From Thermaerobacter sp. PB12/4term (GTDB taxonomy: Bacteria > Bacillota > Sulfobacillia > Thermaerobacterales > Thermaerobacteraceae), in assembly GCF_003403315.2 (NCBI RefSeq), contig NZ_CP048407.1:992001-1056000 (forward strand): DNA of 64,000 bases. The letters run 5' to 3'. Both the position numbers and the translations under genes were made by a program. The notes below the pieces were generated by a model, which saw only the letters and a program-made list of their open reading frames with translations, had not been told where the DNA came from and did no database searches. Numbering within the stretch: the stretch's first letter is position 1; each line of letters starts with the position of its first letter. Of the stretch, positions 1 to 64,000 are shown in pieces.

Positions 1-356
1 CCTGGGCCGGAGGGCTGGGCGGGCCCGGTGTGGGCGGGCCAGGGGCGTGCTGCGGCCGCGGCGTGCCCGGGCCACGGCCCGGGCCAGGGCGACGGGTTCT
101 GGACGAACGGCGGGACCTGCGGTGATAGGGCGTGCGGAGCCAGGCCGGCCCCCTGCTGCCGGATCACCGGCGCGTCCGAGCGCCCCTCCTGCTGGGCCAG
201 CAGGGTCTCCGCTCGCAGAACCGCCTGCTGAACCAGGCGGCCGCACTCGCGAGCCGGCACGGCACCCCAGCCGTGGCGGGCGGCCAGCTCGAACACACCC
301 AGCTCGCGGGCCAGCTCTTCCCGCAGGGCTTCCGACATCAAGCGGCGTCTTGCCAT
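1..356 (-). CDS. alpha/beta-type small acid-soluble spore protein, 3' end outside the window
   Basis: Reads leftward from an ATG at 356-354, with a G-rich ribosome site just upstream (seven Gs, then ACC AACC). The first 60 or so residues ([14 protein letters not shown], then ELGVFE and [16 protein letters not shown]) match the clostridial form of alpha/beta SASP, which coats and protects DNA in the dormant spore. Family members usually have 60-90 residues. Here the frame stays open for 118 codons to the window edge. After residue 60 it becomes rich in Pro, Ala, Gly and Trp, a tail not expected of a SASP. No stop codon is seen, so the true end is unknown. The N-terminal family call is solid; the tail could be a genuine extension or a frameshift. 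Confidence 0.75.
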
Positions 357-493
357 GGTTGGTCCCCCCCGACCCCGCCCGGGCGGGGTTCGACCGGGCG
401 GGTCCAACTGTAGTGTGCCGGCCTGCCGGTGCCGGGCAACCTGGCAAGGCGTGGCACGGGTCACCCGCCATGGCCGCGGCTCGCCCGGTCTTC

Positions 494-499
494 TATAAT
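494..499 (+). promoter_or_regulatory. probable -10 element (TATAAT) upstream of nfu
   Basis: A perfect TATAAT stands in very GC-rich DNA about 160 bases ahead of the NifU-like gene. No good -35 hexamer lies 16-18 bases upstream, so the assignment rests on the -10 element alone. Confidence 0.4.
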
Positions 500-661
500 G
501 AGGTCGAGGCCATGAAGGCCGAGGCCGTGACGGGAATCGCCTCGGCCGGCAACCCGCCACCGGCGGCGCCCGCTTGCCGGGCCCGAGGTGACGGTGCATC
601 ACCGCTCCCCGGGAGTGGACCGCCCGCGCCGCGCGGCGCGGGCCGATGGGAGGGCCCGATC

Positions 662-883
662 ATGCGCGAGCAGGTGGAACAGGCGCTGGAATCCATCCGC
701 CCCGCCATCCAGATGGACGGTGGGGACATCGAGCTGGTGGACGTGGACGAGAACGGTGTGGTGCGCGTGCGCCTCATCGGTGCCTGCGTCGGCTGCCCCA
801 TGTCCATCATGACGCTGAAGGCAGGCATCGAGCGCATCCTGCGCGAGCGGGTTCCGGGCGTCACCGACGTCGAGGCGGTGTGA
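662..883 (+). CDS. NifU-like (Nfu) iron-sulfur cluster scaffold protein
   Basis: A 73-residue protein that is almost entirely one Nfu (NifU C-terminal) domain. It shows the conserved [11 protein letters not shown] segment and the cluster-binding CVGC pair at about residues 43-46. Such small Nfu proteins assemble a 4Fe-4S cluster at a dimer interface and pass it to apo-proteins in the cytosol. The ATG at 662 follows GGAGGG and gives exactly the domain length. The frame is open for about 200 codons upstream, but that part has no family features. It lies 28 bases ahead of the next gene, a likely co-transcribed membrane protein. Confidence 0.9.
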
Positions 884-911
884 CGCAGCGGGCCGGGATA
901 GGAGGGCCACC

Positions 912-1610
912 GTGACCTGCTTGACGGCGGGCCTTCACGCCGCCGGCGGCCTCCTGGCGCTGGTTTTCGCTGGGGAGGTCGGGCGCAGCTTCTTGCGGCG
1001 GCGCGCGCCCAGTTCCCTGTGCTGGTTCGTCGCCCTGGTGCTCTTCGCGGCCAGTGCCCTGGCCGACGCCGTCGCCTCCCTCGCGGGCTGGAGCCCCTGG
1101 CTGTATCGCCTGTGGTACGTGGCGGCGGCCTGGCTGGTGGCGGCCTTCGGGGCGGGGACTGCCTATCTGGTCTTCCGCCGGGCGTGGGCCCATGCCATCT
1201 TGGCGGTGCTGGCCGTCATCGGCATGGCCATGCTGGTGGCAGCGGCCCGTACCCCGGTCGACCTGGCGGCCCTGTCGGACGGCGGGCCCGTGGGCGGCGA
1301 GGGGTGGGCGGATCCCGGCGTCCGCGCCTACTCGCCCCTGTTGACCGTCCCCGGCGCGCTGCTGCTCCTGGGCGGCGCGGCCGCCTCCTGGTGGCGGGCG
1401 CGGCATCCCTACGCCCTGTGGCTGCTGGCCGGGACCCTGGTTCTCTCATCGGGCGGCGCCCTCACCCGGTTCGGGGTGCCGGCGGTGCTGCCGGTAGCCA
1501 ACCTCATCGGCGTCTGGATGCTGTACCGCGGCCATCGCCTTGCCCGGGAAGCCCACCGTGCCCACCGGGACGAACCGGCCGCCGGCGGCCCGGCCCGCGG
1601 CCTGGCCTGA
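912..1610 (+). CDS. hydrophobic membrane protein of unknown function
   Basis: A 232-residue protein starting at GTG 912, behind a clear TAGGAGGG ribosome site. It has about six or seven hydrophobic stretches (roughly residues 5-22, 38-58, 66-90, 95-113, 140-160, 165-185, 188-207), suggesting a multi-pass inner-membrane protein. The hydrophilic loop near residues 115-140 is Gly- and Asp-rich and the C-terminus is basic and short. I do not recognise a family. It sits between nfu and a PPC-domain gene on the same strand with short gaps, which suggests one operon but says nothing firm about function. Confidence 0.7.
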   Translation: MTCLTAGLHAAGGLLALVFAGEVGRSFLRRRAPSSLCWFVALVLFAASALADAVASLAGWSPWLYRLWYVAAAWLVAAFGAGTAYLVFRRAWAHAILAVLAVIGMAMLVAAARTPVDLAALSDGGPVGGEGWADPGVRAYSPLLTVPGALLLLGGAAASWWRARHPYALWLLAGTLVLSSGGALTRFGVPAVLPVANLIGVWMLYRGHRLAREAHRAHRDEPAAGGPARGLA

Positions 1611-1685
1611 CGGCCCGCCTGCGGGTCGGCGCAAGGCATGCCGGCGGGGCTGGCGGTGGCGCTGCGGGGGAGAGGAGGACGGCCG

Positions 1686-2117
1686 TTGCCGGAATTCAAC
1701 CTGAACCGGGTCATCGTGGGACGGCTGCGCCGGGGTGACGACATCCTGGCGGCCCTGGCCGCCGTGGCCCGCCAGCACCAGATCGTCACGGGCTGGGTCC
1801 AGCTGCTGGGCGCGGTGGAGCGGGCACGCCTGGCCTTTTACGACCAGGCGGAGCAGCGCTATCTCGACTTCCAGCTGGACGAACCGGCCGAGATCCTGGC
1901 CGGCACCGGAAACATCAGCCGGCTGCGCGGCGAAACGGAGCCTTTCGTCCACCTGCACCTTACCCTGGGCGACGGCCAGGGGCGGGCGTGGGGCGGGCAT
2001 GTGCTGGAGGGGACGCAGGTCTTCGCCTGCGAGTACGCCATCTGGGTGCTGGACGGGCCGGTCCTGGAGCGGGCGCCCGACGGGGAAACGGGATTGAAGC
2101 TGTGGCCGCCGGCCTGA
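1686..2117 (+). CDS. PPC domain (DUF296) protein, possible DNA-binding protein
   Basis: A single-domain protein of 143 residues. It has the PPC/DUF296 pattern: an N-terminal beta-hairpin with RLRRGDDILAAL, a central HxHxTL-type strand (FVHLHLTLGD), then GGHVLEGT. In this family these His residues often bind metal, and the domain forms trimers. Plant members carry AT-hooks and bind DNA; no AT-hook is visible here, so the role of bacterial single-domain members is open. I chose TTG 1686 because AGAGGAGG lies 6-8 bases upstream. An in-frame ATG at 1638 would add a basic, non-homologous leader with no ribosome site. Confidence 0.8.
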   Translation: MPEFNLNRVIVGRLRRGDDILAALAAVARQHQIVTGWVQLLGAVERARLAFYDQAEQRYLDFQLDEPAEILAGTGNISRLRGETEPFVHLHLTLGDGQGRAWGGHVLEGTQVFACEYAIWVLDGPVLERAPDGETGLKLWPPA

Positions 2118-2155
2118 AACCCACGGCACCCGGCCGCCCGGGGGCCGCGGGCGCC

Positions 2156-2185
2156 TTTACCCCCGCGGGTTGCGGGTGGTATACT
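2156..2185 (+). promoter_or_regulatory. probable sigma-A promoter for tRNA-Val(TAC)
   Basis: TTTACC, an 18-base spacer, then TATACT. It lies about 170 bases ahead of the tRNA. The -10 is good and the -35 is weak. Confidence 0.5.
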
Positions 2186-2354
2186 GGGCGGCGGCCCCGC
2201 CGGCCGGCCCGCACCCGCTGGGCCGCCTGGCCGGGTGGCGGCGGCGGGTCGACCTGGTGCGGCTGACCCTGGACGGAGAACCGCCCCGGGGGAACGGCTC
2301 CGGCGATCGGGTTCGGCAGCGGCCCGTGCTCGGGCGCTGCCGTCGCGGGTTGAT

Positions 2355-2426
2355 GGGCGAATAGCTCAGCGGTAGAGCACTCGCCTTACAAGCGAGGGGT
2401 CCCAGGTTCGATTCCTGGTTCGCCCA
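2355..2426 (+). tRNA. tRNA-Val (anticodon TAC)
   Basis: A full cloverleaf can be drawn. The acceptor stem pairs GGGCGAA with TTCGCCC, the anticodon stem CTCGC/GCGAG encloses loop CTTACAA (anticodon TAC, reads GUA), and the T arm CCAGG TTCGATT CCTGG is canonical. Discriminator is A2426. CCA is not encoded. Confidence 0.97.
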
Positions 2427-2450
2427 CACCGGCCTGCTCCAGTTGTTGTC

Positions 2451-2480
2451 TTGCAGCGACGGTTGGGGTTGCAGTATAGT
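2451..2480 (+). promoter_or_regulatory. probable sigma-A promoter for tRNA-Phe
   Basis: TTGCAG, an 18-base spacer, then TATAGT, about 140 bases ahead of tRNA-Phe. Confidence 0.6.
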
Positions 2481-2623
2481 AGGGGTCGGTCGCGGCGGCG
2501 GTCGTAATGCAGGGAGCCGGGCCGGAAGGAGAGCCGGGAACCCGGCCGGCGTTTGCAGCGCGGGCAACGCGAAACGCGACGGTGAAGCGCGACCGCGAAG
2601 CGCGACCGGAAAAAGGGACGTGG

Positions 2624-2696
2624 GGCCCGGTAGCTCAGTAGGTAGAGCAGGGGACTGAAAATCCCCGTGTCGGCGGTTCGATTCCGCCCTGGGCCA
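2624..2696 (+). tRNA. tRNA-Phe (anticodon GAA)
   Basis: Acceptor GGCCCGG pairs with CTGGGCC (one G-U). The anticodon stem GGGGA/TCCCC encloses CTGAAAA (anticodon GAA), and the T arm is GGCGG TTCGATT CCGCC. Discriminator is A2696. CCA is not encoded. A terminator follows directly. Confidence 0.97.
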
Positions 2697-3028
2697 CAGC
2701 CAAGGAACCCGCGAGGCGCAAGGCCTCGCGGGTTTTCTGTTGGCGGTGCAAAAAGCGCCTGCCCTGGGGGTGGCCATGGGCCCCGCCAGCCCGTCCCGGC
2801 ACCGTGGTCAGCGGCTGTCCCTGGGGGCCGGCCGCCACGGTGCCGTTCACCGGGCGGGTCCCCGTCGCCATGGCGGAGGCGGCGCCTGGATAAGAATCGC
2901 CCGACCGGGCCATGCTCTTCCAGTGGAACGCGGGCAGGCGCCTGGGCGCCTGGGGGCCTGGGGGCGCAGGTAAGGCGCCGGTCGAGGGGTTTCAAGGCGC
3001 CGCCCGGGCAATCAAGGAGGGGAGCGCG
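2697..3028. other. intergenic region between tRNA-Phe and the DUF1540 gene
   Basis: After the tRNA-Phe terminator the only structure seen is a perfect 10-base inverted repeat (GGCACCGTGG at 2798-2807 and its complement at 2835-2844) with a 27-base GC-rich spacer and no T-run. No promoter with both hexamers was found for the downstream gene. Confidence 0.5.
2706..2736 (+). terminator. intrinsic terminator after tRNA-Phe
   Basis: A GC-rich stem (AACCCGCGAGGC with its complement ending CGCGGGTT) and a four-base loop are followed by TTTTCTGT. Confidence 0.85.
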
Positions 3029-3256
3029 GTGCTCGTCGGGGTGCGGTGCACGGTGGCCGACTGCCACTACTGGCGGGAGGGGAACTACTGCGACGCCGAG
3101 CAGATCCTCATCACCCACGACTGGGTCAGCGACCGGTTCCCCAACCGGATCGACGCGGCCGAAATCCAGGAGCTGTCGAGCCGGGTTGGTGGAACGCCGG
3201 CTCGCCAGGCCACGGACACCTGCTGCAAGACCTTCGAGCCGCGGCGGCGGTCGTAA
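3029..3256 (+). CDS. DUF1540 family small Cys-rich protein
   Basis: A 75-residue protein with the DUF1540 pattern of spaced cysteines: VRCTVADCHYW near the N-terminus, then YCDAEQILIT, and a C-terminal TCCKTF. The Cys spacing suggests metal binding, but the family has no established function. It is common in spore-forming Firmicutes. GTG 3029 is chosen because AAGGAGG lies 8 bases upstream. An in-frame ATG at 2912 would add a Gly-rich leader with no homology. The gene is followed by an inverted repeat that could serve it and the converging peptidase gene. Confidence 0.85.
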   Translation: MLVGVRCTVADCHYWREGNYCDAEQILITHDWVSDRFPNRIDAAEIQELSSRVGGTPARQATDTCCKTFEPRRRS

Positions 3257-3261
3257 AAGAC

Positions 3262-3300
3262 GGGGGTGGAGCGCCCGCTGGCCGGGCCTCCACCCCCTTG
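3262..3300. terminator. probable terminator between converging genes
   Basis: Perfect 10-bp stem GGGGGTGGAG/CTCCACCCCC with a 16-base GC-rich loop. It is preceded by AAAA on the left (a U-run for minus-strand transcripts) and followed by TTGTC on the right. It sits between the DUF1540 gene and the end of pepF, so it may act in both directions. Confidence 0.65.
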
Positions 3301-3349
3301 TCGGTTCGTCCCCGGGGGCGGCATCGCCTGCCGGGCCTGGGGCTCGGGG

Positions 3350-5155
3350 TTACTTGCCGCTGCCCGCCGCCCTCGCCAGCTGCAGGAATTCGTCCAGGGG
3401 CGCCAGGGCGGTGTCCAGGGCCTCTTCCCAGAAGGCAGGCCGGGTCAGGTCGACGCCCAGGTGCCGGCGGGCCAGGTCTTCCACCGTCATGCGGCCGGTG
3501 TCTTGCAGCAGGGCGGCATAGCGGCGGGCGAACGACGGTCCTTCGGCCCGGGCCCGGGCGTACAGGCCGGAGCTGAAGAGGAAGCCGAAGGTGTAGGGGA
3601 AGTTGTAAAACGGCGCGTCGGTGGCGTAGAAGTGCAGCTTGGACGCCCAGAAGTACGGGTGGTACCGGTCCAGGCTGTCGTGGTAGGCACGGCGCTGCGC
3701 GTCTTCCATCAGGCCGTTGAGGTCGGCCACGCTCAGGGGACCCTGGCGGCGCGCCTCGTAGAAGGCCGTCTCGAACAGGAAGCGGGCGTGGATGTTCATG
3801 CAGAAGGAGACCCCGTCCAGCACCTGCTGCTCCAGGAAGGCCAGGCGCGTGTCCGTGTCGGGCGCATGCCGGATGGCGGCGTCGGTGACCACCCGCTCCG
3901 CGAAGGTGGAGGCCGTTTCGGCCAGGCTCATGGGGTAGTCCCGGACCAGCACGGGCAGGTCGTCCATCAACCACTGATGGTAGGCGTGTCCCAGCTCGTG
4001 GGCCAGGGTGCCCACGTTGGACGCCGTTCCGCCGAAGGTCATGAAGATCCGGGACTGGCGGCTCAGCGGGAAGCCGGTGCAGAACCCGCCGGCCCGCTTG
4101 TTGGGGCGGTCTTCGGCTTCGATCCAGCGCTCACTGAAGGCGCGCCGGGCCAGCCCCGCCAGCTCGTCGCTGAAGCGGGCAAACTGCTCGATGACGAAGT
4201 CCGCAGCCTCGTCGTACGTCACCTTGCCCTGGGCCTGGTAGACGGGAACATGGGCGTCGAACCAGGCAAGCCGCTGGACTCCAAGCCGTTCGGCCTTCCA
4301 GCGGAAGTACTCCAGCAGGGCGCCGCGCTTGCGGGCGACGGCATCCCACATGGCTTCCAGGGTGGCGCGCTGCATGCGGTTCTCGTCCAGGGGTTCCTTG
4401 AGGATGTCATTCCAGCCGCGGCGCCGGTACCACTGCCAGCGGAACCCGGCCAGGTGGTTGAGGGCGGCGGCGATGACCTCGGCCTCCTGGCCCCAGGCCG
4501 CCTCCCAGCGGTCGAACACGGCCGCGCGGACGGCCCGGTCGGGATCCTCCAGGCGATTGGCCGCCTGACCGACGGAGAGGTGGACGGTGCGATCCCCTTC
4601 CTGCACGGGAACCCGGATACGGCCGGCCACCAGCTCGTAGAGGTCTCCCCAGGCATGATAGCCGTCGACCGCCAGCGAGCCGGCCAGGGATTCCAGCTCG
4701 GGGTCCATGCGCTCCCGGGCCCGGCGGCGGCGTTCGTTCAGGGCGAAGGCCACTTCCCGCAGGCCGGGGTGCTCCAGGAGGGCCCGCCAGGCGGGATCGG
4801 ACACCGCCAGCAGGTGCCGGTCCAGGTCGGTCCACAGGTTGTTGTAGGTGGCGCGCAGCTCGCCCACGCGGGTGAGCAACAGCCGCGCCCGCTCGTCGGT
4901 GGTGTCCTGGGAGACCAGGCAGTAGGTGAAGGCGCCCGCCTGCCCCAGCCGCGCGCCGGCGTCCTGCAGGCCGTTGACCAGGCTTTCCCAGTGCGCCGCC
5001 GGAGCGCCGGGGTCGAGCCGGCGCACCTCCTGCCGGAGGCGGTCCAGGTCCTGGGCCAGGGAAGCCAGGAAGGATTCAAACTGCGGCGATGCGCTGTCAC
5101 CGGGGAAGAAGGTTTCCAGATCCCAGGTGGGGTTGTAGCGAGAACTCACGGCCAC
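3350..5155 (-). CDS. pepF: M3 family oligoendopeptidase (PepF type)
   Basis: A 601-residue zinc metallopeptidase of family M3, normal in length for oligoendopeptidase F. The catalytic helix HELGH (His386, Glu387, His390) lies in GTLAHELGHAYHQ. The third zinc ligand is expected in the downstream MSLAETASTFAE segment. The N-terminal half holds the helical PepF domain that forms the substrate channel. These cytosolic enzymes cut peptides of about 7-17 residues. No signal peptide is seen. The start is GTG 5155-5153, behind a GGTGGAG site. It stands alone on the minus strand between tRNA genes. Confidence 0.93.
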   Translation of the reverse strand: MAVSSRYNPTWDLETFFPGDSASPQFESFLASLAQDLDRLRQEVRRLDPGAPAAHWESLVNGLQDAGARLGQAGAFTYCLVSQDTTDERARLLLTRVGELRATYNNLWTDLDRHLLAVSDPAWRALLEHPGLREVAFALNERRRRARERMDPELESLAGSLAVDGYHAWGDLYELVAGRIRVPVQEGDRTVHLSVGQAANRLEDPDRAVRAAVFDRWEAAWGQEAEVIAAALNHLAGFRWQWYRRRGWNDILKEPLDENRMQRATLEAMWDAVARKRGALLEYFRWKAERLGVQRLAWFDAHVPVYQAQGKVTYDEAADFVIEQFARFSDELAGLARRAFSERWIEAEDRPNKRAGGFCTGFPLSRQSRIFMTFGGTASNVGTLAHELGHAYHQWLMDDLPVLVRDYPMSLAETASTFAERVVTDAAIRHAPDTDTRLAFLEQQVLDGVSFCMNIHARFLFETAFYEARRQGPLSVADLNGLMEDAQRRAYHDSLDRYHPYFWASKLHFYATDAPFYNFPYTFGFLFSSGLYARARAEGPSFARRYAALLQDTGRMTVEDLARRHLGVDLTRPAFWEEALDTALAPLDEFLQLARAAGSGK

Positions 5156-5519
5156 CGAAGCTCCACCGTCCTTTCGTGCCAGAACCCGTTTTTTGTTTTT
5201 CGCACCCGAAGGGAAGGATGCCTGCCGCTCCGGAACCTGCCGCGGTAGAGGGACGTTGGGGCCGGGGCTGGCAAGGCGGGGCTACGCGACCCCGGGAGCG
5301 GCAGGCCGGCGGTGGGGTAGCGGCCCCACGCTGCGGGCGGCGGCTGCCGGGCCGGGCCGCGCGGCTGGCAACGGGTGGTGTGGACAGGGTGCGGAGGGGT
5401 TGCTAAAATGAACGCCGCAGGGCCGCCCGGCCAGGACGGCCCGGCACGAACCCGGCACCGGGCGAGTCCCGGTGCTCCGGGCCGGCTCCGGCAGCACAGG
5501 CCCTGCCATGTGGTCTCAT
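5156..5519. other. intergenic region between pepF and tRNA-Gly
   Basis: Contains the pepF ribosome site, an A/T tract (T-rich on plus, around 5190-5200) unusual for this GC-rich DNA, and the tRNA-Gly promoter at 5381-5409. The tract may be an UP-like element for pepF or a remnant terminator. No clear minus-strand promoter was found. Confidence 0.4.
5381..5409 (+). promoter_or_regulatory. sigma-A promoter for tRNA-Gly
   Basis: TGGACA, a 17-base spacer, then TAAAAT, about 110 bases ahead of the tRNA. Confidence 0.65.
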
Positions 5520-5591
5520 GCGGGAGTAGCTCAGGGGTAGAGCGTCTGCTTGCCATGCAGAAGGCCGCGGGTTCGAATCCCGTCTCCCGCT
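5520..5591 (+). tRNA. tRNA-Gly (anticodon GCC)
   Basis: Acceptor GCGGGAG pairs with CTCCCGC. The anticodon stem TCTGC/GCAGA encloses TTGCCAT (anticodon GCC), and the T arm is GCGGG TTCGAAT CCCGT. Discriminator is T5591. CCA is not encoded. Confidence 0.97.
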
Positions 5592-5604
5592 CATGGCTCC
5601 GCCT

Positions 5605-5644
5605 CCGGGACAGGTGCGGCTGGGACCTGTCCCGGTTCCTTTTG
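5605..5644 (+). terminator. intrinsic terminator after tRNA-Gly
   Basis: Perfect 11-bp stem CCGGGACAGGT/ACCTGTCCCGG, a 9-base loop, then TTCCTTTTG. Confidence 0.9.
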
Positions 5645-5753
5645 TGGCGCCCTGGGGCGGCGTTGCGGTGCCCCGGTGGCGGCGCAGGGCACTGCAGGGA
5701 GCGTTTCGCCCCTTTTCAGGGCGTGCTGCTCCATCCTGCTGTCCAGGCCGGCT

Positions 5754-5781
5754 TTGCAGGGCACACCCGGCAGGGTATAAT
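5754..5781 (+). promoter_or_regulatory. sigma-A promoter for tRNA-Cys
   Basis: TTGCAG, a 16-base spacer, then a perfect TATAAT, 138 bases ahead of tRNA-Cys. Confidence 0.7.
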
Positions 5782-5919
5782 CGGAGGGCGGATCAATCCG
5801 CCCGGCCCGCGGGCTTCCAGGCATACGGGCGGGCGGCGGCAACGCCCAAGCTCCGGTCGGCCAAGGGCCGCCGACGCGAAAGGCCGCGCCGTGAAAGCAA
5901 GGTCGCGTCGGCGAAGCAA

Positions 5920-5991
5920 GGCCGCGTAGCCAAGTGGTAAGGCAGGGGCCTGCAAAGCCCTTACTCGCCGGTTCGAATCCGGCCGCGGCCT
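5920..5991 (+). tRNA. tRNA-Cys (anticodon GCA)
   Basis: Acceptor GGCCGCG pairs with CGCGGCC. The anticodon loop CTGCAAA (anticodon GCA) sits on a GGGGC/GCCCT stem, and the T arm is GCCGG TTCGAAT CCGGC. Discriminator is T5991. CCA is not encoded. Confidence 0.96.
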
Positions 5992-6164
5992 CAGGAGCGG
6001 TCCTTCGGCGGAACGGTCACCGGCGGAGGATCGCCGGCGGGAGGTCCGGGTCGACCTCCCCATCAGGACCTGCAGCGGACCTGCAGCTGCAAGAGCGGCG
6101 AGGGAAGTGGCTCCCCGGATGCTCCCGGGTCCCGGGAGGGAGCCGGGGCCGGCAGAAGGCCGGG

Positions 6165-6194
6165 TTGACAGGCCTGCCGCGCGGCTCCTATAAT
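6165..6194 (+). promoter_or_regulatory. consensus sigma-A promoter for tRNA-Val(GAC)
   Basis: Perfect TTGACA, an 18-base spacer and perfect TATAAT, 25 bases ahead of the tRNA. This is the strongest promoter in the window. Confidence 0.9.
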
Positions 6195-6219
6195 CCGTCC
6201 TGCAGCGCAGGGGTTGAGC

Positions 6220-6292
6220 GGGCGGTTAGCTCAGTTGGTAGAGCACGTCGTTGACGTCGACGGGGTCAGTGGTTCGAGTCCACTACCGCCCA
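6220..6292 (+). tRNA. tRNA-Val (anticodon GAC)
   Basis: Acceptor GGGCGGT pairs with ACCGCCC. The anticodon stem CGTCG/CGACG encloses TTGACGT (anticodon GAC, reads GUC/GUU), and the T arm is AGTGG TTCGAGT CCACT. Discriminator is A6292. CCA is not encoded. It is the second Val tRNA of the window, reading the other pyrimidine-ending codons. Confidence 0.97.
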
Positions 6293-6294
6293 CG

Positions 6295-6329
6295 ACGGGC
6301 ACCGGAGAGCAGGGCCGGTGCCCGTTTTT
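6295..6329 (+). terminator. intrinsic terminator after tRNA-Val(GAC)
   Basis: Perfect 11-bp stem ACGGGCACCGG/CCGGTGCCCGT followed by a run of five T. Confidence 0.92.
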
Positions 6330-6378
6330 GTTCCCGGCGGCCCCCTTCCGCTACCGGTTCCCTGCCGGCGGCGGTTCA

Positions 6379-6408
6379 TTGACCGTCCGGGAGCCGGAGG
6401 CGTAGAAT
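6379..6408 (+). promoter_or_regulatory. sigma-A promoter for the HtrA-like protease gene
   Basis: TTGACC, an 18-base spacer, then TAGAAT, 190 bases ahead of the GTG start. Confidence 0.65.
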
Positions 6409-6597
6409 GAAAACGAACGTCAGTGATAGTCAAAGTCATCCTGCGAAGGATCCGCATGCCGCGGAGGCGAAAGGCGCCTCCATGGCGTGCGGCGCCACGG
6501 CGCGCCCCGCGCCCGCGCGGGGCGCGCTCGCCGGCCGGGAGCGTGGGCCGGTGGCCCGCGCTCCCGGCCTTCCTCAAGGGAGAGAGGAGGCTTCGGA

Positions 6598-7566
6598 GTG
6601 ACCGAGCCCTGGATGGACCCCTTGTCCCAGTGGATCACCCGCGCGGTGGAGGCCGTGAGCCCGTCGGTGGTGCAGATCGCGCGGCAGCACCGGCGCGGCG
6701 GGCGGCGCCTCATCGACGCCGTGGGTTCCGGCGTGATCTGGCGCTCCGAGCCGGGCCGCAGCCTGATCCTGACCAATGCCCACGTGGTCGGCCGCGCGGC
6801 GGAGGTCATGGTCCTCCTGCCGTCGGGCAAGCGGGTCACCGGGACGGTGGCCGGCCGCGACCGCGTGTACGACGTGGCCGTGGTGGAGATCGCCAGCGGC
6901 CCGCTGCCGGCAGCGACGCTGGGCGATTCGCGCGGCCTGAAGCCCGGTCAGGCGGTGATCGCCGTGGGCAACCCCTTCGGCCTGGGCACCACGGTGACCA
7001 TGGGGATCATTTCCGCGGTGGACCGGTCGCTGCCTACCCCGCAGGGTACGCCGCTGGACGGGCTGATCCAGACGGACGCGCCCATCAACCCGGGCAACTC
7101 GGGTGGGCCCCTGGCCCTGCTGGACGGCCGGGTCATCGGGCTCACCACGGTCAAGCTGGACGCCCATGGCCTGGGGTTTGCCGTGCCGGTCCACCTGGTG
7201 GAGGCCATTGCCGGCCAGATCCTGCAGGAAGGGGCCGTGCGGCACCTGTGGCTGGGTATCCAGGGGTACGCCGAGGTGATCGACGACAACTGGGTGCGCA
7301 CCTTCGAACTGCCGGCCGACCGGGGCATCGTCATCACCCGGGTGATGCCCTCCAGTCCGGCGGAGAAGGCCGGCCTGCAGGTCTTCGACATGATCGTGGC
7401 GGTGCAGGGGGAACATGTGGACACCATCGGCGACGTGCGCAAGCGGCTGGTGGGCCGCCGGCCCGGCGACCAGCTGGAGGTGACGGTGCTGCGCGGCGCC
7501 GAGTTGTTCCGCGTGCCCGTCCGCCTGGAGGAGATGCCCGCCCGCCGGCCGACCCGGGACAGTTGA
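6598..7566 (+). CDS. HtrA/DegP-like trypsin-type serine protease with one PDZ domain
   Basis: A 322-residue S1C-type protease. The triad is visible: His62 in TNAHVV, Asp92 in VYDVAVVE and Ser168 in GNSGGP. A PDZ domain follows (about residues 215-310) with the GIVITRVMPSSPAEKAGL strand-loop. Family members degrade misfolded proteins, usually outside the membrane. Here the protein starts at GTG 6598 (AGAGGAGG 8 bases upstream) with no signal peptide or membrane anchor, so it looks cytosolic. The longer open frame upstream adds only an Arg/Pro/Gly-rich leader with no hydrophobic stretch. It has its own promoter at 6379-6408. Confidence 0.9.
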   Translation: MTEPWMDPLSQWITRAVEAVSPSVVQIARQHRRGGRRLIDAVGSGVIWRSEPGRSLILTNAHVVGRAAEVMVLLPSGKRVTGTVAGRDRVYDVAVVEIASGPLPAATLGDSRGLKPGQAVIAVGNPFGLGTTVTMGIISAVDRSLPTPQGTPLDGLIQTDAPINPGNSGGPLALLDGRVIGLTTVKLDAHGLGFAVPVHLVEAIAGQILQEGAVRHLWLGIQGYAEVIDDNWVRTFELPADRGIVITRVMPSSPAEKAGLQVFDMIVAVQGEHVDTIGDVRKRLVGRRPGDQLEVTVLRGAELFRVPVRLEEMPARRPTRDS

Positions 7567-7783
7567 GGGCGCGGTCGGTATTCCCGGCCCGTCCCGCGCG
7601 CCCGACCGGCCGGTCCCGCCGGCATGCCCGCCGGGGGTGTGCCCGGCGGGCGCTGCGGGCAGGTTCGTCCGGAAACCGGGCGGAGCACGGGCGGAGCCGC
7701 CGCGGGCGGGCCTTGACGCCCTGGAAGCGAGCCTTCACCCGGAGCGGGCCTTGACCCGGCCTCGACCCATGGAGGGATGGCGC

Positions 7784-8443
7784 GTGGTACCCTCAGGCGA
7801 AACGCTTCCGCCAGTGCGTTCCCCGGGCGGCCAGGGCAGTCCGGCGCCTTCATCCGGCGGTGCGTCCGGCGGTGGGGGCAGCGCCGGTGGGGGCGGCGGG
7901 GCCGTGCGGCTGCAACTGGTAGGAACCCGGTCGGGGCCCCACAGCCATCTAGGGGGCCTGGCCGCCATCCTGGTGGACGGCGACCGGGCCACCGTGTCGC
8001 CGGGTGCCCTGCACGCCAAATCGCCGGTCGAGCAGGGGGTACGCTGGGTGGACGATCCGGCCCAGGTGCCCGGGGCCCGCCAGTACTGGGTGGTCTGGAT
8101 CGCCCAGGGCGGCGCCGGCGGGCGCGGGGTGCGGGGCGCCGTGGCCAGTCCTATGTGGATCGACCGGCAGGCCATGGCGGGGTACAAGCACCTGGCACGT
8201 CACGTCAACGACATGTCCCGGGCCCTTAAAGGGGTGATCGACCTGGAGGGGCTTTCGGACGCCCAGCGGCGGGCGGTGGGGGAGGCCATCCGCGCCCGGG
8301 CGCCCCAGGTTTGGGAGGCGACGGATCCCGCCGTCCGGGCCGCTCTGGGCGGTGATCCGGCTGGCGCTGCGAGGCCGGCTGAAGGCGGCCCGACCAGCCG
8401 GGACGGTGCCGCCACCGGGGACCGTGACGCCGCCACCTCCTGA
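7784..8443 (+). CDS. ywhD: YwhD family protein
   Basis: About 219 residues. The core pattern fits Bacillus YwhD as I recall it: AAILVDGDRATV, GALHAKSPVEQGVRW, a QYWVVWIA strand, then AGYKHLARHVNDMSRALKG. The function of YwhD is not established. The GTG at 7784 has GGAGGGA 6 bases upstream; ATG 7769 is the alternative and has no ribosome site. A 30-residue Gly/Ser/Pro-rich N-terminal segment and a Gly/Ala/Thr-rich C-terminal tail flank the conserved part. A terminator 140 bases downstream closes the unit. Confidence 0.75.
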   Translation: MVPSGETLPPVRSPGGQGSPAPSSGGASGGGGSAGGGGGAVRLQLVGTRSGPHSHLGGLAAILVDGDRATVSPGALHAKSPVEQGVRWVDDPAQVPGARQYWVVWIAQGGAGGRGVRGAVASPMWIDRQAMAGYKHLARHVNDMSRALKGVIDLEGLSDAQRRAVGEAIRARAPQVWEATDPAVRAALGGDPAGAARPAEGGPTSRDGAATGDRDAATS

Positions 8444-8586
8444 CCGTGGCCACCGGGCCGACCTCGAGAGTGCCGGACGCGGTGCCGCGCCGGCCCCCGC
8501 TTTCGCCCCCTGTCTCGCCTTCGCCCTGCGCCTTGGGCTCCGCTAGCGGGTTCCGCCCTTCACCCTGGCCCGGAGCTGGTATCGGA

Positions 8587-8622
8587 ACCCGGCCCCACCC
8601 GGCGGCCGGGTCTTCTGCTTTT
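8587..8622 (+). terminator. intrinsic terminator after ywhD
   Basis: Perfect 8-bp stem ACCCGGCC/GGCCGGGT with a 9-base loop, then the T-rich tract TCTTCTGCTTTT. Confidence 0.75.
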
Positions 8623-8647
8623 GCGGCGGCCGTTCGCGCCAGCGGTC

Positions 8648-8695
8648 GTTAATCCGGTCGTTCAGGTGGCCGTTCGAGTGACCGTTCAGGTGATC
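8648..8695. repeat. four imperfect 12-nt tandem units beginning GTT
   Basis: GTT starts at 8648, 8660, 8672 and 8684, exactly 12 bases apart. Units two and four share GTTCAGGTG; units one and three diverge. The array is downstream of the ywhD terminator and upstream of ytxC. Function unknown. Confidence 0.7.
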
Positions 8696-8892
8696 GCCCT
8701 GGGCCCGCTGCTGGCAGGCCGGACATGGGTGCCTTGATCGCCGCCGCACCGCCGCTTCACCGCGCGGCCGCCCACGCTGCCCCGGCATGTCCTCCCTCGC
8801 CCGGCCATATCGGTGACATGGGGCCTGGCGGTTGACCCCCCGCCCCCGTGCTCACACTACGGGGGAAGGCGGCGGGGAAGGGAGCGATGGGA

Positions 8893-10437
8893 ATGTCCGA
8901 CCTACTGGTCATCGGCACCGCCCAACCGCCGGATTCCTTGCGCCAGCGGCTGGAGCAGGAGGTGGCCGCCTTGACCCCCCTGGCGGCGGCCTGCGGGCTC
9001 GAGCCGCCCCAGCTGAGCGAATACCAGTGCGGCAACTGGTTCTTCCTGGCCGTCCAGGGCCCCGCCTTCCCGGGACGGCGCCGGAACGGGCCGTTGCGGG
9101 GCGGCAGCCGGACCCCGGCCGACCCGGCGGCGGTCCCGGGCGGGGGTCCCGGCGGCGCTGCCGGGTCCGGGGAGGAACCCGGCAGCGCCGGAGGCGCGCG
9201 GCCGGGTTCCCCGGGTCCGGCCGTACCCTGGAGCCGGATGGCCGCGGAGCTGCGGTACGACTTCAGCGGCCTGTTCTTGGGAGGGCCGGGGTGGATTTCG
9301 GGGGCCCTGGGCGCGGCCGCCGGCGCGGCCGCCCGCGGTGCGCCGTCCCGGCGGCGCGGCGCCGCCCCGGGACCGGCCGGTTCCTCCCTGCGCTCCACGC
9401 CGGCCCAGGCAGCGCATCCCGGCACCGCCGGGGTCGGGGGCGCCGGCACCCCTGGAGGCCGCCCGGGCGGAACCAGCGGCGGCTCAGGGGAAGCCGGGCG
9501 GCCCGGGGCAGGCGCGGAGTCCGGGGCGCCCGGCACCCGCCCTGCCGGCGCGGGGGGCGGGAACGGCGCCGCCGGGGCCCCGAGCCGGCCCGGCGGCGAC
9601 CCGAACGGGGTGGCCGCGGCGGAATGGGTGACCACGCCGCCCGCAGGTACCGGTGCCGGCCCCGCCGGAAGGGGCGAGTCGGTGCCCGCGTCGGAGGCCG
9701 ATCCCCTGTTCCGCGACTGGCGCGCCCGGGTGGTGCGGGCCATCGTGGCCTTCATCCACGACGAGCACCGCTGGCACCTGATGCAGCGGCTGGTCACCCG
9801 CCGCTACGCCCATCTGGCCCCCGACGCGCGGCACCAGGCCCTGGCCTACGCCCGCCGGCACCTGGCCGCCGCGCCGGCCCGGGACGGGCAGCTCCGCTAC
9901 CAGTTGAGCCGCCAGGTGGCCGCGTACGTGGAGGGCGCCGGCTTGCTCCTGGTCGACGGGTTTCTGCGGTTCCGGTGCCGGGACTACGTGGAGGCCCTGG
10001 AGCTGGCCGTGGACCGGGCGGTGGACGAGTACCTGCTGGACCGGGAGTACCGGGACTTCGTGCGGCTGCTGCGGCAGTTCGTCGACCTGCAGGTGCCGCG
10101 GCTGGACGTGGTCCATGTGGTGGTGGAACCGTCGGGCGCCTTCACCATGACCGACGAGCAGGGGCGGGCCGTGTCCCTGCCGCCGGGAGAGGCCTGGGTG
10201 GCCGGCCCGGGGGAGGGGCTGGCGCCGGATCCCGGCGACGCCCTGGTCAGCGCCCTGGTGACGGTGGCCGCCCGCCGGTTCGTGGTGCACCTGCGCCGCC
10301 GCAACCAGGGGCTGGGCGGTGACACCCGGGACATGCTGGAGCAGGTCTTCGGCAACCGCGTGGAGGTCTGCACGGGCTGCACCCGCTGCCGCTCGCGCCA
10401 GCGGCGCCCGGCGGCTCCGGCCCCGTCGGCCCGGTGA
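8893..10437 (+). CDS. ytxC: YtxC-like sporulation protein with a large low-complexity insertion
   Basis: About 514 residues, far longer than the roughly 280 of B. subtilis YtxC. The C-terminal part (about residue 275 on) has the family core: VEGAGLLLVDGFLRFR, then RAVDEYLLDREYRDFVRLLRQF. The conserved N-terminus (about 1-60) and this core are split by about 200 residues of Gly/Ala/Pro/Arg-rich sequence. YtxC is a putative sporulation protein of unknown activity. In Bacillus it lies just before thrS, as here with one gene between, which supports the call. ATG 8893 (GGAG 8 bases upstream) is preferred over ATG 8887. The extreme C-terminus has a CTGCTRC cysteine cluster. Confidence 0.7.
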   Translation: MSDLLVIGTAQPPDSLRQRLEQEVAALTPLAAACGLEPPQLSEYQCGNWFFLAVQGPAFPGRRRNGPLRGGSRTPADPAAVPGGGPGGAAGSGEEPGSAGGARPGSPGPAVPWSRMAAELRYDFSGLFLGGPGWISGALGAAAGAAARGAPSRRRGAAPGPAGSSLRSTPAQAAHPGTAGVGGAGTPGGRPGGTSGGSGEAGRPGAGAESGAPGTRPAGAGGGNGAAGAPSRPGGDPNGVAAAEWVTTPPAGTGAGPAGRGESVPASEADPLFRDWRARVVRAIVAFIHDEHRWHLMQRLVTRRYAHLAPDARHQALAYARRHLAAAPARDGQLRYQLSRQVAAYVEGAGLLLVDGFLRFRCRDYVEALELAVDRAVDEYLLDREYRDFVRLLRQFVDLQVPRLDVVHVVVEPSGAFTMTDEQGRAVSLPPGEAWVAGPGEGLAPDPGDALVSALVTVAARRFVVHLRRRNQGLGGDTRDMLEQVFGNRVEVCTGCTRCRSRQRRPAAPAPSAR

Positions 10438-10537
10438 CCCTGCCGTGCCGGCGCCGGCAAGCCACCGCCGGCCCGCAGGTGGGGAGGCGCCCGGCGTTCC
10501 CGCGGCCGTGGTATAGTGGCGGCCGGGAGGGACGCCC

Positions 10538-11137
10538 GTGGACACGGCGTGGTTCACCCTGCCCCTGACGGGCGGGCTCATCGGTTGGGCCACCAACCGG
10601 GTGGCCATCTGGGCCCTGTTCCGGCCCATCCGGCCCTGGCGGGTGCCGGGGGTGGGATGGACCTTGCAGGGCCTTTTGCCACGCCGCCAGGCCGACCTGG
10701 CCCGCGCCCTGGCCGAGGCGGTGGAACGGGACCTGCTGACGGCGGCCGACGTGCGGGAACACCTGCGCCGGCTGCCCCTGGACCGGGCGGCGGCCGACGC
10801 GGTGGCCCGGATGGTGCGGGAGGCGGTGCTGGCCCGCCTGCCGGCGCTGGTTCCTCGCGCCTGGTCCCTGCAGCTGGCCGATCGCATCGCCCAGGAGGCG
10901 CGCTACGAGGTGGCGCGCCGCTTTCCCGAGCTGGCCGAGGGCCTCTGGGCCGCCGCGGGCGAGGGCCTGCGCCTGGGTCCGGTGGTGGAACGGAAGCTGC
11001 TGGCCCTCGACCCGGCAGGCGTTGAAGATCTGGTCCTGCGGCTGGCCGGGAAGGAATTGCGCTTCGTCGAGTGGTCGGGGGCGGTGCTGGGATTCCTGGT
11101 CGGCCTGTTCCAGGCGCTCCTGGTGACCGTCGCCTGA
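10538..11137 (+). CDS. DUF445 family membrane protein
   Basis: A 199-residue DUF445 (YheB-like) protein. It begins with the family signature of a short transmembrane helix containing GGLIGWATNRVAI, then LFRP, followed by a long amphipathic helical region with LPRRQADLARALAEAV. A second hydrophobic helix ends the protein (about residues 180-199). The family has no firm function; B. subtilis YheB-type proteins have been linked to spores, so a spore link is possible but not shown here. GTG 10538 has GGGAGGG upstream. Its place between ytxC and thrS suggests conserved context. Confidence 0.85.
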   Translation: MDTAWFTLPLTGGLIGWATNRVAIWALFRPIRPWRVPGVGWTLQGLLPRRQADLARALAEAVERDLLTAADVREHLRRLPLDRAAADAVARMVREAVLARLPALVPRAWSLQLADRIAQEARYEVARRFPELAEGLWAAAGEGLRLGPVVERKLLALDPAGVEDLVLRLAGKELRFVEWSGAVLGFLVGLFQALLVTVA

Positions 11138-11253
11138 AACCCCGGCCGCAGGCGCGGGGGCGGCGGCCGGCCGGACCCCGCCGGGGCGGCCGCGTGCCGC
11201 GTCGGGGCATGGCGGCCCGTGACGGTGGCTCGATGGCTGCGCGCAGGATCCCC

Positions 11254-11282
11254 TTTGCCCCGGCACCAGGGTTGGCTATAAT
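11254..11282 (+). promoter_or_regulatory. sigma-A promoter of the thrS leader
   Basis: TTTGCC, a 17-base spacer, then a perfect TATAAT. The predicted transcript starts near 11289 and enters the T-box leader. Confidence 0.7.
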
Positions 11283-11288
11283 TTCGGC

Positions 11289-11796
11289 CAAACCGGTGCC
11301 CGGAGGATCCGGGCACGCCGGCGACGATGAAGGGGACACGACCGGAGGAGCGGCCCCGCCAGAGAGGGCGGGTCCCCCGCCGCGGCCAGCCCGGGGTGGA
11401 GTGCAGCCGGGCACCGCGGGCGGGGGGCTGGGAGCCTGCCCCGGAAGGCCACCGCCGGTTACCACCCCGGAGTTGCCGGTCCCAGGTGCGAGCGCAGGGC
11501 CCGGCGGCCGGGTTCGACCGGCCGGCGGCGGCGCCGCCCCGGAACAGCGGCACCCCCGCCGGGGGCCGGGAGCGGGCGGGCAGCTGCCGCCGGCGCGGCG
11601 GCGACCGGGGCCGCGGCCCGCGGAGGCTGCAAGAGCCTCCCTGCAGCACCGAGGACCGGCCGGTGGCCCCCGTTACCGGGCAGAAAGCGGGTGCCATGCG
11701 GTAGTTGGGGCGGGTTCCCATCCCCGGTGGCACCAAAAAGGGTGGAACCGCGAGGCCGGCGGGCCTCGTCCCTTTGGGACGGGGCCCCTTTCTTTT
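11289..11796 (+). ncRNA. T-box riboswitch leader of thrS
   Basis: A leader of about 510 bases senses uncharged tRNA-Thr. The T-box sequence GGTGGAACCGCG is at 11741-11752, and an AGAGAGGG motif typical of the stem I region is at 11361-11368. A 12-bp stem (11761-11772 with 11776-11787) followed by CTTTCTTTT forms the terminator; pairing of the T-box side with tRNA would favour the antiterminator. ACC at 11461-11463 is a plausible threonine specifier codon, by inference only. The leader is longer than the usual 250-350 bases, the extra being GC-rich. Confidence 0.88.
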
Positions 11797-11865
11797 GCCC
11801 GCTTCAGATCCCTAGAAGGACGGTGAGGGACGTTGGACGAACCGGCGCGCAGGGAGACTGGCGCC

Positions 11866-13782
11866 ATGATCGTGGTGGAGCTGCCCGGCGGCAGCCGCCG
11901 GGAACTGCCCCGGGGCATCACGCCCCTGGAGGTGGCCCAGCAGATCGGCCCGCGCCTGGCCCGGGACGCGGTGGCGGCCCGCTGGAACGGGCAGGTCATC
12001 GACCTGAACCGGCCCCTCGAAGAGGACGGCCGGCTGGAGATTCTCACCTTCGCCGACGAGGCGGGGCGGGAGGTCTACCGCCACAGCACGGCCCACCTGA
12101 TGGCCCAGGCGGTGAAGCGCCTCTGGCCGGAAGCCCAGCTGGCCGTGGGGCCGCCGCTGGAGGACGGGTTCTTCTACGACATTCAGACCCCCCGGCCCCT
12201 TTCCACCGACGATCTGGAAGCCATCGAGCGGGAAATGGCCCGGATCGTGCAGGAAGACCTGCCCATCCGCCGGCGGCCGGTCAGCCGGCAGGAGGCCCTG
12301 GATCTCTTCCGGCAGCGGGGGGAGCGGTACAAGGTCGAGATCATCGAGGCCATCCCCGAGGACGAGCCGCTGACGGTCTACGAGCAGGGGGAGTTCGTCG
12401 ACCTCTGCCGGGGGCCTCACCTGCCGTCCACGGGGCGGATCAAGGCCTTCAAGCTCACCGGCGTGGCGGGCGCCTACTGGAAGGGCGACGAGAAGGGACC
12501 CATGCTGACCCGCATCTACGGCACCGCCTTCCCCTCCGCCCGGGAGTTGGAGGAGCACCTCCAGCGGCTGGAGGAGGCCAGGCGCCGCGACCACCGCAAG
12601 CTGGGCCCCGAGCTCGACCTGTTCCACTTCGAGGAGGTGGCGCCGGGGTATGCCTTCTGGCATCCCAAGGGGGCCACGGTGTACGGGCTCCTGGAACAGT
12701 TCTCCCGGGAGCTGCAGGCGCGCTACGGCTACCAGGAGGTCCGCACCCCCGAGATCTTAAAGGTTGACCTGTGGCATCGCTCCGGCCACTGGGAGCACTA
12801 TCGCGACAACATGTTCCTGATCGAGCGGGAGGATGCCCTGTTCGGCGTCAAGCCGATGAACTGCCCGGGGCACTGCCTGCTCTACCGCAGCCGGATCCGC
12901 TCCTACCGCGACCTGCCCCTCCGCCTGGCGGAATACGGCCGGCTGGCCCGCTTCGAGCGCTCCGGCACGCTGCACGGCCTCTTGCGGGTGCGGGGCTTTG
13001 AGCAGGACGACGCCCACCTGTTCGTCCGGGAGGACCAGATCGAAGAGGAGATCGGCCGCGTCCTGGAGCTGGTGGACACCATCTACGGCACCTTCGGCAT
13101 GCCCTACGAGATCAAGCTGGCCACGCGGCCGGAGAAGTTCATGGGCGATCCGGCCTTGTGGGAGCGGGCGGAGGCGGCCCTGGCGCGGGCCCTGGAGGCG
13201 GCGGGCCGGGACTACACCCTGGCGCCCGGCGACGGCGCCTTCTACGGGCCCAAGCTGGACTTCTACGTCATCGACTCCCTGGGGCGGAAGTGGCAGACGG
13301 CCACGGTGCAGCTGGACTTCCAGATGCCGATCCGGTTCGAACTGACCTACGTGGACGCCGCGGGCCAGGAGCAGCGGCCGGTGATGATCCACCGGGCCAT
13401 CATGGGCTCCCTGGAGCGGTTCATCGGCATCCTGATCGAGCACTATGCCGGCGCCTTCCCCGTCTGGCTCGCCCCGGTGCAGGTCCGGGTGCTGCCCGTC
13501 AGCGACCGGCACCACGACTACGCGCGCCGGGTGGAAGAACGGCTGCGGGCGGCGGGCCTGCGGGTCGAGGTCGATGCCCGGGACGAGAAGCTCGGGTACA
13601 AGATCCGCCAGGCCCAGGTGGAAAAGGTGCCCTACATGCTGGTGGTCGGCGATCGGGAGGCCCAGGAGGGCCAGGTCGCCGTGCGCAGCCGGGACCGGGG
13701 TGATCTGGGCAGCCAGTCCCTGGAAGACTTCGTACGCCTCATCACCGAGAAGGTGGCTCGGCGGCAGGGGAACCCGGCTTGA
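11866..13782 (+). CDS. thrS: threonyl-tRNA synthetase
   Basis: A 638-residue class II synthetase that charges tRNA-Thr, close to the 642 of E. coli. Domains in order: TGS (1-62), the second N-terminal editing domain with HSTAHLMAQAV (about 73), the catalytic core with the zinc-ligand motif MNCPGH and motif 2 in the RFERSGTLHGLLRVRGF region, motif 3 in HRAIMGSLERFIG, and a C-terminal anticodon-binding domain with DEKLGYKIRQAQ. ATG 11866 is chosen: AGGGAGA lies 8 bases upstream and the TGS domain starts at once. TTG 11833 is possible but poorly spaced. Controlled by the T-box leader. Confidence 0.97.
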   Translation: MIVVELPGGSRRELPRGITPLEVAQQIGPRLARDAVAARWNGQVIDLNRPLEEDGRLEILTFADEAGREVYRHSTAHLMAQAVKRLWPEAQLAVGPPLEDGFFYDIQTPRPLSTDDLEAIEREMARIVQEDLPIRRRPVSRQEALDLFRQRGERYKVEIIEAIPEDEPLTVYEQGEFVDLCRGPHLPSTGRIKAFKLTGVAGAYWKGDEKGPMLTRIYGTAFPSARELEEHLQRLEEARRRDHRKLGPELDLFHFEEVAPGYAFWHPKGATVYGLLEQFSRELQARYGYQEVRTPEILKVDLWHRSGHWEHYRDNMFLIEREDALFGVKPMNCPGHCLLYRSRIRSYRDLPLRLAEYGRLARFERSGTLHGLLRVRGFEQDDAHLFVREDQIEEEIGRVLELVDTIYGTFGMPYEIKLATRPEKFMGDPALWERAEAALARALEAAGRDYTLAPGDGAFYGPKLDFYVIDSLGRKWQTATVQLDFQMPIRFELTYVDAAGQEQRPVMIHRAIMGSLERFIGILIEHYAGAFPVWLAPVQVRVLPVSDRHHDYARRVEERLRAAGLRVEVDARDEKLGYKIRQAQVEKVPYMLVVGDREAQEGQVAVRSRDRGDLGSQSLEDFVRLITEKVARRQGNPA

Positions 13783-13933
13783 CCAGTTTGACCATTTTTT
13801 GGGGAGGAACCTCGTCCAGCGCGGCGAAATCCACCCCATCACGGACCCGGAACCGTGCCGCCGGCGCGCCTTGCGCCCGCGGGCGGCAGGGCGGTGTACA
13901 CCACTCCCGGGCCGAAGGGTGAGGGGGGCTTTG

Positions 13934-15583
13934 ATGGTGAAGACGTGGCGGCGGCGCCTGCAGGCGCTGGCGCTGGTGGCCGTCCTGGCGGTCCTGGCCA
14001 CGGCGTGCGGCGCGCCGGCCCAACCTTCGGGTGAGGGTGGCGGGGGCAGCGGCGGCGGGGAGGCCGGCCTGCCGGCGGACACCCTGGTCTGGGGGCGCGG
14101 CGGCGATTCGGTGTCGCTGGATCCGGCCAATGTCACCGACGGCGAGTCCATGAAGGTCACCCACCAGATCTACGACACGCTGGTGGAGTTCAAGGAGGGC
14201 AAGACGGAGGTCGAGCCGTGGCTGGCCACCGGCTGGGAGGTCAGCGACGACGGCAAGGTCTGGACCTTCCACCTGCGCCAGGGCGTCACCTTCCACGACG
14301 GCACGCCCTTCAACGCCGAGGCCGTGGTCTTCAACTTCGAGCGCTGGATGAAGACGGACAACCCTTACCGGCACGAGGGCGAGAACTTCGAATACTACGC
14401 CTACATGTTCGGCGGGTTCGACGAGGAGTCGGTGATCGAGAAGGTCGAAGCGGTGGACGAGTATACCGTCCGCTTTACCTTGCGGGAGCCGCTGGCGCCC
14501 TTCCTGCAGAACCTGGCGATGCCGTGCTTCGCCATCGCCAGCCCGGAGGCGATCAAGAAGTACGGCGCCGACTTCGGCCGCAATCCGGTGGGCACCGGAC
14601 CCTACAAGTTCGTGGAATGGGTCCCGGACCAGCAGATCGTGCTGGAGGCCTACGACCAGTGGTGGGGCGAGCCGAAACCCAAGATGAAGCGGATCGTCTA
14701 CAAGGCGATCAAGGACAACTCGGCGCGGCTGGCCGAACTGATGGCGGGGACCATCGACGTGATGGAAGACCCGAACCCGGCCGACCTGCCCACCATCGAC
14801 ACCGGCCAGTTTGACATCCTCTACCGCGATGCGAACAACGTCGGCTATCTGGCGCTCAACAACGACAAGGAGCCCTTCAACGACGTGCGGGTGCGCCAGG
14901 CCATCGCCCACGCCATCAACAAGGAGGAGCTGGTCAAGGCCTTCTGGGGTGAGCTGGGCCAGGCGGCCAAGAACCCCATGCCGCCCGCCATGTGGGGTTA
15001 CAACGACGACATCCAGGACTACGAGTACGACCCCGAGCGGGCCAAGGAGCTGCTGGCCGAGGCCGGCCATCCCGACGGGTTCCAGACGGAGCTCTGGACC
15101 ATGCCCGTGCCGCGGCCTTACATGCCCCAGCCCGAGCAGATCGCCGAGGCCATCCAGCAGCAGCTGGCGGCGGTGGGCATCCAGGCGGAGATCGTCCGCC
15201 ACGAGTGGGACGTCTACCTGGAGAAGACGGGCAACGGGGAGCACCCCATGGCCCTGCTGGGCTGGATCGGCGACAACGGCGACCCCGACAACTTCCTGTA
15301 CGTGCTTTTGGACAAGGACAACGCCCGCACGCCCGGTGCCGGCAACATCTCCTTCTACCGCAGCGAGGAGGTCCACCAGCTGCTGGTGCGGGCGCAGCGC
15401 ACCCCGGACCAGGCCCAGCGGGACCAGCTCTACCGGCAGGCGCAGGAGATCATCCACCGGGACGTGCCCATGATCCCCCTGGCCCACGCCCGCTCGCCCA
15501 TCATCGTGCGCAAGGGCGTGGAGGGGCTGGTCCCGAGCCCGCTGGGCAGCGAGAAGCTGCATAAGGTGTCGGTTACCCGCTAG
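13934..15583 (+). CDS. ABC transporter substrate-binding lipoprotein (dipeptide/oligopeptide type)
   Basis: A 549-residue family 5 extracellular solute-binding protein. The N-terminus has a basic start, a hydrophobic helix and a lipobox LATAC, with Cys25 as the lipidation site, then a Gly/Ser linker. The mature part carries the family pattern: LVWGRGGDSVSLDPA, IYDTLVEF, then WTFHLRQGVTFHDG, and near the C-terminus PMIPLAHARSPI. It would capture peptides or a similar solute at the outer membrane face. ATG 13934 has a GAGGGGGG site. Two permease genes follow on the same strand; no ATPase gene follows. Confidence 0.93.
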   Translation: MVKTWRRRLQALALVAVLAVLATACGAPAQPSGEGGGGSGGGEAGLPADTLVWGRGGDSVSLDPANVTDGESMKVTHQIYDTLVEFKEGKTEVEPWLATGWEVSDDGKVWTFHLRQGVTFHDGTPFNAEAVVFNFERWMKTDNPYRHEGENFEYYAYMFGGFDEESVIEKVEAVDEYTVRFTLREPLAPFLQNLAMPCFAIASPEAIKKYGADFGRNPVGTGPYKFVEWVPDQQIVLEAYDQWWGEPKPKMKRIVYKAIKDNSARLAELMAGTIDVMEDPNPADLPTIDTGQFDILYRDANNVGYLALNNDKEPFNDVRVRQAIAHAINKEELVKAFWGELGQAAKNPMPPAMWGYNDDIQDYEYDPERAKELLAEAGHPDGFQTELWTMPVPRPYMPQPEQIAEAIQQQLAAVGIQAEIVRHEWDVYLEKTGNGEHPMALLGWIGDNGDPDNFLYVLLDKDNARTPGAGNISFYRSEEVHQLLVRAQRTPDQAQRDQLYRQAQEIIHRDVPMIPLAHARSPIIVRKGVEGLVPSPLGSEKLHKVSVTR

Positions 15584-15678
15584 ACCGCGGAGTGCAGTCC
15601 CGGAGTGCGCCGGTTTCTGCCGGCAGGCGGGTGCGGTGGCCGGGAAGGCAACAGGTGGCGGAGGGCAACGGAACGGTC

Positions 15679-15711
15679 GCAGGCCGGGGCGGGGACCCCG
15701 TCCCGGCCTGC
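15679..15711 (+). terminator. GC-rich hairpin between binding protein and permease
   Basis: A 10-bp stem GCAGGCCGGG/CCCGGCCTGC with a 13-base loop and no real T-run. It could be an RNA-stabilising or partly terminating stem that gives more binding protein than permease; inference only. Confidence 0.4.
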
Positions 15712-15812
15712 GCCTTGCCCGGGGCCCAAGGCCGCCCGGTGTACCCCTGTGGCATCCGGCGGCGGGTGCGGGCGCGGGGCGGGCTAGCGCCCGGAGATAG
15801 CGAGGCGAGAGC

Positions 15813-16823
15813 GTGCTGCGGTATGTGATCAAACGGTTGTTGCTGCTCATTCCGACCCTGTTCGGCATTTCGGTGGCCGTCTTCGGTTTCTTGTACCTTA
15901 TCCCCGGCGATCCGGCCCAGGCCATCCTGGGGGAACGGGCCACGCCGGAGATGCTGGCCCGGCTGCGGGAGGAGATGGGGCTCAACGATCCCTTCTGGGT
16001 GCAATACGGGCGCTTCGCCGGCCAGTTGTTGCGGGGGGAACTGGGGCGCTCCCTGCGCAGCGGCCTGCCCGTCAGCCGGGACATTGCCGTCCGCTTGCCG
16101 GCGACCATCGAGTTGACCTTTGCCGCCATGCTGGTGGCGATCCCCCTGGGGGTGCTGGCCGGCGTCATCGCCGCCGTACGGCGCCGCACCATCCTGGACT
16201 ACGGCGTGATGGCGGGATCCATGGTCGGTGTCTCGATGCCCATCTTCTGGCTGGGGCTCGTGATGATGTACTACCTGGCCGTCGACCTGAAGTGGCTGCC
16301 GCCGTCGGGCCGGTTGTCGGTGGAATACGAGGCCCAGGTGCCCTTCATCACGGGCATGTACCTGGTGGACACCCTGCTGGTGGGCAACTTGCCTGCCTTC
16401 GTCGATGCCGCCCGGCACCTGGTCATGCCCGCCCTGGCCCTGGCCACCATCCCGGCCGCCTTCATCGCGCGCATGACCCGCTCCAGCCTGCTGGAGGTGC
16501 TTCGGCAGGATTACGTGCGCACGGCCCGGGCCAAGGGCCTTCTGGAGCGAATCGTCACCCTGCGGCACGCCCTGCCCAACGCCATGCTGCCCGTTCTGAC
16601 GGTGACGGGCCTCCAGGTGGGCAGCCTGCTGGGGGGCGCGGTGCTGACCGAGACCATCTTTTCCCTGAACGGCGTGGGACGGTATATCGTCGATTCCATC
16701 AGCTACCGCGACTATCCCGCCGTGCAGGGCGCCGTGTTCTTCGTGGCCACCCTGTTCGTGCTGACCAACCTGGTGGTCGACCTGCTCTACGCCCTGGTGG
16801 ACCCGCGCATCCGCTACGACTGA
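15813..16823 (+). CDS. ABC transporter permease, DppB/OppB type
   Basis: A 336-residue inner-membrane permease with six hydrophobic helices. The N-terminus YVIKRLLLLIPTLFGIS, then GDPAQAIL, is typical of DppB/OppB. The C-terminal half has the cytoplasmic EAA loop that contacts the ATPase (RQDYVRTARAKGL), followed by LPNAMLPVLTV and the VLTETIFSLNGVGRY segment. It should pair with the next gene to form the channel. GTG 15813 follows GAGGCGAG. The ATPase partner must be encoded elsewhere. Confidence 0.95.
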   Translation: MLRYVIKRLLLLIPTLFGISVAVFGFLYLIPGDPAQAILGERATPEMLARLREEMGLNDPFWVQYGRFAGQLLRGELGRSLRSGLPVSRDIAVRLPATIELTFAAMLVAIPLGVLAGVIAAVRRRTILDYGVMAGSMVGVSMPIFWLGLVMMYYLAVDLKWLPPSGRLSVEYEAQVPFITGMYLVDTLLVGNLPAFVDAARHLVMPALALATIPAAFIARMTRSSLLEVLRQDYVRTARAKGLLERIVTLRHALPNAMLPVLTVTGLQVGSLLGGAVLTETIFSLNGVGRYIVDSISYRDYPAVQGAVFFVATLFVLTNLVVDLLYALVDPRIRYD

Positions 16824-16862
16824 TGACCGGCTGGTGCCCGGGAACCGCACGGAGGGAAACGC

Positions 16863-17765
16863 ATGGCAGCCCTTTCCCGCGAAATGCAATCTGCAGCCCC
16901 CCTGCCGCCGGCGGCGCCGCTGCCGCTGGGCCACGGATTCTGGCGCCGCTTTCTTGGCCACCGGTCGGCGGTCCTGGGCGGGGGCATCGTCCTGGCCTTC
17001 GTCCTCGTCGCTCTACTGGCCCCGCTGCTGGCGCCGTACCATCCGACGGACGACGCGGATCTGCTGCAACGCCTCCAGCCGCCGTCGGCCGAGCACTGGC
17101 TGGGCACGGACCACCAGGGCCGCGACGTCTTGAGCCGCATCATCTACGGGGCCCGCATCTCCCTGCGGGTGGGCGTGGTGTCGATGCTGATGGCTGCCGT
17201 GGCGGGCACCGTGTGGGGGGCCCTGGCGGGGTACTACGGCGGCTGGTTCGACATGATCTCCGGGCGGCTGGTGGACCTGATGCTGGCTTTCCCCAGCATC
17301 CTGCTGGCCATCGCCTTTGCCGCCTTTCTGGGACCCAGCCTGGAGAACACCATGTACGCCGTCGCGCTGGTCGCGGTGCCCCAGTACATGCGGCTGATGC
17401 GCGGCCAGGTGCTCTCGCTCCGGGAACAGGACTACGTGGCGGCGGCGCGCGCCCTGGGCTTTTCCGATGCGCGGATCATCGTCCGCCACATCCTTCCCAA
17501 TGCCCTGGCGCCGCTGATCGTTCAGGGAACGCTGGGTGTGGGGACGGCGGTCCTCGACGCGGCGGCCCTGAGCTTTCTCGGGCTGGGCGCGGTGCCACCC
17601 CAGCCGGAATGGGGCCGCATGCTCAACGATGCCCGGACGGTCTTCCGTGTGGCACCCTGGAACATGACCTTTCCCGGGTTGGCGATCATGCTGGTGGTGC
17701 TGGGCTTCAACCTCCTGGGAGACGGCTTGCGGGACATCCTGGATCCCCGGGCCCGGGACGATTGA
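16863..17765 (+). CDS. ABC transporter permease, DppC/OppC type
   Basis: A 300-residue permease of the DppC/OppC family. A polar N-terminus of about 30 residues precedes the first helix. The segment HWLGTDHQGRDVLSRIIYGARIS is the family hallmark (quoted in parts: HWLGTDHQGRD, SRIIYGARIS). The EAA loop is EQDYVAAARALGFSD. It ends with LLGDGLRDILDPR, standard for the family. ATG 16863 lies 39 bases after the DppB-like stop. No dppD/dppF ATPase gene follows; the next unit is the infC operon with its own promoter. Confidence 0.95.
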   Translation: MAALSREMQSAAPLPPAAPLPLGHGFWRRFLGHRSAVLGGGIVLAFVLVALLAPLLAPYHPTDDADLLQRLQPPSAEHWLGTDHQGRDVLSRIIYGARISLRVGVVSMLMAAVAGTVWGALAGYYGGWFDMISGRLVDLMLAFPSILLAIAFAAFLGPSLENTMYAVALVAVPQYMRLMRGQVLSLREQDYVAAARALGFSDARIIVRHILPNALAPLIVQGTLGVGTAVLDAAALSFLGLGAVPPQPEWGRMLNDARTVFRVAPWNMTFPGLAIMLVVLGFNLLGDGLRDILDPRARDD

Positions 17766-17823
17766 CGTCGCGGGGCCGGCCGGTCCCGGCCCCGGCGCCG
17801 CCGGCACTGCACCCCGGCTGCGA

Positions 17824-17852
17824 TTGACGGGCTCTGGCACCGGTGCTACAAT
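17824..17852 (+). promoter_or_regulatory. sigma-A promoter of the infC-rpmI-rplT operon
   Basis: TTGACG, a 17-base spacer, then TACAAT, about 335 bases ahead of the infC start. It opens a long untranslated leader. Confidence 0.8.
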
Positions 17853-17857
17853 GCCTC

Positions 17858-18094
17858 AGGCTAGTCGCTTCCTGCGACCGGCTGGCATTTTTGTCTCAAC
17901 CGGCAGGCAAGCGGAAGCACGAGCTTCCCACCCCAGCGCGTGGAAACTGCGACTGGGGTTTCGGGCCGGGCGGCCCGGTGGCGATCCCTTCCGCCCAGCG
18001 GGCACCTGCATGCGGGGTGCCGGCGGCAGGCGCAGGGTGTCGCGGTGCCGTCCGGGGGATGAGCGGGCGCCGCTTGCGCCCGTTTGCTGTTTTT
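17858..18094 (+). ncRNA. attenuator leader of infC-rpmI-rplT (L20-leader-like)
   Basis: The untranslated region between promoter and infC holds several stems, including GTCGC TTCCT GCGAC near the start. Its end looks like an intrinsic terminator: a GC stem (GCGGGCGC/GCGCCCGT, about 18064-18083) followed by TTGCTGTTTTTG. In Bacillus this operon is controlled by L20 binding its leader and causing early termination; the layout here fits that, but the L20-binding fold was not worked out. Confidence 0.6.
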
Positions 18095-18187
18095 GAGGTG
18101 GTACGGCAGGTCATGGGACGGGTGCCTCCACCCGGGCGGTAAGCGCGGGTGGTGGGGTGCCGGCCAAACTTCCGGAGGTGACGCGCA

Positions 18188-18790
18188 ATCGTCAGGGACC
18201 TGCGCGTGAACGAGCAGATTCGCGTGCGCGAGGTCAGGGTCATCTCGCCCGAGGGCGAGCAGCTGGGCATCTTCCCGACCCACGAAGCCCTGCGCATGGC
18301 CTACGAGCGGAACATGGACCTGGTGGAGGTGGCTCCGCAGGCCCGGCCGCCCGTGTGCCGCATCATGGACTACGGCAAGTTTAAATACGAGCAGGCGAAA
18401 CGGGATCGGGAAGCGCGCAAGCGGCAAAAGATTGTGGATATCAAAGAGGTCAAGATGCGGCCGCGCATCGACCAGCATGACTTCGAGGTCAAGCTGCGCA
18501 ATGCCCGGCGGTTCCTCGAGGACGGCGACAAGGTCAAGGCCACCATCATGTTCCGGGGGCGGGAGATCGTCCACGCCGACCTGGGGCGCCAGGTGCTGGA
18601 GCGGCTGGCCAGGGCGGTGGAGGACATCGCCACCATCGAGCGCCGCCCCGTGGTGGAAGGCCGGAACATGACCATGGTCCTGGCGCCACGCCCCCAGGTG
18701 GTGGGTGCGGCCCGCGCCGAGGCCCGGCCGGCGGCCGGGGAGGGCGAGGGGGCCGCGGGTCCTGCGGGCGAGGAATCGCGCGCCACATGA
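18188..18790 (+). CDS. infC: translation initiation factor IF-3 (AUC start codon)
   Basis: A protein of 200 residues that keeps 30S subunits free and checks the start codon during initiation. Family features: VNEQIRVREVRVI, PPVCRIMDYGKFKYEQ, IDIKEVK-type linker and the C-domain with FRGREI. The ribosome site GGAGGTG (18174-18180) ends 7 bases before ATC 18188. From there the reading VRDLRVNEQIR aligns with the Bacillus N-terminus (MISKDFIINEQIR). The nearest ordinary start, GTG 18206, lies 25 bases from the site and would cut six residues. infC uses AUU in E. coli and Bacillus for autoregulation, so an AUC start fits. The C-terminus has an acidic Gly/Ala tail. Confidence 0.93.
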   Translation: MVRDLRVNEQIRVREVRVISPEGEQLGIFPTHEALRMAYERNMDLVEVAPQARPPVCRIMDYGKFKYEQAKRDREARKRQKIVDIKEVKMRPRIDQHDFEVKLRNARRFLEDGDKVKATIMFRGREIVHADLGRQVLERLARAVEDIATIERRPVVEGRNMTMVLAPRPQVVGAARAEARPAAGEGEGAAGPAGEESRAT

Positions 18791-18956
18791 CATCCGGTTC
18801 GTCCCATGACCGGTGACGGGGCCTGGCCGCAACCCGGTGGCCGCCGCGGGGCGGCCACCCGGCGGTGAGTCCCGGCATCCGTGCAAGCCGCCAGCAGCGG
18901 CTAGCTTGTCTGACAATGTGCCAATTCTCCATAGATGGCCGAAGGAGGCTGGCCCC

Positions 18957-19154
18957 ATGCCCAAGATGAAGACCCACCGCGGTGCGGCCAAGCGGTTCCG
19001 CCGGACGGCGCGGGGGCGCTTCAAGCACCAGCGCAGCAACCGCGGGCACCTGAACGAGAAGAAGACGGGCAAGCGCATGCGGCGCCTGCGCCAGCCCGCC
19101 GTGCTGGGTGCGGCCGACACCAGGACCGTGCGCAAGCTGCTGCCGTACCAGTAA
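18957..19154 (+). CDS. rpmI: 50S ribosomal protein L35
   Basis: A 65-residue, strongly basic protein, of normal L35 length. It opens with MPKMKTHRGAAKRFRRTARG and has the lysine/arginine-rich middle HLNEKKTGKRMRRLR; both are typical. It binds 23S rRNA in the large subunit. ATG 18957 has GAAGGAGG 8 bases upstream. It is the second gene of the infC operon, after a 166-base gap in which no promoter was recognised. Confidence 0.97.
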   Translation: MPKMKTHRGAAKRFRRTARGRFKHQRSNRGHLNEKKTGKRMRRLRQPAVLGAADTRTVRKLLPYQ

Positions 19155-19299
19155 GGCCGCTATGGCCCAGGCGGCCATGGCCGCCCGAGGACAAGCGGCG
19201 GGCCCCGGCGGGAAGCAGCGGCGGTCCCGCCGCGCTGCGCGGCGGCAGTAGACGCGGCATCATGCCATCCGCCAGCAAGGCGTAAGGAGGAAGGTTTTC

Positions 19300-19659
19300 A
19301 TGCCACGGGTCAAGGGCGGTCCCCGGACGCGCCGCCGGCACAAGAAGATCCTGAAGCTCGCCCGCGGCTACTACGGCCGGCGGAGCAAGACGTTCCGTGC
19401 TGCCAACGAACAGGTGCTGCACTCCCTCTGGTACGCTTACCGGGACCGGAGGGCACGCAAGCGGGACTTCCGCCGGCTCTGGATCCAGCGGATCAACGCG
19501 GCCGCACGGCAGTACGGGCTGTCCTACAGCCGGCTGATGAGCGGCCTGCGCAAGGCCGGCGTGGGCCTCAACCGGAAGGTGCTGGCCGACCTGGCCGTGC
19601 GGGACGGAGCGGCCTTCCGGGCGGTGGTGGAACGCGCGCGCCAGGCCCTGGGCACCTGA
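19300..19659 (+). CDS. rplT: 50S ribosomal protein L20
   Basis: A 119-residue L20 of standard length. The N-terminal extension [20 protein letters not shown] is basic and unfolded until it meets 23S rRNA; the C-terminal part has [22 protein letters not shown] and [12 protein letters not shown], all family hallmarks. L20 is needed early in 50S assembly and in Bacillus it also represses its own operon through the leader RNA. ATG 19300 has TAAGGAGGAAG upstream. A strong terminator follows. Confidence 0.98.
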
Positions 19660-19674
19660 CGCCGGGCCGGCGGC

Positions 19675-19714
19675 GCGGGGCGGCTCGCCACGGCGGGCCG
19701 CCCCGCTTGTTCTT
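19675..19714 (+). terminator. intrinsic terminator after rplT
   Basis: 10-bp stem GCGGGGCGGC/GCCGCCCCGC followed by TTGTTCTT. Confidence 0.85.
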
Positions 19715-19758
19715 CCGTTCCAATTGATGGGCCTTCATCAGGAGGAACCCGCTACACG

Positions 19759-21189
19759 ATGTCCCGATCCGCCGGTTCAACAGGCAACGGCCCTGGCCCG
19801 GAGGAACCCGGCACCCGGTGGGCTGCCGGCGAAGGCCGGGCCGGTCCGGTCCGCGAGCCCAACCCGGCCCGGGTGCTGGCCCTGGGGTTTGCCGGGGTCA
19901 TCCTGCTGGGCGGCCTGCTGCTGAGCCTGCCCTTCGCCTGGGAGCCCGGCCACCGGGTGAGCTTCCTGGACGCCCTTTTCACGGCCACGTCGGCGGTGTG
20001 CGTGACGGGGCTCGTGGTGACGAACACCGCCGAGACCTTCTCCACGGCGGGCGAGCTCATCATCCTGGCGCTGATCCAGGTGGGCGGCCTGGGCGTCATG
20101 ACCATGTCGACCCTCTTCGCCATCCTGGTGGGCAAGCGCATCACCTTCCGGGAGCGCCTGCTGATCCAGGAATCCCTGGGCCAGCTCTCGCCGGCGGGCA
20201 TGGTCCGGCTGGTGCTGTACGTGGCGGCCGTCACCGCAGGATTTGAAGTGGTGGGGGCGACCCTGCTCACCCTGTACTGGTGGCTGGCCTACGACATGCC
20301 CTTCGGCCTGGCGGCCTATCGCGGCCTCTTCCACGCCGTTTCCGCCTTCAACAACGCCGGTTTCGACGTCTTTGACAGCCGCCGGCCCAGCCTGGAGCGG
20401 TTCGCCGGTGACCCGGTCATCACCCTGACCATCGGCGGGCTGATCGTGGCCGGAGGCCTGGGCTTCACCGTGCTGGCGGACCTGGGCCGGCGTCTCCGGC
20501 ATCCGCGGCACCGGCTCTCCCTGCACACGCGCCTGGTGCTGTGGACCACGGCGGCCCTGCTGGTGCTGGGCACGGTGCTGGTGGCGGCCGGCGAGTGGTC
20601 GAACCCGGCCACCATGGGCCGGCTCTCCCCGGGGGGCCGGTTCTGGGCCGCCCTCTTCCACTCCATCACGCCGCGCACGGCCGGCTTCAACATGCTGCCC
20701 ATGGCGGAGCTGACCAACCTCACGGTCCTCGCCACCATCCTGCTCATGTTCGTCGGCGGCTCGCCGGCAGGCACGGCCGGCGGCATCAAGACCACCACCC
20801 TGGCCCTGCTTCTGGCCACGGTGCGGGCCACCGTCCGCGGCGAGGACGAGCTGGTGCTGATGGAGCGGCGCATCCCCACGCTGGTCGTGGCCAAGGCCCT
20901 GGCCCTGGCGGTGATGGCCGCGGGCCTGGTGCTGGCGGTGACTGTGGGCATGCTGCTCTGGGACGGTCATTCCCTGGAGGCGACGGTCTTTGAGGTGGTT
21001 AGCGCCTTTGGCACCGTCGGCCTGAGCCTGGGCATCACGCCGGAGCTGACGGCGGCGGGCAAGGTGCTGATTCTGCTTACCATGTATGCTGGGCGGGTCG
21101 GGCCCCTGACGGTGGCCGTCGCCCTAACCCGGCGGGGCCGGCGCCCGCGGGCGGTGCGGTACCCCGAAGAGCGGGTGCTGGTGGGATAG
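19759..21189 (+). CDS. potassium uptake protein, TrkH/KtrB family
   Basis: A 476-residue membrane protein with the four membrane-pore-membrane repeats of the TrkH/KtrB superfamily. The first pore loop reads TSAVCVTGLVVTN; others are seen at SAFNNAGFDVF, TPRTAGFN and FGTVGLSLGIT, each with the filter glycine. It carries K+ (and perhaps Na+) across the inner membrane together with the RCK subunit encoded next. The first 35 residues are a polar Gly/Pro-rich leader. ATG 19759 is 13 bases after TCAGGAGG, a rather long spacing, but no better in-frame start was seen. Confidence 0.94.
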   Translation: MSRSAGSTGNGPGPEEPGTRWAAGEGRAGPVREPNPARVLALGFAGVILLGGLLLSLPFAWEPGHRVSFLDALFTATSAVCVTGLVVTNTAETFSTAGELIILALIQVGGLGVMTMSTLFAILVGKRITFRERLLIQESLGQLSPAGMVRLVLYVAAVTAGFEVVGATLLTLYWWLAYDMPFGLAAYRGLFHAVSAFNNAGFDVFDSRRPSLERFAGDPVITLTIGGLIVAGGLGFTVLADLGRRLRHPRHRLSLHTRLVLWTTAALLVLGTVLVAAGEWSNPATMGRLSPGGRFWAALFHSITPRTAGFNMLPMAELTNLTVLATILLMFVGGSPAGTAGGIKTTTLALLLATVRATVRGEDELVLMERRIPTLVVAKALALAVMAAGLVLAVTVGMLLWDGHSLEATVFEVVSAFGTVGLSLGITPELTAAGKVLILLTMYAGRVGPLTVAVALTRRGRRPRAVRYPEERVLVG

Positions 21190-21319
21190 GCTGCGGGCCG
21201 TGGCGGCACGCCAGGCCGCGGCAGCTCCGGCCCGGGGAGGCCGCCGCGACGGCCGCTACGACCCTTGCCGGGGGCGCCCCGGCAAGGGCCCAGGAAGAGG
21301 TCAAGGAGGGGAAGGGCGG

Positions 21320-21979
21320 ATGCCCGTCCGGGAATTTGCCGTCATCGGGCTCGGCCGGTTCGGCCGGGCGGTGGCGACCACCCTGTACGAGATGGGGTTC
21401 AGCGTGCTGGGGATCGACTCCGACGAGCAGGTGGTGCAGGACATGGTCCAGCACGCCACCCACGTGGTAACCGCCGACGCCACCGACGAGGACGTCTTGC
21501 GGTCCTTGGGCCTGCGCAACTTCGACGTGGTGGTGGTGGCCATCGGCGACCTGGAGGCCAGCGTCCTGGTGACCCTCATGCTGAAGGAGATGGGGGTCCG
21601 GCGGGTGGTGGCCAAGGCCGTCAGCGAGCATCACGGCCGGGTGCTGCAGCGCATCGGCGCCGACCGGGTGGTCTTCCCCGAGCGGGACATGGGCATTCGC
21701 CTGGCCCAGCGCATGGTATCGGCCCACTTCCTGGACTACATCGAGGTCTCGCCGGACATCAGCGTGGTCGAACTTCAGGCCGGCGGGGACATGGTGGGCA
21801 AGACGCTGGAGCAGCTGCGGCTGCGCAACCGCTTCCGCGTGACGGTCATCGCCCTCCGGCGCGGGGACGAGGTGATCGTGGCCCCGGGCGCCGGGGCCAC
21901 CATTCAGGCGGGGGACCTGGTGGTGGTCATCGGCAGCAACGAGAACATCCGCCGCATGCAGGAAGAACTCGGCCTCTAG
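21320..21979 (+). CDS. potassium uptake regulatory subunit, KtrA/TrkA family
   Basis: A 219-residue cytosolic RCK protein. The N-terminal Rossmann domain has the nucleotide-binding GLGRFGRAV motif near residue 10 and the acidic end of strand two (GIDSDE), where adenine nucleotides or NAD(H) bind; the C-terminal TrkA-C domain spans about residues 140-219. It gates the KtrB-like channel encoded upstream. ATG 21320 has AAGGAGGGGAAGG upstream. The pair is one operon with a 130-base gap. A single RCK unit per chain fits KtrA rather than E. coli TrkA, which has two. Confidence 0.94.
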   Translation: MPVREFAVIGLGRFGRAVATTLYEMGFSVLGIDSDEQVVQDMVQHATHVVTADATDEDVLRSLGLRNFDVVVVAIGDLEASVLVTLMLKEMGVRRVVAKAVSEHHGRVLQRIGADRVVFPERDMGIRLAQRMVSAHFLDYIEVSPDISVVELQAGGDMVGKTLEQLRLRNRFRVTVIALRRGDEVIVAPGAGATIQAGDLVVVIGSNENIRRMQEELGL

Positions 21980-22095
21980 CCGTCCGGTCCCGGCCGCGGC
22001 GCCGGCAGGCCGGGATCGGCCCGGCCGTTGCGGGACCAGGGGACCGGCTGCGGCCGGGCGTGCAACCGGCAGGGGAGGGACCGCAGGCCAGCGCC

Positions 22096-22956
22096 ATGCT
22101 CATCACATCGCCCCACAACCCGCGGATCAAGCGGCTGCGCCAGCTCCAGGAACGCCGCCACCGCCGGCGCCTGGGTGCCACCCTGGTGGAGGGGCGCCGC
22201 TTCGTGGCGGAGGCGCTGGCGGCCGGCCGGGCCGTCCGCCAGGCCGTGTACACCGCCGCCTTTGCATCCTCGGCGGCAGGAGCGGCTCTGCTGCGCGACC
22301 TGGCCTCGGCCGGCTGCCAGCTGGCGGAGGTGCCGGACCGGCTGCTGGCGGAGGTGGCCTTGACCGAAACGCCCCAGGGGATCGTGGCTGAGGTGGCCGT
22401 GGACGAACCCGGCCCCGCCGGTCCCAGCTGGTGGCAGGGAGTGGCAGCGGCCCCCCTGCCCCTGGCCCTGCTGCCCGATGGCGTGCAGGACCCGGGCAAC
22501 CTGGGGACCCTGTTGCGGGCAGCCGAAGGGCTCGGGGCGGCGGGAGCCGTGATGGTACCGGGTACCGTCGATCCCTTTCACCCTCGGGCCGTGCGGGCGT
22601 CGGCCGGCGCATGCCTGCGGCTCGCGCTGGCCCGGGCGGGCGACGCGGCGGAGGCCGCCCGCGCCGCCCGGGCGGCGGGCCTGGCGGTGTGGGTGGCCGA
22701 AGCCGGTGCGGCCACCGCCTGCTGGGATGTGGACTGGCGCCGCCCCGCCCTGCTCGTGGTGGGCAACGAAGGGGCCGGCGTCAGCCCCGCGGTGGCCGGG
22801 CAGGCCACGGGCCGGGTGGCCATCCCGCTGGCGGGGGGCATCGGGTCCCTTAACGTGGCCATGGCCGGCACCATCCTGCTCTACGAGGCGGCCCGGCAGG
22901 CTGCGAATTCCGGTTCCGGGCCCGGGACCGGCCAGGGGGCGGGGGCCCTCTCCTGA
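22096..22956 (+). CDS. SpoU/TrmH family 2'-O-ribose rRNA methyltransferase
   Basis: A 286-residue SPOUT methyltransferase. The N-terminus ITSPHNPRIKRLRQLQ is the substrate-binding domain opening seen in YsgA/RlmB-like enzymes. The trefoil-knot domain has LLPDGVQDPGNLGTLLRAAE, then VVGNEGAGVS and IPLAGGIGSLNVA, the three SAM-binding motifs. It should methylate a 23S rRNA ribose using S-adenosylmethionine; the exact site is not readable. In Bacillus ysgA lies next to pheS, as here. The ATG 22096 lacks a close ribosome site, the nearest GGGAGGG being about 17 bases away. The C-terminal tail is Gly/Pro-rich. Confidence 0.9.
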   Translation: MLITSPHNPRIKRLRQLQERRHRRRLGATLVEGRRFVAEALAAGRAVRQAVYTAAFASSAAGAALLRDLASAGCQLAEVPDRLLAEVALTETPQGIVAEVAVDEPGPAGPSWWQGVAAAPLPLALLPDGVQDPGNLGTLLRAAEGLGAAGAVMVPGTVDPFHPRAVRASAGACLRLALARAGDAAEAARAARAAGLAVWVAEAGAATACWDVDWRRPALLVVGNEGAGVSPAVAGQATGRVAIPLAGGIGSLNVAMAGTILLYEAARQAANSGSGPGTGQGAGALS

Positions 22957-23019
22957 GCGGCGGCCCTCCGGCCGAATCGGGTGCCCGTCGCCCGTCCCAA
23001 GAAGCTCGGTCGCCGAAGT

Positions 23020-23295
23020 TCAGTCGCCGAAGAAGGGCAGGTCGAAATCGAACAGGTCGTCGAGAAAGTGCTTGCGCCGCTTGCGGCCGTAGGGGTGACG
23101 CGTGTACGGGACCTCATGGCCGGTCTCCCCGCGGTGCCGGAAGTCTTCCTCCTCCCAGCGCTCGGCGCCGGCCAGGAGCTTCTCCAGCTCGCCCCGGTCG
23201 AGCCAAACGCCGCGGCACTCGGGACACACGTCGATGGCCACGCCGCGGCGCTGTACCTCGCGCATGGGCACCTCGCACAACGGGCAGCGGATCAT
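23020..23295 (-). CDS. zinc-ribbon (zf-TFIIB type) protein
   Basis: A 91-residue protein with a zf-TFIIB zinc ribbon at its N-terminus: RCPLCEVPM, then VCPECRGVWLDRGELEKL, the two CxxC knuckles and the highly conserved GVWLDxGEL. The C-terminal half is charged with RKRRKHFLDDLFDFD. Such small ribbon proteins are widespread and have no defined role. ATG 23295-23293 has GGAGGTGG just upstream on the minus strand. It converges with the rRNA methylase and diverges from yqzL. Confidence 0.88.
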   Translation of the reverse strand: MIRCPLCEVPMREVQRRGVAIDVCPECRGVWLDRGELEKLLAGAERWEEEDFRHRGETGHEVPYTRHPYGRKRRKHFLDDLFDFDLPFFGD

Positions 23296-23425
23296 GATTC
23301 CACCTCCCAGACCATGGTAGCCCAGGGGGCCGGGCGGAGCCAGCCAGACCCGCAGGGCAGGGCCGGTGGAAAAGGCCCGCACCGGCCCCGGGGCGGGGCC
23401 TGGGATGGCCATGCCCTGGCGCTGG

Positions 23426-23455
23426 TTGTGGGATTTCCCGGAGCCATGCTATAAT
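23426..23455 (+). promoter_or_regulatory. sigma-A promoter for yqzL
   Basis: TTGTGG, an 18-base spacer, then a perfect TATAAT, 45 bases ahead of the yqzL start. It may also feed the pheS T-box leader, for which no better promoter was found. Confidence 0.75.
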
Positions 23456-23499
23456 GCCCGCAACTGGCAGGCGGCCGCCAGGCAGGGAGAGGTGCGGAG

Positions 23500-23601
23500 A
23501 TGGGTCCGCTGACGGCCGACGTCTTCTGGCAGCTGTTCGAGCGCACCGGGTCGGTGGTGGCGTTTCTGCTGTACCGGTTGTTCCTGGGCGCCGACGGCTG
23601 A
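23500..23601 (+). CDS. yqzL: YqzL family small protein
   Basis: A 33-residue protein: LTADVFWQLFERTGSVVAF then LLYRLF. This is the whole YqzL pattern (an aromatic-rich helix with TGS and a YLLY-like end) known from spore-forming Firmicutes; function unknown. ATG 23500 follows GGGAGAGG and a clear promoter, which argues that this very short frame is expressed. A membrane or peptide-binding role could be guessed from its amphipathic nature, but nothing supports it. Confidence 0.75.
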   Translation: MGPLTADVFWQLFERTGSVVAFLLYRLFLGADG

Positions 23602-23756
23602 CGGGCGCCGGCAGCGGCGGCAACCGGTGGGTGCCATGGCAACCGGTTCTGTACCGTCACCGCCCTAAACGGAATGTCCCAGGGGTCGCTTTGACAGCCG
23701 CCCCATCGGCGGCGGGCGCAGGCCGATCCCAGGCGGCGCCTCCCTTCAGCGTAGCC
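23602..23756. other. spacer between yqzL and the pheS T-box
   Basis: A perfect TTGACA stands at 23691-23696, but no -10 is found 16-18 bases on; instead a GCCGCC-ccat-GGCGGC hairpin follows. No terminator is seen after yqzL, so read-through from its promoter into the T-box leader is possible. Confidence 0.4.
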
Positions 23757-24158
23757 AACGACAGCCAGGAGATCTTCCAGCAGACCTGCAAGGAACGGGT
23801 CGAGTAGTCCGGAGACGGCCCTGCAGAGAGGGCGGGCCGGAGGCTGCAAGCCCGCCCGGGCGACGGCCGGATGAAGTTCCCCCGGGAGCAGGCGGCTGAA
23901 CGGGCGAGATGCGGCGGCCAAGCCGGTGTCCGGTGGAAGCCGGTTCGTCCCAGTAGGCCGTTCCGGGAGGGGCCCGTTATCGCCCCAGCGGTCGGTCACG
24001 GTGTCGGGGCCAGGGGCGTGGCGCCCGGCGCTGTCGCAGCGGCCTGGGCGGGGCTTGTCCCGTACCGTGCCGACCCGCCGAGGCGCCGTGCCGCGAGGCC
24101 GGCGCGAACCAGGGTGGTACCGCGGAGCTCGTCCGCCCCCGGAGGGGGCGGCTTTTTT
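23757..24158 (+). ncRNA. T-box riboswitch leader of pheS-pheT
   Basis: A leader of about 400 bases. AGAGAGGG lies at 23825-23832, the T-box GGTGGTACCGCG at 24113-24124, and an intrinsic terminator follows (CCGCCCCC/GGGGGCGG stem at 24133-24151, then six T at 24153-24158). TTC at 23877-23879, after ATGAAG, is a good candidate phenylalanine specifier. Uncharged tRNA-Phe would favour read-through into pheS. Confidence 0.93.
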
Positions 24159-24274
24159 GTTGGCTGCAAACCCGTCGAGGGGACGTCCCCATGGACGTGC
24201 ACGGCCCCATCGAGGCACGGCCAACCCAGAAGGCGCACAGCCGACCGAGAAGGGGTTAGGGAAAGAGGTGGCAC

Positions 24275-25402
24275 GTGGTGACCCAGGGTGCGATGGAACC
24301 GCAGCAGGGGGGACAGGCTCCGCCGGTGCGCGGCGAGGATCCCGGTGCCGGCAGGGGCACGTCCAGCCCAGCTCCCGATCCGGAGGGCATCGCCGAGCTG
24401 CAGCACCAGGCGGAGGCCGCCATCGCCGGAGCCGAAAGCCTGGCGGACCTGGAACGGTTGCGGGTCGAGTGGCTGGGCAAGAAGGGCCGCATCAGCCAGC
24501 TGCTGCGGCAGATGGGAAGCCTCCCGCCCGACCGGCGGCCGGCCTTCGGCCAGCGGGCCAATGCGGCCCGGCAGGCGGTGGAGGAGGCCCTGTCCCGGCG
24601 TCGCCGGCAGCTGGAGGCCCAGGAAGAGCGGCGCCGCCTGGCGGCGGAACGGATCGACGTCACCTTGCCCGGGCGCCCGGTGCTGCGGGGGCGGCGGCAT
24701 CCCCTGCGCCGGGTGGAGCTGGAGATCATCGCCATCTTCCGGGGGCTGGGGTTCACCGTGGCCGAAGGGCCGGAAGTGGAGCGGGATTACTACAACTTCG
24801 AGGCCTTGAACATCCCGGCGGACCACCCGGCCCGCGACATGCACGATACCTTCTACCTGACGGGCGACATCCTGCTGCGCACCCACACCTCCCCGGTCCA
24901 GGTGCGCTACATGCAGGCCAGGGCGCCCCAGCTGCCGGTGCGGATCATCGCCCCGGGCCGGGTCTACCGCCGGGACGACGATGCGACCCACTCGCCCATG
25001 TTCCACCAGGTGGAGGGCCTGCTGGTGGACCGGGGAGTCAGCTTTGCCCACCTGAAGGGCACCCTGGCCGAGTTCGCCCGGCGCATGTTCGGCCCCCAGA
25101 CCCGCTACCGGTTCCGGCCGAGCTACTTCCCCTTCACCGAGCCCAGCGCCGAGATGGACGTCTCCTGTCCCCTGTGCGGGGGCAGCGGCTGCCGCACCTG
25201 CGGCGGCAGCGGCTGGATCGAGATCCTCGGCTCGGGCCTGGTCCACCCGGCGGTGCTGCGGGCGGGGGGGTACGACCCGGAGCAGGTTTCGGGCTTCGCC
25301 TTCGGCATGGGCATCGAGCGCATTGCCATGATCAAGTACGACATCGACGATCTGCGCCTGTTCTTCCAGAACGATCTGCGGTTTCTCGGCCAGTTCCGCT
25401 GA
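24275..25402 (+). CDS. pheS: phenylalanyl-tRNA synthetase alpha subunit
   Basis: A 375-residue catalytic subunit of the (alpha-beta)2 enzyme that charges tRNA-Phe. After a 35-residue Gly/Pro-rich leader comes the coiled-coil domain (about 37-120), then the class II core: motif 1 near [13 protein letters not shown], motif 2 at [23 protein letters not shown], and motif 3 at [13 protein letters not shown]. The insert [17 protein letters not shown], with four cysteines, is found in many Gram-positive PheS proteins. GTG 24275 follows AGAGGTGG. It is under the T-box leader and followed by pheT after a 150-base gap. Confidence 0.96.
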
Positions 25403-25555
25403 CGGCCGGGGTGGGGTGCAAGGGCCTCGGGGGCGGTCCGGCCTGGCGGGCCGGCCGGCCAGGCGGGCGGTACCCGGGCCGCGCCCCGCAAGCCATGCCG
25501 GTGGCCACGGCGGGACAGGGGAACAGGCATCGCGGCGACGGGGAGGAAGGCCAAG

Positions 25556-28123
25556 GTGCGCGTGCCGGTGGAGTGGTTGCGGGATTTCATCGACGTGGAA
25601 GAGGATGCCCGGACCCTGGCCGAGCGGCTCACCGCCCTGGGCCTGGAGGTAGAGGCCGTGGCGGTGGTGGCGCCCGAGGCGCGGGGTGTGGTGTCGGCCC
25701 GGGTGGAGGCGGTGGAAGCCCACCCCGAGGCGGCGGGCCTCAAGGTCTGCCGGGTGGCGGCAGGACCTGCCGGCCGGTTCACGGTGGTCACGGGGGCACC
25801 CAACGTGCGCCCCGGCATGGCGGTGGCCATGGCCCTTCCCGGGGCGGTGCTGCCCGGGGGGATGGACATCGGCGTGCGGGACGTGCGGGGTGTGGCTTCG
25901 GAAGGCATGCTGTGCTCCATCGCCGAGCTCGGCCTGGGGGACCAACCGGCCGACCGCGCCGGGCTGGCCGACCTGGAGGACCTGGCCGGGGGCGACCCCG
26001 CGGGCGTGCCCGCAGCGGGGGCGGACCTGGCTCCCTGGCTCGGCTGGACCGAATCGGTGCTGGAGCTTAGCCTGACGCCGAACTACGCAGCCCATTGCCA
26101 GAGCATCCTGGGCATCGCCCGGGAGCTGGCGGCCGCCACGGGCCGTCCCTGGCGCTTTCCCTGGGACCGGCAGGGGGAAGGGGGACCGGGCAGGCAGGCC
26201 GCAGCCGGTGTCGCGGCCGGGGGGGCCCCGGCGCCGGAGGCGCCAGGAGGGCCCGGCGGCGGCGAACCCGGGCGGCAGGAGGCTGCTGCGGCGCCGGCGG
26301 AGGCGTTCCTGGGAGGCGACTGGCCGGTGCGGGTCCGCATCGCCGACCCTGAGGGGTGCGGCCTGTACGTGGCCCGGATCCTCCTGGAGGTGCGGCCGGG
26401 CGGCTCGCCCCTCTGGCTGCGCCGGCGCCTGGTGGCGGCCGGCATGCGGCCCATCGACCGCATCGTCGACGTGACCAACTACGTCATGCTGGAGCTGGGC
26501 CAGCCCCTGCACGCCTTCGATGCGGAGGCCGTCGGCGGGGGGACGGTGGTGGTCCGCTCGGCGGCGCCGGGGGAGGTGCTGGAGACCCTGGACGGCCGCC
26601 GGCGTACCCTGGCGGAGGACGACCTGGTCATCGCCGACGCTTCCCGGCCCATCGGCCTGGCGGGGGTGATGGGCGGCGGCAATTCGGAGATCACCCCGGC
26701 CACCCGGGTGGTCCTGCTGGAGTCGGCCTGGTTCGAGCCGCGGCGGGTGCGGCGCACCGCCCGGCGGCACGGCCTGCTGACCGAGGCCGCCCAGCGGTTC
26801 GAGAAGGGGGTTGACCCCGAAGGCGTGGTGCGGGCAGCCGACCGGGCCATGGACCTGTTCCAGCAGGCCGGCGCGGGCCGGGCGGCCCCGGGTGCCGCGG
26901 TCGCCCGGGCGCGGGCCTTTCCCGAGCGCCGGGTGCCCTGGCGTCCCCAGCGGCTCCGCCAGTGGCTGGGGGTCGACCTGGACGACAGGACCATGGCGGG
27001 CCAGCTGGAGCGGCTGGGGTTTGCCGTCGACCCCGGGGCGGGGCAGGTCCGGGTGCCCTCCTACCGCACCGACATCGAGGGGGAGGTGGACCTGGCCGAG
27101 GAGGTGGGCCGGGTCTACGGCCTGGACCGGATCCCCGCCCTGCTGCCGGGCGGGATCCCGGCGCCCGACCAGGTCTCGCCCCGCCTGGCGCTGACATGGC
27201 AGGTGCGGGAGGCCCTGGCCCGGGCCGGAGCCCAGGAGGTGGTGAGCTGGGCCTTCACCCGGCCGGCGGTGTGGGACGGGCTGCGGCTCCCGGCCGATCA
27301 CCCCTGGCGGCGGGCCATCCCCCTGCTCCACCCCCTGGCGGAAGAACACAGCCTCTTGCGCACCACCCTGTTGCCCGGCCTGCTGGACGTCCTGGCCTAC
27401 AACGCCCGCCGGCAGCAGGCGGGGGCGCTGGTGTACGAGGCGGGGGCCGTGTTCGTCCCGGAGGACCTGCCGCTGCGGGAGTTGCCGGCGGAGCCCGTCC
27501 GGGTGGGCCTGGCGGGTTATGGCGAGCTGGGCGGCCTGCACTGGGCGGCGCCGCCGGTCCCCGTGGACTTCTTCACCCTGAAGGGCGTGCTGGAGGCGCT
27601 GCTGGACGAGCTGGGCATCCCGGCGGCGGCCTGCCGCTGGGAGCCGGTGGAGGAGCCGTGGCTTCACCCGGGCCGGGCGGCCGGGCTCTGGCTGGAGGGG
27701 CGGCGGGTGGGCTGGCTGGGCGAACTGCACCCCCAGGTGGCGGCGGCCTGGGACCTGGCGGGCCGCGCCGTGGCGGCGGAACTGGACCTGGAGGCCCTGC
27801 TGCCCGCGGTGCAGCCCGTACCGGCCTACCGGCCGGTAGCCCGGTTCCCGGCGGTGCGCCGCGACATCGCGGTGCTGGCCCCCCAGGAGATGCCCGCGGC
27901 GGCCATCACCCAGCGCATCCGCCAGGCGGCGGGCCCGCTGCTGGAAGCCGTTCACCTGTTCGACCGGTACACGGGGCAGCCGGTGCCCGAGGGGCAGGTC
28001 AGCCTGGCCTTCGCGCTGGTCTACCGGGCGGCGGACCGCACCCTGACCGATGAGGAGGTCGACGGGGTCCACGGCCGGGTGCGGCAGGCCCTGGCGGACA
28101 TGGGGCTGACCCCCCGGTCCTAG
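25556..28123 (+). CDS. pheT: phenylalanyl-tRNA synthetase beta subunit
   Basis: An 855-residue subunit. Domains in order: MRVPVEWLRDFID opening, an OB-fold tRNA-binding domain (about 40-155), the B3/B4 editing region with MRPIDRIVDVTNYVMLE (about 300) and GLAGVMGGGNSEI, the B5 domain with LAEEVGRVYGLDRIP, the catalytic-like core and the C-terminal anticodon-binding FDX-ACB domain ending DRTLTDEEVDGVHGRV. A Gly/Ala/Pro-rich insertion of about 45 residues (about 200-245) lies between the OB and B3 regions. GTG 25556 has GGAGGAAGG upstream. Forms an operon with pheS. Confidence 0.96.
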   Translation: MRVPVEWLRDFIDVEEDARTLAERLTALGLEVEAVAVVAPEARGVVSARVEAVEAHPEAAGLKVCRVAAGPAGRFTVVTGAPNVRPGMAVAMALPGAVLPGGMDIGVRDVRGVASEGMLCSIAELGLGDQPADRAGLADLEDLAGGDPAGVPAAGADLAPWLGWTESVLELSLTPNYAAHCQSILGIARELAAATGRPWRFPWDRQGEGGPGRQAAAGVAAGGAPAPEAPGGPGGGEPGRQEAAAAPAEAFLGGDWPVRVRIADPEGCGLYVARILLEVRPGGSPLWLRRRLVAAGMRPIDRIVDVTNYVMLELGQPLHAFDAEAVGGGTVVVRSAAPGEVLETLDGRRRTLAEDDLVIADASRPIGLAGVMGGGNSEITPATRVVLLESAWFEPRRVRRTARRHGLLTEAAQRFEKGVDPEGVVRAADRAMDLFQQAGAGRAAPGAAVARARAFPERRVPWRPQRLRQWLGVDLDDRTMAGQLERLGFAVDPGAGQVRVPSYRTDIEGEVDLAEEVGRVYGLDRIPALLPGGIPAPDQVSPRLALTWQVREALARAGAQEVVSWAFTRPAVWDGLRLPADHPWRRAIPLLHPLAEEHSLLRTTLLPGLLDVLAYNARRQQAGALVYEAGAVFVPEDLPLRELPAEPVRVGLAGYGELGGLHWAAPPVPVDFFTLKGVLEALLDELGIPAAACRWEPVEEPWLHPGRAAGLWLEGRRVGWLGELHPQVAAAWDLAGRAVAAELDLEALLPAVQPVPAYRPVARFPAVRRDIAVLAPQEMPAAAITQRIRQAAGPLLEAVHLFDRYTGQPVPEGQVSLAFALVYRAADRTLTDEEVDGVHGRVRQALADMGLTPRS

Positions 28124-28382
28124 GGCGGCTTGCCGGGACGCTCGCCCGGCGGGCTGGGGCGTCCCCGCCAGGGGGCGCCGGGGTGCCGCGCACCGGGCCG
28201 GCCCTGGGTTCGCCAGCCGGCGGGGGCGGCGGCCCGCGAGGCGGCAGGGGGCGACCGCCAGGGGCGGGAGGGCCCGCACCGGCGGGGGCGACGGGAGAAG
28301 GGCCCTCCCGGGGCTCCGTTCCCGGCAGCGGCAGGAAACGGCGGGTGCTGCCCGAAAGCTCTATCGCGGGAGGGGCCCGGAC

Positions 28383-28913
28383 ATGCGTGATGTGCCTCCG
28401 GCCGGGGGTCAGGACGAGGGGACAACCCACCGGGTCACGGTGCGGATCTTCGGGGAGGAGTACGTCCTCCGGGGTGAGGCGCGCCCGGCGTACATGGAAC
28501 GCCTGGCCGACATGGTCGACCGGCGCATGAACGAGATCGCCAAGCGCCACCCGCGCCTGGGCATCACCCGGATCGCCGTCCTGGCCGCCATCAACCTGGC
28601 CGATGAGCTCACCAAGCTGGAAGAGCAGTACCAGCGCGTGCTCGGCATGCTGGAGCGGGAATGGGACCGGCGCAAGCGGGAACTCAACGGCCGCTCGTCC
28701 GGGCAGGGCGCTCGCACGGCCGCACCGGGTGCCACGGGGGGGAGCGGCGGGGTACCGGCGGGACCGGGCAGCGGCGGCGCGCCGGGGAGCACTGCCGCGG
28801 CCGGGCAGGGGCTCCCGGCGGGAGGATCTGCGGCGGGGTCCGGCGGACCGGCCACAGGGCGGCCTGATGGCTCCTGGTCCGGCGGGGCGTCCCCGGCCGG
28901 GGATGGCCGGTGA
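28383..28913 (+). CDS. zapA: cell division protein ZapA-like
   Basis: A 176-residue protein whose first 110 residues are a ZapA domain: HRVTVRIFGEEYVLRGEA, YMERLADMVDRRMNEIA, then a helix NLADELTKLEEQYQRVLG. ZapA bundles FtsZ filaments at mid-cell as a dimer or tetramer. The remaining 65 residues are a disordered Gly/Ala/Ser/Pro tail that other ZapA proteins lack. ATG 28383 follows GGGAGGGG. The stop overlaps the polX start by four bases (GTGA), so the two are translationally coupled. The pheT-zapA-polX-mutS2 order is typical of Firmicutes. Confidence 0.9.
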   Translation: MRDVPPAGGQDEGTTHRVTVRIFGEEYVLRGEARPAYMERLADMVDRRMNEIAKRHPRLGITRIAVLAAINLADELTKLEEQYQRVLGMLEREWDRRKRELNGRSSGQGARTAAPGATGGSGGVPAGPGSGGAPGSTAAAGQGLPAGGSAAGSGGPATGRPDGSWSGGASPAGDGR

Positions 28914-30937
28914 GCCCGCAAGAAGGCACCAGCCGCAGCCCGCGCCCTGGCGCCGCCGGCGGGCCCGGGAGCTCCGCCGGACCGGCGGGCGGCGGCCGTT
29001 CCCCCCGCCCGGAGCCCGCGGGCGGGACCGATGGCGACCCGCCCGGCGGGGCCGCTGCGGTACCCGCCATGACCAACAAGCGGGTCGCCGCCCTCCTGGA
29101 AGAGATCGCCGACCTGGTGGAGATCGACGGCACCGACGCCCGCAAGGCCGGCGCCTACCGCCGGGCCGCCCGCACCGTTTCGGCCCTGCGGGACGACCTG
29201 CGCCAGTACCTGGAAGGCGACCGCCTGCTTTCCCTGCCGGGGATCGGCCCCGCCATCGCCGCCAAGATCCGCGACTTCTACGCCACCGGTTCCACCCGCC
29301 TGCTGGACGAGCTCCGTGCCCGGGTGCCGGCGGGGGTGCAGGCCCTGCTGGCCGTTCCCGGCCTGGGCCCGCGGACGGCGGCGCGGCTCTTCCACGAGCT
29401 CGGCATCGACTCCCCCGCGGCCCTGAGGGAAGCCCTGGAGGATGGCCGGGTGGCCGCTCTGCCGGGCATGGGGGAGGCTCGGGCCCGCAAGCTGCGGGAG
29501 GCCCTGGACCGGCTGGACCGGGAGGGCCGGCGGCTCAACCTGGGGGAAGCCCTGGCGGTGGCGACCGCCGTGGCGGAAGAACTGGGCCGGCAGCCCGGCG
29601 TGGCGGAGGCGCTGCCGGTGGGCGCCGCCCGGCGCGGGGTGGAGCAGGTGGAGGCGGCGGAGGTGCTGGTCCTGGCGGAGGAACCGGCGGTGGCGGCCGC
29701 CGCGGTGGCCGCCTGGCTCGGCCCGCAGGGCGGTACGGCAGGGTCCTCCGGCGGCGGTGATGTCCCCGCAGGGGCCGGCGACCAGGACATCCCGGCGGCG
29801 GCCGGCGGCGAGGGCGCTCCGGTGGGGCCGGATGGGGACGGCACCCTGCGGGTTCTGGCCGGGACCACCGGCGAGGGTTGGCCGGTGCGGGTCACGGTGG
29901 CACCCCTGGCTGCGCGGGCCGCAGCCCTCATCTACACCACGGGTAGCCAGGCCCACTGGCGCCAGTTGCGGCAGCGGGCCCGGCAGCGGGGATGGGAGCT
30001 GGAACCGGCGGGGTTGCGGTCCCCGGGGGGCGGCCGTGAAGGAACAAGCGGCGAGGAAGCGTCCCTCTACCGGAGCCTGGGGCTGGAGCCCGTTCCGCCC
30101 GAACTGCGGGAAGGGCAGGGCGAGGTGGAGGCCGCCGCCGCGGGCCGTCTGCCCCGGGTGGTCGCTGTGGCCCAACTGCGGGGCGATTTGCATGTCCACA
30201 GCCGCTGGAGCGACGGCGCCGCATCCATCGCCGAGATGGCCGCGGCGGCCCGGGCGCGGGGCTACCTCTACCTGGCCATCTGCGACCACAGCCGCTCCCT
30301 CAAGGTGGCCCACGGGCTGGAGATCGCGGAACTGGAGGCCCAGTGGGCCGAGATCGACCGCCTGAACGGCGAGCTGGCGGCCGCGGGGGTCGATTTCCGG
30401 ATCCTGAAGGGGGCGGAGGTGGACATCCTCAAGGACGGGCGCCTGGACTACCCGGACGAGATCCTGGCCCGCCTCGACGTGGTGGTGGCGTCGGTCCACA
30501 CCCACCTGCAGCTGGACCGGCAGGCCATGACCGAGCGCCTGCTGGCGGCGGCCGAACACCCCCACGTGGACATCATCGGCCACCCCACGGGACGCCGGCT
30601 GGGTTTCCGGGACCCCTACGACGCCGACCTGGAGGCGGTGATCGCCGCCGCCGCGCGTTACCGCACCGCCCTGGAGATCAACGCCTCGCCCGAGCGCCTG
30701 GACTTGCCTGCCGTCTGGGCCCGCCGCGCTGCGGAAGCGGGGGTCTGGCTGGTCATCGACACCGACGCCCACGCACCGGAACAGCTCGAGCAGGTGGTCC
30801 TGGGCATCAAGGTGGCCCGCCGCGCCTGGGTCGAACCCGGCCAGGTCCTCAACACGCTGGACCGGGACGCCCTGCTGGCGTGGCTGGAGGCGCCCAAGGG
30901 CCGGCGGCCCGGGCCGCCAGGGACCGCCGGCGCCTGA
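28910..30937 (+). CDS. polX: PolX family protein: helix-hairpin-helix and PHP domains, polymerase site apparently lost
   Basis: Up to 675 residues. Domains: three helix-hairpin-helix motifs (LPGIGPAIAAKI, VPGLGPRTAARL, LPGMGEARARKL), a degenerate nucleotidyltransferase palm, and a C-terminal PHP phosphoesterase. The PHP part keeps its metal motifs: GDLHVHSRWSD, ICDHS, KGAEVDI, IGHPTGR and DTDAHA. In the palm, PolX usually has GSLRRG, then GDxD and later a VDLR-type third Asp; here these places read GAARRG, EAAEV and WPVRVTV, so the three catalytic Asp are absent. A Gly-rich insertion lies between. GTG 28910 overlaps zapA; ATG 29069, just before the first domain, is the alternative start. Confidence 0.85.
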   Translation: MSPQEGTSRSPRPGAAGGPGSSAGPAGGGRSPRPEPAGGTDGDPPGGAAAVPAMTNKRVAALLEEIADLVEIDGTDARKAGAYRRAARTVSALRDDLRQYLEGDRLLSLPGIGPAIAAKIRDFYATGSTRLLDELRARVPAGVQALLAVPGLGPRTAARLFHELGIDSPAALREALEDGRVAALPGMGEARARKLREALDRLDREGRRLNLGEALAVATAVAEELGRQPGVAEALPVGAARRGVEQVEAAEVLVLAEEPAVAAAAVAAWLGPQGGTAGSSGGGDVPAGAGDQDIPAAAGGEGAPVGPDGDGTLRVLAGTTGEGWPVRVTVAPLAARAAALIYTTGSQAHWRQLRQRARQRGWELEPAGLRSPGGGREGTSGEEASLYRSLGLEPVPPELREGQGEVEAAAAGRLPRVVAVAQLRGDLHVHSRWSDGAASIAEMAAAARARGYLYLAICDHSRSLKVAHGLEIAELEAQWAEIDRLNGELAAAGVDFRILKGAEVDILKDGRLDYPDEILARLDVVVASVHTHLQLDRQAMTERLLAAAEHPHVDIIGHPTGRRLGFRDPYDADLEAVIAAAARYRTALEINASPERLDLPAVWARRAAEAGVWLVIDTDAHAPEQLEQVVLGIKVARRAWVEPGQVLNTLDRDALLAWLEAPKGRRPGPPGTAGA

Positions 30938-31096
30938 AGGCGGCAGGGGGATCGGGCCCAGCGCCCGCAGGTCCGCGGGCCGGCCGCCGGGGGCGGCGGG
31001 GGGTGCCAGGGAGTCCCGGACGCCGGGGGCGGGCCCGCCGGCCCGGGCGGGTGCCCAAATACCCGGGCCGCCGGGTATGAGAGGAGGTGCGGCACG

Positions 31097-31735
31097 GTGT
31101 ACGTTCCCCGGCATTTTCAAATGGATCCGGCGGAGGCCGTCGCCTTCATGCGGGCCCATCCCTTTGCCATCCTGGTCACCGCGGCCGGTGGCACGCCGGT
31201 GGCGACCCACCTTCCCGTTCAGGTGCATGAGCAGGGTGAGCGAATCGGGATCACGGGGCACATCGCCGCCGCCAACGAGCAGAAGGAGACCTTTGCCGGT
31301 GGAACCACGGCCCTGCTGATTTTCCACGGCCCCCACACCTACATCTCCTCCAGCTGGTATACGGTGGACGAGGTCCCCACATGGAATTATCTGGCGGTCC
31401 ACGCCTACGGGACCCTGCGTACCCTGTCGGAGGAAGAGCTCGAAGCGGATCTCAAGTACCTGCTGCTCCAATACGAGGGGCACCGGGAGAACGGGCGCCT
31501 GTGGGATACCCTTCCGCCCGGATTGCTGGCTCGTCAGATGAAGGGCATCGTGGGGTTTCGAGTGGATGTGACGCGCCTCGAAGCCAAAGCGAAGATGAGC
31601 CAGAACCGGAAGGACATCGACTACAAGCACATTGTGGAGCGGCTGGAGGCGTCCCCCGACCCCATGGACCATGCCGTGGCCGCCTGGATGCGGGCCCACC
31701 GGCAGCATCTGTTCAACGGACCGGCCCAGGGATAG
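31097..31735 (+). CDS. FMN-binding PaiB-like protein
   Basis: A 212-residue protein of the PaiB family: MYVPRHFQMDPAEAVAFM, then FAILVT, ATHLPVQV, GHIAAAN, then ISSSWY and PTWNYLAVHAYG, which are typical conserved segments of the flavin-binding split-barrel fold. PaiB of Bacillus is described as a negative regulator with PaiA; no paiA is next to it here. GTG 31097 follows GAGGAGGTGCGG. The gene looks less GC-rich than its neighbours, with codons such as AAT, TAT and GAA, which may mean later acquisition. It separates polX from mutS2. Confidence 0.88.
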   Translation: MYVPRHFQMDPAEAVAFMRAHPFAILVTAAGGTPVATHLPVQVHEQGERIGITGHIAAANEQKETFAGGTTALLIFHGPHTYISSSWYTVDEVPTWNYLAVHAYGTLRTLSEEELEADLKYLLLQYEGHRENGRLWDTLPPGLLARQMKGIVGFRVDVTRLEAKAKMSQNRKDIDYKHIVERLEASPDPMDHAVAAWMRAHRQHLFNGPAQG

Positions 31736-32046
31736 GTTCACCGGTTGGAGCAACGGGGCCGGAGGGACAACTCGAAGCGACCCGGCGGCGGCCTGCCGGC
31801 CGACGCCACGGGCCGGGGCTACGGACCGGACCTATCCGCCGGCGACCCGCCCATCGAAGCCACCGGCCAACGATCCCTGCCGGCAGCCCTGTCCGGCGGG
31901 CATCACCGTTGCCATCCGCCGCGTCCCTGGACTATGGTCGGAAAGGAGAAGGGTCGCGGGGCCATCGATCCGGCGCAGGCCGGCCGCCGCCGGGCAGCGG
32001 CGGGCGCCGGGCATCGCCCGGCGGCACGGGACCCAGGGAGGCCACC
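31736..32046. other. intergenic region between paiB-like gene and mutS2
   Basis: GC-rich, with no gene-like frame that fits a family. It has a candidate promoter at 31909-31937 and no clear terminator for the paiB-like gene. Confidence 0.4.
31909..31937 (+). promoter_or_regulatory. candidate sigma-A promoter for mutS2
   Basis: TTGCCA, a 17-base spacer, then TATGGT, about 110 bases ahead of the mutS2 start. Confidence 0.5.
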
Positions 32047-34692
32047 ATGGATCCACGCAGTCTGGACCGGCTGGAGTATGCCAAGATCCTGGAGCTTCTG
32101 GCCGCGCAGGCCAGTTTTTCTTTGGGGGCCGAGCGTTGCCGCGCCCTGGAACCCTTGACGGACCCTGAGGCCGTCCGGGAGCGCCAGGCGGAGACGGAGG
32201 AGGCGGCCCGCCTGCTGGAGCGGGAAGGGGAGATCCCCCTGGGCGGCCTGGCCGACATCCGCCGTTCCCTGCAGAGGGCGGCCAAGGGGGGCATCCTGGC
32301 GCCGGACGAACTTCTGGCGGTGGCGGGTACGGCCCGGGGCGCCCGGCGCCTGAAGAGCTTCCTCGCCCAGCGGGAAGCCACCTGCCCGCGGCTGGCGGCC
32401 CGGGCGGCGCGGCTGACCCCGCAGCCGGCCCTGGAGGAAGCGGTGGCGGCCGCCATCAGCGAGGACGGCCGGGTGCGGGACGAGGCCAGCCCGCGGCTGG
32501 CGAGCCTGCGGCGGCGCCTGGCCGACCTGGAAGAGGCCATCCGCCGCCGGCTGGAGGAGATGATCCGCTCGCCCCAGTGGGCGGCGGCCCTCCAGGAGCC
32601 CCTGGTCACGCAGCGGCGGGGCCGGTTCGTCCTGCCTGTCAAGGCCGAGGCCCGGGCCCAGGTGCCCGGGGTGGTCCACGACCAGTCGGCCAGCGGCGCC
32701 ACCCTGTTCATCGAGCCCATGGCGGTGGTGGAACTGGGCAACCGCCTGCGGGAGGCCGAGGCGGAAGAACAGGAAGAAGTGGAGCGGATCCTGGCCGAAC
32801 TCACCCGCCTGGTGGCCGCGGCGGGCGACGAGCTGGCCGCCACCCTGGAGGAGCTGGCGGAACTGGACGCCATCGTGGCCCGGGGCCGGCTGGCCCTCGC
32901 CATGCGGGCGGAGCGGCCCGAGACCCTGGACCGGCCCCGGGTCGACCTGAAGCGAGCCCGCCACCCCCTGCTGGGACCGGGTGCGGTGGCCATCGACGTG
33001 TGGCTCGGGGAAGGGGCCGGGTTCGACACCCTGGTGATCACGGGACCCAACACCGGCGGCAAGACGGTCACGCTGAAGACCGTGGGCCTCCTGGCCCTGA
33101 TGCACCAGGCGGGCCTGCACATCCCCGCGGCACCCGGCAGCGCCCTGGGCGTGTTCCCGCAGATCTTCTGCGACGTGGGGGACGAGCAGAGCATCGAGCA
33201 GAGCCTGAGCACCTTCTCGTCCCACATGAGCGCCATCGTCGGGTTTGCCCGGGCCGCCCGGCCGGGTGCCCTGGTGCTGCTGGACGAGATCGGCGCCGGC
33301 ACGGACCCCGACGAGGGGGCCGCCCTGGCGGTGGCCCTGATCGAGCACTTCCGCTCCCGCGGCTGCCTGGTGGTGGCCACCACCCACTTCAGTGCCCTCA
33401 AGGCGTACGCCTACCAGCAGCCCGGAGTGGAGAACGCCAGCGTGGAGTTCGACCCGGAAACCCTGCGCCCCACCTACCGGCTGTGGATCGGCCTGCCCGG
33501 CAAGAGCATGGCCCTGACCATCGCCCGGCGGCTGGGCCTGCCCGATCCCATCGTCCAGCGGGCGCGCCAGGTGATGGGAGCCGGTGCCCACCGGGTGGAG
33601 GAGCTCATCGCCGCCATGGAGGCGGACCGGCGGGAGATCGCCGCCCTCCGCGCCGAGGCGGAGGCCCGGCGCCAGGAGGCCGAGGCCCTGCGCCAGCAGC
33701 GCCTCCGGGAGATGGAGGAGCAGCGCCAGGAGCACCGGGCGCGGCTGGAAGCCCTGGAGCGGGAAATGGCGGCGGCCCTGCAGGAAGCCCGGCGGCAGAC
33801 GGAGGGCCTCGTGGCCCGCCTGCGGGCGGCCATGACCCGGCTGGAAGGTGCGCTGGAGGAACTGGCCCGCGCCCGCCAGGCCCTGGTGGAAGGGGACGCC
33901 CTGGACCCGGTGGAGGGTCCGGCGGCGGCCGTGGCGGCCGTGGAAGCCCGGGCCGCCGAGGCCCTCGCTGCGACCCGGGCGGTCTTGGAGGAAACCCGCC
34001 AGGGTCTGGGCGATCTGGAGGGCCGGGCGGCGGCGGTCCGGCAGCAGGCCGAGGAGGCCCGGCGCCGGGCACGGGCAGGAGCCGCGGCGGCGCTGGCGGC
34101 CGCCCTAAGGCCGGGCGCCCGGGTTGAGGTGCTCAGCCTGCGCCAGGAGGGCGAGGTGCTGGAGGTGCCCGCCGACCCCGGCGAGCCGGTCACCGTCCAG
34201 GCCGGCATCTTGCGCCTGCGGGTGCCGCGGTCGGACCTGCGCCTCCTGGACGAGCCGGCCGCCGCCGGGCCAGGGGGCCCGGTGGCAGGACCGGCCTCCG
34301 ACGGCGGCGGAGCGGCGGCCTCCGGCAGGCGCTCGGGCCGGGGGCGCCGGGCGGGCGAGCCCGCTCTGGGGACGCCGGAGGGCGCGGCCCGGACGGGGGC
34401 TCTTGAGAGGGCGCGGCTGATGCAGGCCAAGGCGCGGGAGTTCGAGCCGGAGATCCACCTGCGCCAGCTGACGGTGGACGAGGCTCTAGCTCGCCTTGAC
34501 AAGTACCTGGACGACGCCATCCTGGCCGGGGTTCCCCAGGTGCGCATCATCCACGGCAAGGGGACGGGGACCCTGCGCCGGGCGGTCCACGACTACCTGC
34601 GCAAACACCCGGCCGTGGCTTCCTACCGGCTGGGGGCGCCCAACGAGGGGGGTGCGGGGGCCACGGTGGCGGTGCTGAAGGACAGCCTGTAA
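32047..34692 (+). CDS. mutS2: MutS2 ATPase with C-terminal Smr domain
   Basis: An 881-residue MutS2. Order: N-terminal core and clamp helices, an ATPase domain with Walker A GPNTGGKT and Walker B DEIGAGTDPDEG, a coiled-coil linker of about 200 residues, a KOW-like segment, a Gly-rich stretch, and an Smr endonuclease domain at the end (RIIHGKGTGTLR, then NEGGAGAT). MutS2 proteins limit homologous recombination and, in Bacillus, rescue stalled ribosomes. The first Smr motif, usually LDLRG, reads IHLRQ here, so nuclease activity is doubtful. ATG 32047 with GGGAGG upstream is chosen; the longer open frame upstream has no homology. Confidence 0.94.
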   Translation: MDPRSLDRLEYAKILELLAAQASFSLGAERCRALEPLTDPEAVRERQAETEEAARLLEREGEIPLGGLADIRRSLQRAAKGGILAPDELLAVAGTARGARRLKSFLAQREATCPRLAARAARLTPQPALEEAVAAAISEDGRVRDEASPRLASLRRRLADLEEAIRRRLEEMIRSPQWAAALQEPLVTQRRGRFVLPVKAEARAQVPGVVHDQSASGATLFIEPMAVVELGNRLREAEAEEQEEVERILAELTRLVAAAGDELAATLEELAELDAIVARGRLALAMRAERPETLDRPRVDLKRARHPLLGPGAVAIDVWLGEGAGFDTLVITGPNTGGKTVTLKTVGLLALMHQAGLHIPAAPGSALGVFPQIFCDVGDEQSIEQSLSTFSSHMSAIVGFARAARPGALVLLDEIGAGTDPDEGAALAVALIEHFRSRGCLVVATTHFSALKAYAYQQPGVENASVEFDPETLRPTYRLWIGLPGKSMALTIARRLGLPDPIVQRARQVMGAGAHRVEELIAAMEADRREIAALRAEAEARRQEAEALRQQRLREMEEQRQEHRARLEALEREMAAALQEARRQTEGLVARLRAAMTRLEGALEELARARQALVEGDALDPVEGPAAAVAAVEARAAEALAATRAVLEETRQGLGDLEGRAAAVRQQAEEARRRARAGAAAALAAALRPGARVEVLSLRQEGEVLEVPADPGEPVTVQAGILRLRVPRSDLRLLDEPAAAGPGGPVAGPASDGGGAAASGRRSGRGRRAGEPALGTPEGAARTGALERARLMQAKAREFEPEIHLRQLTVDEALARLDKYLDDAILAGVPQVRIIHGKGTGTLRRAVHDYLRKHPAVASYRLGAPNEGGAGATVAVLKDSL

Positions 34693-34821
34693 ACCGTCTC
34701 GCGACGGAGTGGGCCGAGTACCTGGAGCGGCGAGTGCAACGACCGGTGGCTCAGCCGCCGGCGGGTCCACCGGACGCCCGGCGGGAGTTCATCCAAACGG
34801 TCGACGCGAGCCCACACAGGA

Positions 34822-34847
34822 GGGGGCCCGGCCGGAGCCGGACCCCC
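34822..34847. terminator. GC-rich hairpin between converging mutS2 and PBP genes
   Basis: GGGGGCCCGGCCGGAG and its near complement form a stem at the convergence point, without a T-run. Possible bidirectional terminator. Confidence 0.4.
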
Positions 34848-34887
34848 TGCTCACCTGGATCCCGGCGCCCGTTCCCGGGACGCGCCC

Positions 34888-37800
34888 TCACGCCGCCCGG
34901 CCCGTCAGGGCTGCCCACCAGCGATCCCAGTCCACCCGGAACACCCCGGGCCCGATGGGCAGGATGGCCTGCCCGCCATCGTCACCATCGTCGCCACCCT
35001 CGCCACCCTGGCTCCCGCCGTTTTCCGCCGCCACCACCTCGACCACGATGGTGATGTGCTCCGCCGGATGGTTCGGGTGGGAAATGTCGATCTGGTGTTG
35101 CGCCGGCTGGTCGAAGGTGAAGGCGAGCCGGACCGCCCCGTTGGCCCGCACCTTAACCGGCCGCATCGGCCGGCCATCGACCAAGATCACCACGTTGTCG
35201 TGATTCTGGCCGATACCATCCTCAATGGTAAGCTCAAGCGGCTGGCCGGCCCCCACCTGCACGGGCGCCGCGGGACCGGTGGCGCCTGCGTCGCCCAGCA
35301 GCCGGACGGTCACCGTGGCGCCTTGGTCACCACGGCCCCCGCCGTTGCCGCCGTTGCCACCGTTCCCGCCACCCTGGCCGGGTGCCGCCCCCTGGACGGT
35401 GACCAGCAGGCGGACCACCAGGGTGGTCTTCCCGCCGTCGGGGGCGGTGGACGTGGCGGTGATCCGGTACTCCTGCTGGCCCGGCTCTGCGGGCAGGGTC
35501 AGCGGGACCTCCACGCTTTGCAGGGCGCCCACCTGGATCTGCCGGTCCGGCAAGGGCACGCTGACCTGATGGTCACGGCCGGCCACGTCCGTGAGGCGGA
35601 CGGTCACGGTGGCGCCCGGGGCCCCGGTCACCGCCATCTCGCCGGGGACCGCGCCCTGGGGGGTGAGCCAGATCTCGTTGGGACCTCTGTCCCGCTGGAA
35701 CACCGGCGACGCGGCGCACGACGCCTTCTCCGGATCGGGCGGCATCAGGGCGTAGTCCTTGGGTTCGGGCGCGTTCTCCGGCAGATTCGCCAGGGGCCGG
35801 TTGAAGAAGGCCTTCTCCTGCGGTGTGCACGCGCAGTTGGGCGCGTAGAGGAACTCGGGGTTCTCCGCGCAGACGGGCATCTTCACCCACAGGTTTTCGG
35901 CCTCGGTGGGCTGGGTGCCGGCGATGAAGACCTCCCGGTACTGGAATTCCTCCGGGCAGTTGGGCCCGGGCAAGAGCCCCGTGTTGGCGCAGACGGTGGC
36001 GGTCACGATGCCCCGGGGCGGGTCGAACCAGCGCACGGGCTTGCCCTCGTGGGCCGCGGCCATGATGCGGCCCCAGATGGGGCCGGGGACGCCGGCGCCC
36101 GACGCACCGCGCGGCAGGCTGCGGACCTTGTCGTTGTACTCGTCATAGCCCACCCATACCGCCGCGGCGTACTGGGGCGTGAAGCCGACGAACCAGACGT
36201 CCCGGTCCTGATGGGTGCCCGTCTTGCCGGCGGCCGGACGGCGGAAGTAGTTGTTGTGCACGCTGTAGCCGGTGCCCGACGACGGCTGGTAGAGCGGGAT
36301 GCCGGCGGGGAAGCGGTGCGGTTCCATCACGTCGCGCATCATGTCGGCCAGCAGGTAGGCCACCTTCTCGTCCACCACGGCCTCCTTGTGGCTCTGGTGG
36401 CGGTACAGCACCCGGCCCTGGGCGTCCCGGATCTCCGACACGATGTAGGCGGGTTCCCGCACGCCCCCGCGGGCCAGGGTGGCGTAAGCGTCGGCCACCT
36501 CCAGCGGGGTGACCCCGTTGGTGAACCCCCCGAGGGCCAGGGGGGAAATATCCCGGTCCTTCTCGACCAGATTCAGCCCCAGCCGCCGGCCGAACTCCCA
36601 GGCCTGGTCAACGCCCACCAGCTGGACGGCCTGGATGGCCACGGTGTTGATGGACCGCTTCAGACCGAAGCGGAAGGGTGTGAAGCCGAAGTACCGGTCG
36701 TCGTAGTTGCCGATGGGTTTGGTGGAACCGCCCGAGGGCACCACCTGGATCACATCGTCCACGGCGGTGGCGGGCGTGTAGCCCGCGGCCAGCGCCGGGC
36801 CGTAGGCGGTCAGGGGCTTGGTGGCCGACCCCAGGCTGCGCCGGGCCGTGGTGGCCCGGTTGAAGTTGCGGGCGCCCAGGGGGCCGTCGTAGAAGCGCCC
36901 GCCCACCAGGGCCACGACCTGGGCCTGTTCCACATCGATGAGGACGGCGGCCGCCTGGGGCCCGCGCAACCGGTCCTCCGGGGTCGGCATGGGGTAGCCC
37001 AGCCGGCGCAGGTGCTCATGCTGGGCGCGGTACGCTGCCCGCTGGAGTTCGGGATCGACCGTGGAATAGATGCGCAGGCCGCCCTGGTAGAGCATGCTTT
37101 CGGCCCGCTGCTGGGCCTCCGACGGGCTGAGCCCGCGGGTTGCCGCCAGCTGTTCGGCCAGGATGCGCTGGGTTTCCTCGATGACGTAATCCACCACGTG
37201 GCCGAAGACGTTCTGGTCCCGCTGGGGATTGTTCGGTGCGGTCTTGGGCCGGTTGCCCAGGACGTCTTCCTCCAGCGCCGCGCGGTACTGCTCTTCGGTA
37301 ATGAAGCCCAGTTCCCGCATCTTGGTCAGGACCAGGCGCTGGCGCTCCTTCCAGCGGCCGTTTTCGGCCCGCTGCTGGTCCTCCGGCGACGGTTCGTCCC
37401 CCGGTTCCGGGATGGGCGGCGGAGGGTAGGCCGACGGGTTCTTGGGGATGCCGGCCAGCACCGCCGCTTCGGCGATGGTGAGTTCCTCCACCGGCTTGCC
37501 GAAGTAGGTGTACGATGCCGCCTGGATGCCGTAGGCCCCGTTCCCGAAGTAGATCTGGTTGAGGTACATCTCCAGGATCTCGTCCTTGGTGAAGCGGCGT
37601 TCCAGCTCGATAGCCAGGATGGCCTCCTGGACCTTGCGCCGCCAGGTCCGGTCCTGGGTCAGGAAGGCGCTGCGGGCCAGCTGCTGGGTGATGGTGCTGG
37701 CACCCTGCAGGTAGCCGCCCCGCAGGTTGTTGATCAGGGCCCGCGCGATGCCGATGGGATCGACCCCGAAGTGATCGTAGAAACGCTCGTCCTCGATGGC

Positions 37801-38115
37801 GATGAAGGCCTGCCGGACGTGTTCGGGGATTTGCTCCAGGGGAACGACGATGCGGTTCTCGGGTCCGTGGATCTCGGTCAGCAGCTCGCCGTGGCGGTCA
37901 TAAATGAAGGACGTTTGGGCCACCTGGGGGCGCAGGGCGGTGATGGGCCCCATGGCCCGCACCGCGCCCATCATGAAACCGGCCGCCAGCACGGTGCCGC
38001 TGATTCCGAACAGGAAGACCAGGAACAGGAAGAGCCGCATCCAGCGAATGCGGCGCCACCATGGCTTGCGCCGCCGCGGGCCACCGCCCGCAGGCGCATG
38101 GGGATAACCGGCCAC
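34888..38115 (-). CDS. class A penicillin-binding protein (PBP1A type)
   Basis: A 1075-residue bifunctional peptidoglycan synthase. A basic cytosolic start is followed by a membrane anchor (about 26-48) and a GT51 glycosyltransferase domain with catalytic [10 protein letters not shown] (Glu108) and [11 protein letters not shown]. The transpeptidase domain has SATK as the SxxK motif, and GKTGTHQD as KTG. The extracellular C-terminal third has a [13 protein letters not shown] cysteine pair and then Ig-like beta regions joined by Gly/Asn-rich linkers. The start GTG 38115 has GGGGGAGGGA upstream. It diverges from tyrS. Confidence 0.93.
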
Positions 38116-38227
38116 GCAGGTCCCTCCCCCTGTGGATGCTCTCCCTCCGGGGAACCTTGCCCGCCCGTCCCGCGCCAGCAGCGGAAGGCGTGCGGCCGGC
38201 GGCGGTGGGGGCCGGTTCGTCCTGCCG

Positions 38228-38233
38228 ATTATA
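38228..38233 (-). promoter_or_regulatory. probable -10 element for the PBP gene
   Basis: TATAAT on the minus strand, 113 bases ahead of the PBP start. No good -35 at normal spacing. A TATATT near 38301-38306 on the plus strand may belong to tyrS but also lacks a well-placed -35. Confidence 0.4.
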
Positions 38234-38351
38234 CCACGGGCATATTTCGCTGCCCGGCCGCGCCGTCCCCCCGGAGCGCGCCTTGTCAGTCCATGCCGGT
38301 TATATTACCTTCGTTCCAGTCCGTCGAAGGAAGGGGAACGGTGCAACGGCC

Positions 38352-39590
38352 ATGGCCCAACCGGGTGGCCCGGCACTCCCGGCCCGCGAGCAGCTGGAGC
38401 TGCTCCGCCGCGGAGCCGCGGAGATCGTTTCGGAAGAGGAGCTCTTGCAGAAGCTGCAGCGGTCCGTGGAAACGGGCCGGCCTCTACGGGTGAAGCTGGG
38501 GCTTGATCCCACCGCTCCCGACCTGCACATCGGCCATACGGTGGTGCTGCGCAAGCTGCGGCAGTTCCAGGACCTTGGGCACCAGGTGGTCCTGATCATC
38601 GGCGATTTCACCGGCCGCATCGGCGACCCGACGGGCAAGTCGGTGACCCGCCCGCAGCTGACGGAGGAACAGGTCCGGGCCAACGCCCGCACCTACGCCG
38701 AGCAGCTGGGGCGCATCCTGGACATGGAGCGGACGGAGCTCACCTTCAACGCCCGGTGGCTCGGGCCCATGACCTTCGCCGATGTGATCCGCCTGGCGGC
38801 CCGGTATACCGTGGCCCGCATGCTGGAGCGGGACGACTTCGCCCAGCGCTATCGGGAAGGGCGGCCCATCGCCATCCACGAGTTCCTCTACCCGCTGGCC
38901 CAGGCCTACGACTCGGTGGCGGTGCGCGCCGACGTGGAGCTGGGCGGGACGGATCAGAAGTTCAATCTTCTGGTCGGCCGGGAGATTCAGCGCGAGTACG
39001 GCCAGGAGGCCCAGGTGGCCCTGTTGATGCCCCTCTTGGAGGGCACCGACGGCAAGGACAAGATGTCCAAGTCGCTGGGGAACTACATCGCCATCGCCGA
39101 CCCGCCGGGCGAGATGTTCGGCAAGACCATGTCCATCCCCGACGAGCTGATCGTCAAGTACATGGTGCTGGCCACGGATCTGGACATGGGCGAGATCCGC
39201 CGGCTGGAGCAGGGCATGGCCTCCGGTCAGGTGAACCCGCGGGATGCCAAGCTCCGCCTGGCCCACGCCCTGGTGCGGATGTACCACGGCCGGGCGGCGG
39301 CCGATGCGGCCCAGGAGGAGTTCCTGCGGGTCTTCAGCCGGCACGAGCTGCCGGCCGAGATGCCCGAGGTGGTGCTGCCGGCCCCGCGCCTGGATGCCGT
39401 ACGGCTGCTGCGCGCGGCCGGCATGGCGCCGTCGAACAGCGAGGCCCGCCGCCTGATCGAGCAGGGCGCCGTGCGCCTGGACGGCCAGCGGGTGGCTTCC
39501 CCCCAGGACGAACTGGCCCCCGCGGACGGGGCCGTCCTTCAGGTGGGCAAGCGGCGGTTCGCGCGGCTGCGGTTGCCGGGTTCCCGCTAG
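38352..39590 (+). CDS. tyrS: tyrosyl-tRNA synthetase
   Basis: A 412-residue class I synthetase. The HIGH motif (residues 59-62, in [10 protein letters not shown]) and KMSKS (about 237-241) are intact. The C-terminus carries an S4 RNA-binding domain ([18 protein letters not shown]). With HIGH rather than HLGH and a [10 protein letters not shown] segment, it looks like the TyrZ-type clade of bacterial TyrRS. It joins tyrosine to tRNA-Tyr in the cytosol. ATG 38352 is about 13 bases after AAGGAAGGGGA. No T-box is seen upstream, unlike thrS and pheS in this window. Confidence 0.95.
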
Positions 39591-39758
39591 GTGAACCGAG
39601 GGACGGCCCGGGGCCGGGGCAGGGGCGGCCCCACCCGGTGCAGCGCCGGGTCCCCGGTGCCCCGCTGCCGCCGGGGCCGGCGGCCGGCCCGCCGGTGGGT
39701 GCGCGCCGGCTCCGGTGGCCTCCTCCGTTCAGGCGCTGTTCACGCCCGCATACACATA

Positions 39759-39787
39759 CCCCGGGACCGGCTCGGCCGGTCCCGGGG
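39759..39787. other. perfect 12-bp inverted repeat at the yunB 5' end
   Basis: CCCCGGGACCGG and its complement with a five-base loop. No T-run follows, so it is a poor terminator. A CATACACAT lies directly upstream (39749-39757) and resembles a sigma-E -10; no matching -35 was found. Confidence 0.5.
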
Positions 39788-39798
39788 CGGTGACAGCA

Positions 39799-40491
39799 TT
39801 GGCCTACGTGCGCCGCAGGACCCGCCGGCGGTCCGGGGTGGGGTGGCCGCCCCGGCTGCGCCTGGGGCCGCGCGGGGTGGTGGTGCTGGCCCTGCTGGTC
39901 CTCGCGGGGATCGGCTGGGCGGCGGACCGCGCTCTGGCGCCGGCCCTCATGGCCGTTGCCCGGCGGGAAGCGGAGATCCGGGCGGTGGAGGCCATCGGTG
40001 CCGCCGTGGAAGCGGAGATCGCCGGCCGGTACCAGCCCGAGGACGTGATCCGGGTGCGGTACGACGGCGGCCGGCCGGTGTTCGTCCAGGTGAACACCCC
40101 GCTGATCGTCGACGTCCAGGCCCGGGTGATGCGGGCCGTACAGGACCGGCTCAACCACCTCCGGTCGGTGCCTGTGGTGATCCCCCTGGGGGCGGCCCTC
40201 GGGAATCCCCTGGTGGCCGGCTGGGGTCCCGGTGTGCCCGTACGCATCCTGCCCCTGGGCCGGGTGGACGTGGACGTTCAGAGCCGGTTCGACGGAGCGG
40301 GCATCAACCAGGTGCGCCACCGGGTGGTGCTGGTGATCCGCACCTCCGTGCGCGTGGCCATCCCCCTGTACGGCGATACCGTCCCGGTGGAGGTCCCGGT
40401 CCCCCTGGTGGAGACGGTGATACCGGGCGAGGTGCCGCCCTGGGTGGTCCCGTGGCCGGGCGGCGCGCCGGGGTCGGGTGGCCCACCGTAG
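39799..40491 (+). CDS. yunB: YunB-like sporulation protein
   Basis: About 230 residues. One membrane helix near the N-terminus (GVVVLALLVLAGIGWAA), then an outer domain with the YunB pattern: VIPLGAALGNPLVAGWGPGVP, DVDVQSRFDGAGINQVRHRV, and a VRVAIPLYGDTVPVEVPVP segment. YunB is needed for sporulation in Bacillus and is a sigma-E regulon member; molecular function unknown. The start is uncertain: TTG 39799 has GGTGA six bases upstream, while GTG 39715, GTG 39790 and GTG 39808 are in-frame alternatives. The first option begins after a strong hairpin. Confidence 0.75.
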   Translation: MAYVRRRTRRRSGVGWPPRLRLGPRGVVVLALLVLAGIGWAADRALAPALMAVARREAEIRAVEAIGAAVEAEIAGRYQPEDVIRVRYDGGRPVFVQVNTPLIVDVQARVMRAVQDRLNHLRSVPVVIPLGAALGNPLVAGWGPGVPVRILPLGRVDVDVQSRFDGAGINQVRHRVVLVIRTSVRVAIPLYGDTVPVEVPVPLVETVIPGEVPPWVVPWPGGAPGSGGPP

Positions 40492-40730
40492 GGCGCTCCC
40501 CATGAGAGGCCCTCACCATAGGCTGGGAGCCTGCTACGCCGGGCGCGGACGGGCCCGCGGATCGCCCCCGCAGCCGCCGGCGCCCTGGCCGCCTCGCCAG
40601 GGATCGGGGCCGTGCGGCCCCGTTTCCAAGTTTGCCGATCATGGTATGCTGGATTTGGGCGGGAGCCCTTCCCGCCGGTCCCAGCTTTCGGGGTCGTCAT
40701 TCTGGCATCTGCAAACGGGAGGTCACGGCC

Positions 40731-41696
40731 TTGGCCGACGTCAAGCAGCAGGCGGGTCGCGTGGCGACCGACGTCCTGCAACTGGTGGGCGCGACGCCGG
40801 TGGTGCGCCTCAACAAGGTGATCCCCCGCGACAGCGCCGAGGTCTGGGTCAAGCTGGAGTCGTACAACCCCGCCGGGTCCGTGAAGGACCGCATCGCCCT
40901 GAGCATGATCGAAGCCGCCGAGCGGGATGGCCGCCTCAAGCCGGGCTACACCATCGTGGAGCCCACCAGCGGCAACACCGGCATCGGCCTGGCCATGGTG
41001 GCCGCGGTCAAAGGGTACCGCCTGCTGCTGGTGATGCCCGAGACCATGTCCCTGGAGCGCCGGGCGCTGCTGCGCGCCTACGGTGCCGAGCTGGTCCTCA
41101 CCCCCGGGGCCGAGGGCATGGCGGGCGCCATCCGCAAGGCGCAGGAGCTGGTGGCGGAGCATCCGACGTACTTCATGCCGATGCAGTTTGACAACCCCGC
41201 CAACCCCGAGATCCACCGCCGGACCACCGCCCGGGAGGTCCTGGAGCAGATGGACGGGCACCTGGATGCCTTCGTCGCCGGGGTGGGAACGGGCGGCACC
41301 CTGACGGGAGTGGGGGAGGTGCTCAAGGAGCAGCTGCCCGGGTGCCTGGTGGTGGCGGTCGAACCGGCCGGTTCGGCCGTGCTCTCGGGCGGGGAGCCGG
41401 GGCCCCACCGCATCCAGGGCATCGGGGCCGGGTTCGTCCCGCGGGTGCTGAACCGGCAGGTGATCGACCGCGTCATCCCCGTCCGGGATGAGGACGCGGT
41501 GATCATGATGCGCCGCCTTGCCCGGGAGGAAGGACTTCTGGCCGGCATCTCGTCGGGCGCGGCGGCATGGGCCGCGCGGCAGGTGGCGCGGGAACTGGGT
41601 CCGGGCCGGCGGGTGCTGGCGGTGCTGCCCGACACCGGGGAGCGCTACCTCTCCATGATGGAAGACCTGGCCGCCTTCGTCCGCGACGAGGAGTAA
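40731..41696 (+). CDS. cysK: cysteine synthase A (O-acetylserine sulfhydrylase)
   Basis: A 321-residue PLP enzyme that makes L-cysteine from O-acetylserine and sulfide. The PLP lysine is Lys52 in NPAGSVKDR. Other family segments: [36 protein letters not shown] and [14 protein letters not shown] 40731 is chosen because GGGAGGT lies 7 bases upstream and the protein then starts at the usual place. A weak promoter (TTTCCA, 16 bases, TATGCT at 40645-40650) may drive it. No T-box or other riboswitch was recognised upstream. Confidence 0.94.
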
Positions 41697-41941
41697 GCCG
41701 CGCCGCGGGCAGGCAGGGGATGCCCTGCTCCCCCTCCGTCCCGCGAGCCGGCCCCGCCGGCCGGCGGCCCCGGGGGACCTGCCGCCGGGAGGGGGGCCGC
41801 CCGGCAGGATGCCGCGGCCCCGGAGGGCCGTGCTACAATAGGGCGCGGCGACAGGGCGCGGCCCCGGCTGCGGCTGGCCATGGTGCCGGCCGCAGCGTGC
41901 ATTCATCCTGCATTCGGCACGTCACGGGAGGATGAAGGAGC

Positions 41942-42688
41942 ATGGCCGGGCACTCCAAGTGGGCCAACCGCAAGCACCGCAAGGCTCGGCAGGACGCGAA
42001 GAAGGGGAAGATCTTCTCCAAGCTGGCCCGGGAGATCATCACCGCCGTGCGGCAGGGCGGCGGGGATCCGGAGGCCAATCCCCGCCTGCGCCTGGCGCTG
42101 GAACGGGCGCGCCAGTTCAGCATGCCGGCGGAGAACATCGAGCGGGCCATCAAGCGCGGTCTGGGCGAGTCCGATGCGGAGAGCTACGAAGAACTCATCT
42201 ACGAAGGCTACGGACCCGGCGGCGTGGCCCTCATGCTGGAGATCCTGACCGACAACCGCAACCGCAGCGCCGGCGAGATCCGGCACATCTTCGCCAAGCA
42301 TGGCGGCAACCTGGGCGAGAGCGGGTGCGTGGCCTGGATGTTCGACCGCAAGGGCGTGATCACCGTCCCTGCCCAGGGAGCGCCGGCGGAAGACGACCTG
42401 CTGCTCCTGGCCGTGGAGGCCGGGGCCGAGGACCTGAAGGCCGAGGACGGCAGCTTCATGATCTACACCGATCCCGATGACCTGCACCGGGTCCGGGAGG
42501 CGCTGGAAAAGGCCGGCGTGCCGGTGGAAGATGCCGGGCTGCGCATGGTCCCCAAGACCGAGGTGAAGGTGGAGGGCAAGGAGGCGGAGCAGCTGCTCCG
42601 CCTGCTGGATGCCCTGGAGGACCACGACGACGTCCAGGAGATTTACGGCAACTTCGAACTGCCCGACGAGCTGCTGGTGGAATCCTGA
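41942..42688 (+). CDS. yebC: YebC/PmpR family regulatory protein
   Basis: A 248-residue protein of the YebC/TACO1 family. The invariant start MAGHSKWANRKHRKARQDAKKGK is present (shown by AGHSKWANRKHRK), followed by MPAENIERAIKRG, then YEGYGPGGVA and NRNRSAGEIRHIFAKHGGNLG. Family members are called transcriptional regulators, and recent work on others points to a ribosome role at difficult sequences. Both are from outside this sequence. In this genome, with many Pro-rich proteins, the second role is worth testing. ATG 41942 follows GGAGGATGAAGGAG. Confidence 0.95.
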   Translation: MAGHSKWANRKHRKARQDAKKGKIFSKLAREIITAVRQGGGDPEANPRLRLALERARQFSMPAENIERAIKRGLGESDAESYEELIYEGYGPGGVALMLEILTDNRNRSAGEIRHIFAKHGGNLGESGCVAWMFDRKGVITVPAQGAPAEDDLLLLAVEAGAEDLKAEDGSFMIYTDPDDLHRVREALEKAGVPVEDAGLRMVPKTEVKVEGKEAEQLLRLLDALEDHDDVQEIYGNFELPDELLVES

Positions 42689-42876
42689 ACGGGCCCGGCC
42701 GGTCCGGGGAAGGCGGCCCGCCGCGGCCCGCGACGGCATCCCTGCGGTATCGGGGGCCGCGGGCGGCGCGATGGTCACCGGGCATCGCGGTGGTATAGGG
42801 CAAGGCCCCTCCGGGCATCCTCGCCTTCCAGAAGAAGTGCCCGCCGCCGGGCGGGTACGGTTTGGGAGGCGGGCCA

Positions 42877-43461
42877 GTGGGATTGGGGCGCAGGCAGGCG
42901 GTGGCGGCCACACTGGTGGCGGTGGCCATCCTGGGCGGGGTGGCCGCGGGCGCCTACTGGTGGCGGCTGGATGCCGGGCGGGACGAACCGGCGCCGGCCG
43001 CCCGAAAGCCTGCGCCGCCCGTACGGGCCACCACCCTGACGGCGGAGACCCGGCTGGTGGAGCGAACCCGGTACCCGGCTTGCCGGGGCGTGGTGCTGGA
43101 GACGGAGCGGCCGCCCACCGCCCTGGAAGCAGGCTGGCACGTGGCCGACCTCTTGCGCAGCCGCGACACCTGGCGGCTGGTGGAGGCTACGCCCGACCGC
43201 GTGGTCCTGGAGCGGGAGGTCCGGGAGCCGTGCCCGCCCCAGGCTTGGCTGCGGTACCGCACGGTGGGCCTGCACCAGGGGCGGGTGGCGGTGTTCTACG
43301 GCCGGCCCGACGACAAGGGTGACGGCCTCGGGCCCCTGCGCCTGCTGACCACCGTGCCCGAGGAGCGCCTCCTGCCCGGCGACCGGCGCCGCCTGGAGCG
43401 AGGCATGGTGGTGGAAGGCGAGGCCGAGGCCTGGCATGTGCTGGAGAGCCTGACCCCGTAG
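42877..43461 (+). CDS. bofC: BofC-like forespore regulator
   Basis: About 194 residues. One membrane helix or uncleaved signal at about 7-28, then a C-terminal BofC domain: VGLHQGRVAVFYGRPD, LRLLTTVPEERLLPGDRRRLERGMVV and an end with WHVLESL. BofC acts between forespore and mother cell in Bacillus to hold back pro-sigma-K processing by inhibiting SpoIVB. In Bacillus bofC lies next to ruvA-ruvB-queA-tgt-yajC, as here, which supports the call. GTG 42877 has GGGAGG 7 bases upstream and is preferred over TTG 42862. Confidence 0.75.
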   Translation: MGLGRRQAVAATLVAVAILGGVAAGAYWWRLDAGRDEPAPAARKPAPPVRATTLTAETRLVERTRYPACRGVVLETERPPTALEAGWHVADLLRSRDTWRLVEATPDRVVLEREVREPCPPQAWLRYRTVGLHQGRVAVFYGRPDDKGDGLGPLRLLTTVPEERLLPGDRRRLERGMVVEGEAEAWHVLESLTP

Positions 43462-43921
43462 CTGCGGCCCGTCGCCGGCGGCCGCGAACGGGCTGGAACC
43501 ACCTCTCGCTGGAGGCCGCGGGTGGAGTCCCGTTCCGGAGGCCGCGGTCCCGTTGACTGGATGAGACTGGGCCAAGGGGCGCCCGCTCCCGTTCCGGCGC
43601 CCTTTCGACGTTCTTGCCACGCCCTTTCCATGCTGCCTTCCAGGCCGCTTCCCAGGCCGCTGCGCAGGCGTCCTGCACCCGCCCAGATGGGACCCAGGCC
43701 GTGATCGGCCGCCCGGGACGGGCGGGCCCTCCCATGGCCAGGCCGGGGCCCGGCGCGGCCGGTCGGGGCGGCCCTTCCCTGCCATGCCGCTGCGGTGGAC
43801 CACCCCGGCTCCGCCGCCACGGGGTCCGGCGCCCCACGGTCCTCGGCGCGGCCCTTGCCTTTCCACAAGGAACCACCCTGCCACCTGTCGAACCCCCACC
43901 GGATGAACGGAGGGATGAGCG
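43462..43921. other. long intergenic region between bofC and ruvC
   Basis: 460 bases, GC-rich. It contains a short 12-base-period repeat (CAGGCCGCT twice, then CAGGCG, about 43640-43670). Open frames on either strand are Arg/Gly/Pro-rich and show no family. No promoter or terminator could be set with both elements. Confidence 0.4.
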
Positions 43922-44485
43922 TTGCAGGTGCTGGGCATCGACCCGGGGACGGCGACCATGGGCTTCGGCGTCGTGGCGGTGGCCGGTACCACCCTGGTGC
44001 CCGTGACGTATGGCGTGATCCGCACGCCGGCGAGCCAGCCCCCGGCTCAGCGCCTGGCCGCCATCTACCGGGATCTCCAGGAGCTGCTCCGCCGCTACCA
44101 GCCCCAGGCGATGGCGGTGGAGCGCCTGTTCCTCCAGAAGAACCGGTCCAGCGCCCTGCACGTGGGTCAGGCCCGGGGCGTTGCCCTGCTGGCAGCGGCC
44201 CAGGCGGGGCTTCCCGTCCACGAGTACGCTCCCCACGAGGTCAAGCAGGCGGTGGTGGGGTACGGCCGCGCCTCCAAGGTCCAGGTGCAGCGCATGGTGC
44301 AGGCGCTGCTCGGGCTCGCCCGGCCGCCCGTACCCGACGATGCCGCCGATGCCCTGGCGGTGGCCGTGTGTTGCCTGCATGCCCAGACCTCGGCCTGGGC
44401 AGGGACCGGGGCCCCGGGGCGGGGCGGATCGCGGAGCCTTCCGGCCGGCGGTGCGGCACCGTTCCAGAGGGGGGCGATCCGGTGA
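43922..44485 (+). CDS. ruvC: crossover junction endodeoxyribonuclease RuvC
   Basis: A 187-residue Holliday junction resolvase. The RNase H-like fold opens with VLGIDPGTATMGFG (Asp7 as first metal ligand), followed by MAVERLFLQKNRSSALHVGQARG (Glu ligand) and the pair of acidic residues in PDDAADALAVAV. The first 160 residues are the full enzyme; the last 30 are a Gly/Ala/Ser tail. TTG 43922 is the start, with GGAGGGATG upstream. The stop overlaps ruvA by 4 bases (GTGA). Confidence 0.95.
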   Translation: MQVLGIDPGTATMGFGVVAVAGTTLVPVTYGVIRTPASQPPAQRLAAIYRDLQELLRRYQPQAMAVERLFLQKNRSSALHVGQARGVALLAAAQAGLPVHEYAPHEVKQAVVGYGRASKVQVQRMVQALLGLARPPVPDDAADALAVAVCCLHAQTSAWAGTGAPGRGGSRSLPAGGAAPFQRGAIR

Positions 44486-45147
44486 TCGCCTTCTTGCGCG
44501 GCGAGCTGGCCGGTTTCCACGGTGATGAAGCCTGGATCGACGTGGGCGGGGTGGGCTTCCGGGTAGCGGTCTCCCGCCAGACCCAGCGCCGGCTGCCGCC
44601 GGTGGGTGAGCCCGTGCGGCTCCTCACCCGGCTGGTGGTCCGGGAAGACCAGTGGTCCCTCTACGGCTTTGCCACGGCCGACGAGCAGGCGGCCTTCGAC
44701 GCCCTGGTGGCCGTGTCGGGGGTCGGCCCGCGGGTGGCCCTCTCGGTGCTGTCGGTCCTGACCCCGGAAGACCTGCGGCGGGCCGTGGTCCTCCAGGATC
44801 CGGCCCTGCTGACCCGGGTGCCCGGGGTCGGGCCCAAGCTGGCCCGGCGGCTGCTGACGGAATTGCGCGACCGGCTGGGCCAGCCGCTGGCGGAGGACGG
44901 CGCCACGGGCGGCCTGGCCGCCACGGGCACGGCGGGCGCGGTCCCTTCGCCGGGCGCCGGCGAAGCCTCGCCCCGGGACGATGCCCTGGCGGCCCTAGAG
45001 GCCCTGGGTTACAGCCGCGCTGAGGCCGAGGGTGCCCTGGCGGCGGTGGCCGGCCAGGTCGAACCGGGCGCCCCGGCGGCGGCCTGGGTGCGGGCCGCCC
45101 TGCGGGCCCTGGCCGGCGCCCGAGCGGCGGGAGGTGCGGCCCGGTGA
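44482..45147 (+). CDS. ruvA: Holliday junction DNA helicase subunit RuvA
   Basis: A 221-residue protein. It has an N-terminal OB-fold (FLRGELAGF onward), helix-hairpin-helix motifs at [14 protein letters not shown] and [13 protein letters not shown], and a C-terminal RuvB-binding helical domain ([19 protein letters not shown]). Two tetramers hold the junction. A Gly/Ala-rich linker of about 30 residues (about 145-175) replaces the shorter acidic one of other species. GTG 44482 overlaps ruvC, and the stop overlaps ruvB by 4 bases, so ruvC-ruvA-ruvB are translationally coupled. Confidence 0.96.
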
Positions 45148-46286
45148 TCGAGGAAGAACGCGTGGTCTCCAGCCGCCTGCAGGCCGGCGATGCACCGCTG
45201 GAGGCGGGGCTGCGGCCCCAGTCCCTGGACGACTTCCCGGGCCAGGAAAGGGTCAAGGAGAAGCTTTCCATCTATATTCAGGCGGCCCGCGAGCGGGGCG
45301 ACGCCCTGGACCACGTGCTGCTGTACGGCCCCCCCGGCCTGGGCAAGACGTCCCTGGCCCAGGTCATCGCCCGGGAGCTGGGCGTGGGCTTCCGGATGAC
45401 CTCCGGCCCTGCCATCGAGCGGGCCGGTGACCTGGCCGCGCTCCTGACCAACCTGAACGACCGGGACGTCTTGTTCATCGACGAGATCCACCGGCTGCCG
45501 CGGCCGGTCGAGGAGATCCTCTACCCGGCCATGGAGGATTTCGCCCTGGACCTGATCATCGGCAAGGGCCCCGCCGCCCGGTCCCTGCGCATCGACCTGC
45601 CCCGCTTCACCCTGGTGGGTGCGACCACCCGGGCGGGACGGCTGACGGGTCCCCTGCGGGACCGCTTTGGCGTCCTGCTGCGCCTGGAGTACTACCGGCC
45701 CGAGGAGCTGACCCGGATCGTGTTGCGGGCCGCCGGCATCCTGGGGGTCGCCATCGACCCCGAAGGCGCCGCGGAGGTGGCCCGGCGGGCGCGAGGCACG
45801 CCGCGGGTGGCGAACCGGTTGCTGCGCCGGTTGCGGGATTACGCCCAGGTGCGGGCGGAGGGCGTCATCACCGCGGAGGTGGCCCGGGCGGGCCTGGATC
45901 TGATGGAGGTCGACCCGCTGGGCCTGGATCGGGCCGACCGGCGGCTGTTGACGGTCATGGCCCAGCATTACGGCGGCGGGCCGGTGGGGCTCGAGACCCT
46001 GGCCGCGGCCATCGGCGAGGAACCCGAAACCATCGAGGACGTCTACGAGCCCTACCTCATGCAGATGGGTTTCCTCCAGCGCACACCCCGCGGGCGGGTC
46101 CTGGCGCGCCGCGCTTACGAGCATCTGGGCCTGCCCGTGCCGGCCTGGCTGGACGCTGAAAGCCCGGAAACCGGGGTGCGGCCAGGCGGGACGCGGGCGG
46201 GCTCCGGCCCGGCCCGTAGCGGTGCGGGATCGGCCCGGGACGAAACCGGCAGCGCCCAGCAGGAACTGCCCGGGCTGGGCTTGTAA
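45144..46286 (+). CDS. ruvB: Holliday junction DNA helicase subunit RuvB
   Basis: A 380-residue AAA+ motor. Walker A is [11 protein letters not shown], Walker B is FIDEIHRL, sensor 1 is in [12 protein letters not shown], and the C-terminal winged helix has [14 protein letters not shown]. It drives branch migration with RuvA. The core ends about residue 340; the last 40 residues are a Gly/Ser/Ala tail. GTG 45144 overlaps ruvA. Its stop codon lies inside the first TTGTAAAC of a direct repeat. Confidence 0.97.
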
Positions 46287-46310
46287 ACATTTCGTCATCT
46301 TATTGTAAAC
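46281..46310. repeat. direct repeat TTGTAAAC in an AT-rich island, possible operator/promoter
   Basis: Two perfect TTGTAAAC copies start at 46281 and 46303, 22 bases apart (about two helical turns), in a 40-base AT-rich stretch. They also fit a weak promoter (TTGTAA, 17 bases, TGTAAA). They precede the DUF2905 and sigI genes. Confidence 0.5.
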
Positions 46311-46374
46311 TTTGTAGGAGATGTGGGATGGGCCGGGAATAGCGAAATAAGACAGGAGAAGACCGGAAGGCCGG

Positions 46375-46605
46375 GTGAGGACCGTGGGGCTGACGGACAT
46401 CGGACGCTGGCTGGTGTTCATGGGCCTGGGCCTGGCGGCCCTGGGGCTCCTTCTCTGGCTTGCTGGCCGGGCCGGCTTCGGCGGCCTGCCTGGGGATATC
46501 GTCATCCGGCGCGGAAACTTCACCTTCTTTTTTCCTCTCGCCAGCTCGCTGCTGTTGAGCTTGCTCTTGACCCTGGTGCTGAATCTGCTGTTCCGCGGGC
46601 GCTAG
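46375..46605 (+). CDS. DUF2905 small membrane protein
   Basis: A 76-residue protein with two hydrophobic helices (about 11-30 and 50-72) and the DUF2905 middle GGLPGDIVIRRGNFTFFFPL. Family members often sit next to ruvB in Firmicutes, as here; function unknown. GTG 46375 has GGAAGG about five bases upstream; GTG 46384 is an alternative. Confidence 0.88.
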   Translation: MRTVGLTDIGRWLVFMGLGLAALGLLLWLAGRAGFGGLPGDIVIRRGNFTFFFPLASSLLLSLLLTLVLNLLFRGR

Positions 46606-46805
46606 CGGCCTGCCGGGCCGGTGCTGCGGGTTCCTGGCCGCCGGGCGGGTCCGGCGGCCGGTTGGCCGCCGCCGGTCCCGCGCCGGCGGCCGCCTGCCCG
46701 GGGCGGCGGCCGGCGATGGTGGATGATGGGGGAGGGGCCGGTGGATCCGGTGGTGGCCAGCCGGACGGGTGGCCGGCGGCGGGACCTTGCCGACGGGGTG
46801 GAGCC

Positions 46806-47528
46806 ATGCATCCAAGCCCCCTGGGGACGGACCAGCTAATCGTCCAGGCAAAGGCCGGGGATGAGCATGCCCGCAACGAGTTGATCCGGGCGTACACCCC
46901 CTTTGTGCTCAAGGTGGCCTCCCGCGTGTGCGGCCGCTACCTGCACGCCGGCCAGGACGAGGAGATCAGCATCGGCCTGTTGGCCTTCAACGAGGCCATC
47001 GACCGCTTTGACGACACCCGGGGCAACAACTTCATCGCCTTCGCCGAGACGGTGATCAAGCGCCGGCTCATCGACCACTTCCGCAAGCAGTCGGCGGCGC
47101 GGGCCGTGGTCCCCTTCAGCGACCTGGAGACCGAAGACGAGGAGGGCCACCCCGTCAACCAGGTGGACATCCAGGCTGCCCTGGACCAGCACGCCCTGGC
47201 GGAGGAAGCCTGGGAACGCCGGCAGGAGATCCTGCGCTTCCAGCAGGAGCTGGCCCTCTTCGGCATCCGCTTCAGCGATCTGGTGGAGAACTGCCCCAAG
47301 CACAAGGATGCCCGGGACCGGGCCATCCAGGTGGCCCGGCGCCTGGCATCGGTGCCGGCATACCGGGAGGCGCTGCTGAAGAACCGGACCCTGCCCCTGC
47401 GGGAACTGGCGGCCGACCCCGAGGTGCAGGCATCCCGCAAGACGCTGGAGCGCCAGCGCAAGTACATCGTCGCCGTTGCCCTGATCCTCATCGGCGATTA
47501 TGTATTTCTCCAGGAATACCTGGCGTGA
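46806..47528 (+). CDS. sigI: RNA polymerase sigma factor SigI
   Basis: A 240-residue sigma-70 family factor of the SigI group. Region 2 is clear: LIRAYTPFVLKVASRVCGRY, then EEISIGLLAFNEAIDRFD and FIAFAETVIKRRLIDHFR. The C-terminal half has the SigI-specific ALFGIRFSDLVENCPKHKDAR and the region 4-like end LELERQRKYI-type helix. SigI answers heat in Bacillus and polysaccharides in cellulolytic clostridia. ATG 46806 begins at the normal place. It is paired with the rsgI-like gene 145 bases on. Confidence 0.9.
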   Translation: MHPSPLGTDQLIVQAKAGDEHARNELIRAYTPFVLKVASRVCGRYLHAGQDEEISIGLLAFNEAIDRFDDTRGNNFIAFAETVIKRRLIDHFRKQSAARAVVPFSDLETEDEEGHPVNQVDIQAALDQHALAEEAWERRQEILRFQQELALFGIRFSDLVENCPKHKDARDRAIQVARRLASVPAYREALLKNRTLPLRELAADPEVQASRKTLERQRKYIVAVALILIGDYVFLQEYLA

Positions 47529-47672
47529 GGAACACGGGGCGCGAGGCGGGCGCGGGGCGGATTTTTGGGGGCGGAGGCGACATTCACCCCAGAACCGAAC
47601 CCGTTCTTTGCGTAAGGACTAACGGAGGCCGGATTTTGATGGACGGACCGGCCGCGGGAGGCGTGCAGGGCC

Positions 47673-49508
47673 GTGACGACAAAGGCGGTCGTGCTGGAAA
47701 TCGACGGAGATAGTGCCGTCGTCCTGCGGGAGGGGGGCCAGTTCCTGCGGGTGCCCCTGCGCGGTCGCCGCTGGTACGTGGGCCAGGAGGTTCATCTGGA
47801 CCTGGTGGTCCGGCGCCCCTACTGGCGCCCGCTGCTGGCCTGGGCGGCCGCGGCGGCTCTGCTGGTGGCCGTCTTCAGCGGCTTCCTGGTGACCCCGGCG
47901 GCGGCGGGTCCGGCAAGCTACGTCACCGTCGACCTGGATCCGGCCAGCGTCGGGCTGGTGACGGACCCCTGGGCGGCGGTGCTGGGGGTCGAACCCTTGA
48001 CCGAGGCGGCGGCGGCCCTGGTCGACCCGGTGGCCTGGGTCGGCCTGCCGGTGGACCGGGTGGTGGTCCTGCTGGTGGAACGGGCCGCCCGGCAGGAAAG
48101 CCTTCTGCCCGGAGTGGTGGTGATCGCTGCCGCACCGCTGGATGATGGCCGGCGCCTGCCACCGGCTGTACGCCAGGCGGTGGCCCGTGCCCAGCGGGGT
48201 GCGGCCGTGGTGCTGCGCCAGCGGCCGGAGGCGGTGGCCGCCGCGGTGGTGGCCGTGGACGAGCCGCACCTGGGGCCCCGGCTGGCCCGGCTGGCGCGGC
48301 AGGCGGGGCTGTCGGTGTTCAAGACCGCGGCGGTCCTGGGGGCTGAGGTGGAGGCCCTCGACCGGCAGGGGACGGGTACGGCCCTGGAGCCCGCGGTGGT
48401 AGGGGACCTGCTGGCCCGCCTGGCCAGCCTGCCACCGGAGCAGGTGCGGCGGGGATGGACCGGCACCGGCCGGCCGGGGCAGGGAGGAACCGGCGGGCCC
48501 GTGGCGGGTCCCGGCGGCGTGGCCCGGCCCGGACCGGACCGCAGCGAAGAGGGACCCGCTGCGGGCGCGGGGAACGGGGGCCCGGGCAAGGGGAACCCCG
48601 GCGGCGGGCATGCTGCGCCCGGTGGCGGGAACGCCGGCAACGGGCGTGACCGGGATGCGGGCGGCGAGGGCGGTGCCGGGGCCGCGGACGTGCTGGCCGG
48701 CCTGGAGCGGGTGAGCGCCCTCCGCCAGGTGCTGCAGGACGGCATCCTGCAGGTGATCCTGCCCGTGAACCTCCTGCGCTCCCCGGACGGCGGGGCGGAA
48801 CGGGAGCCGAAGCGCGAGGGCAAGGCCAGGGGACATCGCGGCGATCAGGACACCGCGGGCGGTGGGGAAGACAAGGCCGGGGGCCGCCAGGCAGGCCACG
48901 GCGGCGGTGCGGGAGGGGACTCCGGTCCGGGAGCCGGCCCGGGGAAGAAGGCCGGGGCCGGCCACAAGCCCAAGGAGCGGACGGGTTCCGGTGCTCCAGG
49001 TACCCAGGTTCGACCCGGGCTGCCGGGCTCGTCCCCGGTTCCTTCGTTGCCCGGGTGGCCGCGGGCCCTGCCCGGCGGGAGCGGCGGCACCGGAGGGAGC
49101 GGGAACGGTGGTTCGGGTGCGGGTTCTGGGAGCGGCGGGCAGGGGGATGGCAGCATCCACCTGCCCCTCCCCCTGCCCGGCACCGGCCTGGGCGGGTCCA
49201 CCCGCCCGGCTGCGGGAGGCGGCTCCGGCAGCACCGGGACCACGGCGGGGTCCACCGGCGCCGGCACGGGGAGCGGAGCCACCAGCGGGGATGGAGGGGG
49301 CGGCGGCCCAACCGCGGGCACCGGCACGAGCGGCGGAACGGGCAGCCAAGCGGGGTCGCCGGGATCGACGGCCGGCGATACCGGCACGGGCCCAGCGGGT
49401 GGCGGGATGCTGCTGGACGACCTGGAGGGGCTGGTGACCTGCCAGGACGGGGGCAGGCTCCTGGGCTCCCTGGTGGGCGGCATCACCGATCCCTTGCTGT
49501 GTCGTTAA
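47673..49508 (+). CDS. rsgI: RsgI-like anti-sigma-I factor with a long low-complexity outer region
   Basis: A 611-residue single-pass membrane protein. Residues 1-48 are the RsgI N-terminal anti-sigma domain (KAVVLEIDGDSAVVLREGG, YVGQEV). A membrane helix spans about 51-76. The outer domain begins YVTVDLDPASVGLV, where other RsgI proteins have an Asn-Pro of the type VDINPS; here it is Asp89-Pro90. From about residue 265 to 580 the chain is Gly/Pro/Ser/Lys-rich. The end has a short ordered segment with two Cys (TCQDGGRLL and LLCR). No carbohydrate-binding module is seen. GTG 47673; terminator follows. Confidence 0.82.
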   Translation: MTTKAVVLEIDGDSAVVLREGGQFLRVPLRGRRWYVGQEVHLDLVVRRPYWRPLLAWAAAAALLVAVFSGFLVTPAAAGPASYVTVDLDPASVGLVTDPWAAVLGVEPLTEAAAALVDPVAWVGLPVDRVVVLLVERAARQESLLPGVVVIAAAPLDDGRRLPPAVRQAVARAQRGAAVVLRQRPEAVAAAVVAVDEPHLGPRLARLARQAGLSVFKTAAVLGAEVEALDRQGTGTALEPAVVGDLLARLASLPPEQVRRGWTGTGRPGQGGTGGPVAGPGGVARPGPDRSEEGPAAGAGNGGPGKGNPGGGHAAPGGGNAGNGRDRDAGGEGGAGAADVLAGLERVSALRQVLQDGILQVILPVNLLRSPDGGAEREPKREGKARGHRGDQDTAGGGEDKAGGRQAGHGGGAGGDSGPGAGPGKKAGAGHKPKERTGSGAPGTQVRPGLPGSSPVPSLPGWPRALPGGSGGTGGSGNGGSGAGSGSGGQGDGSIHLPLPLPGTGLGGSTRPAAGGGSGSTGTTAGSTGAGTGSGATSGDGGGGGPTAGTGTSGGTGSQAGSPGSTAGDTGTGPAGGGMLLDDLEGLVTCQDGGRLLGSLVGGITDPLLCR

Positions 49509-49587
49509 GGTGGCGTGAGAGCAGGGAAGGATTGCCGGGCGCAGGCAGCAACGCGGTAGCGGACATGACACCCGACAGGATATCCGT

Positions 49588-49617
49588 CCCCGGGGTGGCA
49601 AGCCTCCGGGGTTTTTT
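49588..49617 (+). terminator. intrinsic terminator after rsgI
   Basis: CCCCGG and CCGGGG stem with inner pairing, followed by six T. Confidence 0.85.
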
Positions 49618-49790
49618 GTGTCATAATTCCCCACGTGACCCGGTGGGGTTGCTGCGGTTTCCAGGGCCGATCCTGGCCACCGCCAGGTCCTGGGCCGCGC
49701 TACCCTGTAGCCCGGACCCCGTCCGGCTCGTCCGGGGGCAGGAGCGTCCGGGGTCAAGAGGGAGAACGGGGAGCAAGAAGGAGAAGGGGC

Positions 49791-52278
<2,488 letters not shown>

Positions 52279-52420
52279 CGGGCTCAGACGACACGGCTCC
52301 AAGGCGATGGGGCGCAAGGCGCAGGCGGTCCCCTGCGGGCGCGGCCCTGCGGGGCAGGAGGCCCGGGCCTCCCGGCGAAGCCGTGAAGGGTACACTCTTG
52401 GAGGAAAGCGAGGTGGCGCT

Positions 52421-52702
52421 GTGCCGGAACAGGGGAATGCCCTGCTTTCGAACCTGCTGATCTTCGCCGTGTTCTTCGGCCTCATGTGGTTCATGCTGAT
52501 CCGGCCCCAGCAGCAGCAGCAGAAGCGGCGCCGGGAGATGCTGGCGCGGCTGAAGGCCGGCGACAAGGTGGTCACCATCGGCGGCATATTCGGCACCCTG
52601 ACCAGGGTCGACGAAGACACGGTGCGCCTGCGCATCGCCGACAAGGTGGAGATCCGCCTGAGCCGGGACGCCGTTGCCCGGGTGCTGGGGCAGGACGACT
52701 AG
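52421..52702 (+). CDS. yajC: preprotein translocase subunit YajC
   Basis: A 93-residue membrane protein. It has one helix (LLIFAVFFGLMWFMLIRP) followed by QQQQQKRRREMLARLKAGDKVVTIGG, the YajC hallmark. It associates with SecDF at the Sec translocon. GTG 52421 has GAGGTGG upstream. No secD/secF follow; glutamate dehydrogenase comes next after about 295 bases. Confidence 0.95.
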   Translation: MPEQGNALLSNLLIFAVFFGLMWFMLIRPQQQQQKRRREMLARLKAGDKVVTIGGIFGTLTRVDEDTVRLRIADKVEIRLSRDAVARVLGQDD

Positions 52703-52997
52703 CCCGCCGTCCCCGGGGGAAGGGGTAACCTGTTGGGCTTCTTGCACCGGCCGAGCGCGACGGAAGCCCGGAAGGATGGCCGGCGGCCGGTTTGCCATGG
52801 GACGAACCGGCCGCCGGCCGGCGCATCTGGTACGGGAGAGGGGCCACCGGCAGGAAGTCCGGCCGGGCCTCCCGCTGCCGTGAGCCGGAAGCCCCGCCGG
52901 GTCCGGGGCCGGGCGCGGGCCCGCCGGGGGGAGGCTGCGACCCTCCCGGGGTCGCGGGGGCTTGCCGCCACCACGTGCCGTGGAAGGGGGCCTCACG

Positions 52998-54659
52998 ATG
53001 ACAGGGTACGCAGGCGGGAGGCGGGAGCAACCGGAGCAGGAGCGGCCGGGGCCGGGGCGGCCGGGTCCGGCACGGCCCGGGGAGCCTTCCGGGAGCCAGG
53101 CGGTACCGCCCTCCCCGGCGGCCGCCGGGCCGCGCCCGGGGGCGACGGCCATGGAGGTGGCGGCGCCCCTGGCTCCGCCGGTCCCCGCCCCGGTGGACGC
53201 GCCGGCGGAGGCGCCGGCGGAGCCAGCCAGGGGACAGGGCGCCGCGGGTGAGCCGGCAGCCCGGCCCGAGGGGCCGGCGGCCCGGCAGGGCACCGGGACA
53301 ACCCTTGTTCCGCAACCCGGGCCGGCCCCGGAGGCTCCCGGCCCGGCCGGGGCCGGAGCCGGGGAAGGCAAGGTCGAGACGGGCGCCGACCTGCCCAACC
53401 CCTACGAGGTCGCCAAGCAGGAGATTGCCCGCGCCTGCCAGGTGCTGGGCCTGGATCCCGCCGTCTACCGGATCCTGGCACGGCCCCTGCGTTTCATCGA
53501 GGTGGCGATCCCCGTCCGGATGGACGACGGGCGCACCGAAGTCTTCGTGGGCTACCGCTCCCAGCACAACGACGCCCTGGGGCCGACCAAGGGCGGGATC
53601 CGCTTCCACCCCCAGGTCACCCCCGATGAGGTGAAGGCCCTGTCCATGTGGATGACCCTCAAGTGCGCCCTGCTGGAGATTCCCTTCGGCGGCGGCAAGG
53701 GCGGGGTGGTCTGCGATCCCAAGCGGATGTCGGCGCGGGAACTGGAGGGGCTGAGCCGCGGCTACATCCAGGCCATGGCCCAGGTGATGGGGGAGGAGAA
53801 GGACATCCCGGCCCCCGACGTCTACACCACGGCCCAGGTGATGGCCTGGATTGCCGACGAGTTCAGCCAGATCCGCCAGCAGAACGCCTTCGGCATCGTG
53901 ACCGGCAAGCCCCTGGTGATCGGCGGCTCCCTGGGCCGCCACGAAGCCACCGCCCGGGGTGCCGTCACCGTGGTCCGGGAAGCGGCCCAGGCCATGGGCC
54001 TGGACATCCGCCACGCCACGGTGGCGATCCAGGGGTACGGCAACGCGGGCAGCATCGCCCACCGGCTGCTGTACGACATGGGGGTCCGGGTCATCGCCGT
54101 CAGCGATTCGGGGGGCGCCATCGTCAACGAAGGGGGCCTGGAACCCGAGGCGGTGGCCGCCCACAAGGAGGCCACCGGCAGCGTGGCCGGCTTCCCGGGC
54201 GCCCGCACCATCACCAACGAAGACTTGCTTACCCTGCCTTGTGATATCCTTTTGCCGGCCGCCCTGGAAAACCAGATCACCGCTGCCAACGCGGGCCGGA
54301 TCCAGGCGCGGCTCGTCGGCGAGATCGCCAACGGCCCCACCACCCCCGAGGCCCACCGCATCCTGGTGGAGCGGGGCGTGGTGGTGTTGCCCGACATCCT
54401 GACCAATGCCGGGGGCGTGACCGTCAGCTACTTCGAGTGGGTCCAGAACCAGTGCCACTGGTACTGGTCCGAGGATGAGGTCAACCAGCGGCTGGAGGAG
54501 CGGATGGTGCGGGCCTTCCACCGGGTCTGGGAGGCGGGGCAGCGGCTCCCGACCCGGGATCTGCGGCTGGCCGCCTACACCGTGGCGGTGGCCCGGGTGA
54601 CCGAGGCCATGCGGGTGAGGGGCTGGATCCACCGTACCGACAGCAGCTTCCGCTCCTAG
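52998..54659 (+). CDS. gdhA: Glu/Leu-type amino acid dehydrogenase (glutamate dehydrogenase) with a long N-terminal extension
   Basis: A 553-residue protein. The enzyme core (about 130-553, 424 residues) is a full Glu dehydrogenase: [11 protein letters not shown], then [14 protein letters not shown] with the catalytic lysine, [18 protein letters not shown], and the Rossmann [13 protein letters not shown]. It interconverts glutamate and 2-oxoglutarate using NAD(P)H. The first 130 residues are Pro/Ala/Gly/Glu-rich with no homology. ATG 52998 follows GGAAGGGGG; ATG 53151 would shorten but not remove the extension. Whether it uses NAD or NADP cannot be read with confidence. Confidence 0.92.
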
Positions 54660-54901
54660 ACCCGGGGCCCAGGCCCGCGGCCGTACCGGGCCGGCGGCCG
54701 GATCCGGTGGACCGGCGCGCGGGCGGCTTCCGGTCGGGTGCCCGGGCCGGCGAGCGGGATCCCGGCGGCATCCCGCGTCAAGGCCCGGGTCCTGGGCCGG
54801 TCCCGGGCCCGGTCCACGGTGCCCGAGCCGGGTTCCGGGCCGGGCCGCGGGCCAGCAAGGCGTGGCGAAACCGGGCGAGAAACCGGAGGACCGAAGGGAC
54901 C

Positions 54902-56614
54902 ATGACCAGCGACGGCAAGGCGAAACGGGACGAACAGGCGGTTCCCGCCCCCGCCAGGGCGGCCGGGGCGGGCCGGGCACCCGGCGGCCGGGCGGCGAGC
55001 AGCCCCGCGGGCACCGGGCAGGACAACGGGCGGGGGGAGCCGCCGTCCGGTGCAGCGGGACCTGCGTCCATGGCCGAGAAGGTGGCCGAACTGCGGTCCC
55101 GCCGGCAGCGGCTGGAGCAGGGGGGCGGGCCCCAGCGCATCGCCCAGCAGCACGCCAAGGGCAAGCTCACCGCCAGGGAGCGCCTCGCCCTCCTGCTTGA
55201 CCCCGGCAGCTTCCAGGAGCTGGACCTGTTCGTCCAGCACCGGGCGCGGGAATTCGGCATGGAGGGCAAGGAGGCGCCGGGCGACGGCGTGATCACGGGG
55301 TTTGGCCGCATCGACGGGCGGCTGGTGTACGTCTTCGCCCAGGACTTCACCGTCATCGGCGGCACCTTAGGGGAGATGCACGCGGCGAAGATCGTCAAGG
55401 TGATGGACCTGGCCCTCAAGGCGGGGGCGCCCTTGATCGGCATCAACGACTCCGGGGGCGCCCGCATTCAGGAGGGCGTCGCCTCCCTGGACGGCTTCGC
55501 CCGGATCTTTGCCCGCAACACCTGGGCCTCGGGGGTCATCCCCCAGATCTCCGTGATCATGGGCCCCTGTGCCGGAGGCGCCGTCTACTCGCCCGCCATC
55601 ACCGACTTCGTCTTCATGGTGGAAGGCACCAGCCAGATGTTCATCACCGGACCCGACGTGATCAAGACGGTGACGGGCGAGGAGATCAGCTTCGAAGAGC
55701 TGGGCGGTGCGGCGACCCACACCACCCGCAGCGGCGTGGCCCACTTCTATGCCCGGGACGAGCGCGAGTGCCTGGGCCTGATCCGGCACCTCCTGAGCTA
55801 CTTGCCCGCCAACAACATGGAGGAACCGCCCCTTCTCGACACCGGCGACCCGCCCGGACGGCCCGCGCCGGAACTGGAGCAGGTGGTGCCGACGGATCCC
55901 AACAAGCCCTACGACGTGCGCCGGGTCATCGAAGGACTGGTGGACCGGGGGACCTTCTTCGAGGTTCACCAGCGCTTTGCCCAGAGCGCCGTGGTGGGCT
56001 TTGCCCGCCTGGGCGGGCGGGTGGTGGGTGTGGTGGCCAACCAGCCCCGGGTGCTGGCCGGGTGCCTCGACATCGACTCGTCCGACAAGATCGCCCGCTT
56101 CGTGCGCTTTTGTGACGCCTTCAACATTCCCCTGATCACCCTGGTGGACACGCCGGGCTACCTGCCGGGCCGGGCCCAGGAGCACGGCGGCATCATCCGC
56201 CATGGGGCCAAGGTGTTGTACGCCTACGCCGAGGCGACGGTGCCCAAGATCTCGGTGGTGCTGCGCAAGGCCTACGGCGGCGCCTACATCGCCATGTGCT
56301 GCCGCGGCCTGGGGGCCGACTACGCCTTTGCCTGGCCGACGGCGGAGATCGCCGTCATGGGTCCGGAGGGGGCCTGCAACATCGTCTTCCGGCGGGAGAT
56401 CGCCGAGGCGGACGACCCCGCCGCCATGCGGGCGGCCAAGGTGCGGGAATACCGGGACGTCTTCGCCAGCCCCTACGTGGCGGCAGCCCGGGGGTACGTG
56501 GACGACGTCATCGAGCCGGCCCTGACCCGGGCGCGGGTGGCGGCAGCCCTGGAGAGCCTGGCCGGCAAGCGAGAGCAGCGCCCCGCCCGCAAGCACGGCA
56601 ACATCCCCCTGTGA
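54902..56614 (+). CDS. biotin-dependent acyl-CoA carboxyltransferase subunit
   Basis: A 570-residue carboxyltransferase of the propionyl-CoA carboxylase beta / methylmalonyl-CoA decarboxylase alpha family. The N-terminal crotonase-like half has [29 protein letters not shown] and [13 protein letters not shown]; the C-terminal half has [22 protein letters not shown] and [11 protein letters not shown]. The first 55 residues are a Gly/Ala/Pro leader. ATG 54902 follows GAAGGGA. The two next genes, an OadG-like protein and a biotin carrier, belong to the same complex. Confidence 0.94.
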
Positions 56615-56753
56615 ACCCGGTGCCCCAGAGCAGTGGGGGGCTGGAGGCGGGAGGGGCGGTTGCGGGGGTCCTCCCGCTGCCCGGAGGGAGGAACCCGCGA
56701 GGCGGGCCCTGCGCTATTTCGGGTGCAACCCGGTGTGGGAGGAGGATGGGAGG

Positions 56754-57128
56754 GTGATTCCTCCGGCGGTGGTGGCCGCCATCATGGCGGCCGTGGAGGC
56801 AGAGGCGGGGCAGCCGGTCAGGGTGCTCCGGATAGAACCCCTTGGGCCTGCGCCGGCGAGCCCTTCATGGGCCGGCGGCGGGGCGGCGGGAATCCTTGGG
56901 CGCAACCCCATCGCGGGCCCGCCTGCCCTGACCGCGGCGGGTGGCGGCTGGCCGCAGCCCTGGGCCCTGGCCGGCAGGCAAGAGCTGATGGCCGCCGGCA
57001 CGGCCATGCAGTCGCGCCCCCGCCGGCCCCATCCCCCCGCCGCCCAGCGGCCGGACGGCCGGCAGCAGGCGCCGGCCCAGCACGCCTCCACCCGGCAGGG
57101 CCGTAAGGACGGGAGGACACGAGGATGA
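56754..57128 (+). CDS. OadG-like small subunit without membrane helix
   Basis: A 124-residue protein. The N-terminus IPPAVVAAIMAAVEAEAGQP, then VRVLRIEPL, resembles the cytosolic end of OadG-type decarboxylase small subunits, and PWALAGRQELMA matches their C-terminal pattern. The usual N-terminal membrane helix is missing. Between the two parts and at the end the sequence is Gly/Pro/Gln/Arg-rich. GTG 56754 has GAGGAGG 8 bases upstream. It overlaps the biotin carrier gene by 4 bases (ATGA), so the two are coupled. Confidence 0.65.
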   Translation: MIPPAVVAAIMAAVEAEAGQPVRVLRIEPLGPAPASPSWAGGGAAGILGRNPIAGPPALTAAGGGWPQPWALAGRQELMAAGTAMQSRPRRPHPPAAQRPDGRQQAPAQHASTRQGRKDGRTRG

Positions 57129-57988
57129 AGCGCTATCGGGTGACGGTCAACGGCTGGGTCTTTGACGTCTGGGTCGAACCGGTGGAGGCGGGCACGGCAG
57201 GCCCCGGCGGTACGGCGGGCGCCGCCGGGCCGGCGGCGTTTCCCGGCGCCGGTTGGGCCGGGGCGTGGAGCGGGCCGGCGGGACCGGGCTGGCCGGCCGC
57301 CGGGCCCGGTGCCGGCCTCTGGCCGGCGGCCGCCATGGGCTGGCCCTGGGCGGCGGGCGGGGTGCTGGGGGCCGGTGGCCCCTTCGGCCCCCTGGGCCCG
57401 GCCGGTGGTGGCCCGGGCGGGACCCATCCTGGGGCCTGGGCAGGCTTCGGCCCGGCGTTGCCGGGCACCGCCGGGGCGGTGCCCGGCAACGCGGCGGCGG
57501 GCCTTGCGGCGGCGCCGGGGCTTTCCCCAGGGGCGCCGCCCGGGGTTGCCGGCGAGGCTACGGCGGCGGGGACGGCGCCGCCGCCGGGCCCGGCTGCGGG
57601 CGCGGCGCCCGCCGGCGCCGCGCCCGCGGGGGAGGCTGCCGCGGCCGCTGCCGGGGCCGCCGCCCCGGCAGCGGCCGCGCAGGGCCGGGGCGGCACCGCC
57701 CCCCGGGGGGGCGGTGCCGCCCCGGAGGCCGCAGCACCTGCGGGCCCCAACGGCACCGCCGGCAAGGGGACGCCGGTGACGGCGCCGCTGCCGGGGGTGC
57801 TCCTGGACGTGCGGGTTCGTCCCGGGGACCGGGTGGAAGCAGGCCAGGTGGTGGCCATCCTGGAGGCCATGAAGATGGAAAACGAGCTGGCCGCTCCCTG
57901 TGCCGGCCGGGTGACCGCGGTGCCCCACACCCGGGGCCAGACGCTCAACCAGGGCGACGCCGTGGCCTGGATCGATCCCGAGGGGTAA
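57125..57988 (+). CDS. biotin carboxyl carrier protein with a long Gly/Ala/Pro linker
   Basis: A 287-residue protein. The biotinyl domain is the last 75 residues: VTAPLPGVLLDVRVRPGD, then ILEAMKMENELAAP with the biotinylated lysine at Lys250. The N-terminal 16 residues (KRYRVTVNGWVFDVWV) are also typical of these carriers. The 190 residues between are Gly/Ala/Pro-rich, far longer than the usual linker. It carries carboxyl groups between the carboxyltransferase and a biotin carboxylase or decarboxylase encoded elsewhere. Confidence 0.92.
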   Translation: MKRYRVTVNGWVFDVWVEPVEAGTAGPGGTAGAAGPAAFPGAGWAGAWSGPAGPGWPAAGPGAGLWPAAAMGWPWAAGGVLGAGGPFGPLGPAGGGPGGTHPGAWAGFGPALPGTAGAVPGNAAAGLAAAPGLSPGAPPGVAGEATAAGTAPPPGPAAGAAPAGAAPAGEAAAAAAGAAAPAAAAQGRGGTAPRGGGAAPEAAAPAGPNGTAGKGTPVTAPLPGVLLDVRVRPGDRVEAGQVVAILEAMKMENELAAPCAGRVTAVPHTRGQTLNQGDAVAWIDPEG

Positions 57989-57994
57989 GACGCC

Positions 57995-58708
57995 ATGGCC
58001 AGTGCTCCCCAGGCGGGGCCACGGGAACGGGTGCCCAGCGCTGGGGCCGGCCCGCCGGGCCCCGGGACTGCTTCCACCCCCCGCGACGGCGGCAAGGAGG
58101 CCTGGCGGCGGCGGCTCCGGGAGGCGTGGCGGGCCTGGTCCCGCACGGAGCGCGGTCCCGTGTCGGCGGCCATCTGCGCCCGGCTGCAGGCCCTCTTGCT
58201 GGGACAGGAGCCCTGGCCCGCGGCCGGTGCCGGCAGCGCCCTGCGGCGGCCGGCCCTCGCCGCTCTCATGCTGTACGCGCCCCTGGCGACGGAGGTCGAT
58301 GTAACGCCCCTCCTGACGTGGGCGCGCCGCCAGGGGCTGGCGGTACTCCTGCCGCGGGTCGACCCCGCCCGCCAGGTCATGGAGGCGCGGCAGGTGAGCA
58401 GCTGGGACGACACCGAGGAGGGGCCGTGGGGACTCCGCCAGCCCCGGGCCCGCTGCCCTGCTCAGCCGGTGGACGGGAGCACCCTGATCGTGGTGCCGGG
58501 CCTGGGCTTCGACCGCCAGGGCTGGCGCCTGGGCCGCGGCGGCGGGTTCTATGACCGGTTCCTCGACCGCCACCCGGCCGCCTGGCGCGCAGGCGTGGTG
58601 CCCTCGGCGATGCTGCTGGCCTCGGTGCCACGGGACGAGCACGACCGGCGCATGGACCTGGTGGTCAGCGAGGCCGGCGTGCTGGGGCCGTGGTGGGGCA
58701 TCCGCTGA
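57995..58708 (+). CDS. 5-formyltetrahydrofolate cyclo-ligase
   Basis: A 237-residue enzyme that turns 5-formyl-THF into 5,10-methenyl-THF with ATP. The C-terminal signature GLGFDRQGWRLGRGGGFYDRFLD is intact (shown by RLGRGGGFYDRFL). The start has a 30-residue Gly/Pro-rich leader before the basic GKEAWRRRLREAWRAWSRTER helix. Its gene starts 6 bases after the biotin carrier stop, so it is probably in the same operon, though not functionally related in a clear way. Confidence 0.9.
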   Translation: MASAPQAGPRERVPSAGAGPPGPGTASTPRDGGKEAWRRRLREAWRAWSRTERGPVSAAICARLQALLLGQEPWPAAGAGSALRRPALAALMLYAPLATEVDVTPLLTWARRQGLAVLLPRVDPARQVMEARQVSSWDDTEEGPWGLRQPRARCPAQPVDGSTLIVVPGLGFDRQGWRLGRGGGFYDRFLDRHPAAWRAGVVPSAMLLASVPRDEHDRRMDLVVSEAGVLGPWWGIR

Positions 58709-58924
58709 AGGAGCCGGCTCGAGCAGGCGGGGGCGCGTTCGGGTGGCGGGCCTGCCGGTGGCCGCCCGCCGCCTGTGGCCACCCGCCCGCGAAGGGTCCC
58801 GCCGCCCGCCGTTCCCGGCGGCGGCCTGGCCGGGCCGCTGGACGGGCGGGCGGCTTGGTGCGTCCGGGCGGCACCGGGCGGAGACGCTGCCGGCAGGTGG
58901 GGTTCCCGGCCCGGAGCCGGACGG

Positions 58925-58953
58925 TTGACGCTCCCGGCGGCCGCCTGTAGAAT
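58925..58953 (+). promoter_or_regulatory. sigma-A promoter for tRNA-Ala
   Basis: TTGACG, a 17-base spacer, then TAGAAT, 13 bases ahead of the tRNA. Confidence 0.8.
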
Positions 58954-58966
58954 GGGGTTTGTCGGC

Positions 58967-59042
58967 GGGGCGGTAGCTCAGTTGGGAGAGCGCTGCGTTC
59001 GCATCGCAGAGGTCGTGGGTTCGAGTCCCATCCGCTCCACCA
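58967..59042 (+). tRNA. tRNA-Ala (anticodon CGC)
   Basis: Acceptor GGGGCGG pairs with CCGCTCC (one G-U). The anticodon stem CTGCG/CGCAG encloses TTCGCAT (anticodon CGC, reads GCG), and the T arm is GTGGG TTCGAGT CCCAT. CCA is encoded (59040-59042), unlike the other five tRNAs here. Confidence 0.97.
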
Positions 59043-59067
59043 CCGCCCGTCCACGCGCCGCATCCTG

Positions 59068-59102
59068 ACGCGCCGCAGGAATGCGGCGCGTTTCGCTTTT
59101 CT
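59068..59102 (+). terminator. intrinsic terminator after tRNA-Ala
   Basis: Perfect 10-bp stem ACGCGCCGCA/TGCGGCGCGT with a four-base loop, then TTCGCTTTTC. Confidence 0.9.
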
Positions 59103-59123
59103 TCGACAAGATGGCGGTCCCGC

Positions 59124-59156
59124 AAAAAGCGCCGGTGTGTCCCACCGGCGCCTTTC
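59124..59156. terminator. second hairpin, possibly bidirectional terminator
   Basis: A stem AGGCGCCGGTG-type palindrome (GCGCCGGTG/CACCGGCGC) has five A on the left and TTT on the right, so it can end transcription from either side. Confidence 0.6.
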
Positions 59157-59281
59157 GCCATGTTGCGGCGCGCCTGCCGAAGACGGGCGGTTGTTGCGGC
59201 GCGCGCCCGTCGCCACCCGTCAAAAAATTGGGACCACCGGGGGGCAGGAGTTGTCCCGGGTGCCCCGAATACACGGGATCA

Positions 59282-59317
59282 GTGGTTCAAAGTGGAGTAA
59301 AGTGGGGGACAGTGGAG
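59282..59317 (+). promoter_or_regulatory. MraZ-type operator: four GTGG boxes at 10-bp steps
   Basis: GTGG occurs at 59282, 59292, 59302 and 59312, exactly one helical turn apart. Two copies read AAAGTGG. Known MraZ sites are direct repeats of this kind upstream of mraZ. It lies 85 bases ahead of the mraZ start, so MraZ probably controls this cluster itself. Confidence 0.85.
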
Positions 59318-59400
59318 GCCCGGCCCGGCAGGCGGGGCCCCCGGTGGAGAGAGCGCCGGCACCGGCGGCGGGGGAACGGCGGGAAGCGAGGCGCGCGGGC

Positions 59401-59832
59401 ATGCTCATCGGCGAGTACCGCCACACGGTGGACGACAAGGGGCGCCTGTTCGTCCCCGCCCGGTTGCGGGACGAGCTGGGCGAGCCCCTGGTCATGACCC
59501 GCGGCCTCGACCAGTGCCTGTTCGTCTTTCCCCCCGCGGAGTGGCGGAACCTGGAGGCCAAGCTGCGGGCTTTGCCCCTTGCCCAGTCCAGCGCCCGCGC
59601 CTTCGTCCGGATGCTGCTCTCGGGGGCCTGCGAGTGCGTGCCGGACAAGCAGGGCCGCATCCTCTTGCCCCAGACGTTGCGCGAGTACGCCGGCATCGAC
59701 CGGGAGGCGGTGCTGATCGGCGTGGGCAACCGGATGGAGATCTGGTCCGCGGAGCGCTGGACACGCTACGTGGAAGAGGCGTCGGAGGCCTACTCCCGGA
59801 TCGCCGAGCAGATCGTCGACCTGGGGATCTGA
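59401..59832 (+). CDS. mraZ: transcriptional regulator MraZ
   Basis: A 143-residue protein of two AbrB-like halves. Each half has the DxxGR motif: TVDDKGRLFVPARLR and VPDKQGRILLPQTLR. MraZ forms rings that bind GTGG repeats and controls the division and cell wall cluster. The protein starts at ATG 59401 with a weak GGGAAGCGAGG site. The operator described upstream fits self-control. It opens the mraZ-rsmH-ftsL-spoVD order found in spore formers. Confidence 0.97.
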   Translation: MLIGEYRHTVDDKGRLFVPARLRDELGEPLVMTRGLDQCLFVFPPAEWRNLEAKLRALPLAQSSARAFVRMLLSGACECVPDKQGRILLPQTLREYAGIDREAVLIGVGNRMEIWSAERWTRYVEEASEAYSRIAEQIVDLGI

Positions 59833-59867
59833 CAGGGGTCCCAAAGGGCCAGCGGGGAGTCACCACG

Positions 59868-61019
59868 ATGGCCAGCGCGCGGCACGACAACCAACGAGGC
59901 GCCCTAACCGAACCTGGCGTGCCAGTCCCCCTGGCCGGACCGGGGGCCGGTGACGGCACCCCTGCGCAAGCTTCCGGGACCGCTGCCGGGACGCCTGCCG
60001 GGGCCCCTGGGGCTGCTTCCGGGGCCACGGGGACCCCTCCTGGGGCCGCCGGGACCCCGCGCCACATCCCCGTCCTGCTGGCGGAGGTCCTGGCCTACCT
60101 GCAACCGGAGCGGGGAGGCCGGTTCGTCGACGGGACGGTAGGGGCGGGCGGGCACGCCGCCGCCATCCTGGAGGCGGCGGGGGAGGCCGGGCGGTTGCTG
60201 GGCATCGACCGCGACCCGCAGGCGCTGGCCCTGGCCTCGGCGCGGCTGGCACCCTTCGGGGACCGGGTGCGCCTAGTCCACGGCGACTTTCGCGACCTGG
60301 GCCGCCACCTGGCCGCCGCGGGCTGGAAGGCCGTGGACGGCATCCTGCTGGACCTGGGGGTTTCCTCGATGCAACTGGACGATCCGGCCCGCGGGTTCAG
60401 CTACCAGGTGGACGCGCCCCTGGACATGCGCATGGATCCGAGCCAGCCGGTGACGGCCGCGGACCTGGTGAACACCGCCAGCCGTGACCAGCTGGCCCGG
60501 TGGATCGCCGAGTACGGGGAAGAGCGCTGGGCCGGCCGCATCGCCGACTTCATCGTGGCGGCGCGCCAGCGCCGGCCCATCACCACCACGCTGCAGCTGG
60601 TGGAGGTCATCAAGGACGCCGTTCCGGCCCGGGCCCGGCGCCGGGGCGGGCACCCTGCCCGGAGGACCTTCCAGGCCCTGCGCATCGCCGTGAACAACGA
60701 GCTGCAGGGCCTGGAGGCCTTCCTTCAGGAGGCGGCGGGTTACCTGCGTCCCGGAGGACGGCTGGTAGTCATCAGCTTTCATTCGCTGGAAGACCGGGCG
60801 GTGAAACGGGCCTTCCGCGCCCTGGCCGCCCGGAAGGCGGCGGGCGAGGAGGGGGCCGCCTTCCAGATCCTCACCCGCCGGCCCGTGAGCCCGAGGGACG
60901 AGGAGGAGCGCCGGAACCCGCGCGCCCGCAGCGCGAAGCTTCGGGCCCTGGAGCGCAGCACAGGCGGTCCGGAACCCCTGGAAACGGCTCCGGACATAGA
61001 CGGAAGCGGGGGCGAATAG
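59868..61019 (+). CDS. rsmH: 16S rRNA (cytosine-1402-N4)-methyltransferase
   Basis: A 383-residue RsmH. The methyltransferase core starts near residue 63 with HIPVLLAEVL, then GRFVDGTVGAGGHA, IDRDPQAL, LLDLGVSSMQLDDPARGFSY, and the C-terminal VISFHSLEDRAVKRAF and NPRARSAKLR. It methylates C1402 in the ribosomal P site. The first 62 residues are Gly/Ala/Pro-rich, absent from most RsmH. ATG 59868 has GGGGAGT 7 bases upstream. It lies 35 bases after mraZ. Confidence 0.96.
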   Translation: MASARHDNQRGALTEPGVPVPLAGPGAGDGTPAQASGTAAGTPAGAPGAASGATGTPPGAAGTPRHIPVLLAEVLAYLQPERGGRFVDGTVGAGGHAAAILEAAGEAGRLLGIDRDPQALALASARLAPFGDRVRLVHGDFRDLGRHLAAAGWKAVDGILLDLGVSSMQLDDPARGFSYQVDAPLDMRMDPSQPVTAADLVNTASRDQLARWIAEYGEERWAGRIADFIVAARQRRPITTTLQLVEVIKDAVPARARRRGGHPARRTFQALRIAVNNELQGLEAFLQEAAGYLRPGGRLVVISFHSLEDRAVKRAFRALAARKAAGEEGAAFQILTRRPVSPRDEEERRNPRARSAKLRALERSTGGPEPLETAPDIDGSGGE

Positions 61020-61023
61020 CACT

Positions 61024-61746
61024 ATGGTACGAGCCGGAAACACCGCTGTGGCACCGCGCTGGCCCGCGGATTCCACCGCACCCTGGCTGGACCCGGATGG
61101 GGGACGCCCCGGGGAGCTCCCGCGCCCGTCCCGGCGCTACCGGGTGCGCCGCAGGCTGCGCCTGCGGCCCGAGGCGCGGCTGGTGGCCGCGGTGGGCACG
61201 CTGTTCCTCCTGGCCGTGCTGGTCGTCAGCCGGTATGCGGTCCTGTACGAGATGAACCGGGCCATTCTGCAGCGCCAGCAGGAGCTGGCCACACTCCAGC
61301 GGGCCACCGAGCGGCTGGAGATCGAGGTGGCGGGGCTGGATTCCCTGGAGCGGCTGGAGAGCGCCGCCCGTCAACGGGGTTATGAAGAACCCGCCTCGGT
61401 GCGGGCGGTGCGGGTGCCGGCCCCCGCCGTCCAGGCGGCGGACCCGGGGGCTCCGGCCAGGTCCCCGGCGGCGAGGGCCGGGGCCCCCGGCCGGCCCGTA
61501 CGGGAGGCGGTGATCGCGCTGGCGCCCGCTGAGGCCCCCGGCCCGTCCCCGGCCCGGCCCGCCGCCGGGTCCGGGGAGACCGCGGCCGCGGAGGCGGCTG
61601 CTGCGGGCGGTACGGCCGGGTCGCCCGGCGCGATGGAGGCCCAGGGCGCAGGGACCGGCCCGGCACCGGACAACCAGGGGACAACGGAAGGCCCGGCAGC
61701 GGCCGGCTGGCTGCTCGGACTCTGGCGGCACTGGCTGGGCGGATGA
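61024..61746 (+). CDS. ftsL: cell division protein FtsL-like
   Basis: A 240-residue protein. A basic cytosolic part is followed by one membrane helix (about 51-73) and a short coiled coil (EMNRAILQRQQELATLQRATERLEIE, in part) ending LESAARQRGYEEP. This is the FtsL layout, and the place between rsmH and spoVD confirms it. The remaining 110 residues are Ala/Pro/Gly-rich with no homology. The role is to bridge FtsB/DivIC and the septal synthase. ATG 61024 begins just 4 bases after the rsmH stop. Confidence 0.85.
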   Translation: MVRAGNTAVAPRWPADSTAPWLDPDGGRPGELPRPSRRYRVRRRLRLRPEARLVAAVGTLFLLAVLVVSRYAVLYEMNRAILQRQQELATLQRATERLEIEVAGLDSLERLESAARQRGYEEPASVRAVRVPAPAVQAADPGAPARSPAARAGAPGRPVREAVIALAPAEAPGPSPARPAAGSGETAAAEAAAAGGTAGSPGAMEAQGAGTGPAPDNQGTTEGPAAAGWLLGLWRHWLGG

Positions 61747-62078
61747 AGGCCCTGGCCTGGCCAATCAAGGGCCTGCCGGCGCCGGGCGGCCGCCACGGCC
61801 GGCGGGCAGGCCCGCGACTCCCCCCCCGCGATGGCCGGGGAAGCCCCGGGTCGCCCGGCGGCCCGGGATGGCACCCGCGGAGTACCGGCTAAAAGGTCAA
61901 TCGCGGGTGGTACCGGAACGGCCGGGTGGTACCGGAACGGCGGCGGCCGCGTGGGACGGCGGGAGATCCCGGACCCGGCGGCTCCCGGGCCGCCGGCGGG
62001 CCCGGGGCCGGCTCCTTCCGGCCGGCTTGAAGGGGTCCGGGGAACGACGGCTTGGTACGAAGCAGGAGGCGGTTCGGG
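61747..62078. other. intergenic region between ftsL and spoVD
   Basis: 332 bases, longer than usual in this cluster. It holds the tandem T-box-like 18-mer (61905-61942) and no clear promoter pair. A sporulation promoter for spoVD may lie here but none could be set. Confidence 0.4.
61905..61942 (+). repeat. tandem 18-19-nt repeat containing GGGTGGTACCGGAACGG
   Basis: Two copies back to back (61905-61923 and 61924-61942), 18 of 19 bases the same. The unit resembles the T-box core (GGTGGTACCG), but the GCG end is changed to GAACGG. No terminator or synthetase gene follows. Confidence 0.8.
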
Positions 62079-64000
62079 ATGGGCCGGACGGCGCCAGGCT
62101 TTCCGGCCGTTCGTATGCCCGGGATGGGGCTGCGGCGGCGGATCCTGCTGGTCTTTCTCGTGTTCACCCTGGCGCTGGCCGTACTGGCCGGCCGGCTGGT
62201 GACCATCCAGGTGGTCCGGGGCGAGGCGTTGCGACAAAAGGCGCTGGACATGCGGCTCTGGCAGGTGCCCGTGCAGGCCCGCCGGGGCGACATCGTCGAC
62301 CGCAACGGGCGGCCGCTGGCCACCAGCACCGACGTGGACACCGTCTACGTGGCGCCGGCCGAGCTGCAGGAAGCGGCCCGCAAGGGCCAGGTCGACATCG
62401 AGCAGGCCGCCCGGGACCTGGCCCGCGTGCTCCACATGGACCCCCAGGAAGTCTACGAGAGGCTGACAGTGCCCCACGCCTTCTGGTACGTCAAGCGGCG
62501 GGTTACCGACGCCGAATCCAGGGCCGTGCGCCAGCTCGACATCCCCGGCGTACACATCACCCAGGAGGCGCGCCGGTTCTACCCCAGGGGCGGGCTCGCC
62601 GCCCACGTCCTGGGCTTTGCCGGCGTCGACAACCAGGGCCTGGAGGGCATCGAGGCCTACTACGACGAGAAGCTGTCGGGCAAGGACGGCTACATCGCCA
62701 CCGAGTACGACGCCCTGGGCCGGCCCATCCGGCTGCCCACGGTCCAGGCCCGCTACGTGCGGCCGGTGCCCGGCCTGACCCTGCGCCTGACCATCGACGA
62801 GACCATCCAGTACATCGCCGAGCGGGAGCTGGAGCGGGCGGTGATCCAGCACGGGGCCAAGGGCGGGGTCATCGTGGTGATGGACCCGCGCACGGGCGGG
62901 ATCCTGGCCCTGGCCTCCCGGCCCACCTACGACCCCAACCGGTTTGGCGACTTCCCCCGCCAGAACTGGCGGATCAAGCCGGTGGCCGATGCCTTCCCGC
63001 CGGGGTCGATCTTCAAGATCATCACCGGTTCGGCGGCGGTGGACGCGGGCAGGGTCACCCCCGACACCATCGTGGACGATCCCGGCTTCCTCACCGTGGG
63101 CGGCGAGACGATCTCCAACTGGAACCAGGCGGGCCTGGGGTCCGTGCCCTTTCGCGAGGGGTTCGCCCACTCGTCCAACGTGGTGTTCGGCAAGATGGCC
63201 CTGGCCCTGGGCAAGCCGCTCTTCTACCAGTACCTGGACCGGTTCCACATCGGCCAGCTGACGGGGATCGACCTGCCCGGCGAGGCGACGGGCATCGTGC
63301 CGCCCATGGACCAGGCGACGCCCCTGGACCTGGCCATCATGGGCTTCGGCCAGACCCTGACCACCACCCCCATCCAGATGGCGGCGGCGGTGGCCGCGGT
63401 GGCCAACGACGGGATGTGGCAGACGCCCCACCTGGCCCAGGCGTGGCTGGATCCCGAGGGGCAGGTGGTGGAGGAGGTCGAGCCCGCCGAGCGGCGCCAG
63501 GTGATCAAACCCGAGACGGCCCGTACCATCCGCGAGCTGATGCGCGGGGTGGTGGAACAGGGCACCGGCAGCCGGGCCCGGATTCCCGGCTACGACGTGG
63601 GCGGCAAGACGGGCACGGCCAACAAGGTGGAAGAGGGCCGGGTGGTGCAGAAGTACATCGGCTCCTTCGCGGGCCTGGTGCCTGTGGAGGAACCGCGCCT
63701 GGCCATCGTGGTGTCCATCGACGAGCCGTCGGGCATCTACTACGGCGGCTACGTGGCGGCGCCGGTCTTCCAGGCGGTGGCCCGGGACGTGCTGCGCTAT
63801 CTGGGCGTGCCCCCCACCCGGGAGGAACGGACCGACCCCAAGCGCCTGCGGCAGGTGCCCAACCTGATGAACCTGACCCGCCAGGAAGCCCGCCAGCGGG
63901 CCCAGGCGGCCGGTTTCGAGGTGACCTTCGAGGGCGGCGGCCCGCGGGTGGTGGGCCAGTTCCCCGCCGCCGGCGCGCAATTGGAACAGGGCAGCACGAT
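62079..64000 (+). CDS. spoVD: SpoVD-like penicillin-binding transpeptidase with PASTA domain, 3' end outside window
   Basis: The first 640 codons of a class B PBP. One membrane helix (about 21-43), a dimerisation/pedestal domain, then the transpeptidase: Ser310 in PPGSIFK, Ser365-Ser366-Asn367 in AHSSNV, and Lys510-Thr-Gly in GGKTGTANK. A PASTA domain begins near residue 590 (VPNLMNLTRQEARQRAQAAGF). SpoVD makes spore cortex; the PASTA domain and location separate it from vegetative PBP2b types less clearly, so FtsI-like is possible. ATG 62079 has AGGAGG 9 bases upstream; ATG 62115 and 62124 are alternatives. Confidence 0.9.
   Translation, partial: MGRTAPGFPAVRMPGMGLRRRILLVFLVFTLALAVLAGRLVTIQVVRGEALRQKALDMRLWQVPVQARRGDIVDRNGRPLATSTDVDTVYVAPAELQEAARKGQVDIEQAARDLARVLHMDPQEVYERLTVPHAFWYVKRRVTDAESRAVRQLDIPGVHITQEARRFYPRGGLAAHVLGFAGVDNQGLEGIEAYYDEKLSGKDGYIATEYDALGRPIRLPTVQARYVRPVPGLTLRLTIDETIQYIAERELERAVIQHGAKGGVIVVMDPRTGGILALASRPTYDPNRFGDFPRQNWRIKPVADAFPPGSIFKIITGSAAVDAGRVTPDTIVDDPGFLTVGGETISNWNQAGLGSVPFREGFAHSSNVVFGKMALALGKPLFYQYLDRFHIGQLTGIDLPGEATGIVPPMDQATPLDLAIMGFGQTLTTTPIQMAAAVAAVANDGMWQTPHLAQAWLDPEGQVVEEVEPAERRQVIKPETARTIRELMRGVVEQGTGSRARIPGYDVGGKTGTANKVEEGRVVQKYIGSFAGLVPVEEPRLAIVVSIDEPSGIYYGGYVAAPVFQAVARDVLRYLGVPPTREERTDPKRLRQVPNLMNLTRQEARQRAQAAGFEVTFEGGGPRVVGQFPAAGAQLEQGST

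What the first reader, a model, noticed from the sequence alone, without database searches (positions are those of the whole stretch)
29560..30010. PolX homologue with an apparently dead polymerase domain but an intact PHP domain
The PolX palm needs GS...RR...GDxD and a later Asp. Here the places read GAARRG, EAAEV and WPVRVTV, so none of the three metal-binding Asp remains. The three HhH motifs and all PHP metal motifs stay. This would be a structure-guided PHP nuclease or phosphatase rather than a polymerase, with a Gly-rich loop in place of the fingers/palm region.
Basis: partly seen in the sequence, partly recalled or inferred. Interest (0 to 1): 0.6.

Follow-up and report, generated by a model that had tools for sequence, protein, structure and literature searches.

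The report
PolX exonuclease with dead polymerase site
This gene encodes a DNA-repair protein of the PolX family that has lost the residues needed to copy DNA but keeps its DNA-trimming nuclease; it is another example of a kind of protein described in 2022, so it is real but ordinary.

Summary
The polX gene (ATG 29069 to stop 30937, 622 aa) aligns end to end with Thermus thermophilus PolX. At the three polymerase Asp positions it reads Ala196, Glu198 and Arg274 (AER). The three HhH motifs, the lyase lysine and all nine PHP metal ligands (HHHEHHEDH) are kept. Three congeners share AER and the altered palm, so this is no sequencing error.

The palm fold and the fingers YTTGS motif survive. The Gly/Ala-rich stretch is a disordered, fast-changing insert inside the palm: the GSxRR-to-third-Asp span is 90 residues instead of about 57.

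Such proteins are known: "noncanonical PolX" (Prostova 2022, PMC9226535), about 27% of prokaryotic PolX. Tested members lack polymerase activity and are Mn2+-dependent 3'-5' exonucleases. I expect the same here, with end trimming in break or base-excision repair. The genome also has Ku, an ATP ligase and a LigD-type polymerase.

The gene sits in the ancestral pheT-zapA-polX-mutS2 locus. A canonical DDD copy occupies this locus in an order-mate, so loss in place is likeliest, although one shared origin with the Deinococcus cluster is not statistically excluded (AU p 0.17). New member of a known kind; low interest.

The parts
29069..30937 (+). polX gene, noncanonical PolX of 622 aa (a GTG at 28910 would add 53 low-complexity residues)
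29069..29518 (+). N-terminal 8-kDa domain and HhH region, residues 1-150; lyase-type Lys66 kept
   Evidence: Pfam PF14716, PF14520; Lys66 column is K in 94 of 108; its role as the Pol beta Lys72 equivalent is from general knowledge
29531..29920 (+). palm domain, residues 155-284, nucleotidyltransferase fold kept but triad lost
29621..29635 (+). GAARR (185-189), counterpart of GSARR
29654..29662 (+). A196-A-E198, counterpart of D-x-D of the GDxD motif
29729..29839 (+). Gly/Ala-rich insert modelled as disordered, residues 221-257
   Evidence: pLDDT under 50; 39-44% identity to the two more distant congeners
29888..29890 (+). Arg274 in place of the third catalytic Asp
29924..30112 (+). fingers domain (Pfam DNA_pol_B_thumb, 286-348) with YTTGS intact
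30173..30892 (+). PHP domain, residues 369-608, metal ligands H375 H377 H407 E450 H477 H505 E536 D566 H568

Best explanation
It is a noncanonical bacterial PolX. The 8-kDa/HhH region and the catalytically dead palm and fingers act as a DNA-binding scaffold that holds gapped or broken DNA ends (inferred). The C-terminal PHP domain uses a Mn2+ cluster to trim 3' ends (3'-5' exonuclease) and perhaps to cut at AP sites or remove 3' phosphates (inferred from assayed homologues). Any filling-in must be done by another polymerase, for example the LigD-type PrimPol encoded beside Ku in this genome (gene presence shown, partnership inferred). The polymerase site was most likely lost in place in the ancestral zapA-polX-mutS2 locus, before the genus diversified. 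The palm then decayed and gained a disordered Gly/Ala-rich insert.
For: Full-length match to T. thermophilus and D. radiodurans PolX by sequence (E 5e-107 and 4e-78) and by fold (Z 43.5 over 556 residues for 3au6). Triad AER in all four genomes of the genus. PHP nine intact. In the genus, palm plus fingers differ 2.2-3.0 times more than PHP in the three informative pairs (p 3e-4 to 6e-7). Three other altered pairs give 1.7-2.2 and one (DDQ) gives 0.77; canonical pairs mostly give 0-1.3, with one at 2.0. PHP dN/dS is 0.14-0.24 and the insert 0.36-0.67. There is no second PolX in the genome. Ku, ligase and LigD PrimPol sit together at G000:C1 about 1.364-1.368 Mb. Homologues with AEE and ARE triads have no polymerase activity but a strong Mn2+ exonuclease, and a single D203A change kills B. 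subtilis PolX polymerase (PMC9226535). Locus pheT-zapA-polX-mutS2 is shared with canonical order-mate L011 and many other Bacillota.
Against: No activity was measured. Glu198 is invariant in the genus, and the RR and TGS of the nucleotide site are kept, so very weak or Mn2+-dependent synthesis is not strictly excluded. Lecointe 2004 reported polymerase activity for the AEE D. radiodurans enzyme, a result later attributed to contamination (PMC9226535). In-place loss is not proven: AU does not reject grouping with the Deinococcus/Alphaproteobacteria cluster (p 0.17).
Confidence: 0.9

Rival explanations
1. It is still a weak polymerase: Glu198 and a rearranged loop acid bind one metal, and the retained RR and YTTGS bind dNTP.
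For: E198 invariant in the genus; GxxRR and TGS conserved. Polymerase activity was once reported for D. radiodurans PolX (cited in PMC9226535).
Against: Ala and Arg occupy the other two metal positions, and Arg at the third brings a positive charge. Loop acids are not conserved. Palm and fingers change 2-3 times faster than PHP. A single D to A change abolishes polymerase in B. subtilis PolX (PMC9226535).
Confidence: 0.04
2. Same protein, but acquired by horizontal transfer from the main noncanonical cluster (Deinococcus, Bacteroidetes, Alphaproteobacteria) rather than inactivated in place.
For: The D. radiodurans motif GDVRRGLETVRAAELTV is strikingly like GAARRGVEQVEAAEVLV. A first quick tree was improved by joining the genus to D. 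radiodurans. AU p 0.17 in the fuller tree.
Against: In the careful tree D. radiodurans joins the rhizobial altered PolX (100/98) and the genus joins its own class and order (98/92), including canonical L011. The locus is the ancestral pheT-zapA-polX-mutS2.
Confidence: 0.12
3. Assembly or frameshift artefact, or a pseudogene.
For: High G+C, low-complexity insert.
Against: Open, aligned and under purifying selection in four separate genomes of the genus; AER in all four.
Confidence: 0.01

Closest known systems
Noncanonical prokaryotic PolX (Prostova et al. 2022, PMC9226535), e.g. Deinococcus radiodurans PolX (AEE) and D. gobiensis PolX (ARE)
   Same: Full five-domain PolX, triad substituted, PHP HHHEHHEDH intact, 8-kDa/HhH region intact, genome with NHEJ genes
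   Different: Triad AER; palm lengthened by about 33 residues instead of shortened; fingers YTTGS kept; tree places it with its own class rather than with the Deinococcus/rhizobial cluster
Canonical PolX of T. thermophilus and B. subtilis
   Same: Whole architecture, fold (Z 43.5); Bacillota-wide zapA-polX-mutS2 locus
   Different: Canonical GSARR...GDLD...D triad absent
PolX-like proteins of Actinobacteria (PMC12926913)
   Same: PHP kept, no functional polymerase
   Different: Those lack the polymerase region altogether; here the palm and fingers are physically present
Stand-alone PHP proteins (YcdX, HisK/HisJ)
   Same: PHP fold and metal ligands (Z 28 for 1m65)
   Different: No HhH or palm scaffold in those

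Membership tests
Noncanonical PolX (PMC9226535) | Substitution of one or more catalytic triad acids in the palm | tested here: met
   A196/E198/R274
Noncanonical PolX (PMC9226535) | Conserved PHP active site HHHEHHEDH | tested here: met
Noncanonical PolX (PMC9226535) | Intact 8-kDa / HhH N-terminal region | tested here: met
   PF14716 residues 1-75, PF14520 91-147
Noncanonical PolX (PMC9226535) | Deletions in palm and/or fingers (frequent, not obligatory) | tested here: not met
   Palm longer, not shorter; fingers full
Noncanonical PolX (PMC9226535) | No polymerase activity; Mn2+-dependent 3'-5' exonuclease | not testable with these tools
   Needs purified protein
Main noncanonical cluster (Bacteroidetes/Deinococcus/Alphaproteobacteria) | Monophyly with that cluster | tested here: inconclusive
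   Careful tree puts it with its own class (98/92); AU does not reject joining (p 0.17)
Canonical PolX polymerase | Three acidic triad residues | tested here: not met
PolX family (architecture) | 8 kDa - thumb/HhH - palm - fingers - PHP | tested here: met
   (NCBIfam NF006375 above cut-off)

The most novel reading that the evidence does not exclude
The dead palm is not just a relic: with its conserved RR, E198 and TGS and its disordered loop it has become a sensor (of nucleotide, 5' phosphate or a partner such as Ku) that controls the PHP nuclease, in a lineage that lost the triad independently of Deinococcus.
Probability: 0.1. Interest if true: 0.45.

Novelty: new member of a known kind. Interest (0 to 1): 0.2.

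Why it matters
It adds a case, shared by a whole genus, to the recurrent loss of polymerase activity in bacterial PolX, and it supports the view that the PHP nuclease is the part selection keeps. Within this one class, canonical and altered PolX occupy the same ancestral locus, which makes the group useful for dating such losses. It does not change the picture drawn in 2022.

Tried and rejected
Translation one base out of frame gave stops, corrected. The Pfam palm model PF14792 is not diagnostic: even Thermus composti stays below its cut-off, so the missing palm hit was not used. A first quick tree suggested D. radiodurans next to L009/L021, and a forced join with the genus scored better; the fuller careful tree replaced it. 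Two further AU tests did not finish, and one was not begun. Whether the eight altered sequences of the 9-row clade around the genus lost the triad once or several times is undecided (single clade not rejected, p 0.59). Artefact or pseudogene rejected by congeners. No paper held mentions both Thermaerobacter and PolX; the genus name itself is my guess from gene content and was not tested.

Full report
What is there. The window carries pheT (25556-28123), zapA (28383-28913), polX (ATG 29069 to 30937), an FMN-binding gene (31097-31735) and mutS2. P0001, the 622-aa product from ATG 29069, passes the NCBIfam cut-off for PolX (NF006375, 430.7 bits against 426) and matches Pfam HHH_8, HHH_5, DNA_pol_B_thumb and PHP. 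By sequence its best solved relatives are T. thermophilus PolX (E 5e-107) and D. radiodurans PolX (E 4e-78).

The active site. HMMER alignment to T. thermophilus PolX places GSARR/GDLD/VDLR against GAARR/EAAE/VRVT. A MAFFT alignment of 108 PolX proteins gives the same columns: A196, E198, R274. No Asp in the palm or insert is invariant across the genus, while E198 is. The PHP nine are HHHEHHEDH, as in 104 of 108 proteins. GxxRR and TG are invariant even among altered proteins, so they probably serve the fold rather than catalysis (inference).

The loop. The distance from GxxRR to the third Asp is 57 residues in 74 of 85 canonical proteins, but 90, 92, 93 and 100 in the four congeners. AlphaFold2 on an alignment of 48 proteins gives mean pLDDT 90.5, keeps the palm strands and leaves 221-257 disordered. 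VIA-align gives Z 43.5, 4.2 A over 556 residues with T. thermophilus PolX 3au6, and Z 40 with D. radiodurans PolX (15.6 A, so a different relative arrangement of domains). So the palm is present, carrying an insert, and the fingers are intact.

Decay of the palm. In the three informative genus pairs, palm plus fingers differ 2.2-3.0 times more than PHP (p 3e-4 to 6e-7). Altered pairs elsewhere with at least one other deep change (KEE/QEE, NSD/NDD, REA/ADR) give 1.7-2.2. Ten canonical pairs give 0-1.3, and one canonical pair with a shortened palm gives 2.0. The DDQ pair of Anaerolineales gives 0.77, like the canonical ones. dN/dS in the genus is 0.10-0.18 for the N-terminal region, 0.14-0.24 for PHP, 0.17-0.31 for the first palm part and 0.36-0.67 for the insert; values for the short palm end and fingers are noisy. 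The nuclease and DNA-binding ends are kept under selection and the palm is relaxed but not free.

History. Relatives in the class show DDD or DDE in many families, and AER, GDR, NDH, QDR, REA, RVE, ADR, AED and GDQ in others. A tree without palm and fingers columns puts the genus in a 9-row clade (98/92) with L005, L006, L009, L021 and canonical L011 of the same order, and puts D. radiodurans with rhizobial altered PolX (100/98); well-supported branches force at least 8 changes of state over the tree. Zap A-polX-mutS2 synteny is found in the genus, in both order-mates and in Bacillota such as Lederbergia lenta. In-place loss is therefore likelier than transfer. AU does not reject joining the genus to the Deinococcus/rhizobial group (p 0.17), nor a single loss for the eight altered members of the local clade (p 0.59).

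Function. Prostova et al. 2022 (PMC9226535) defined noncanonical PolX, 809 of their sequences or 27.5%. They showed that D. radiodurans (AEE) and D. gobiensis (ARE) enzymes do not polymerise but are Mn2+-dependent 3'-5' exonucleases through PHP, and noted smaller separate groups, many in Firmicutes. A 2026 survey (PMC12926913) found PHP sites more conserved than polymerase sites (95% against 75%). The window protein fits. Its genome has a single PolX, plus Ku, an ATP-dependent ligase and a LigD-type primase-polymerase in adjacent genes (L035), so another enzyme could supply end filling. That PolX works with them is inference; 51 of 61 relatives searched have Ku regardless of PolX type.

Verdict. 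Real, correctly spotted, already explained. The only unusual detail is palm lengthening by an unstructured insert where the published cases mostly show deletions.

Noticed in passing
31097-31735: An FMN-binding (PF04299, PaiB-like) gene lies between polX and mutS2 in this genome and G001 but was not found there in G002 or G003.
   Followed up: partly
L035:3363-6856 (G000:C1 about 1364362-1367855): NHEJ genes are split: Ku, a stand-alone ATP ligase and a stand-alone LigD PrimPol in one row, rather than a fused LigD.
   Followed up: partly
L065, L084, L091, L108: Anaerolineales PolX share a DDQ triad; the one pair tested (L084/L108) changes no faster in the palm than in PHP, unlike other altered PolX, so these may still be active polymerases or lost the Asp recently.
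   Followed up: no
L014, L017: Canonical DDD PolX of one family with a palm shortened to a 40-residue GxxRR-to-Asp span and a faster-changing palm; perhaps an early stage of loss.
   Followed up: no
28383-28913: ZapA has a Gly/Ala/Pro-rich low-complexity C-terminal tail of roughly 85 residues beyond the Pfam domain.
   Followed up: no
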